From contig JACWAM010000058.1 of NCBI GenBank assembly GCA_014874265.1, positions 1 through 34,230 of the forward strand: a stretch of 34,230 bases of DNA, written 5' to 3'. A program made the position numbers and the translations under genes. The DNA comes from Thermoleophilia bacterium. Its GTDB lineage: Bacteria > Actinomycetota > Thermoleophilia > BMS3ABIN01. The notes beneath the pieces were generated by a model. It searched no databases. It had not been told where the DNA came from and worked only from the letters and a program-made list of their open reading frames with translations. Below are positions 1 through 34,230 of this stretch, in pieces; the first letter of the stretch is position 1; each line of letters starts with the position of its first letter.

Positions 1-135
1 CTCGATGAGTTTTGTTACCGGTTCAACCGGCGAGGCCAGCGAACCGATCTTTTTCGCCGGGTTCTAAACCGCTGCGTCCGTTTCACAGAGCCGGTTACTT
101 ATGCTCAATTAACCGTTCCTGAACGAGTTGTATGA
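1..135 (+). pseudogene. IS1595-like transposase, C-terminal end (truncated by window edge)
   Basis: Frame 1 is open from the first base to a TGA at 133-135 and encodes 44 residues. They begin LDEFCYRFNRR, continue with an LFRRVLNRCV helix and end in VTYAQLT. The tyrosine/phenylalanine-rich 'LDEF.yRFNRR' block followed by 'L..rll' and 'vTY..L' is the C-terminal signature of IS1595 (ISXO2-like) DDE transposases. Only the tail is visible, so it cannot be told from this window whether the element is intact to the left. I did not recognise the terminal inverted repeat downstream. The family call rests on the motif alone. Confidence 0.65.
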
Positions 136-550
136 TCAGTTATAAAAAAGTAGTGGCAGGCATCAGCTCGATGAAGGTTAATCAGCAAGCGAATTAAGGC
201 AACAGCCGGCAAGCAGCCGGTTGTCCGCCTCGCCCCCTACGACGAGTTCGGCATGTGGCTGCATCTGAAGGACAACTATTGGCAGCGCACCAGCAGATAG
301 TAAAACGCGGTCGCGAACACAAGCAGGCTTCATTTCCAGGACTTGAGCAGGCGCCTGAAACAGAAGTGGCCGTCTCGCCAAAATAATTTTAAAGCCGGTT
401 TGGCCAAGTTGCGAAAAGCGTTCATCGCAGGAAGCAGAAACGCTCGTTGGTTTATCGGCATAATGATTCCTTTTCGGGCTGGGCGGGAGCATCTATTCAT
501 CCTGACGCTGTTTGGTTCCCAGGGCTGGGGACTGATAGGCTTTATGCGTT
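136..550. other. Gene-poor stretch between transposase end and hisC
   Basis: About 415 bases with no convincing gene. Open frames on both strands are short, lack family signatures and lack ribosome-binding sites. A stop-free + frame at 175-300 could encode about 41 residues ending LHLKDNYWQRTSR, but it has no start codon at its head; it may be gene debris. An imperfect hairpin lies near 204-227 (ACAGCCGG against CCGGTTGT). The right end of the insertion sequence should lie somewhere in this stretch. Confidence 0.4.
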
Positions 551-1654
551 ATGGTCAGGTTCGTAAAACAACTTGAAGGAATCACCCCCTATGTCGCGGG
601 GGCGCCAATCGAGCTGGTGGCCGGGCGTTACGGGCTCGACGCCGAAAAAGTCATCAAGCTGGCGTCTAACGAGTCGCCGCTGCCGCCATTCCCGGAGGTT
701 CTGGAGGTCATTTCACAGAAGTTCAATGATCTCAACCGCTACCCAGACAGCGAATGCCGCGGCCTGAAGACGGCGCTGGCGGAGCGCTATGGCGTCACGA
801 CTGATGAACTGGTCGTCGGTAACGGCTCCTGCGAGCTGCTCATCTGGCTGAGCCTGATCGTGCTGGAACCGGGGACGGAGGCCGTCTTCTCCGACCCCAC
901 CTTCCTGGTCTACGAGGAAGCGACGCGCGCGCGGGGCGCCGCGCCGGTCAAGGTGCCACTCATGGGATTTGCCAACGATCTGAACTCGCTGGCGGCCGCT
1001 GTTACGGACAGAACCCGGATCGTTTTTCTGACAAATCCGCATAACCCCACCGGATCGTACCTGCCATACAGCGACATCGCCGCCTTTGCGGCCGGCATTC
1101 CGGAGGATTGCCTGCTGGTGCTCGATGAGGCTTACAACGAGTACGCCGAACAGCCGGATTCCCAGGATGGACTTAAGCTGGCGCGGGAGCGCGCCAACGT
1201 GGTGGTGTTGAGGACTTTCTCCAAGATCTATGGCCTTTGCGGCCTGCGCGTGGGTTATGGCATTAGTTCGCGGCAGGTCAAAGAAGCAATTGACAAGGTG
1301 CGCCAGCCATTCAACGTCAACATGCTGGCCCAGGCGGCGGCGCTTAAGGCGCTCAGCCTGGAGGACCGCCTACAGGAACGGCGTGAGCAGAACCGCGCCG
1401 GTCGCCGCCAGCTCTACGATGGCCTGGCGGCCCTGGGTATCGGATATGTTGAGACCCAGAGCAACTTCATGCTGGTGGATGTCAGTGGATTATCAACGCC
1501 CGCCGATGATGTCCCAGAAGAGCTAATGAAGCGCGGGGTCATCATCAGGCCAGGCCGGCCGCTCGCCTGTCCGGGTTACGTCCGCGTCAGCGTCGGGGTC
1601 GAGGAAGAGAACAGGATATTTCTTGAGAGGCTGGCTGAATTAAATAACTCTTAA
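551..1654 (+). CDS. hisC: Histidinol-phosphate aminotransferase (HisC family, class I/II PLP aminotransferase)
   Basis: A 367-residue fold-type I aminotransferase. HisC transfers an amino group from glutamate to imidazole-acetol phosphate in histidine synthesis. Visible family marks are the N-terminal ITPYVAGAPIE and KLASNESPL blocks, NPHNPTG (about 162-168), LDEAY around D192, and the PLP Schiff-base lysine K225 in RTFSKIYGLCG. The C-terminal RPGRPL block carries the phosphate-binding arginine region. The length is normal. The start at 551 has no clear Shine-Dalgarno sequence, but the frame matches the usual HisC N-terminus and no better start exists. No other his gene is nearby. Because aroF-tyrA-aroA lie a few kb downstream, it could also serve as the aromatic-amino-acid aminotransferase, since HisC paralogues accept phenylpyruvate and 4-hydroxyphenylpyruvate. 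Sequence alone cannot decide. Confidence 0.9.
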   Translation: MVRFVKQLEGITPYVAGAPIELVAGRYGLDAEKVIKLASNESPLPPFPEVLEVISQKFNDLNRYPDSECRGLKTALAERYGVTTDELVVGNGSCELLIWLSLIVLEPGTEAVFSDPTFLVYEEATRARGAAPVKVPLMGFANDLNSLAAAVTDRTRIVFLTNPHNPTGSYLPYSDIAAFAAGIPEDCLLVLDEAYNEYAEQPDSQDGLKLARERANVVVLRTFSKIYGLCGLRVGYGISSRQVKEAIDKVRQPFNVNMLAQAAALKALSLEDRLQERREQNRAGRRQLYDGLAALGIGYVETQSNFMLVDVSGLSTPADDVPEELMKRGVIIRPGRPLACPGYVRVSVGVEEENRIFLERLAELNNS

Positions 1655-1658
1655 TATT

Positions 1659-1715
1659 CCACGTTTAACGATTCACGAAAAATCCACACTGTCATTCAAC
1701 GTGAAACGTTAACAT
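1659..1715. repeat. Intergenic AACGTTTAACG-type repeat, copy 1
   Basis: Directly after the hisC stop is a short AT-rich stretch with ACGTTTAACG at 1661-1670 and a near inverse, CGTGAAACGT, at 1700-1709. Similar heptamer-based inverted repeats recur after aroA, cmk, der and gpsA. This copy is the most divergent. It could form a weak hairpin between the convergent hisC and tatA genes. Confidence 0.4.
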
Positions 1716-1769
1716 GAAACTAAAAGCCCCGCGGCAGGACGCTAGAAAATTTGGCCGCTTCTTCGCCGC

Positions 1770-1979
1770 TTACGCGGTTTTTTCGCTTTTGGCTTCGGAT
1801 TCCTTTTTCTGGGAATCGTCGCTGGTCTCCGAGATGGCTTCGTTTACCGAACCCTTGAATTCCCGGATGCCTTTCCCCAGGCCCCGGCCGATTTCGGGCA
1901 GCCGCTTCGGCCCGAAGATGACCAAGGCAATTGCCAGCACGATTAAAAGTTTTTCCGGTGAGAAAATTCCGTCAAACAT
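1770..1979 (-). CDS. tatA: Sec-independent protein translocase subunit TatA/E
   Basis: A 69-residue protein with the classic TatA layout: a short periplasmic N-terminus (MFDGIFSPEK), one hydrophobic membrane helix (about 11-22), the FGPKRLPEIGRGLGKGI hinge and amphipathic helix (about 22-40), then a charged Lys/Glu/Ser-rich cytoplasmic tail. TatA multimers form the variable pore through which folded twin-arginine substrates cross the membrane. A longer in-frame reading reaches upstream to 2051, but the ATG at 1979 has an excellent Shine-Dalgarno (AAAGGAG, six bases before ATG) and gives the canonical start, so I use it. No tatC or tatB is in the window, so its partner must be encoded elsewhere. 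Confidence 0.93.
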   Translation of the reverse strand: MFDGIFSPEKLLIVLAIALVIFGPKRLPEIGRGLGKGIREFKGSVNEAISETSDDSQKKESEAKSEKTA

Positions 1980-2060
1980 GATATCTCCTTTCGGAGCTGG
2001 GACAGTTGCCCTTTCAGCCCGCCTTGAAGACTGGATGATCCTTCCAGTCAAATCCAGCTA

Positions 2061-2069
2061 ATTATATCA
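2061..2069 (-). promoter_or_regulatory. Extended -10 promoter for tatA
   Basis: Read on the minus strand, this stretch is TGATATAAT, a perfect TGnTATAAT extended -10 element. It lies about 80 bases before the tatA start. No good -35 hexamer sits at 16-18 bases, which is tolerated by extended -10 promoters. The position upstream of a lone gene supports it; the call is by consensus match only. Confidence 0.5.
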
Positions 2070-2414
2070 GGCTGCCGGCAGGAAAACAGCCCGCAACCGG
2101 CAATTTACTGTTAAGTTACCGCCAATCGGGCCAGCGCAAACCTAATTAATCGGGTGCTGGATGCTGGATTTTGGATTAAAAAAATCGATTTATCGCAGGT
2201 TTTCGCTTAATCAAAGTCCAAAATCTAAAATGACAGTGCAACTTGATCAGAAGAACCAATGTTAAATCCGCAAGGAGTTTGATCAAGCCATACGGGCGAG
2301 CGGATACTGAGCTAGTTTAAAATAGTCAACAAATTACAGAAACCAGAAACCGGCTAACTCGAAACTGAAGTCTAATTTCTTGCCCATGTCCTTTTGGGCC
2401 GGCGGCAGCTTGCG
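2067..2414. other. Gene-free stretch upstream of tatA
   Basis: Roughly 350 bases with no supported gene. It contains GCTGGATGCTGGATTTTGGATTA (split here as GCTGGATGCTGG and ATTTTGGATTA, 2156-2180) and, around 2209-2230, an approximate inverse (AATCAAAG, TCCAAAATCT). A block near 2338-2368 (ACCAGAAACCGGCTAACTCG) resembles the AACCGGTAACTT module of the dispersed repeats described elsewhere. I see no clear terminator for the sigma-factor operon ending at 2415. Confidence 0.35.
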
Positions 2415-3503
2415 TTAACGCCTGCCGGAGGACATGCCGGAATGAGATGACTGAGAGGCTCCGCCGCTGCCGCCCGAGCCGCTGCCGGAGGACGTGCTGG
2501 AGCCATGTTCCATCCCCTGGCTCCCGGATGGATTTTGCGATTGGGCTGGCGGACCCCCTGGGCTTTGTCTCATCTGCGAGCCGCGGGATGGAGATGGAGC
2601 GGGCGTCTGCGAGCCGCTGCCACTGCCCTGAACCGGCATCGAGCCGCTTCTGGCGCCACCGTTGCCGGCTGCGGAGCCATTGCTGCCGCCTCCCATGCCG
2701 CCAGGGGCCGGGGCGGGAGCTGTCTGGCCCGGCATGCCTGTTCCCGGAGTAGCTCCTTGGACGGGGGAATTGCCCTGACCGTTATTCCCGGGTTGATGAC
2801 CCATCTCATTTTCGATCATGGCGCGCACGCGGGCCGGCACCTTGCCGGCGATTTCCTGAAGCAGCGCGTCATGACGGGCGCGGGTGATCTTGATCATGTT
2901 CTTGACGGAAGCTGTATTGGCGCCCTGGCGGGCCGCCTGATTGACAAGCCGCTGCGCGTCGGCCATCTCGCTGTCGTAGTTCTTCAGCAAAGAGGTAACA
3001 TACCCCGGCTCGTCCTTGTTGACCATGGCCTGGATCTCGTCCAGCCGCTTGCCGGCGTCGCCCACTTCGACCGCGGCGTGGTCAAGCGGCTGGTAGGCGA
3101 ACAGGCCTCTCACCTGTTCCAGATCCTTTTTAAGCGGATAGAGGACGCTGTCCGGGCCGGCCGCGTTTGCCGCTAGCGCCGTGCCGGCCGAAGCCACAAG
3201 CAAAACCCCGGCAACTGCCGCCGGCCGCCACAGCAGGCGGCGCACTGTGCGGCGACGCCGGTAGCGCTTGCCTTCGGCCTGCATCTGGGCCTGCGCTTTT
3301 GTCATCATACTCTCCCTGGCGGCGGCAGGCGGATTTGCCGGCAGGCCTGCCTTCAAAGCATCGCCTACGGATGACGCCAGCTCAAGCAAGGGCATGATTT
3401 CAGCTTTGACTTCAGCAGGTTCCGCCGCCGCAGCCGCCTCAGGCGAGGCGCCGCTGGCGACTTCCTTAAGCTTCTGATCCAGGATGTCCACAATCTCTTT
3501 CAT
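2415..3503 (-). CDS. DUF5667-type membrane protein, putative anti-sigma partner, with Gly/Ser-rich tail
   Basis: A 362-residue predicted single-pass membrane protein. Residues 1-80 are a cytoplasmic Ala/Glu-rich segment. A basic stretch (about 79-93) precedes one membrane helix (about 94-114, ending in Ala-rich GTALAANAAG). A helical extracytoplasmic domain follows (about 117-235) and opens with PDSVLYPLKKDLEQVR, which matches the start of DUF5667. Residues about 236-362 are low-complexity Gly/Ser/Pro/Gln/Met. The gene begins 25 bases after the sigma-factor stop, so the two are co-transcribed. DUF5667 proteins often follow ECF sigma genes in actinobacteria and Chloroflexi. An anti-sigma role is inferred from that context and topology; no zinc-binding HxxxCxxC motif is seen. 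The Shine-Dalgarno is weak. Confidence 0.75.
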   Translation of the reverse strand: MKEIVDILDQKLKEVASGASPEAAAAAEPAEVKAEIMPLLELASSVGDALKAGLPANPPAAARESMMTKAQAQMQAEGKRYRRRRTVRRLLWRPAAVAGVLLVASAGTALAANAAGPDSVLYPLKKDLEQVRGLFAYQPLDHAAVEVGDAGKRLDEIQAMVNKDEPGYVTSLLKNYDSEMADAQRLVNQAARQGANTASVKNMIKITRARHDALLQEIAGKVPARVRAMIENEMGHQPGNNGQGNSPVQGATPGTGMPGQTAPAPAPGGMGGGSNGSAAGNGGARSGSMPVQGSGSGSQTPAPSPSRGSQMRQSPGGPPAQSQNPSGSQGMEHGSSTSSGSGSGGSGGASQSSHSGMSSGRR

Positions 3504-3528
3504 TACACAAAAATTCCGGGTTACGGTT

Positions 3529-4101
3529 CTAGGCTATGCTTTCTTCCTCGATGTCTTCGGGATCGAGAATTTTCCTCAGATTTAATAAAGCGCGGTGCTG
3601 GAGCGCTTTTACCGCTCCCTCACTTTTGGACATTACAGCGGCAATCTGCCGGTTGCTGAAATTTACCAGCAGCTTCAGCAGCACCACCTGCTGCTGTTCG
3701 TCGGGAAGCTGCCAGACAGCTTCCCGAAGCTGGCGCTCATCCCAGGCCGTCGCGGTGATCTGTTCAACCAGCTCTCCAGATGGAAATTCCATTTCCTGCT
3801 CCCCTAAAGCCGTTTCCCTGTTCCGGCCGCGACTTCGATGGTAATCGAGAACATCGTGACGGGCGATGCTAAAAAGCCACGCCCCGAAACCGGCGCCGCG
3901 CCAGCTAAAGCCGCCAATCTTTTCCAGTGCGTCCAGGAAAACCCCGGAAACGATGTCTTCGGCATCATGGGGCGACCTAACCTGGTGGAGAACAAAGCCG
4001 TAAACCGGACCGTAAAACCGGTCATAAAGCTGGCCGAATGCTTCGACATCTCCTTTCTGGACTTTTCTAACCAGTTTTTCAAGGTCTTTTTTCTCGGACA
4101 A
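3529..4101 (-). CDS. ECF-type RNA polymerase sigma factor
   Basis: A 190-residue sigma-70 family protein of ECF size. Region 2 spans about 10-85 (FGQLYDRFYGPVYGFV, DAEDIVSGVF, and the region 2.3/2.4 motif GAWLFSIARHDVLDYHRSRGR). Region 4 spans about 122-178 (LPDEQQQVVLLKLLVNFSNRQIA, then the helix-turn-helix AVMSKSEGAVKALQHRA). There is no region 1.1 or region 3. The start is a TTG at 4101, preceded by GGGAG at a good distance; no in-frame ATG fits region 2. It heads a two-gene operon with the DUF5667 protein and is divergent from the secreted-protein gene at 4318. Its likely role is to redirect RNA polymerase to a small envelope-linked regulon, possibly including its own operon. The subgroup is not determined. 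Confidence 0.9.
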   Translation of the reverse strand: MSEKKDLEKLVRKVQKGDVEAFGQLYDRFYGPVYGFVLHQVRSPHDAEDIVSGVFLDALEKIGGFSWRGAGFGAWLFSIARHDVLDYHRSRGRNRETALGEQEMEFPSGELVEQITATAWDERQLREAVWQLPDEQQQVVLLKLLVNFSNRQIAAVMSKSEGAVKALQHRALLNLRKILDPEDIEEESIA

Positions 4102-4114
4102 AATGCTCTCCCGT

Positions 4115-4208
4115 AAGTACTAGCGAAACAGACGCCGGTTTGGATACGGCTCCGGAAAGATTTCTGCGGCGAGGCGCTGTTTTTCTTTTTCTTCCACTAA
4201 TAGTACTT
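4115..4208. promoter_or_regulatory. Inverted AAGTACTA/TAGTACTT pair in divergent promoter region
   Basis: AAGTACTA at 4115-4122 and its exact inverse TAGTACTT at 4201-4208 flank most of the DNA between the sigma-factor start and an AT-rich stretch (about 4196-4255). Each half also contains the self-complementary AGTACT. This could be a two-site operator controlling the divergent transcripts. An eight-base pair in about 200 bases is not far from chance, so confidence is low. Confidence 0.25.
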
Positions 4209-4317
4209 CGTCGAAAATGAATATTTTTTCAATAATAACGAAACTCATGGCGTAACTTTATCGGCTCAGCGGCGCTTAACACTTTGAAAGCAAAAGTTCA
4301 AAAAGAAAGGAAGTTCA

Positions 4318-4875
4318 ATGTTTTCAGGTTACAAACTTACAATCACGGCGGCAACTCTGGTGCTGGGCGTCTCTGGAGTCGCCGTTGCCGCGACAGGGCA
4401 TTTGCCGGCGGCGGTAAGCGGCGGCGTAGCTACCCTGACGGGATCTTCGCAAGGATCGGCCGGCGGCAGGACCGGCACGGTTCCGGCCGGCAAGGGCGCA
4501 GCCCGCGACCAGTATGCCCCCGGGAAGAGCATTAGCGGTGAGATGGGCAATCATGGCGCCGCGATGAACCAGTATGGCAATCCTGTTTCGATGACGGCGC
4601 GCGATAAAAATGACATGGGGACTATGACGCTTCCCAACGGCGGCACGGTCGAGAATCACGGCATGGCCGTCAGTAGCGCCGCGCATCAGCAAAATGGCGG
4701 CGGCGACCCGGCCCCGCCGGTAACGGTTCCCGGCCCGCAGACTCGGCCCCCGGCAATGGGCGGCGGCCAGTCCGGCTCGGCCGGCCAGGGAAGCGGGAGT
4801 GGAACTGGTGCGGCTGGCACGGGTATGGGCCACGCATCCGGCTCCGGCGCCTCCCGCATGGGTGGCCACAGGTAG
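4318..4875 (+). CDS. Secreted low-complexity Gly/Ser/Met/Gln-rich protein, unknown function
   Basis: A 185-residue protein I do not recognise. It starts with a probable Sec signal peptide: MFSGYK, a hydrophobic stretch (about 7-24, TITAATLVLGVSGVAVA), then an AVA-A type cleavage region. The mature part is low in complexity and rich in Gly, Ala, Met, Asn and Gln, with NHG and NQYG pieces in the middle, a Pro-rich turn (about 128-143) and a Gly/Ser-rich tail ending in RMGGHR. There is no cysteine. The start ATG has a strong AAAGGAAG ribosome-binding site. It is divergent from the sigma/DUF5667 operon, and the DUF5667 protein has a similar Gly/Ser/Met tail ending in GMSSGRR. A cell-surface or envelope role under that sigma factor is plausible but inferred. 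Confidence 0.7.
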   Translation: MFSGYKLTITAATLVLGVSGVAVAATGHLPAAVSGGVATLTGSSQGSAGGRTGTVPAGKGAARDQYAPGKSISGEMGNHGAAMNQYGNPVSMTARDKNDMGTMTLPNGGTVENHGMAVSSAAHQQNGGGDPAPPVTVPGPQTRPPAMGGGQSGSAGQGSGSGTGAAGTGMGHASGSGASRMGGHR

Positions 4876-4891
4876 GTGTAGAGCGGAGCCC

Positions 4892-4917
4892 GAGCCTGGC
4901 GAAGTTTCGCCAGGCTC
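4892..4917 (+). terminator. Perfect 12-bp hairpin after the secreted-protein gene
   Basis: GAGCCTGGCGAA and TTCGCCAGGCTC are exact inverse arms around a two-base GT spacer, 17 bases after the stop at 4875. No U-tract follows, so it may be an RNA-stabilising stem or a bidirectional or L-shaped terminator instead of a classical intrinsic one. Confidence 0.6.
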
Positions 4918-4932
4918 ATGCTCTGCACATTG

Positions 4933-4976
4933 AGCCGCCCGGCAGCGGCAGCTGGGGAGCTGTATGCCGGGCGGCT
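4933..4976 (+). terminator. Second hairpin with nested inner stem
   Basis: AGCCGCCCGGCA (4933-4944) pairs exactly with TGCCGGGCGGCT (4965-4976). Inside lies a second stem, CAGCT/AGCTG around GGGG (4949-4962). Only 15 bases separate it from the preceding 12-bp hairpin. It lacks a strong T-run. The tandem pair probably insulates the sigma-regulated gene from the aroF operon. Confidence 0.6.
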
Positions 4977-5022
4977 TAGTTGGTAAATCCTCCTTTTATG
5001 CCCTCACGAATTCTCTCCTCTA

Positions 5023-5050
5023 TTTTCCTTCCGCCAAAGAGTGATAGAAT
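5023..5050 (+). promoter_or_regulatory. Candidate promoter of the aroF operon
   Basis: TAGAAT at 5045-5050 is preceded by TGA, giving the extended -10 form TGaTAGAAT. A weak -35 (TTTTCC, 5023-5028) lies 16 bases upstream. The leader to the aroF ATG would be about 80 bases. I see no trp-type leader peptide or T-box. The call is by consensus match. Confidence 0.4.
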
Positions 5051-5137
5051 GTAAACCTTGCTGTAGCGCGGAAATTTCACGGGAAGGCTCGGCAGCTACT
5101 CATTTTAATTTCACCCTCTTCTGGCGGAGGTTTACCA

Positions 5138-6154
5138 ATGATGATCATCATGAAACCGGATGCGACCGATGAGCAGGTCCAGCATGTCGTGGACCGGCTG
5201 GCAAGCGTCGGCGCGCGAGGTCATACCTCCCGGGGAGAGTTTGTCACCATTATCGGGGCCATTGGCGACCGGGAAGAGATCGCGGCGCTGCCGCTTGACG
5301 CCATGCCGGGTGTTGACAGGATTATGCCTATCCTCAAACCGTACAAGCTGGCCAGCCGCCAGACCCATCCCGACGACACTGTGGTCAGGGTTAACGACCG
5401 GTCGCTGGGGGGCGGCGCCTTTGCCCTGATAGCCGGACCTTGCTCGGTCGAAAGTGAGGATCAGTACCGGCTGGCGGCGCGCCAGGCAAAAGATGCCGGC
5501 GCCTCCATGCTTCGCGGCGGAGCTTTCAAGCCGCGCACCTCCCCTTACAGTTTTCAGGGTCTGGGGGAAGAAGGCCTCAAGATCATGGCGGCCGCCCGGG
5601 AGGAAACCGGGTTGCCGATCGTCACCGAGCTGATGGATCCGCGAGAGGTTGAGACTGTGCTGAAATATGCTGACGTCATCCAGATCGGCACCCGCAACAT
5701 GCAGAACTTCCAGCTTCTGTCCGAAGTTGGCAAGGTGGAGCGGCCGGTGCTGCTTAAGCGCGGCATGAGCGCTACCATCGAGGAGTTGCTGATGGCGGCG
5801 GAATACATCCTCAAGGAAGGTAACGCCAATGTCATTCTTTGCGAGCGAGGGATCAGGACTTTCGAGACGGCTACCAGATTTACCCTCGATTTGTCGGCGG
5901 TGCCGGTGATCAAGAAGCAGTCCCACCTGCCGGTCGTGGTGGATCCCAGTCACGCCACAGGAGAGCGCGACCTGGTGCTGCCGCTGTCGCTGGCGTCCGT
6001 GGCGGTGGGCGCGGACGGGCTGCTGGTCGAGACACATCCGGAGCCGGAAGAGGCGCTTTGCGACGGATCCCAGTCTCTCCCGGTGAACGAGTTCACCACG
6101 TTTGCCACCGAAGTGCGGCGTTATGTGGAGATGACCGGGCGCTATATTTCGTAG
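5138..6154 (+). CDS. aroF: 3-deoxy-7-phosphoheptulonate synthase, type I-beta with N-terminal regulatory domain
   Basis: A 338-residue DAHP synthase, which joins phosphoenolpyruvate and erythrose 4-phosphate at the entry to the shikimate pathway. Residues 1 to about 70 form the ferredoxin-like regulatory domain seen in Thermotoga-type enzymes (MMIIMKPDATDEQVQHVV), known to mediate feedback inhibition by aromatic amino acids. The TIM-barrel follows with the phosphoenolpyruvate-binding GPCSVES, the GGAFKPRTSPYSFQG block, QIGTRNMQNF, LLKRG and the metal-site VDPSHATG. The ribosome-binding site GGAGG sits seven bases before ATG. It is the first gene of an operon; tyrA begins 18 bases after its stop. 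Pairing with tyrA suggests tyrosine as the effector. Confidence 0.95.
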   Translation: MMIIMKPDATDEQVQHVVDRLASVGARGHTSRGEFVTIIGAIGDREEIAALPLDAMPGVDRIMPILKPYKLASRQTHPDDTVVRVNDRSLGGGAFALIAGPCSVESEDQYRLAARQAKDAGASMLRGGAFKPRTSPYSFQGLGEEGLKIMAAAREETGLPIVTELMDPREVETVLKYADVIQIGTRNMQNFQLLSEVGKVERPVLLKRGMSATIEELLMAAEYILKEGNANVILCERGIRTFETATRFTLDLSAVPVIKKQSHLPVVVDPSHATGERDLVLPLSLASVAVGADGLLVETHPEPEEALCDGSQSLPVNEFTTFATEVRRYVEMTGRYIS

Positions 6155-6172
6155 GAGGGTGGCTGCGGTCCC

Positions 6173-7300
6173 ATGCCGGATTTCTCCGACACCACAATCG
6201 CGATTCTCGGCGTAGGGTTGATGGGCGGATCCCTGGGGCTGGCGGCCCGCGAGCGGCTCGGCGTCAGGCAGGTCTTCGGCTTCAGCCGGACGCGGCGGAC
6301 GCTTATGCGGGCGCTCGAACTGGGGGCGATCACCGATCAGGCATCCAGCATCGAAGAGGCGGTTGCCACCGCCGACTTCTGTTTTGTGGCCACCCCGGTA
6401 CGCACGATTCTGTCTGTTTCCCGCCAGGCGCTCGCAGCTTCCCGTGCTGACTGCATCGTCACGGACATGGGCAGCACCAAGTCAAGCCTGATGGCGGCGC
6501 TCAGCGCCGACGAGGAGCGCCGGTTTATCGGAGGGCACCCCGTCTGCGGCTCCGAGACCGCTGGCGTGGCAAACGCGCGCGAAGATCTTTTTGATAAAGC
6601 GACATACTTTCTAACTTCCGGCCGCGGCGTCGATCCTTCCAACTACGAGCGGCTGCACGGGTTTCTCACCGGTCTTGGCGCCCGGCCGACGGCGATTGAC
6701 CCGAACGCGCATGACCGGATCATGGCGCTGGTCAGCCACCTGCCGCACGTGCTGGCCAATTCCACCATGAATGAGGCCGGCTGCCTCAACCTCGACGGCC
6801 GCGAGGCGCTGCTATCCGCAGGCCCGAGCTTCCGGGACCTGACCCGTGTTGCCGGCAGCAACGCCGACGTCTGGACTGACATTTTCATCGAAAACCGGCG
6901 CTGGCTGGCGGCCGTGCTTAAGGAGCACGCCGCTGTCATTAACGGGTTCGCCGATGCTCTTGAACGCGGTGATGAGGAATTTCTGGCCGGCACGATCGCC
7001 GAAGCCGCAGCCAACCGGGACCGGATGCTTGCGGCCGAACAGCTGGAACCATCTGACCTGTTTGTGGTCAAAATTCCGGTGCCGGACCGGCCGGGAGTAT
7101 TAAGCGGCGTCACGGTGGCGCTGGGAAACGCCGGCATCAATATTGACGATCTTGCCTTTCACCGCATCAGCGTGGAGCAGGGGGGAGTTCTCTCGCTGGT
7201 GGTTTCCGGGGATGACACCGGGCACAGAGCGGTGGAGATTCTCAAAGGCCTTGGTTATGAAGCAGTCTCAATTCCGTTTTCAAATGCCGAGGCGGGATAG
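6173..7300 (+). CDS. tyrA: Prephenate dehydrogenase with C-terminal ACT domain
   Basis: A 375-residue protein that oxidatively decarboxylates prephenate to 4-hydroxyphenylpyruvate in tyrosine synthesis. The N-terminal Rossmann motif GVGLMG (13-18) binds NAD(P). GGHPVCGSETAG (about residues 122-133) and SHLPHVLANS carry conserved active-site histidines. An ACT domain occupies roughly the last 75 residues (VVKIPVPDRPGVLSG onward) and is expected to bind tyrosine or another amino acid. GGAGG overlaps the aroF stop, 14 bases before the ATG, which is long; an in-frame stop excludes any earlier start. The stop abuts the aroA ATG with no gap, so translation is probably coupled. Confidence 0.95.
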   Translation: MPDFSDTTIAILGVGLMGGSLGLAARERLGVRQVFGFSRTRRTLMRALELGAITDQASSIEEAVATADFCFVATPVRTILSVSRQALAASRADCIVTDMGSTKSSLMAALSADEERRFIGGHPVCGSETAGVANAREDLFDKATYFLTSGRGVDPSNYERLHGFLTGLGARPTAIDPNAHDRIMALVSHLPHVLANSTMNEAGCLNLDGREALLSAGPSFRDLTRVAGSNADVWTDIFIENRRWLAAVLKEHAAVINGFADALERGDEEFLAGTIAEAAANRDRMLAAEQLEPSDLFVVKIPVPDRPGVLSGVTVALGNAGINIDDLAFHRISVEQGGVLSLVVSGDDTGHRAVEILKGLGYEAVSIPFSNAEAG

Positions 7301-8629
7301 ATGAGCGACGCTGGCAGCGTTCTGTTCGAGCCGGCGGGTGCGGCGGGGCTGCACGGCTTGTTACAGGCGCCGGCCGACAAATCCATATCGCACCGGGCGG
7401 CGATTATCGGGTCGATCTGCGATTCCCCGGTTGAGATTAAGAATTTTCTTGATGCCGCTGATACGAAATCGACTTTGGGAGCGATCGAGGCTTGCGGCGT
7501 CAAAGTGGAGCGGCTGGGTGCTGGAAGCATAATCGTGCATGGCGCCGGCCTGCGGGGGCTGCGGTCTCCGGGTGAGGGCCGGCTTATCAACTGCGGTAAT
7601 TCGGGCACGACCATGCGGCTGCTGCCCGGGGTGCTGGCCGGGCAGGAAGGTTGTTTCCTGCTCGATGGCGACAGCAGCCTCCGGCGCCGGCCGATGAATC
7701 GCATTGTCACGCCGCTTAAGACGATGGGTGTTGATATCGAAGCGCTGGGCGGCAGGTTTGCGCCGTTCAGGGTTTGCGGCGGCAGGGTGCGGCCAATCGA
7801 TTACAAGCTGCCGGTAGCGAGCGCCCAGGTCAAATCAGCGCTGCTGCTGGCTGGCCTTTACGGAGACGGCCCGACTATCGTGAGGGAGCCATCTTCCTGC
7901 CGCGACCATACCGAGATCATGCTGTTGGCGGCCGGGGCGCTGATCGAGAAGCAGGGCCTCGTCACCAGGATTTCCCCGGCCCGGCGGTTGTACCTGGAAG
8001 CGGTGACGGTGCCGGCGGATTTTTCCTCGGCCGCGTTCTTTATCGTAGCCGCCACCATCATTCCGGGTTCGAAGGTCGTGCTGCCAGCCGTGGGCGTCAA
8101 TCCAACCCGGACGGGACTGCTTGACATTTTAAGAAGCATGGGAGCCTTTATAATGGGCCATCCTGCCCCATCTGCATTCGCTGGCCGTGCGCCCTTTGAG
8201 CCGACCAATGATCTGGAAATAGTATCAACGCCGTTGCACTGGGCCGAGGTTGGCGGCGAGATTTCCGGGCGCGCGATTGACGAGCTGCCGCTTGTGGCGC
8301 TCGCGGCGGCGTTTGCCGATGGCGAGACTGTTGTCAGCGGCGCCTCCGAATTGAGAGTAAAAGAGTCCGACCGGATCAGGAGCCTGGTTGACAATCTTTC
8401 TGCGATTGGGGTTGACATTGATGCGCGTCCGGACGGCTTCGCAGTTCGCGGTGGCACGGGCATCCGCGGCGGCAAGGTAAGGAGTCTGGGCGATCACCGG
8501 ATGGCGATGCTGGGCGCCGTCGCCGGCGCCGCGTCGCGGGAAGGCGTCGAGGTGCAGGGGTTCGACTGCGTTAGCGTGTCATACCCGGGATTTCGCGAAG
8601 CGTTGATGGGGTTAATGAAGAGTGTTTAA
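7301..8629 (+). CDS. aroA: 3-phosphoshikimate 1-carboxyvinyltransferase (EPSP synthase)
   Basis: A 442-residue enzyme that transfers the enolpyruvyl group of phosphoenolpyruvate to shikimate 3-phosphate, two steps after shikimate. Clear family motifs are PADKSISHRA near the N-terminus, GNSGTTMRLLPG, DGDSSLRRRPM, LRVKESDRI and GDHRMAM near the C-terminus. The length is normal. Translation starts immediately after the tyrA stop codon, typical of coupling. The TAA stop lies inside the left arm of a GTTTAACG-type inverted repeat (8624-8636), so the repeat may have shaped the end of the gene. Confidence 0.96.
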   Translation: MSDAGSVLFEPAGAAGLHGLLQAPADKSISHRAAIIGSICDSPVEIKNFLDAADTKSTLGAIEACGVKVERLGAGSIIVHGAGLRGLRSPGEGRLINCGNSGTTMRLLPGVLAGQEGCFLLDGDSSLRRRPMNRIVTPLKTMGVDIEALGGRFAPFRVCGGRVRPIDYKLPVASAQVKSALLLAGLYGDGPTIVREPSSCRDHTEIMLLAAGALIEKQGLVTRISPARRLYLEAVTVPADFSSAAFFIVAATIIPGSKVVLPAVGVNPTRTGLLDILRSMGAFIMGHPAPSAFAGRAPFEPTNDLEIVSTPLHWAEVGGEISGRAIDELPLVALAAAFADGETVVSGASELRVKESDRIRSLVDNLSAIGVDIDARPDGFAVRGGTGIRGGKVRSLGDHRMAMLGAVAGAASREGVEVQGFDCVSVSYPGFREALMGLMKSV

Positions 8630-8662
8630 CGTTTAATGCTGTTGTTACGTTAAACGTTAAAC
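8624..8662. repeat. AACGTTAAAC inverted repeat, copy 2 (aroA-cmk)
   Basis: GTTTAACGTTTAA (8624-8636) and TTAAACGTTAAAC (8650-8662) are exact 13-base inverse arms with a 13-base loop. The left arm contains the aroA stop. It is followed by GGAATTTAAACTTGGAACTT (8675-8694), related to the TTTGAACTTTGAAC module seen before ispH and polA. It is AT-rich with no U-tract, so a weak hairpin only. Confidence 0.7.
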
Positions 8663-8707
8663 GAGGTTGTTATTGGAATTTAAACTTGGAACTTTAAACT
8701 GAAAACT

Positions 8708-9379
8708 ATGGTTATCGCTATTGATGGGCCCGCGGGGGCCGGCAAAAGCACGATTTCCCGTCTGGTTGCCGACCGCTACGGCTGGGCATATCTGGATACC
8801 GGCGCCATGTACCGCACCGTGGCGCTGCTCGCCCGCGAGCAGGGAATCGCACCGTCTGATGGCCCCGAGCTGGGGCTTCTGGCCGCCAATGTCGAGATTG
8901 GATTTAAACCCGGTCCCGGTGGCGCGCCCAGGATATTTGCCGGTTGCCGCGAAGTCACCCGGGAGATCCGCAGCCAGGAGGTGTCCGCCGAAGTCTCCGA
9001 AGTATCGGCGCACCGGCTGGTGCGCGAGGCGATGGTAGCCAGGCAGCGGGCGATTGCCGAGGCCGGCGACGTGGTGATGGACGGCAGGGACATCGGGACA
9101 GTGGTTTGCCCTGGGGCAGAGGTCAAGATCTTCCTCACTGCTTCCAACCGGGAGCGCGCCCGGAGGCGCCGCCTCGAGCTGGAAGAAAAGGGAATAATAG
9201 TAGGGCAGGCCGAGATGGAAAAAAAGATCGTGGCCAGGGACGAATATGACTCCGGGCGTGAAGTGGCGCCGCTGAAAGCCGCCGCAGATGCCGTTGTCAT
9301 CGACACTACTTCCATGACAATTCCACAGGTAGTTGATAAAGTGGAAGAAGAGATAAACCGGATGGTGGATGCCAGATAA
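8708..9379 (+). CDS. cmk: (d)CMP kinase
   Basis: A 223-residue nucleoside monophosphate kinase that phosphorylates CMP and dCMP. The P-loop GPAGAGKS spans 7-14; DTGAMYRTVAL follows in the substrate region; DGRDIGTVV and the LID region FLTASNRERARRRRLEL are all present. There is no recognisable Shine-Dalgarno before the ATG; the upstream DNA is dispersed repeat. The last five codons (MVDAR) and the TAA lie within a GGATGGTGGATGCCAGATAA sequence that also occurs, in part, beside gpsA at 16507. The natural C-terminus may therefore have been altered by repeat insertion. The cmk-plsC-ispH order is common in Gram-positive lineages. Confidence 0.95.
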   Translation: MVIAIDGPAGAGKSTISRLVADRYGWAYLDTGAMYRTVALLAREQGIAPSDGPELGLLAANVEIGFKPGPGGAPRIFAGCREVTREIRSQEVSAEVSEVSAHRLVREAMVARQRAIAEAGDVVMDGRDIGTVVCPGAEVKIFLTASNRERARRRRLELEEKGIIVGQAEMEKKIVARDEYDSGREVAPLKAAADAVVIDTTSMTIPQVVDKVEEEINRMVDAR

Positions 9380-9426
9380 ACGTTAGACGTTTAACGTAAA
9401 TCCTAAAAATGGAAACCGGTAACTTG
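9360..9426. repeat. Dispersed repeat, copy 3, spanning cmk stop and plsC start
   Basis: The modules are GGATGGTGGATG, then GGATGCCAGATAAACGTTA (9367-9385), then CGTTTAACGTAA (9388-9399), then TAAAAATGG-AACCGGTAACTT (9404-9425). All but the first recur in the same order at 16507-16572, before polA. TAAACGT/ACGTTTA (9377-9383 and 9387-9393) forms a small hairpin around TAG. The cmk stop and the plsC ATG are both inside the repeat. Confidence 0.75.
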
Positions 9427-10020
9427 TCTTCTTTCATTTACGCCATTGCTCGCATTATCTTGACGGTGCCGCTGACGCTGATTTACCGGATCAGGATTAG
9501 TGGCGCGGAGAACTGGCCACGCCAGGGGCCGGCCGTGATTGCTTCGAGCCACGCCAGCAATCTTGATCCATGCCTGGTCGGGATTGCTTTTCCCGGCCAG
9601 ATTCGCTGGATGGCGAAGGCGGAGCTCTGGAAAGCGCCGGGACTGGGCTGGCTGATCACCAGGTTGGGAGCCTTTCCCGTTCGCCGCGGTGAATCGGACC
9701 GCGAGGCGGTGCGCCGCGCTCGCGAGCTGCTCCAGGAAGGTTTTATCGTTGGCATGTTTCCCGAGGGGACGCGCCAGCGCCAGGGGCTTCTGGGAGAAGC
9801 GCAGCCGGGCGTGGGCATGCTGGCGGCGCGGCCTGGCGTTCCCGTGATTCCGGTCCGCATCCGTGGCGACGAGCGGGTGATGCGCGGCTGGCTTCCGGGC
9901 CTGCCCACGATCAGTATTACCGTTGGCAAACCGGTAGTTTTTGACATTCAGGACCTGTCCCGCGGGCGCGCTTACCGTGAATCCGCCAACCGGATCATGT
10001 CAGCCATCGCTAATCTATGA
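9409..10020 (+). CDS. plsC: 1-acyl-sn-glycerol-3-phosphate acyltransferase (PlsC family)
   Basis: A 203-residue membrane-associated acyltransferase that acylates lysophosphatidate to phosphatidate. Acyltransferase motif I is the H48-x4-D53 pair in SSHASNLDP; motif III is FPEGTR (117-122); a VIPVRI block lies near motif IV. A hydrophobic N-terminal helix (about 9-27) should anchor it to the inner membrane. The ATG and the first residues (METGNL) fall inside a dispersed repeat, and there is no Shine-Dalgarno. No later in-frame Met precedes motif I, so this start is kept with some doubt. With plsY and gpsA about 5 kb downstream, it completes the route from glycerol 3-phosphate to phosphatidate. 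Confidence 0.92.
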   Translation: METGNLSSFIYAIARIILTVPLTLIYRIRISGAENWPRQGPAVIASSHASNLDPCLVGIAFPGQIRWMAKAELWKAPGLGWLITRLGAFPVRRGESDREAVRRARELLQEGFIVGMFPEGTRQRQGLLGEAQPGVGMLAARPGVPVIPVRIRGDERVMRGWLPGLPTISITVGKPVVFDIQDLSRGRAYRESANRIMSAIANL

Positions 10021-10158
10021 TGGTGGATGGATAAAAGCGGATGGTGGATGGCAGACGGTGGATGCTGAAAAACCCAGGTCTTGGTGAATTACTTGGCCAA
10101 ACAGCTAAATAAAGACATATTTCTTTTGAACTTTGAACTTTGATCTTGGAACTAAGCC
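10021..10158. repeat. GGTGGATG tandem units and TTTGAAC units, copy 4 (plsC-ispH)
   Basis: Three GGTGGATG units lie within about 45 bases of the plsC stop (near 10022, 10042 and 10058), spaced by GATAAAAGCGGAT and GCAGAC pieces. About 60 bases later come TTTTGAACTTTGAACTTTGAT and TTGGAACTAAG (10124-10155). The first part matches the repeat at the cmk-plsC junction and the second matches DNA just before polA. There is no gene here. Confidence 0.6.
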
Positions 10159-10159
10159 A

Positions 10160-11017
10160 GTGAGAATCCTCATCTCCAAACGGGGCGGTTACTGCTACGG
10201 CGTTCAGCGCGCTCTTAAGATCGCGCACCGGGCGGCGCAAGACTCCCCGGGGCCTGTCCATACTTTAGGGCCGATCATTCATAATCCCGGTGTGGTCAAA
10301 TCGCTGGCGGCCGCCGGCGTTTCGCCGGTGGAGTCTCTCGAAGAGGCCGGCAGCGGCGGCACCATTATCCTGCGCACCCACGGTGTCACTCCTCAGGTTG
10401 CGGCCGACGCCGGCAAGCTGGGGTTGGTAATCGTCGACGCCACCTGTCCCTACGTGAAGATTGCCCAGGAAAAAGCCTCCTCCCTCCGCGAGCAGGGTTT
10501 CTTGCCGGTCATTCTCGGAGAGCACGAACATCCGGAAGTGGTGGCGCTCATCGCCAACGCCGGCAAGGATACGATCGTGGTGGACAAAGCAGAAGAGATC
10601 GATCCGGAACGGGTGCGGGGAAAGAAGGTGGGTGTAGTCGTGCAGACAACCCAGGCGAGCGCCAACCTGTCAGCGCTGGTCTCGTGCCTGTCCCCGGTTT
10701 GCCGTGAGCTTCTTGTCCACAACACGATGTGCAACGCGACTCAGAAATGTCAGGAAGAAGCACTCCGGCTGGCCTCGGAAGCAGATGCGGTCGTGGTAAT
10801 TGGCGGCCGCAACAGCGCCAACACAACAAGATTGGCAAAACTGTGCCAAGAAGTCCAGCCACGCACTCATCATATCGAGGATGTCCAGGAGCTTGATCCG
10901 GAGTGGTTTGCCGGCGCCGCCACCATCGCCATCACCGCCGGGGCTTCAACGCCTCCGGAGCAGATGGAAGCGGTATCCGATTGGCTGGCCGGGATGGATT
11001 CCGGCCATTCGCATTAG
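10160..11017 (+). CDS. ispH: 4-hydroxy-3-methylbut-2-enyl diphosphate reductase
   Basis: A 285-residue iron-sulfur enzyme that makes isopentenyl and dimethylallyl diphosphate in the last step of the MEP isoprenoid pathway. Starting at the GTG at 10160, the three cluster cysteines are C12 (GYCYGV), C96 (ATCPYV) and C191 (NTMCNAT). H124 and E126 (EHEHPEV) are in place, and GGRNSANT is present. C12, C96, H124 and E126 then match the numbering known for the E. coli enzyme, which supports this start. A longer reading from a TTG at 10133 would begin inside the TTTGAAC repeat and is less likely. The Shine-Dalgarno is weak. The gene overlaps the convergent pirin gene by four bases. Confidence 0.95.
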   Translation: MRILISKRGGYCYGVQRALKIAHRAAQDSPGPVHTLGPIIHNPGVVKSLAAAGVSPVESLEEAGSGGTIILRTHGVTPQVAADAGKLGLVIVDATCPYVKIAQEKASSLREQGFLPVILGEHEHPEVVALIANAGKDTIVVDKAEEIDPERVRGKKVGVVVQTTQASANLSALVSCLSPVCRELLVHNTMCNATQKCQEEALRLASEADAVVVIGGRNSANTTRLAKLCQEVQPRTHHIEDVQELDPEWFAGAATIAITAGASTPPEQMEAVSDWLAGMDSGHSH

Positions 11018-11808
11018 GAGATTCCGTCTGTCCGCCTGTTGGTTCGCCTGATGCCATAGTGGTTTCCCACCGCCAGCGGCACCTGCACGGCCAGCAGCTC
11101 CGTATCCCGCGCCGCTTCGAACAAGACGCTGATCCCGCCGATCACTTTAGCGGCGCCGAGTTCCGGAATCGGAAGTCCGTTCAGGGAAACCGGGCCGCCT
11201 TCCAGGACATAAACATAAGCGCCACGTCCGACCCCCAGCTCGCATTCGACAGACTTTCCCGCCTGCAGAAACGACGCGTATATAATTGCATCAGAGGCGA
11301 TCGGCAGCGCCCCTTCATGTTCGTTTGACACCAGCGCCAGCAACCTGTTCGTCCTCTCACCTGGCTCGACTTTCTTCACCTGGAACGATGGATCCAGGTC
11401 CTGTTCCCACGGCAGAAACCACATCTGGATAAATCTCATCGGCTTGTCCATCCGGTTGTTGATCTCCGCGTGCCACATGCCACGGCCGACGGTAGTATGC
11501 TGCACCCATCCCTTTTCCAGAATGTTGCCGATGCCGTTTTCATCGGCGTGCCGGAACTCGCCGCCGGCGCAATAAGTGACGACTTCGATGTTTCGGTGCG
11601 GATGCAGCGGCCAGGTAGCTCCCGGCGAGAGCGTATCGTCATTAAACACCCGGAGCGTGCCAAAGTGAGTGTACTCTCGCTCCGTGTACTCGTCGAAAGA
11701 AAAATGCCAGCGCCCGTCAAAGCTGCCGTTCTCGATCTTTCCATGCGAGCGGTAGATGTCCTCAGGGGAGCGGATAAAAATCGACTGTTTGTTCTTTGTC
11801 TGTTTCAT
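11014..11808 (-). CDS. Pirin family protein (bicupin)
   Basis: A 264-residue cupin-superfamily protein. The N-terminal cupin has the pirin metal ligands H69 and H71 (PLHPHRNIE) and H113 and E115 (GRGMWHAEI). The C-terminal cupin (about 150-255) has YVYVLEGG and LFEAARDTELLAVQVP. Some bacterial pirins have quercetin 2,3-dioxygenase activity and others regulate metabolic enzymes; the specific role here is unknown. The ATG at 11808 is preferred. A TTG at 11823 would add five residues; neither has a good ribosome-binding site. It is the only minus-strand gene between 5 kb and the right edge, and its 3' end overlaps that of ispH, so the two transcripts must be antisense at their ends. Confidence 0.9.
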   Translation of the reverse strand: MKQTKNKQSIFIRSPEDIYRSHGKIENGSFDGRWHFSFDEYTEREYTHFGTLRVFNDDTLSPGATWPLHPHRNIEVVTYCAGGEFRHADENGIGNILEKGWVQHTTVGRGMWHAEINNRMDKPMRFIQMWFLPWEQDLDPSFQVKKVEPGERTNRLLALVSNEHEGALPIASDAIIYASFLQAGKSVECELGVGRGAYVYVLEGGPVSLNGLPIPELGAAKVIGGISVLFEAARDTELLAVQVPLAVGNHYGIRRTNRRTDGIS

Positions 11809-11823
11809 GCCAGTTAGTTTCAA

Positions 11824-12065
11824 GTCTCATGGCGACGGCTGCCGCCAATGCAAAAGACTGATTGCTTGCCATTTCCGGTGAATGCCGGGTGGCCGGACAT
11901 CTTAATTATTTACGCGTGCAGGCGGATTTAAACTTTGCCCGTAAGTCAGTAATCGCCGGTTATCGTCCCCTGCATATCGCCGTCCCTCGGCCCGGGCCGG
12001 ATGATGGAACTCATTTAAAGATGTCCAGATAAGGCGGATGATCAGTAAATGTTAAAATAAGGTAC
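11824..12065. other. Divergent intergenic region between pirin and DUF512 genes
   Basis: There is no gene here. A TAAAAT hexamer at 12053-12058 lies only eight bases before the ATG at 12066; if it is a -10 element the DUF512 transcript would be almost leaderless. No convincing -35 accompanies it. AAGG at 12060-12062 could instead be part of a weak Shine-Dalgarno. Confidence 0.3.
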
Positions 12066-13400
12066 ATGCATTCTTCCTTAAGCAGCAAAGTTTACCCTGC
12101 AAATGCTGAGGTTGCCGCTGTTCTTCCCGGCAGCCCGGCGGCGGCGTCCGGCATCAGGGAAAGGGACATCGTCCTCAGCCTCGGCGGCAAGACCCTCCGG
12201 GATATCATCGATTACCAGTTCTGCCTGGAGCCGGGCGTCCAGGAAGTCGCTGTCAGGCGGGGTGGAGATGTTTTGACTTTTTTGCTTGAATATAATGAAA
12301 AGAGCGATCCGGGCATCCGTTTTCGCCACGCGCTTTTCGACGGCGTCCGCCGCTGCCGGAATCACTGCCTTTTCTGTTTTATCGATCAGCTTCCGCCGGG
12401 CCTCAGGGAGTCTCTTTACCTCAAGGACGACGATTACCGCCTGTCATTCCTGCACGGGAACTTCGTCACTCTCAACAACCTGACTGGGGACGACCTTAAA
12501 CGTTTGCGGCGCCAGCGCCTGGGTCCGCTGCATGTGTCGGTGCATGCGACCTCGCCGGTGATCCGGGCGCACATGATGGGCTGCTCCCGGCAGGCTGCCA
12601 CCGAGGGGCTGCAGGCGCTGAAGACGTTGGGAAGCGCCGGCATCCCGCTGCATGCCCAGATCGTCCTCTGTCCCGGAATCAACGATGGACAGGTGTTAAA
12701 GCAGACGGTCGCGGACCTGGCCGGCATTCCCGGCGTGGCCAGCGCCGGTGTCGTGCCGGTGGCTGTTGCCGCGCCGGATGCCGGACCTGCGGGCCCTGCG
12801 GCGCGCCCGGTTTCTCGCCGGGCCGCTCTTAAGGCGGTTGACGAGAAGATCTGCCGGCGGGTGATCGAGCCTGTTTCCGTCTGGCAGGAACGTTTTCGCC
12901 AGGAGCGCGGCCATGGATTTGTCTACGCGGCCGACGAGTTTTACCTGAAGGCGGGACTGCCGCTGCCGCCGGTGGGAGATTATGACGGCTTTCCCCAGTA
13001 TGAGAACGGAATTGGTATCGCCGCCACGTTCATCGCGGAGCTGCCGCAGTTTGGCGAAAAGCTTTACCTGGAAGGGCTCCCTGCCGCCGGCGTCTATCTG
13101 TTGAGCGGCGAGCTGGCGGCGCCGCTGATCGAATTTGCCTGTGGCAAGCTGACCAGGTCAACCGGTGGCGCCTTTCGACCGCTTGTTGTCAAAAACGGGC
13201 TCTTTGGTCAGCATGTGACTGTTACCGGCCTTCTGGGAGGCAAAGAGATAATGGCAGCAGCCTTGAGTAGTGGCCTGGGAAGCGGCGACCGGCTGCTGAT
13301 TCCTGCCGTCTGTCTCGAAAGCACCCGGAGGTGCTTCCTCGACAACGTTACCATTGAGGAGCTTGATGAAACTCTCGATTGCGGTATCAAAATTGTCTGA
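12066..13400 (+). CDS. PDZ - radical SAM - DUF512 protein
   Basis: A 444-residue protein of the conserved DUF512 family, function unknown. Residues 1 to about 75 form a PDZ-like domain (VLPGSPAAASGIRERDIVLSLGG). A radical-SAM segment follows with CRNHCLFC, giving C97, C101 and C104 (Cx3Cx2C) for a 4Fe-4S cluster, then FIDQLPPGLR and a DDDYRLSFLHGNFVTL block. The DUF512 domain (about 240-440) ends with CLESTRRCFLDNVT. The family typically lies next to der, as here (30 bases upstream), suggesting a link to ribosome biogenesis or translation, but no substrate is established. Database names calling it a NifB/MoaA-like oxidoreductase reflect only the radical-SAM part. Confidence 0.88.
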   Translation: MHSSLSSKVYPANAEVAAVLPGSPAAASGIRERDIVLSLGGKTLRDIIDYQFCLEPGVQEVAVRRGGDVLTFLLEYNEKSDPGIRFRHALFDGVRRCRNHCLFCFIDQLPPGLRESLYLKDDDYRLSFLHGNFVTLNNLTGDDLKRLRRQRLGPLHVSVHATSPVIRAHMMGCSRQAATEGLQALKTLGSAGIPLHAQIVLCPGINDGQVLKQTVADLAGIPGVASAGVVPVAVAAPDAGPAGPAARPVSRRAALKAVDEKICRRVIEPVSVWQERFRQERGHGFVYAADEFYLKAGLPLPPVGDYDGFPQYENGIGIAATFIAELPQFGEKLYLEGLPAAGVYLLSGELAAPLIEFACGKLTRSTGGAFRPLVVKNGLFGQHVTVTGLLGGKEIMAAALSSGLGSGDRLLIPAVCLESTRRCFLDNVTIEELDETLDCGIKIV

Positions 13401-13430
13401 GTTTTCAGCCGTTCACCATCTATCTGCCTG

Positions 13431-14744
13431 ATGATCGCTCTTCCTAAAGTTGCCGTCGTCGGCTATCCGAATGTCGGTAAATCTACGCTGGTGAACCGCC
13501 TGTCGGGCCGGCGGGAGGCGGTTGTGCACCGGCGCGCTGGCGTCACCCGGGACCGCAAGGAGGTCCAGGTGGAATGGACGGGGAGCAGTTTCACGCTGGT
13601 TGACACCGGCGGCGTGGACACCGCGGACCGGCGGGAAATGGCCCGGCAGGTCCGGGCCCAGGCACAGGCGGCCCTGGCTGAATCGGCGCTGGTTCTGCTG
13701 GTTGTTGACGGCGCCACCGGCATCGGCCCGGGAGATGAGGATCTGGCACAGATTGTCCGTTTAAGCAAGAGACCGTCGCTGCTGGTGGTCAACAAGATTG
13801 ATGATTTTAGCCCGGTTGATCTCATTCACGAATTTTATGCTCTGGGGATGGGCGAGCCGGTGCCGCTGAGCGCTATCCACGGCACCGGCAGCGGCGACCT
13901 GCTTGATTTGATCGTGTCCCGGCTGGAAGAGCAGGGCTTAAGCCTGGAGCCCGGCGGGGCTCCGGAGATCAGCATCGCCATCGCCGGCCGACCCAACGCG
14001 GGCAAGTCGTCGCTGCTTAACCGGATCCTTGGGGAGGAGCGCGTGATTGTTTCAGCCGAGCCGGGGACCACCAGGGACAGTATTGACACTGTGGTAGAGA
14101 TGGAAGGAGACGGGTTCCGTTTCATCGACACCGCCGGCCTGCGCAAGCCGGGCCGGCTCCGGGGGGAGGAGGTGGAATATTTCAGCCGGGTGCGGGCGCT
14201 GGCGGCGCTGGAGAAGGCGGAGGTGGCGCTGGTGTTGATCGATTCCACCACGGGGCTGACGGATTACGATCTGACGATTATTGCTGAAGCGGCCCGCCGC
14301 CGGTGCGCGACGGCCATTCTGTTAAACAAGTCGGACCTGGCCGGGCTTGACCGGAAGGATCTTGAATGGCGCCTCGGCCGCAAGACAACGCTGAAGCCGC
14401 CGTTTATGGTTACTTCCGCGGTTACCGGACGAGGAATCGGCGATATCCTGCCGCTGGTCCGCCACCTGCACGGTTTATACACCGCTCATCTTCCGACGCG
14501 GGAGCTGAACCGGTTCCTGGCGGAGATCAAGGCGGCGCACTCGCCGCCGCTGGTGCGGGGCAAGCAGCTGAAAATGTATTACATCAGCCAGCCGCGGACG
14601 GCTCCACCACAAATAATAGTGCAAGTAAACACCAAGGGCCTCATCACCCGTCCCTACGCGACGTATTTCGAGAACTCGATGCGGGAGCGCTTCGGTTACC
14701 AGGGCTGCCCGCTTGTAATACAATTCAGAGGGAAGAAAGGGTAA
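13431..14744 (+). CDS. der: Ribosome-biogenesis GTPase Der (EngA)
   Basis: A 437-residue double GTPase that acts in 50S ribosomal subunit assembly. The first G domain carries GYPNVGKS (11-18), a DTGG switch II and NKID. The second carries GRPNAGKS (about residue 186), DTAG and NKSD. A C-terminal KH-like domain (about 350-437) includes KMYYISQPRTAPPQ and the PLVIQFRGKK end. All nucleotide-binding motifs are intact. The start lacks a Shine-Dalgarno. The DUF512 gene ends 30 bases upstream. The stop is embedded in an AACGTTTTCGAACGTT palindrome and plsY follows. Confidence 0.96.
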   Translation: MIALPKVAVVGYPNVGKSTLVNRLSGRREAVVHRRAGVTRDRKEVQVEWTGSSFTLVDTGGVDTADRREMARQVRAQAQAALAESALVLLVVDGATGIGPGDEDLAQIVRLSKRPSLLVVNKIDDFSPVDLIHEFYALGMGEPVPLSAIHGTGSGDLLDLIVSRLEEQGLSLEPGGAPEISIAIAGRPNAGKSSLLNRILGEERVIVSAEPGTTRDSIDTVVEMEGDGFRFIDTAGLRKPGRLRGEEVEYFSRVRALAALEKAEVALVLIDSTTGLTDYDLTIIAEAARRRCATAILLNKSDLAGLDRKDLEWRLGRKTTLKPPFMVTSAVTGRGIGDILPLVRHLHGLYTAHLPTRELNRFLAEIKAAHSPPLVRGKQLKMYYISQPRTAPPQIIVQVNTKGLITRPYATYFENSMRERFGYQGCPLVIQFRGKKG

Positions 14745-14772
14745 CGTTTTCGAACGTTAAACATTAAACAAA
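14742..14772. repeat. AACGTTAAAC repeat, copy 5 (der-plsY)
   Basis: The der stop is followed by AACGTTTTCGAACGTT (AACGTT arms around TTCG), then AAACATTAAACAAACG. A TAAACATTAA-like piece also occurs in the gpsA-polA copy. It can form a short hairpin with a stable UUCG-type loop. No U-tract follows. Confidence 0.6.
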
Positions 14773-14781
14773 CGAGCAAGC

Positions 14782-15465
14782 ATGTTAACTGCAATCATTT
14801 TCATCATCGGGGGCTATATCCTTGGTTCGGTTCCCTTCGCCATCGTCATCGGCAAGGGTGTCTACCATGTAGACGTTCGCGAGTCCGGCAGCGGCAATAT
14901 TGGCACTACCAACGTTTTCCGCGTCATTGGGAAGCAAGCGGGAATGCTGGTCTATATCTGCGACACCTGCAAGGGATTTTTACCTGTTTTTCTGGCGGCG
15001 CGGCTGACCGGCGGCGGCAGCGCCGCTCTCGTGGCGGTCCTGACCGCCGGCGCCGTCATTGCCGGCCATACCTGGCCGGTCTGGCTCCGGGGCAAAGGGG
15101 GCAAGGGAGTGGCTGCCGGCGGCGGCAGCATTATCGCTCTGATGCCTGTCCTTTTTGTAGTGGCGTTTGCCATCTTCTGGGTTGTCCTGCTGGCCGGCCG
15201 GATGGTGTCAGTTGCCTCGGTTGCCGCCGCCGTTGGTTTTGGCGCCGCCGCGCTCATCACGGGGCAGCCGATGCCATATATCATCTTCGCCCTTCTTGGG
15301 ACCGCCGTGATCATTTATGCTCATCGCGCCAATTTCAAGCGGCTGCGGCGCGGCAACGAAAACCGGGTGACTTTCCCCTGGAACAGAAAAGCCACCGGGA
15401 CGGACGGAGGTTCCGGCGGAAAGGACCGGACTGCCGGCGGCGGCAAGGGGGAGCTGGCCGGATGA
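14782..15465 (+). CDS. plsY: Acyl-phosphate:glycerol-3-phosphate acyltransferase PlsY
   Basis: A 227-residue integral membrane protein that transfers an acyl group from acyl phosphate to glycerol 3-phosphate, the first step of phospholipid synthesis. The three PlsY motifs are visible: SGNIGTTNVFR (about 38-48), GHTWPVWLRGKGGKGVA (about 95-111) and the C-terminal HRANFKRLRRGNE. Five or so hydrophobic helices fill the rest. A hydrophilic Gly/Lys-rich tail of about 30 residues extends past the usual end. It overlaps gpsA by four bases (ATGA), so lipid precursor supply and use are translationally coupled. Confidence 0.95.
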   Translation: MLTAIIFIIGGYILGSVPFAIVIGKGVYHVDVRESGSGNIGTTNVFRVIGKQAGMLVYICDTCKGFLPVFLAARLTGGGSAALVAVLTAGAVIAGHTWPVWLRGKGGKGVAAGGGSIIALMPVLFVVAFAIFWVVLLAGRMVSVASVAAAVGFGAAALITGQPMPYIIFALLGTAVIIYAHRANFKRLRRGNENRVTFPWNRKATGTDGGSGGKDRTAGGGKGELAG

Positions 15466-16496
15466 GCGAAGCCGCGCCCTCGGCGTCTCCGGTGCGGGTG
15501 TCCGTTGTTGGCGGCGGCAGCTGGGGAACCTCTTTTGCGCGCCTGCTGGCGCGAAACGGTTGCCGGGTGGAGCTGCTTTGCCGGCGCTCCGGTCAGGCAG
15601 CGGCAATTAACCGGGAACACCGCAATCCGGATTATCTGCGACAGGTTGAACTGCCAGAAGATCTGGTGGCGACTTCATTTTCAGAGAATTCGCTCGGAGA
15701 GGCGGCACTGATCGTTATCGCCTTGCCCAGTAAGGTTTACCGCGAAGCGGTCCATAACCTCGCCGGGAGCATCAACTCCGGCGCGGCGGTGCTCAGTCTC
15801 ACGAAAGGAATCGAGCGAGAAAGTCTGAAGCGGTTTTCCCGGGTGCTGAGCGAGGAACTGCCGGAGCCGGCCCGCCAGCGCGTCGCGGTGCTCTCCGGGC
15901 CAAACCATGCCGAGGAGATTGCGCTCGACATTCCTGCGGCGGCCACTATTGCCGCGGCTGATGCTGAACTGGCCCGGTGGCTGCAGGAGCTTGTTTCTAC
16001 CGGCAGCTTCCGGGCGTATGTCAATTCAGACATGACCGGTGTCGAGTTTTGCGGTGCTGCAAAAAATGTGATCGCGCTCGCCGCCGGCATGTCCGATGGA
16101 CTTGGTCTGGGGGACAACACCAAGGCCAGCCTCATGACGCGAGGGCTGGCCGAAATGGCCAGGCTGGGGGAAAGGCTGGGCGCCCGGCAGCGGACTTTCT
16201 TCGGGCTGGCGGGTATGGGCGACCTGATCGCCACCTGCACCAGCAGGCACAGTCGCAACCGCCGGGCCGGGGAGCTGATCGCGGGCGGCATGACCCCGCC
16301 GGCAGCCGAAGCGAAGCTGGGCATGATCGCCGAAGGCATCGTCACCGCTCCTTCCTTGCGGGAGCTGGCGCGGCGCCACGGCGTGGAGATGCCGATTACC
16401 CAGCAGGTATGCGCGGTGCTTGAAGGAAAAAGCGTCAGGGATGCCCTCTTCGAGCTGATGAGCCGCACCCCCAAGGCAGAAACAGAAACCGGATAA
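15462..16496 (+). CDS. gpsA: Glycerol-3-phosphate dehydrogenase [NAD(P)+]
   Basis: A 344-residue cytosolic enzyme that reduces dihydroxyacetone phosphate to glycerol 3-phosphate for phospholipid synthesis. The N-terminal nucleotide-binding motif is VVGGGSWGTSFA. LSLTKGIE, SGPNHAEEI, the catalytic-lysine block GAAKNVIALAAG and GLAGMGDLIATCTS.HSRNRRAG are all typical. The start overlaps the plsY stop as ATGA. Downstream lies one of the best-preserved dispersed repeats, then polA. Confidence 0.96.
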   Translation: MSEAAPSASPVRVSVVGGGSWGTSFARLLARNGCRVELLCRRSGQAAAINREHRNPDYLRQVELPEDLVATSFSENSLGEAALIVIALPSKVYREAVHNLAGSINSGAAVLSLTKGIERESLKRFSRVLSEELPEPARQRVAVLSGPNHAEEIALDIPAAATIAAADAELARWLQELVSTGSFRAYVNSDMTGVEFCGAAKNVIALAAGMSDGLGLGDNTKASLMTRGLAEMARLGERLGARQRTFFGLAGMGDLIATCTSRHSRNRRAGELIAGGMTPPAAEAKLGMIAEGIVTAPSLRELARRHGVEMPITQQVCAVLEGKSVRDALFELMSRTPKAETETG

Positions 16497-16597
16497 AACG
16501 GATAGCGGATGCCAGATAAACGTTAAACATTAACCGTTTAACGTAATCTCATAAAATGGGAACCGGTAACTTTGAACTTTGAACCAGAAACTTGACT
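16497..16597. repeat. Dispersed repeat, copy 6 (gpsA-polA), most complete
   Basis: The modules in order are GCGGATGCCAGATAAACG-TTA (19 bases of it, 16507-16525, identical to 9367-9385); an AAACATTAAC insert; CGTTTAACGTAA (16535-16546, identical to 9388-9399); ATAAAATGGGAACCGGTAAC (16551-16570); then TTTGAACTTTGAACC and AGAAACTTG, as before ispH. The CGTTA/AACG pieces form an inverted repeat. The polA start lies at its right edge and has no Shine-Dalgarno. Confidence 0.75.
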
Positions 16598-16600
16598 TCT

Positions 16601-19186
16601 GTGCCCGACATCTCTGGCGCCATCTTTCTGATCGACGGCAACAGCCTTGCCTACCGTGCCTTTTACGCGCTGCCGGAGTCGATTGCCACCAGTGACGGCT
16701 TTCCCACCAACGCGCTATACGGCTTTGCGACAATGCTGGTCAAAATTATTACTGATTATCAACCTGCCGGCGTCATCGTCGCCTGGGATGCCGGCAAGAA
16801 GGTCTTCCGGCATGATGACTTTGAGGATTACAAGGCGCATCGAAAACCGATGCCGGACAGCCTCTCACTGCAGTTCAGCCACTTTGATGAACTGGTAACG
16901 GCGTTTGGATTTGACAGCCTGAAGCAGGAAGGATTTGAGGCCGATGACATCCTGGCGACCCTGGCCAGGGAGGCGCGAGCCCATCATCAGAAGGCCGTCG
17001 TCGTCACGGCCGACCGGGACGCCCTGCAGCTGGCGGGAGACGGCGTCTTCGTGATGACCAACACGAAAGGCATCTCGGAGGTGAAAATCTATGACGGCAA
17101 GGCCGTGGAAGCCAGGTATGGCATTCCTCCGGAGAAAGTCCCCGATTTTATCGGACTCAAGGGTGACGCATCCGACAATATTCCCGGTGTCCCCGGGGTG
17201 GGTGACAAGACGGCCGCAAGCCTGCTGGCCGCTTATGATTCCCTGGAAGATATATTTGACCACGTTGAAGAGATAAAGGGGAAGAAGCGCCAACTGCTTG
17301 ATGATCACCGCGATCAGGCAATGCTGTCAAAAAAGCTTGCCACATTGAATTATGAGGTGCCGTTGCCGATCACTTCCGAGACGATCATGCCGCGCCGGCC
17401 GGACCGCACCCGCCTTCGCCAGGTGCTGGCCCGTCACGAGTTCAACACGCTGACCAGGCGCCTGGAAGAGATTGGCATCCTGGAGGTTCCTGCAAGCGAG
17501 ATGCGCCGGCTTTCGTTCGAGCATGTCGCTTTAACGGAGCTGGCCGTCCGGATCGGCCAGGCCGCTGAGTCTTCCCTGGCCTGGGAGCGGCGCGGCGAGA
17601 CCGTTTACCTCGCTGCCTATGCCGGCGAAGATAAAGTCGCCTCCGCTTCGGCAAAACCGGAAGAGGCCGGGGCGGCGCTGGCGGCTTCGCAAACAGGCGC
17701 CGGCCGCCGTCTGTACGTCCATGATTTCAAGGGTTTTCTGACCAGGGTTGCCCCGGCGCTCGTCCAGTGTACGCACGACACCGAAGTGGCGGCTTATCTC
17801 CTGAAGCCGGCGGCCAAGTCTTATAAACTCGATCAGCTGGCGGCGGCCGCCGGCATTCGCGTTGATGTGGACGCGGCCGGACCTGCGGAAAGGGCGCTCG
17901 CCATCCGTGCCGCCCAGACTTATTATCTGGCGCGCCATCAACAGCCCCGGCTCCAGGACCAGGGTCTGGACGAGCTGTTTGAAACCGTGGAGATGCCTCT
18001 TGTTGGCATCCTTGCCGAAATGGAACAGACCGGGATCAGGGTTGACCTGCCCCGGCTGGGAGAGCTGGCCGCCAAGGTCTCCGATCAGCTTGATCAGCTT
18101 GCCGATGAGATCCACACGCTCGCCGGCGAAGATTTTAACATCGATTCTCCGCAGCAGTTGGCCGATGTCCTGTTTGACAAGCTAAAGCTGCCGTCGGGAA
18201 AGAAAACAAAAAAGGGTTATTCGACTGACGCCTCGGTGCTGAAAGCGCTTCGCTCCCGCCATGAGGTCATCGCCAGGGTAGAGGCTTACCGGGAACTTTC
18301 CAAGCTGTCGGGGACATATCTGGAGGCGCTGCCCAGACTGGCCAATCCGGAAACCTGGCGCGTTCACACGACCTTCAACCAAACTGTTACAGCGACGGGA
18401 AGGCTGTCGTCCAGCAATCCCAACCTGCAGAACATCCCCGTCCGCACGCCGCCGGGCGAGAAGATCCGGGACTGCTTTATCGCCGGGGATGGCAAGCTGC
18501 TGGTGGCGGCCGATTACTCGCAAGTCGAATTGCGGATTATGGCGCATCTCTCGGGGGAGGACAAGCTAAAACATGCGTTTGCCGCCGGCGAGGACGTCCA
18601 CCGTGATACGGCCGCCGAGGTATTTGGAGTGAGACCTGAGGAGGTTAGCGGCACGCTGCGAGGCCGGGCCAAGGCCGTCAACTTTGGCATCATGTACGGG
18701 ATCAGCGCCTACGGTCTCTCGGAGCAGCTGGGTATCTCCCAGGAAGAGGCCGCAGGCTATATAACCGCTTACCTGGCCCGCTTTCCGCGGGTGTCGGAGT
18801 TTCGCGCCCGCATTATTGCCGGTGCTTTACGGGACGGATATGTCACTACCATGCTGGGCCGCCGCCGGCCGGTGCCCCAGCTGGCGGCGAGCGATCCGCG
18901 TCAGCGCAGCCTAGGCGAGCGGCTGGCGGTCAATACCGTTATCCAGGGCAGCGCCGCCGATATCATGAAAGTGGCGATGATCAACTGCCATCGCTCTCTC
19001 GCCGATGCGCATCCGTCTGCCCGCCTGGTGCTTCAGGTTCATGATGAGCTGGTGATCGAAGCCGACGCCGCAGAAGCCCGGGCGGTGGCCGAAGTAGCCC
19101 GCCGGGAGATGTGCGCCGCCTGGAAGCTTGACCCGCCCCTTGAGGTTGACGCCGGTATCGGCGCCACCTGGGTCGAGGCCAAGTAA
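16601..19186 (+). CDS. polA: DNA polymerase I (5' nuclease and polymerase; proofreading domain degenerate)
   Basis: An 861-residue family A polymerase for Okazaki-fragment processing and repair. The N-terminal 5'-3' nuclease (about 1-290) has LIDGNSLAYRAFYALP, EADDILATLA and the helix-hairpin-helix GVPGVGDKTAASLL. The middle domain (about 300-470) lacks the acidic D-x-E exonuclease I motif and the later acidic residues, so 3'-5' proofreading is probably lost, as in Taq and Bacillus polymerases. The polymerase domain has motif A (AADYSQVELRIMAHLSG), motif B (RGRAKAVNFGIMYGISAYG) and motif C (QVHDELVIEA). The start is a GTG at 16601; a TTG at 16592 is an alternative, and neither has a ribosome-binding site. 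The polA-rpsA order matches actinobacteria. Confidence 0.95.
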   Translation: MPDISGAIFLIDGNSLAYRAFYALPESIATSDGFPTNALYGFATMLVKIITDYQPAGVIVAWDAGKKVFRHDDFEDYKAHRKPMPDSLSLQFSHFDELVTAFGFDSLKQEGFEADDILATLAREARAHHQKAVVVTADRDALQLAGDGVFVMTNTKGISEVKIYDGKAVEARYGIPPEKVPDFIGLKGDASDNIPGVPGVGDKTAASLLAAYDSLEDIFDHVEEIKGKKRQLLDDHRDQAMLSKKLATLNYEVPLPITSETIMPRRPDRTRLRQVLARHEFNTLTRRLEEIGILEVPASEMRRLSFEHVALTELAVRIGQAAESSLAWERRGETVYLAAYAGEDKVASASAKPEEAGAALAASQTGAGRRLYVHDFKGFLTRVAPALVQCTHDTEVAAYLLKPAAKSYKLDQLAAAAGIRVDVDAAGPAERALAIRAAQTYYLARHQQPRLQDQGLDELFETVEMPLVGILAEMEQTGIRVDLPRLGELAAKVSDQLDQLADEIHTLAGEDFNIDSPQQLADVLFDKLKLPSGKKTKKGYSTDASVLKALRSRHEVIARVEAYRELSKLSGTYLEALPRLANPETWRVHTTFNQTVTATGRLSSSNPNLQNIPVRTPPGEKIRDCFIAGDGKLLVAADYSQVELRIMAHLSGEDKLKHAFAAGEDVHRDTAAEVFGVRPEEVSGTLRGRAKAVNFGIMYGISAYGLSEQLGISQEEAAGYITAYLARFPRVSEFRARIIAGALRDGYVTTMLGRRRPVPQLAASDPRQRSLGERLAVNTVIQGSAADIMKVAMINCHRSLADAHPSARLVLQVHDELVIEADAAEARAVAEVARREMCAAWKLDPPLEVDAGIGATWVEAK

Positions 19187-19235
19187 GAACCTGTCCCGGC
19201 GGGAGCAGACCTTGCCGGCCGCCGGCAGCTTGCGC

Positions 19236-19265
19236 TTTCCATCCCGCCTTTTCTTTATGTATAAT
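19236..19265 (+). promoter_or_regulatory. Promoter of rpsA
   Basis: A perfect -10 TATAAT at 19260-19265 is preceded at 18 bases by TTTCCA (19236-19241) as a -35. It lies between polA and rpsA. The resulting leader of about 60 bases contains AAAGGA. An apparent upstream start at 19264 would lie inside the -10, which argues for the ATG at 19333. Confidence 0.6.
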
Positions 19266-19332
19266 GGATTTCGGCACGCAAGGCGCATGCTGCGCTGCGC
19301 GCCAATTTTTTAGAAAGGAACAAAAAAACTAC

Positions 19333-20781
19333 ATGCAAAAACAGAACGAAGACGAAGAAATTACACTGGTGGAAGGAAGCGGCGGGCTGCTCAAGCTCGT
19401 GGACGGGAAAGAGGAACCAAACTATGACGTCACCATCAACATTTTCCAGGAAGGAGACATCGTCACCGGCGAAGTAGTCCGCGTTGACAAGGATGAGATC
19501 CTGGTGGATATCGGCTACAAGTCCGAGGGCGTGATCCCGGCCAACGAGCTTTCGATCCGCAAATCGGTCAATGCCGAGGATGAAGTTAGCGTCGGCGATA
19601 AAATCGACGCTCTTGTCATGCAGAAGGAAGATACCGAGGGGCGGCTGATCCTCTCCAAGAAGCGGGCCCGGTTCGAGCAGGCATGGAAGCGGATCGAACA
19701 GGTTGAGCGTGAGGGCGGCGTTATCGACGGTACCGTCATCGAAGTCGTCAAGGGAGGCCTGATCCTCGATCTGGGCGTGCGCGGTTTTCTGCCGGCTTCA
19801 CTGGTGGATATCCGCCGCATTCAGAATCTCGATGAATATATGGGCAAGACGCTTCAGTGCAAGGTCATCGAGCTCAACCGCAACCGCAATAATGTGGTGC
19901 TCTCCCGCCGCGCCGTGCTCGAAGAAGAGCGCAAGGAGGTTCGCGAGCAGATTCTGGACAACCTCAAGCCGGGGGACATTGTCAAAGGAGTTATCTCCAA
20001 CATTGTTGATTTTGGCGCTTTTGTAGACCTGGAAGGCATCGATGGCCTCATTCACATCTCCGAGCTTTCCTGGGGACATGTCAACCATCCGTCCGAGGTG
20101 CTCTCCATCGGGCAGGAAGTCGAAGTCAAGGTGCTTGATATCGATCGCGACCGCCAGCGGGTTTCGCTGGGTCTTAAACAGACCCGGGAAGATCCCTGGA
20201 AAAGCCTGGTCGATGCGCATCAGGTCGGAGACGTTATCAAAGGCAAAGTGACGAAACTGGTCAGTTTTGGCGCCTTCGTCCAGATCCGGGAAGGCATCGA
20301 GGGCCTGGTGCATATTTCCGAGCTGGCCAGCCATCATGTGGAGAAGCCGGAGGAAATCGTTTCCGTTGGCGACGAGGTGGAGGTCAGGATAATCGAGATC
20401 GATGGCGACCGCCGCCGGTTGTCGCTCAGCATCAAGCGGCTGAATGAGGAACCCGAAGAAGATGGGGAAAACGGCGAAGAAGCCGCCGGTGAAACCGCCG
20501 AAGAAGCGGTGGATCCCGAAGCTGCCGGCGATGAGGAAGAAAAGTTCGCCGAGGTGCCGAGTCTGGGCCTGAGCGATGAGGTCTTTACCGAAGAGCCTCC
20601 CGCCGCGAGCGCAGCGACGGAAGTCGACGAAGCCGGCGCCGAAGCTGATTCAGATTCGAGCGCCGCTCCCGAGCTAAAGCTGGCCTCGGAAGCTGAAGCC
20701 GGCCAGAACGCCGGCGCAGAGGAGCCGGAGGCAGAGGCCGAGGAAACTCCGGAGGGCAACGGGGAAGACGAGAACCAGTAA
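19333..20781 (+). CDS. rpsA: 30S ribosomal protein S1
   Basis: A 482-residue protein with four S1 RNA-binding domains, opening at GDIVTGEVVRVDKDEILVD, GGVIDGTVIEVVKGG, GDIVKGVISNIVDFGAFVD and GDVIKGKVTKLVSFGAFVQ. The last two carry the strong IDGLIHISEL/IEGLVHISEL signature. About 100 C-terminal residues are an acidic Glu/Ala-rich tail. S1 helps mRNAs, especially those with weak Shine-Dalgarno sequences, bind the ribosome. That is notable here because many genes in the window lack one. The ATG at 19333 is preferred over the in-frame ATG at 19264, which overlaps the promoter. A perfect intrinsic terminator follows. Confidence 0.95.
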   Translation: MQKQNEDEEITLVEGSGGLLKLVDGKEEPNYDVTINIFQEGDIVTGEVVRVDKDEILVDIGYKSEGVIPANELSIRKSVNAEDEVSVGDKIDALVMQKEDTEGRLILSKKRARFEQAWKRIEQVEREGGVIDGTVIEVVKGGLILDLGVRGFLPASLVDIRRIQNLDEYMGKTLQCKVIELNRNRNNVVLSRRAVLEEERKEVREQILDNLKPGDIVKGVISNIVDFGAFVDLEGIDGLIHISELSWGHVNHPSEVLSIGQEVEVKVLDIDRDRQRVSLGLKQTREDPWKSLVDAHQVGDVIKGKVTKLVSFGAFVQIREGIEGLVHISELASHHVEKPEEIVSVGDEVEVRIIEIDGDRRRLSLSIKRLNEEPEEDGENGEEAAGETAEEAVDPEAAGDEEEKFAEVPSLGLSDEVFTEEPPAASAATEVDEAGAEADSDSSAAPELKLASEAEAGQNAGAEEPEAEAEETPEGNGEDENQ

Positions 20782-20804
20782 CAAATTCCAGGTTGTCAAA
20801 TTTG

Positions 20805-20836
20805 AAAAGCCCGCCTGTACAGGCGGGCTTTTTTTT
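20805..20836 (+). terminator. Rho-independent terminator of rpsA
   Basis: AAAAGCCCGCCT-GTAC-AGGCGGGCTTTT is a perfect palindrome (20805-20832) continuing into a run of eight T. It starts 23 bases after the rpsA stop. This is the strongest terminator in the window. Confidence 0.95.
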
Positions 20837-20996
20837 GTGTTGCGCCCGGCGAACAGAGACCGCAGGCGAAGACAGGGGCTCGTGTCACTGCAAGTTCGAC
20901 TGAGGCAACTTCAAAGTATAGCGTGAACCGCCGTGTACGGAACCGTGCGCACGGTGGTGCGGGAGGACGGCGGGGTAAACCCGCTTCTTGCCTGAC
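20837..20996 (+). mobile_element. Group IIC intron remnant (5' end plus domains V/VI)
   Basis: The left end, GTGTTGCGCCCGGC, resembles the group IIC 5' end (GUGUGCCCGGC in the Oceanobacillus intron). The right part carries a domain V: TGAACCGCCGTG at about 20924-20935 pairs with CACGGTGGTG at about 20950-20959 (one G-U pair), with a TACGGAACCGTG-type upper stem. A domain-VI-like hairpin, CGGGG-TAAA-CCCG, follows, ending CCTGAC. The expected branch-point A appears as G. Only about 160 bases remain and there is no reverse transcriptase gene, so most of domains I-IV are lost. It lies directly behind the rpsA terminator, the known target type of this intron class. The match is from remembered family sequence; no search was run. 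Confidence 0.7.
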
Positions 20997-21006
20997 CCTG
21001 TTCCTG

Positions 21007-21031
21007 GCGTCGTTCACGGCGCATTTTTTTT
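21007..21031 (+). terminator. Terminator-like hairpin with T-run before cheW
   Basis: GCGTCG (21007-21012) pairs with CGGCGC (21017-21022, one G-U pair) around TTCA, followed by A and eight T. It is weaker than the rpsA terminator. It would stop any read-through from rpsA before the chemosensory operon. Confidence 0.45.
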
Positions 21032-21034
21032 ACT

Positions 21035-21061
21035 TAAGCTGTGTCAGGATGCGGCCGATTT
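21035..21061 (+). promoter_or_regulatory. Candidate sigma-28 (FliA/SigD) promoter for the chemosensory operon
   Basis: TAAGCTGT (21035-21042), 11 bases, then GCCGATTT (21054-21061) compares with the sigma-28 consensus TAAAGTTT-N11-GCCGATAA. The -10 matches at six of eight positions and the -35 at five of eight, with exact spacing. It lies 47 bases before the cheW ATG. The leader contains a perfect 12-base palindrome, AGGAGCGCTCCT (21075-21086), which includes an AGGAG too far from the start to serve cheW. Confidence 0.4.
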
Positions 21062-21107
21062 AATCCATGTCGGTAGGAGCGCTCCTTTAAATGCGACTTT
21101 TAGGGTT

Positions 21108-21662
21108 ATGGAAACTTTAGACAAGACCAGCTCCCAGCAGGAAGAGCATTTTTCCAATACATCTTTTTTGTCGACGCCGGAACGGGCCTCTTCGTTTATA
21201 GTCCTGACCGTTGGCGGCGAGTTTTTCGCGGTCGAGATAGGGCGCGTACGGGAGATCATCAGGGTGCCGGACATTACCTGGCTGCCCGGAGCTCCGGCAA
21301 GCATCAAGGGGATTGTTAACCTGCGCGGAGTTGTCGTGGCCGTAGTTGATCTGGCTGTCCTCTTTTCCCACTCTCAACTGGAAATCGAACCAAAGAGCAG
21401 AATCGTGATCGTGGAGTCGGCCGGCGCTTCCGTAGGACTGCTGGTCGAAGAGGTAATTGGCGTAGAAGAGATTCCCGCCTCCTCGCAAGAGGCGGCGATG
21501 CGCACGCTGGATGAATCCCAGCGTTCATTCATCTCGGCGCAGTCTGATTTAAGAGGGAAGATGACCGGGATTCTCGATATTGACGGGCTGGTTGAGAAAG
21601 CACGGCCCGCAGAAAGCCGTTCCGCCGGTGTCATCCAGGTAAATCGCCAGATGGGGGTCTGA
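21108..21662 (+). CDS. cheW: CheW-type coupling protein
   Basis: A 184-residue CheW-domain protein linking receptors to the kinase CheA. After about 25 polar residues comes the domain: [25 protein letters not shown], the conserved [26 protein letters not shown] and a [15 protein letters not shown] block. The ATG at 21108 has only a weak AGGG ahead of it. An upstream in-frame ATG at 20988 would start within the intron remnant and add 40 unrelated residues, so it is rejected. It is the only separate CheW in the operon; the receptor gene follows. Confidence 0.9.
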
Positions 21663-21730
21663 AAATGGCAGTTGAAAGTGGCATTCCGCCAGTACATGCA
21701 GGAAGTTTCAGCAGATCGGGAGCAGGCAGG

Positions 21731-23332
21731 ATGAAGTTTTTCCGGTTCTTCATGGGCAGTATCGAGGCCAAGATCCTCGGGTTGATCACGATCCTGATGA
21801 TCATCGGCCTGACGATCTTTGCCATTATCAATATCAGCCAGGAAGAAAACAATATGGTGGCGCAGCAGGAAGAGAGCAATCACGTCGCCGCCCAGCTGGT
21901 TGCCAACGGCATCAAAGCCAGCATGCTGGAGGGGAAGCCCGGTTTCACCGTCAAGGCGCTTCAGGACATGAAGGGAATTGGCGACCTGAGCAATATCATG
22001 ATTGTCAATACATCCGGCGGTGAGGTGTTCAGCGGCAACGGCCATGTTTCCGGGCTGACCGCCAACGAGCTGTCGCAGGCCTTGTCAACAGGGCGGCCGG
22101 TAACATTTTATGATGGCGCCGGCTCCGGCCGGCAGCTGACTGAAATCCATCCCTTGCCAAATGAGGCGGCTTGTCAGGCCTGTCACGGGAATACAAACAA
22201 TATGCGAGGCGCCGTGATCGTTTCGACCTCGATGAATCACATCGACAACAACGTCACCTCCGCCAAGGAGCGGACGATCATATTTCTGCTGGGGACGCTG
22301 GCCTTTGTTCTGGTATCCCTGATGGTGGCGCTGCGGATGGCCGTGACCAGGCCTCTGAAAAGTGTTGTAATGGCCATTAAGCGAATTGCCGCCGGCGACC
22401 TCACCCGCAGGGTTGAGTTGAAATCCAGCGATGAGCTGGGCGCGCTGGCCGGCAGCTTCAATGAGATGACCGATGGTCTTGGCCACCTGAGCGCGAAGAT
22501 CCGGGAAATGGGCGATCATACGTCCGAGGCCTCGGCAGAAATTCTGTCGGCCATTGAGCAGCAGGTAAGCGCTTCCGCTGAGCAATCCGCTGCAGTTACC
22601 GAGACTTCGGCGACCATTGAGGAACTGGCCGGCACCGCGAAGCAGATTGCTGAGACTGCCGAGTCGGTGGCGCGGGTGGCCGAGGAGACCGTTTCACATG
22701 CCGGTGAAGGTCAGAGCGCTGTCACGGCGACTATCGAGGGCATGCAAACGATTAACGAAAAGGTCAACAAGGTGGCGGAAAAGACGTTATCGCTGGGTGA
22801 GAAGTCTCAAAGAATCGGCACCATACTTGAGATCATAAATAATATCGCCGATCAAACAAATCTGCTGGCGCTGAATGCGGCCGTCGAGGCGGCTCGCGCC
22901 GGTGAGCAAGGCCGCGGCTTCGCCGTGGTCGCCAGCGAGATCAGGCGCCTGGCGGAAGAGAGCGTCGGCGCCACCGACAAGATCAAATCTCTGATAAATG
23001 AGATTCAGGCCGAGACAAACAGCACTATCATGGCGACGGAAGAAAGCGCCAAAGAGGTTCAGCAGGGCGTGGAGCTTGCCACCAATGCTGGCAAATCGCT
23101 GGAAAGCATCCTGGCCGTCGTTTCCGATAACACCGTGGCCGCGAAGGAAATTTCGATGGCGACGCAGCAGCAGAAGAGCGCCAGCGAGCAAGTCGTCGTG
23201 GCGATGACCAACATCTCTGAGGCCAGCCGCCAGCAGGCGATCAGCGCCAAGCAAACCCAGGAAGCCACTGAACAGCTGACCAGGTACGCGGCCGAGCTCA
23301 AAGAGGCTATTGCTGAGTTTCGGCTTGAGTAA
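21731..23332 (+). CDS. Methyl-accepting chemotaxis protein with periplasmic c-type haem motif
   Basis: A 533-residue receptor. A membrane helix (about 12-32) is followed by a periplasmic sensor of about 150 residues carrying CQACH at 148-152 (bases 22172-22186), a CxxCH covalent haem-c site just after LPNEA. A second helix (about 182-204) leads to HAMP (about 205-260) and a cytoplasmic coiled-coil signalling domain with the conserved tip [20 protein letters not shown]. Periplasmic haem-c receptors are known in Geobacter. The haem suggests sensing of redox state, O2, NO or CO. The ATG at 21731 has GGGAG eight bases upstream and gives a natural receptor start; an ATG at 21665, three bases after cheW, would add 22 residues. 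Cytochrome-c maturation genes are not in the window. Confidence 0.9.
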
Positions 23333-23458
23333 CGTTGGCCGCTCTGCGGCGCCGGCGTTATCCCGGCCATGGCGGACAAACGATTTTCGGGCCTGCCGGT
23401 GCTGCCGCTTGCGCAAACCTGCTGCGCCACCGTCACTGTGAAGAAAGGAGCGGTCTAA

Positions 23459-25966
23459 ATGATGAGCAGCTGGGCGAACGATCATGAATTCCTGCAGACT
23501 TTCAGGGCCGAGGCTCTGGAGCGCCTGCAGACGTTAAGCAGCGGCCTGATGTCGCTGGAAAATTCACCCGCTGACGATGAGCTGCTCAAGAAGCTCTTCC
23601 GGGAAGCGCATACGCTGAAAGGCTCCGCTGGGATGATGGGCCTGGACGCCATTCGCGAGCTGGCACACCGGGTCGAGGATATCATGGAAACGGTGCAAAC
23701 AGGTCAAATGCGGATGGAATCCGGGGTTGCGGATCTGCTCCTGGAGACGCTGGACCGTATTGAGCAGCTGCTGCCGGGCGAAGAGCCAGGAGAGCCGGCT
23801 CCAGTGGCGGACGTGACAGGCTTGCTGGAGCGCCTGCGCGAAGTGGGCTCCGGCGCCGCCGAGCCGGCGCCGTCCCTTCCGGTTACACCCAACGGGCAGC
23901 CGGATCAAACGCTCGCCCCGGTAGCCACAGCCGGGACGGAGAATCCGGAGGTGGAAGTTCCGGAGGCAAAAACACCGGAGCCGGAGGCTCCTGAGTTAAA
24001 AGTCGCGACAAACCTTTTGGATACCGGCGGAGAGAGCAATCATCCGGTGTCAGGCCCGCCTTCGGAAGCTCGGGGAGAAGAATCTGAGCCTCATCGCAAA
24101 GAGCCGCTTCTTAAAGCTGTCAGGCAGCAGCCGGAGGCAGCAAAACCGGCAGCGCTGGCCAGGCAGGAGAAAGCACCGGCGGCACTGGCCGGCAAAGCTG
24201 CGGGCGCGACGGCGCCACGGAGCGAATCCACCATCAGGGTCAATATCGAGCGTCTTGACAAACTTCTTAACCTAATGGGTGAGATTTTAGTCAATCAGTC
24301 TGACGCTGAAGACCGGATCAAGGAAATGGCTTCGATCCATAAGAGCACGGATGAGATCCAACATTCGTTTGCGGCTCTGGCTCAGCAAATTCGCAAGATT
24401 AAGTCCGGGGCTGACGAAACGGATCTGGGGGACATTCAGCAACGGGTAAACCGGATGGAGGATGCCTTGTCGGTTACCGTTGACCGGTTGGGAGCGGCGG
24501 CGACTCGCCTGGAAGACAACACGGCTGGCCGGAAGATCGCCCTGGATGATCTCCAGGATCAGGCGATGCACGTGCGCATGCTGCCGCTGGGATCGATTTT
24601 TTCCCTTTACCCGCGCGTTGTCCGCGATGCCGCCGGCGCCTGCGGCAAGAAGGTTAAGCTCGAGATCTCCGGGGAGGAGACCGAGATGGACAAGCGCCTC
24701 CTCGAGCAAATCGCCGATCCGCTGATGCACATCATGCGCAACGCCGTTGACCATGGCATCGAGTTGCCGTTGCAGCGGACGGAGCAGGGCAAGCCGGAGC
24801 AGGGCGTCATCCAGCTCAGCGCCGCCCAGCGGGGCGACAGAGTGGAGATTGAGGTGGCAGATGACGGCGCCGGCATCATTCCGGAGAAGATCAAGGCCGT
24901 TGCCGAGCGCAAGGGTCTCCTTGGCTCCGACGAGCAACTGTCCAACGAAGAAGCGATCGAGCTTATATTCCGTCCCGGTTTCTCCACCGCTGAAGCAGTC
25001 ACCACGATTTCCGGGCGCGGCGTGGGCCTGGATGTCGTGAAAAACAATATCGAACATCTGGAAGGATCGGTGCTGGTGGAGTCGACGCCGGGCCAGGGAA
25101 CGAGATTTCTCGTATCGCTGCCGGTCACCCTGGCGGTGATCAATGGCATGCTGGTAGAGTCCGGCGACGCAAAATTTGTTATTCCCATGACCGCCGTTCA
25201 GGAGCTGGTGGCGGTGGATAAGGAGGAGCTGCAATCGCTCGGCAGCCATCCCGGGTTCATCCTGCGGGGAAGCGCCGTCCCGCTTGTCAATCTTCTCCAA
25301 TTCCTCGGCGGCTTTCCGCCCGGCGATCGCGAGGGCAGGGCGCAGGTAGTCGTGGTGCGCGCCGAGCGGTACCGGCTGGGACTTGAGGTAGGAAGGCTGG
25401 TGGGGGAGCAGGAGCTGGTGATCAAGTCTTTGGGCGGTTTTCTGCCGCGGATGCCTTACGTGGCGGGCGTGACCGTCATGGGCGACGGCCAGGCCGTGCT
25501 GGTGCTTAACATCAATCAACTGGTGCGGGATATCAAGAACGGTGGAAAGGAATGGCGCCCGGCCGCAGGTGGGGAGGCCGCGGAAGGAGCTTCGGGACCA
25601 CGACGGTCGATTCTGGTGGTGGAAGATTCGCTCGTCGTGCGGGAGCTGCAGCGAAATATCCTGCAGGCGGCGGGCTATGAAGTTGAAACCGCCGTTGACG
25701 GCAATGATGCCATGACGCATCTGATGGAACGCCAGGTTGATTGCGTCGTGACCGACCTGGAGATGCCGGGCATGGACGGACTCAATCTCATCTCGGCGAT
25801 CCGGCGCACCGATGACCTGAAAGATATCCCGGTAGTCATGGTGACTTCCAGGAATAGCGAAGAGGACAAGCGCCGCGGTGTGGAGGCGGGAGCAAACGCC
25901 TACGTGACCAAAGGCACCTTTGACCAGCAGAACCTGCTTGACACAATCAAACGGCTGGTAGCCTAG
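23459..25966 (+). CDS. cheA: Hybrid chemotaxis histidine kinase CheA with C-terminal receiver
   Basis: An 835-residue CheA-REC fusion. The Hpt (P1) domain has the phosphorylated H51 in REAHTLKGSAG. A long Pro/Ala/Glu-rich linker (about 110-260) replaces a recognisable P2 domain. The dimerisation domain is long, with extra helices (about 262-385). The ATPase has HIMRNAVDHGIE, the DDGAGI box and GRGVGLDVVKN (to about 560). A CheW-like P5 domain (about 570-700) precedes a receiver (about 716-835) with D766 in VTDLEMPGMDG and the late VTKG lysine. WspE and FrzE have the same layout. The receiver may act as a phosphate sink or output. The ribosome-binding site AAAGGAG lies eight bases before ATG. 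Confidence 0.95.
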   Translation: MMSSWANDHEFLQTFRAEALERLQTLSSGLMSLENSPADDELLKKLFREAHTLKGSAGMMGLDAIRELAHRVEDIMETVQTGQMRMESGVADLLLETLDRIEQLLPGEEPGEPAPVADVTGLLERLREVGSGAAEPAPSLPVTPNGQPDQTLAPVATAGTENPEVEVPEAKTPEPEAPELKVATNLLDTGGESNHPVSGPPSEARGEESEPHRKEPLLKAVRQQPEAAKPAALARQEKAPAALAGKAAGATAPRSESTIRVNIERLDKLLNLMGEILVNQSDAEDRIKEMASIHKSTDEIQHSFAALAQQIRKIKSGADETDLGDIQQRVNRMEDALSVTVDRLGAAATRLEDNTAGRKIALDDLQDQAMHVRMLPLGSIFSLYPRVVRDAAGACGKKVKLEISGEETEMDKRLLEQIADPLMHIMRNAVDHGIELPLQRTEQGKPEQGVIQLSAAQRGDRVEIEVADDGAGIIPEKIKAVAERKGLLGSDEQLSNEEAIELIFRPGFSTAEAVTTISGRGVGLDVVKNNIEHLEGSVLVESTPGQGTRFLVSLPVTLAVINGMLVESGDAKFVIPMTAVQELVAVDKEELQSLGSHPGFILRGSAVPLVNLLQFLGGFPPGDREGRAQVVVVRAERYRLGLEVGRLVGEQELVIKSLGGFLPRMPYVAGVTVMGDGQAVLVLNINQLVRDIKNGGKEWRPAAGGEAAEGASGPRRSILVVEDSLVVRELQRNILQAAGYEVETAVDGNDAMTHLMERQVDCVVTDLEMPGMDGLNLISAIRRTDDLKDIPVVMVTSRNSEEDKRRGVEAGANAYVTKGTFDQQNLLDTIKRLVA

Positions 25967-25984
25967 GCAAGGCGGAGGGGATTG

Positions 25985-27037
25985 ATGGAAGCGGCGTCAG
26001 CGAAAAACCAGACGGTAAGGGTTCTCATAGCCGACGATTCGCCAACGGTGCGGCTGATGTTGCGCCGGATACTGGACGCCGACCCGGGCATCACCGTCAT
26101 CGGGCAGGCGAGCAACGGCAGGGACGCGGTGGAGAAAGTCGCCAGTCTCAAACCGGACCTGGTTACCATGGATGTGGAAATGCCAGTGATGGATGGCATC
26201 AAGGCGATCGAGCAGATCATGGCTTTTACGCCCGTGCCGGTTCTGGTCGTCAGTTCGGTAGCGCAGGAGCATACAGCTAACGCCGCCAAGGCGATGGGAG
26301 CCGGCGCCGTCGATGTCTTTTGCAAGCCGGAAAGCGCGTCGCTGAACGAATGTGAGGCCAAGGCAAACGCACTAAGGAACAAGGTCAAACTGCTTTCCCG
26401 GGTGCGCGTCATCACTCATCCGCGTGGGCGCTTCGCCAGGGCGGCGTCGGCGCCGCATGCCGTCCACCCCGGGGCAACCACGGAAGTTGTCGCCATCGCT
26501 TCCTCGACCGGGGGACCCCAGGCGCTCAATGAAATTCTCAGAAGCCTGCCCGCCAACTTCCATGCCGCCATCCTTATCGTGCAGCACATTGCTGAGGGGT
26601 TCACGGACGGACTGGTCGAGTGGCTGGACGGCAACTGCCGGATGCCGGTAAAGAAGGGCAGGCAGGGCGACCATATAGTTCCCGGGCAGGTGATCATTGC
26701 CCCTGATTCCATCCACATGATCGTGTCACCTGAACACCGGATCGCCCTGGTAAACCGGGAGATCGACAGTCCGCACAAACCTTCGGCGGATGTGCTTCTG
26801 GAATCGGTGGCCCAGGAATACGGCGTCCGTTCCCTGGGAGTGATTCTGACAGGCATGGGCCGCGATGGAGCCAGGGGGATCCAGGCAATCCATGACTCCG
26901 GCGGGCACACTTTGGCTCAGAACGAGGAGACGTCGGTCATTTTCAGCATGGCCAAGGAAGCAATCAAATTAAATGCCGTTGAAAATGTCATCCCTCTGGA
27001 GCAGATCGGACCGGTAATCGGCAGTTACGTTTTTTGA
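25985..27037 (+). CDS. cheB: Chemotaxis protein-glutamate methylesterase CheB
   Basis: A 350-residue response-regulator methylesterase that removes methyl groups (and deamidates glutamines) on the receptor. The receiver (about 10-125) has acidic pair DD (17-18), phospho-acceptor D63 (TMDVEMP) and K114. The esterase domain has the catalytic triad S174 (ASSTGGP), H201 (IVQHI) and D294 (GMGRDGA). The ATG at 25985 follows a good GGAGGGG; a TTG three bases earlier is unnecessary. Phosphorylation by CheA should activate it, giving adaptation. The next gene starts one base after its stop. Confidence 0.96.
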   Translation: MEAASAKNQTVRVLIADDSPTVRLMLRRILDADPGITVIGQASNGRDAVEKVASLKPDLVTMDVEMPVMDGIKAIEQIMAFTPVPVLVVSSVAQEHTANAAKAMGAGAVDVFCKPESASLNECEAKANALRNKVKLLSRVRVITHPRGRFARAASAPHAVHPGATTEVVAIASSTGGPQALNEILRSLPANFHAAILIVQHIAEGFTDGLVEWLDGNCRMPVKKGRQGDHIVPGQVIIAPDSIHMIVSPEHRIALVNREIDSPHKPSADVLLESVAQEYGVRSLGVILTGMGRDGARGIQAIHDSGGHTLAQNEETSVIFSMAKEAIKLNAVENVIPLEQIGPVIGSYVF

Positions 27038-27038
27038 T

Positions 27039-28562
27039 ATGCCAGCAGTAATCAGACAGGAACAAAAACCGGCAAAGCATCCATACCGCATCCTGGTGGC
27101 GGAGGACAGCCCCACCCAGCAGCGGATCATCACAACGGTGTTGAGCCGAGAGAGCTTTGAGGTAGTCATCGCCGGCGACGGGATCGAAGCGGTCACGCAG
27201 GCGTTTCAGGAAAATCCGGATCTGGTCGTGCTCGATATCGAGATGCCAAGGATGGATGGTTACCAGGTGTGCCGGCTGCTGAAAGATGACTACCGCACGT
27301 CGCGGACGCCGGTGATCATGCTGACCAGCAAATCTCAGGAGACGGACAAGTTCTGGGGTCTGCAGACCGGCGCCGACCGCTACGTTACCAAGGATTTTCA
27401 GCTTACCGGGCTGGCGGGCGCCGTCCGGGAGCTGCTTGGCGGCGGGGACAAAGACGACGATGCGCCGGCCCGCTGCATTTTGCCGAAGCAGCCGGCCGCG
27501 GACCAGCAGGATGTTAACGTGCTATCGCGCGTAAACGAGTTGCTTGACCGCAAGCTTTATGAAGCAACCGTGATCAACGAGATCAGCAAGCTGAACACGC
27601 TCAGCGAAAATTGCGCCCTCACCGTCAGCTCGGTGCTGACCGTGATCGCCAAAGTGACAGACTGCCATGTCTGTTCTATCATGCTGGTAGAAGAGTCGGA
27701 GCTGATCATGCACGTGCACGGCCCTGTCGGCAGTTCCTATTTCGAGGAGGCCCGCCGCCAGGCGATTGGGGCGGCGTCACCGTATATGAAGCCAGGAACG
27801 GCCAGTACCCAGATCGAGGTCATCGTCGATTCGGACCCGTCCTTTATCCGGGAAGACCGCCCCGAGTTTGACGAGATCAAATCAATGCTGGTCATTCCCT
27901 TGCAGGCGCGCGGCCAGAAGATCGCCATCCTCATCCTGAGCAGCCCCCGCCCGGACGCGTTTGCAGAAGCGACCCAGCGGTTGCTGGAGATTATCGAGTA
28001 TCCGGTGAGTCTGGTGGTTGACAACGCTCGCCTGCACGAAGGCACCCGCCGGCTGGCCATCACCGATGGCCTCACCAGATTGTTTAACCACCGTCATTTT
28101 TACGAGCTGCTGGAGCAGGAATTCCAGCGCGCCGTGCGATATGAGAGCCAGCTGTCGCTGATCATGGCCGACATCGACTCATTCAAGAAAATCAACGACG
28201 CGCACGGCCACCAAGTGGGAGATGAAATCCTCACGCAGCTGGCGGGAGTGATTTCCCGTGAGGTGCGCGACATGGACATTGTTGCCCGTTATGGCGGCGA
28301 AGAGATCGCCGTGCTGCTGCCACAGACCGGGCCGAAGCAGGCTTGTGAAGTTGCCAAGCGTATTCGCAGCGCCGTGGAGAATCATAATTTCCAGCTGCCC
28401 GACGGGGGCACTGTGACGCTCAGCCTGGGAGTGGCCGGTTTTCCCGAGTGCGGGGCCAGCAATTACGCGGGGCTTGTGCAAGTGGCCGACGCCGCCCTGT
28501 ACGAGGCGAAGAAGGCCGGTAAAAACCGGGTGGTTGCGGGGGACAAATATGAGCCGGAATAA
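27039..28562 (+). CDS. Response regulator with REC, GAF-like and GGDEF domains (diguanylate cyclase)
   Basis: A 507-residue protein. The receiver (about 16-135) has phospho-acceptor D66 (VLDIEMPRMDG) and the VTKD lysine. A middle domain (about 155-335) looks like GAF (VLTVIAKVTDCHVCSIMLV, then MLVIPLQARGQKIAILIL). The C-terminal GGDEF domain (about 340-500) has an intact GGEEI active site (419-423) and an RDMD inhibitory I-site (410-413) exactly five residues before it. It should make c-di-GMP when phosphorylated and be product-inhibited. It is the likely output of this chemosensory operon, equivalent to WspR but with an added GAF domain. It overlaps cheR by 14 bases. Confidence 0.94.
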   Translation: MPAVIRQEQKPAKHPYRILVAEDSPTQQRIITTVLSRESFEVVIAGDGIEAVTQAFQENPDLVVLDIEMPRMDGYQVCRLLKDDYRTSRTPVIMLTSKSQETDKFWGLQTGADRYVTKDFQLTGLAGAVRELLGGGDKDDDAPARCILPKQPAADQQDVNVLSRVNELLDRKLYEATVINEISKLNTLSENCALTVSSVLTVIAKVTDCHVCSIMLVEESELIMHVHGPVGSSYFEEARRQAIGAASPYMKPGTASTQIEVIVDSDPSFIREDRPEFDEIKSMLVIPLQARGQKIAILILSSPRPDAFAEATQRLLEIIEYPVSLVVDNARLHEGTRRLAITDGLTRLFNHRHFYELLEQEFQRAVRYESQLSLIMADIDSFKKINDAHGHQVGDEILTQLAGVISREVRDMDIVARYGGEEIAVLLPQTGPKQACEVAKRIRSAVENHNFQLPDGGTVTLSLGVAGFPECGASNYAGLVQVADAALYEAKKAGKNRVVAGDKYEPE

Positions 28563-29991
28563 GCGGCATATGCTTTCAGAGACGGATTTTGAGAGGTTTC
28601 GCCAGCTGGTCAAAGGCGCCAGCGGCATCTTTTTTGACCGTGACAAGATCGAGGTTCTGGGGGCCGGCCTCGCCGAGCGGGCCAATGAGGTCGGCGCCGG
28701 GGATCTCGATGAGTATTACGGTTTGGTTTCTTCTCGCGAGAGCAGGGAAGAGCTAAACAGGCTGCTGGCGCACCTGTCAGTGCAGGAGACACAGTTTTTC
28801 CGGAACTCGCCGCAGTTTGACGCGCTCCGCCAGTACATCATTCCGGAAATTGCCCGGCGAAAAACAGGCGGGGAGAGGGTCATGCGGTTCTGGTGCGCCG
28901 GCTGCTCCACGGGACAGGAGCCGTATTCGGTGGCGATGTCAGTGCTTGACGTGTTGCCGGAGCCGGAGTCGTGGAACATTCAGATCCTGGGCACCGATTT
29001 GAACGAGGATGCGCTGGCCGAAGCGTCCCGGGGATGGTACCCGGAGCGGAAGTTCGCCGGCGTGGACCGGCTGCATCTCGACCGATATTTTCATGCCGCC
29101 GGCGGCGGTTACACGATTGACGAGAGCGTGAGAAATCTGGTCCGGTTTGAGCGGCTCAATCTCGTTGACGATCCTCTCCCGGTAAGCTCCTTTGGCGTCT
29201 GCGACGCTGTTTTTTGCCGCAATGTGATCATTTATTTCACCCACGAAACGGCGAAGATTGTCATAGAGCATTTCTATGACATTATGAGCCCCGGCGCGTA
29301 TCTGTTTCTCGGGCATTCGGAAACACTGTGGCGGATGTCGTCAAAGTATGCCCTGGTGGAGATTGGTGACGCCTTCATTTACCGGAAGCCGCTGCCACTG
29401 TCCGTCGGCGGGCGTCGTTTCTTGCCCGATCGTCGTCTCCGGTCCACAGGCCCTTCGTCTGGCAGCTCGGACGAGCGCCGCAGTTCGCGGGCGGATCGCC
29501 GCTCCCGGAGCGGCGAACGGAGCGACCCCAGGGTCAAAACCGGCGTAAACAAGCAGAAACCGTTAACAGATGATGCGCTTTCTCCGCGGGAAGCAGCCGG
29601 CAGTGCCAGAATTCAGCTTGACCGGGGGAAATATGAACTGGCCATCCGCTGCCTGGAGCGCGGTCTTGCCGCCAACGGAGCTGACCCCGAGCTTTATTTT
29701 GTTTTGGGCCTGGTCCATGAGAAAATGAATGAACCGGAAGCGGCGGCGGAAGATTTTCGCCGGGCGCTTTATTTTGATCCCGATCTGGGCATTGCCCGCT
29801 TCCACCTGGCCAGCGTTTTCGAGCAGAACGGCAAGATCAAGAGCGCCGTACGGGAATACCGCAACGCGAAGCGCAGCTTCAAGGAAAATCTTCCCGGTCT
29901 CTTGGAAGCGGAGCTGGAAGCATTCGATGCCGATTCGCTCATGAACCTGTGCGAATGGAAGATCGAGAACCTGACTGGGCTGGAAAGCTAA
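28549..29991 (+). CDS. cheR: CheR-type protein methyltransferase with C-terminal TPR region
   Basis: A 480-residue fusion. CheR N-terminal helices (about 8-70) precede the S-adenosylmethionine-dependent methyltransferase (about 75-285) with QETQFFRN, FWCAGCSTGQEPYS and FCRNVIIYF. A linker rich in Arg and Ser (about 295-340) follows, then tetratricopeptide-like repeats (about 360-450: AIRCLERGLAANGADPELYF, AAEDFRRALYFDPDLGIA). It should methylate the receptor's glutamates, opposing CheB. CheR-TPR is the WspC layout. The ATG at 28549 has GGGGG six bases upstream and overlaps the end of the cyclase gene; an earlier in-frame start would bury deeper in that gene and is rejected. Confidence 0.94.
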   Translation: MSRNKRHMLSETDFERFRQLVKGASGIFFDRDKIEVLGAGLAERANEVGAGDLDEYYGLVSSRESREELNRLLAHLSVQETQFFRNSPQFDALRQYIIPEIARRKTGGERVMRFWCAGCSTGQEPYSVAMSVLDVLPEPESWNIQILGTDLNEDALAEASRGWYPERKFAGVDRLHLDRYFHAAGGGYTIDESVRNLVRFERLNLVDDPLPVSSFGVCDAVFCRNVIIYFTHETAKIVIEHFYDIMSPGAYLFLGHSETLWRMSSKYALVEIGDAFIYRKPLPLSVGGRRFLPDRRLRSTGPSSGSSDERRSSRADRRSRSGERSDPRVKTGVNKQKPLTDDALSPREAAGSARIQLDRGKYELAIRCLERGLAANGADPELYFVLGLVHEKMNEPEAAAEDFRRALYFDPDLGIARFHLASVFEQNGKIKSAVREYRNAKRSFKENLPGLLEAELEAFDADSLMNLCEWKIENLTGLES

Positions 29992-30097
29992 AGAGGCCCA
30001 GGACGGCACTTGCCAGCACGCCCGGATTCCCTTTAGGATCTAACTTAAATGAACATTGGTAGCGCGGCTTTGCAGAAGGCCGCAGCGATCTTCCTTT

Positions 30098-30709
30098 ATG
30101 AGCCGCAATAATTCTCCTGTCCGCATTTCCCTCACCGGCGGCACCGGGTCGGGAAAATCAACCGCCCTGGCATTTTTCTCGGGCCTGGGGGCTGCCTGCC
30201 TGGACTCCGACAAGATTGTGCACCGGCTGCTGGAACGGCCGGATGTGCGCCGCCTGGTGGTGGAAAGCCTGCGCCTTAAGGGTCTACCCGCGGGTGAGCC
30301 GGGCCGGCGGCGGCTGGCCGAGGCTGTCTTTGGCGACCGTAAGAGGCTGACGGCTCTGGAAAAGGTACTGTTCCCGCTGGTGCGGGAAGAGATCCGCGCC
30401 TGGTTTGATCAAAATGAAGTGAAACAGGCCCCGGCAGCGGTAGTCGAGGTTCCGTTGCTGTTCGAGGCGGGGATGGAAGATCTTTTCGACAGGGTGGTGC
30501 TGATCACCGCGCCCCGGGAGCTGCGCCGGCGCCGTCAATCCGGCAGGATGGAGCCCGCCGATTTTGAAAGCCGGCTCGCCCGACAGATGCCAGAGGCGGA
30601 AAAACGCCGCCGTAGCGACACTGTTTTTGAAAATGAAGGACCGCCGGCACGGCTCGAAGAGTTCGTCCGCAAAATCATGGCAGGCCTTAAGCGGTCAGAT
30701 CAGGGGTAA
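30098..30709 (+). CDS. coaE: Dephospho-CoA kinase
   Basis: A 203-residue kinase that phosphorylates the ribose 3'-OH of dephospho-CoA, the last step of coenzyme A synthesis. The P-loop is GGTGSGKS (14-21). LDSDKIVHRL, the VVEVPLLFEAGMEDLFD block and a LID-like RRRRQSGRM follow. The ATG at 30098 is used because it gives the normal N-terminus; a TTG at 30056 is an alternative, and neither has a good ribosome-binding site. In mycobacteria coaE follows rpsA; here the chemosensory operon lies between them. A possible stem (GCGGC...GCCGC, about 30063-30082) precedes the gene. Confidence 0.93.
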   Translation: MSRNNSPVRISLTGGTGSGKSTALAFFSGLGAACLDSDKIVHRLLERPDVRRLVVESLRLKGLPAGEPGRRRLAEAVFGDRKRLTALEKVLFPLVREEIRAWFDQNEVKQAPAAVVEVPLLFEAGMEDLFDRVVLITAPRELRRRRQSGRMEPADFESRLARQMPEAEKRRRSDTVFENEGPPARLEEFVRKIMAGLKRSDQG

Positions 30710-30710
30710 C

Positions 30711-31292
30711 GTGAAGCGGATAATCGTAGCGATCTCGGTGCTGGCGGTGCTCGGAGGCGCCTTTGCCATAATTCAACTTTCCATGCCCGCCTGGTATGCC
30801 CGCTGGTGGTATCCGTTAAACAACGCCGATACGGTCAGGTTAAATGCCGGCCGTTACCATCTGGAGCCGGACCTGGTGGCCGCGGTGATCTATCAGGAAA
30901 GCGATTTTAAGGAAGATTCAACATCCCGCTCCGGCGCCGTGGGGATGATGCAGCTGATGCCGGAGACCGCCGCCTGGATTGCGTCCAAGACCGGCGATCA
31001 GCCGCCCAGCCGCGAAGACCTGAAAAGCCCCGCGACAAATATCCGCTATGGCTGCTGGTACCTTCGGTATCTGCTTGACCGCTATGGAGGTTCAGAATTG
31101 CTGGCGCTAGCCGCCTACAACGGCGGCTCCAAAAACGTTGACCGGTGGCTGGCTACCGCCAGGGCCTCCGGCCGCGAGTTTAACTCGGCGGTGGATATTC
31201 CTTATCCGGAGACAAGGGAATATATCACCAGCGTTGACAAAGTGAAGCTAATTTATCAGCGAGCCTATGGCGCCGATCTGGAACGTCAATGA
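30711..31292 (+). CDS. Membrane-anchored lytic transglycosylase (SLT domain)
   Basis: A 193-residue protein with an N-terminal membrane helix (about 4-24) and a soluble-lytic-transglycosylase (SLT) domain that cleaves peptidoglycan glycan strands. The catalytic glutamate is E63 in [25 protein letters not shown] and [16 protein letters not shown] are the other hallmark motifs. The start is a GTG at 30711, one base after the coaE stop, with AGGGG five bases ahead. A longer reading would lie inside coaE out of frame. Its stop overlaps the uvrB ATG (ATGA), so the three genes form one operon. Confidence 0.92.
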
Positions 31293-33268
31293 CATCTTTC
31301 AAACTTAACGCAAGCTATCATCCCACCGGCGATCAGCCCGATGCCATCGCCTCCATCGTCGAGGGCGTTCGCCGCGGTGATTTCTGCCAGACGCTACTGG
31401 GCGTCACCGGCTCCGGGAAGACATTCACGATGGCCAACGTCATCGCTAAAGCCGGCCGGCCGGCGCTGGTAATGGCCCATAACAAGACGCTGGCGGCGCA
31501 GCTGTGCAACGAGTTCCAGGAGTTCCTGCCGGATAACGCCGTCGATTACTTCGTTAGCTACTACGACTACTATCAGCCGGAAGCTTACCTGCCATCAACA
31601 GACACCTATATCGAGAAAGACACCTCCATCAACCAGGAGATCGACCGCCTCCGGCACGCATCCACCAGCGCTTTGCTGTCGCGCCGGGATGTGGTGATCA
31701 TCGCCAGTGTCTCCTGCATATACGGCCTGGGCTCGCCGGAGGAATACCTGTCAAAGATGGTGTTTCTGAAGACGGGGGAAGAAGCCGGCCTGGAGCCGGT
31801 TACCCGCCGGCTGGTTGATATCATGTATAGCCGTGGGGATTATGATTTCGGCCGCGGCCAGTTCCGGCTTCGGGGCGACCTGCTTGAGGTACACCCGGCT
31901 TATGAGGACACCGTTCTGCGAATTCAGTTTTTCGGTGATGAAGTCGAGCGGATCCAGCGGCTGGAGCCGGTCAGCGGCGAGATTCTGGAAGAGCTGGAGG
32001 CGGTGGCGATCTATCCCGCCACCCATTTTGTCACGTCTCCGGGAACAATCGAGCGGGCTCTGGTTGACATTGAAGCGGAACTGCAGGAGCGGCTGGCCGA
32101 GCTGAAGGGCCAGGGCAAGGAGCTGGAAGCGCACCGGCTGCTGATGCGGACCCGTTACGACATGGAGATGCTCCGCGAGACCGGCTATTGCTCCGGCATC
32201 GAAAACTACTCGCGAATCCTCGACGGCCGCCGGGCCGGCGAGCCGCCCCACACGCTGCTGGACTTTTTCCCTGATGATTTTATCTGCTTTCTGGACGAAT
32301 CACACAACACAGTGCCTCAGATAAACGGAATGTACAACGGCGACCGCGCCCGCAAGCAGACGCTGGTGGAGTATGGCTTCCGCCTGCCGTCGGCTCTGGA
32401 CAACCGGCCGCTCAAGTTTGACGAATTTCTGGCGCGGGTGCCGCAGCTGGTCTGCGTCAGCGCCACTCCGGGCAAATGGGAGCTGGGCCACAGCAGCCGG
32501 GTGGTCGAGCAGGTGATCCGCCCCACTGGCCTGATCGATCCCGCGGTGGAGGTCAGGCCTACCGAGCATCAGGTCGACGACCTGATGAGCGAGGTCGGGC
32601 GCCGCGTGGAGGCGCATGAGCGCGTGCTGGTCACCACTCTCACCAAGAAGATGGCGGAGGACCTCACCGATTACCTGCTGGAGAGTGGCTTCAAGGTGCG
32701 CTACCTGCACTCGGACATCGACACGCTGGAGCGCATCCAGATCGTGCGCAATCTCCGGCTGGGCGAATTCGACGTGCTCGTCGGAGTCAACCTGCTGCGC
32801 GAAGGGCTCGACCTGCCCGAGGTGACGCTGGTGGCCATCCTCGACGCCGACAAGGAGGGCTTCCTCCGCGGCGAGATCGCGCTGATCCAGACGATCGGCC
32901 GCGCCGCGCGCAATGTCAACGGCAAGGTGATCATGTACGCTGACAGGATGACCGCGGCGATGACCAAGGCGATTGGCGAGACCGACCGCCGCCGCGCCAT
33001 CCAGGAGGCATACAATCAGGAGCATGACATCACGCCCAGGACAATCATCAAAGGCGTGTCGGACATGAGCGCCATGCTCGGCGAGCCCACTGTGCCCTAT
33101 AAGGCCAAGCGCCTGCGTTACGCCGCCGGGAAGATGAGCCAGCGCGAGCTCGACGAAGCCATCGCCGCCCTGGAAGAAGAGATGTTCACGGCCGCCGAGG
33201 AACTCAAGTTCGAGTACGCCGCCAAGCTTAGGGATCAGATCAAGGATCTGGCGCGGCAGAAGGGGTGA
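31289..33268 (+). CDS. uvrB: Excinuclease ABC subunit B
   Basis: A 659-residue helicase-like damage-verification subunit of nucleotide excision repair. The Walker A motif GVTGSGKT spans 38-45. The damage-probing beta-hairpin region [20 protein letters not shown], the FLDESHN Walker B, the VSATPG motif, [31 protein letters not shown] and a C-terminal UVR domain ([28 protein letters not shown], given here as [10 protein letters not shown] to KLRDQI) are all intact. It overlaps the upstream transglycosylase by four bases. No uvrA follows within the window. Confidence 0.97.
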
Positions 33269-33332
33269 ACGTCCGACCGGCGTGATACACTTCTGTCTTG
33301 CGATACATCCTTCTCAAAAACAAACCAGCGGG

Positions 33333-34230
33333 GTGTCAGCCTTGAAAACCAAATTAGCGCCAGGAGCTCAAAAAACAGGGCTGGCATCAATCACCTCCCT
33401 GGATTTTAATCCCCAGTTTCGCCGGGCGCTTGATATGATGGAAAATTCCAGCGGCGACATCCTCATCACGGGAAGGGCCGGAACCGGCAAATCTACGCTG
33501 CTGGATCATTTTCGGTCGGTCACCGGCAAGCAGATCGCCGTGCTGGCGCCAACGGGCGTTGCCGCCGTGAACGTATCCGGGCAGACCATCCACTCCTTCT
33601 TCCGTTTCCGTCCGGATGTGACAGCCAAGAAGATCAAGGCGGTTAAAGACCCGGTATATAAAGAACTGGACGCCATCGTCATCGACGAGATCTCGATGGT
33701 CCGGGCCGACCTGCTCGACCTGGTTGATCTGTTCCTGAGAAAAAACGGTCCGCAGAAGAAAGCCCCATTTGGCGGCGTCCAGATGATCTTCATCGGCGAC
33801 CTCTACCAGCTGCCGCCTGTCCTGACCCGGAACGACAAGGAAGTCCTCGCCAAACGCTACGAAAGCGAATATTTTTTCGACTCGGACGTATTCCGCGAAA
33901 CCCGGTTCGAGCTTGTCGAGCTGGAGAAAGTCTACCGGCAAACGGATGATTTCTTCGTCGGGCTGCTCAATGGCGTCCGCAACAAAAGCATCTCGGACGA
34001 GCAGATTGATATGATCAACGCGCGTCTGGCAACCCATGAAGGGGACTGGCCGGAAAACGCGATACACATCACGACCACCAACGCCATGGCGCGAGAGCGC
34101 AACGAGCAGCAGCTCGCCAGTCTGAAAGGGAAGACCTACATATTCGAAGCAGAAATGGATGGCGATTTCGACGAAAGGAGCGCGCCGGCGGAGTTGAGGC
34201 TGAGGCTGAAAAAAAGCGCTCATATAATGA
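33333..34230 (+). CDS. PIF1-like superfamily 1 helicase, N-terminal part (runs off window)
   Basis: The frame is open from a GTG at 33333 to the last base, giving 299 residues. Walker A is GRAGTGKS (47-54); PTGVAAVNVSGQTIHSFF is motif Ia; IVIDEISMV (D118, E119) is motif II; GDLYQLPPV is motif III; and a VYRQ motif follows. This is the PIF1/RRM3-type helicase core known in many bacteria. These enzymes unwind DNA 5' to 3' and resolve structures such as G-quadruplexes. The C-terminal half, with the remaining motifs, lies outside the window. Start choice is uncertain: a TTG at 33342 is a near alternative and neither has a strong Shine-Dalgarno. No terminator separates it clearly from uvrB. Confidence 0.85.
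   Translation, partial: MSALKTKLAPGAQKTGLASITSLDFNPQFRRALDMMENSSGDILITGRAGTGKSTLLDHFRSVTGKQIAVLAPTGVAAVNVSGQTIHSFFRFRPDVTAKKIKAVKDPVYKELDAIVIDEISMVRADLLDLVDLFLRKNGPQKKAPFGGVQMIFIGDLYQLPPVLTRNDKEVLAKRYESEYFFDSDVFRETRFELVELEKVYRQTDDFFVGLLNGVRNKSISDEQIDMINARLATHEGDWPENAIHITTTNAMARERNEQQLASLKGKTYIFEAEMDGDFDERSAPAELRLRLKKSAHIM

Follow-up and report, generated by a model that had tools for sequence, protein, structure and literature searches.

In the Wsp pathway of Pseudomonas and Burkholderia (WspA-F and WspR), an MCP, CheW, CheR-TPR, CheA-REC, CheB and a REC-GGDEF protein are encoded in one cluster whose output is a cyclase, and a survey found syntenic Wsp confined to beta- and gammaproteobacteria (PMC8552884). 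Wsp has two CheW genes flanking that for CheR, a 4HB receptor, and a cyclase that lacks a GAF domain. The alternative cellular function (ACF) pathways of the Wuichet and Zhulin scheme, which include members from Actinobacteria and Chloroflexi, have a hybrid CheA, a CheR-TPR, a receptor of about 40H, a multidomain response regulator and no flagellum (PMC3447774, PMC10746217). A third group of described proteins, the Geobacter chemoreceptors GSU0935 and GSU0582, joins a HAMP-MCP body to a c-type haem sensor with a CxxCH motif and an axial Met; Met60 is the sixth haem ligand of GSU0935, and the midpoint potentials of the two sensors differ (PMC8396549). A 2026 preprint named this domain sCache_heme, reported NO-sensor properties for its signalling-domain fusions, and described it as rare or absent in Actinomycetota (PMC12889525).

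The operon and its conservation

The window, by which we mean the whole stretch of DNA analysed (34,230 nucleotides), is a 34.2-kb contig from a 2.02-Mb draft genome that is 97% complete. Six genes, in the order cheW–mcp–cheA(REC)–cheB–REC-GAF-GGDEF–cheR(TPR), occupy positions 21108–29991 of its forward strand, as judged from Pfam matches and open reading frames (Table 1). An earlier note, made from the sequence alone, had listed these genes in this order and at these positions; all of them are present, every catalytic residue checked is intact, and the operon is real and functional-looking. The nearest named relatives of its CheA are from Actinomycetes, Gaiellales and Thermoleophilia MAGs and from bacterium BMS3Abin01, in agreement with the note's "probable actinobacterium". 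From these assignments and the class-level grouping, we infer that the host, which is uncultured, is an actinobacterium of the class Thermoleophilia, in the clade of bacterium BMS3Abin01.

Table 1. Features of the operon and of the second haem operon; 12/12 refers to the family receptors scored for CxxCH and the axial Met.
Feature	Position	Strand	Remarks
Intrinsic-terminator-like hairpin	20804..20833	+	Strong; 13 pairs and T tract; S1-protein gene upstream, operon downstream
cheW	21108..21662	+	ATG start; PF01584, 1.3e-31; sole stand-alone CheW of genome
Chemoreceptor	21665..23332	+	TM, periplasmic haem sensor, TM, HAMP, MCP-signal; sole MCP of genome
c-type haem sensor domain	21899..22237	+	PF21563 (Mcp40H-20_sensor), 7.6e-8; GSU0935/GSU0582-like; Foldseek 3b42/3b47
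Met87 codon	21923..21925	+	Aligned with Met60, haem axial ligand of GSU0935; kept 12/12
Haem motif C170-Q-A-C173-H174	22172..22186	+	CxxCH kept in 12/12 relatives
cheA (hybrid kinase)	23459..25966	+	Hpt (H51), dimerisation, HATPase, CheW, C-terminal REC (D766)
CheA C-terminal receiver domain	25610..25948	+
cheB	25982..27037	+	REC and methylesterase; motifs SSTGG/QHI/TGMG conserved
REC-GAF-GGDEF diguanylate cyclase	27039..28562	+	Only output protein of operon
Cyclase D66 codon	27234..27236	+	Predicted phospho-acceptor
Cyclase GAF	27627..27992	+	PF01590, 8e-9
Cyclase I-site RDMD (residues 410-413) and active-site GGEEI	28266..28307	+
cheR with C-terminal TPR	28549..29991	+	Nominal ORF start 28474; likely ATG at 28549 overlaps cyclase stop
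CheR TPR repeats	29605..29784	+
Second haem operon	L192:2858-7807 (G000:C29)		Histidine kinase, haem-sensor hybrid kinase, REC, REC-HD-GYP

In CheA, both H51 and D766 are intact and invariant among relatives, and no match to a P2 domain was found with Pfam; the CheR motifs ETQFFR and CRNV are likewise intact and conserved. As the note had it, the cyclase is the operon's sole output protein, and its GGEEI and I-site are intact. All 14 orthologues compared share its REC residues E22, D23, D66, T96 and K118 and, with the GG(D/E)EF motif and the REC acceptor both intact, the protein is predicted to be an active enzyme. ARAGORN called a tRNA-Ala within cheW (21455-21530), which is most likely a false positive. 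Near the end of the window, an open frame past uvrB (33387-34230, forward strand) runs off the contig and is probably uvrA.

The gene order cheW–mcp–cheA–cheB–cyclase–cheR is constant in all 13 family loci compared, barring genes lost at contig ends, and because it recurs in every relative with a spanning contig, the gene set is not a matter of chance. Three congeneric relatives have the operon between PolA–S1 and CoaE–SLT–UvrB, as here, and it is therefore not a binning artefact; among the family loci compared, the flanks vary outside the genus. An MCP is encoded in 13 of the 19 family genomes, exactly one in each (the copy in G036 is split across two contigs), and a genome search of G006, which is rated 100% complete, found neither a CheA nor an MCP. 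The window's genome as a whole encodes one stand-alone CheW, one MCP, one intact CheB and 16 GGDEF proteins. A CheB-like match on contig C69 (L004:1246-1922, G000:C69) was considered as a second system and set aside: it has an internal stop or frameshift and looks like a relic. That fragment adjoins a GAF-PP2C-like gene.

Relation to Wsp, flagellar and pilus systems

The earlier note had called the operon Wsp-like, and for the parts list and the cyclase output the term is apt. It does not extend to the gene order (W-M-A-B-DGC-R), the number of CheW proteins (one, also in 13 relatives), the cyclase with its added GAF domain, all three of which the note had itself pointed out, nor to the receptor, whose sensor is of the PF21563 haem type instead of 4HB. 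The Wsp reference operon on Azoarcus pAZKH (L147) has the same parts in another order, with two CheWs and a 4HB receptor (4HB_MCP_1). Two trees, one of CheA P4–P5 (59 rows) and one of CheA, CheB and CheR together (35 rows, 704 columns), each placed the window's family in one clade (100/100) and the Wsp references in a separate one (100/100), in keeping with the note's suggestion of a distinct lineage if the host were an actinobacterium. Forced sisterhood of the family and Wsp was neither favoured nor rejected by AU tests (p = 0.25 for CheA and 0.12 for CheA+CheB+CheR), and the nearest tree rows, which are weakly supported, were other ACF-like clusters, several of them beside REC-GGDEF or REC-GGDEF-REC genes. 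A true Wsp pathway, transferred from proteobacteria, rearranged and sensing surface contact, would explain the shared kinds of protein and is compatible with the unrejected sisterhood, but we regard it as highly improbable given the differences in order, CheW number, receptor sensor and cyclase, the separate clades, and the published confinement of Wsp to beta- and gammaproteobacteria (PMC8552884). A flagellar chemotaxis pathway with its partners elsewhere in the genome is even harder to credit. General homology to che genes and the fact that Thermoleophilia are often flagellated (PMC10746217) speak for it, but FliG (FliG_C) was not found anywhere in the 97% complete genome; the CheR-TPR, CheA-REC and 40H-like receptor are ACF traits; and forced grouping with the REC-less CheA proteins of the class, presumed to be of flagellar type F1, was rejected (AU p = 0.003). 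The earlier note had named a CheA within a flagellar class as evidence that would count against its own reading, and this last result goes the other way.

The note was also right that the window holds no stand-alone CheY and no flagellar gene. The survey of the rest of the genome that it proposed, for cheY, flagellar or pilus genes, gave a mixed answer: there is no FliG, yet several stand-alone REC proteins are encoded elsewhere, so that a CheY-like partner acting in trans is possible, and PilB, PilT and PilC are present. These genes, together with the lack of a flagellum, would suit a system for type IV pilus surface-motility taxis, with the cyclase in a secondary role and the pilus under the direct control of CheA's own REC or of a stand-alone REC from another part of the genome. 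We consider this unlikely, if less so than the Wsp and flagellar explanations, since no relative examined has a CheY gene within or beside the operon, and since the cyclase is found in every relative whose contig reaches so far and is better conserved than CheA (60-74% against 50-65%, the nearest relative excepted).

From the trees, the gene order, the CheW number, the receptor and the published surveys, we therefore file the operon as an ACF-type pathway and not as a member of the Wsp family; it is Wsp-like in its parts and probably in its logic. It has the multidomain response regulator, the CheR-TPR and the 40H receptor of ACF systems, and no flagellar partner (PMC3447774, PMC10746217). That it occurs in Actinobacteria is not in itself a novelty, because ACF systems have already been reported in six actinobacterial species (PMC10746217). 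What differs from other ACF pathways is the haem sensor as sole input, the fixed order specific to the clade, and the REC-GAF-GGDEF output. The acidobacterial che clusters L072 and L073 are similar in that the genes for a REC-x-GGDEF protein and for CheR come after those for CheA and CheB, but their CheA is distant, their cyclase has no Pfam GAF, and their receptors have a C-terminal dCache-like match in place of the haem sensor.

Two further kinds of cluster were seen in the course of this comparison. A Novosphingobium plasmid, from an alphaproteobacterium, carries genes in Wsp order (L151:3841-12279; MCP, CheW, CheR-TPR, CheW, CheA-REC, CheB, REC-GGDEF), in contrast to the survey that calls Wsp exclusive to beta- and gammaproteobacteria. 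In other Thermoleophilia (L166, L168, L171 and L172), MCP, CheW, CheA-REC, CheB and CheR lie beside a REC-GGDEF-REC gene, possibly a second lineage in that class with c-di-GMP as output.

Haem sensors in the receptor and in a second operon

The haem sensor of the receptor is a feature that the earlier note missed. By sequence, the sensor matched the solved haem sensors of GSU0935 (3B42; E 2.5e-6) and GSU0582 (3B47), and the top Foldseek match of its predicted model (mean pLDDT 76.8) was again 3b42 (E 1.9e-7). Global superposition was poor, which we attribute to domain swapping in the crystal dimers. Taken together, the CxxCH motif and the fold fit a haem chemoreceptor of the GSU0935 type (sCache_heme), so that haem binding is predicted, and the Met and CxxCH matches are compatible with redox, NO or CO as the signal. 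The signalling domain comprises about 40 heptads, and a gene for cytochrome c assembly is present in the genome. Unlike GSU0935 and GSU0582, the protein is the only receptor of its genome and is encoded beside a cyclase. Outside the window's family, the sensor was matched in only four genomes of a sample of 396 actinobacterial genomes. In the literature searched, which lay mostly beyond subscription journals, we found no described precedent for a che system combining a haem receptor with a cyclase.

A sensor search turned up this type of haem sensor in another protein of the sampled family genomes as well. In the window's genome this is a hybrid kinase (sensor–HAMP–HisKA–HATPase–REC) on another contig; its neighbours are a stand-alone REC and a protein of REC–HD-GYP architecture, the latter with HDIGK and HHQERFDGDGYP. 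This operon is the second thing that the earlier note missed. The haem kinase adjoins a REC–HD-GYP gene in all six operon-bearing genomes examined (L192, L195–L199), across genera of the family, although in L198 a Tyr replaces one His of the HHxE motif; the pair was not found in the stretch seen (L193) of G006, the genome without CheA and MCP. Thus, the examined genomes with a haem-receptor cyclase operon also encode, next to a haem kinase, a protein of the type that breaks down c-di-GMP. A study of Lysobacter reports a Wsp cyclase directly linked to an RpfG-type REC-HD-GYP protein (PMC9758175), which makes a pairing of cyclase and HD-GYP plausible. Several genomes of the genus have a third CxxCH haem-sensor protein of about 957 aa (L194; G024:C19:20000-28000), and the sensor search did not find it in the window's genome.

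A proposed route from haem state to c-di-GMP

We think it likely that a redox or NO signal read by haem sets c-di-GMP through the operon's cyclase and the paired HD-GYP protein, with PilB as a possible target. The covalent periplasmic haem of the receptor would read redox state or NO and, via CheW, control the hybrid kinase CheA-REC, which would phosphorylate D66 of the cyclase and so set c-di-GMP synthesis, in whichever direction. Adaptation of the receptor would fall to CheR-TPR and phosphorylated CheB, and the REC of CheA itself may be a phosphate sink or relay. The haem hybrid kinase beside the REC-HD-GYP phosphodiesterase (G000:C29) would in turn control c-di-GMP breakdown, so that both haem arms would act on one pool in opposite senses and haem state would tune it from both sides. 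More tentatively, we suggest that a single kind of haem sensor has two uses in the same cells, in a receptor whose entire array has this one input and leads to a cyclase, and in a hybrid kinase leading to an HD-GYP phosphodiesterase, so that c-di-GMP is set both ways; this stronger claim we hold to be possible and on balance doubtful. Since the Geobacter pair differs in midpoint potential, the two sensors could mark out a redox window. The 16 GGDEF proteins and several stand-alone RECs of the genome leave room for cross-talk.

PilB is a plausible candidate for the c-di-GMP target, judging by its N-terminus, where two 24-residue copies of the MshEN c-di-GMP motif (as defined in PMC5013675; relaxed form) stand five residues apart; PilT, PilC and a pilin-like gene are encoded nearby. 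An attempt to tie PilB to the operon by co-occurrence failed: 18 of the 19 family genomes encode MshEN proteins, whether or not they carry the operon, and PilB would therefore be a possible target and not a dedicated one. Elsewhere in the genome, two adjacent genes (L177:2371-5215, G000:C13) encode membrane proteins in which MshEN, a c-di-GMP-binding type of domain, is fused to DUF202; genes for a histidine kinase and for a response regulator of NtrC type lie close by, and a similar MshEN pair is found in other genomes of the genus.

Two things go beyond the earlier note: the haem sensor as input, and the HD-GYP operon that is paired with the che genes. The system brings together two literatures that rarely meet, on alternative-function chemosensory arrays and on covalent-haem sensors. 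It also adds a subsurface actinobacterial lineage to the known range of haem sensors, which have been called rare or absent in that phylum. With one receptor, one CheW, one CheA and an adjacent cyclase, it is a minimal case: the signal, the adaptation and the second-messenger output could all be reconstituted and measured. That a single cofactor controls c-di-GMP in two opposing directions is a testable proposal. If it is correct, these bacteria would read redox state or NO as a level of c-di-GMP, with methylation-based adaptation only on the arm of synthesis.
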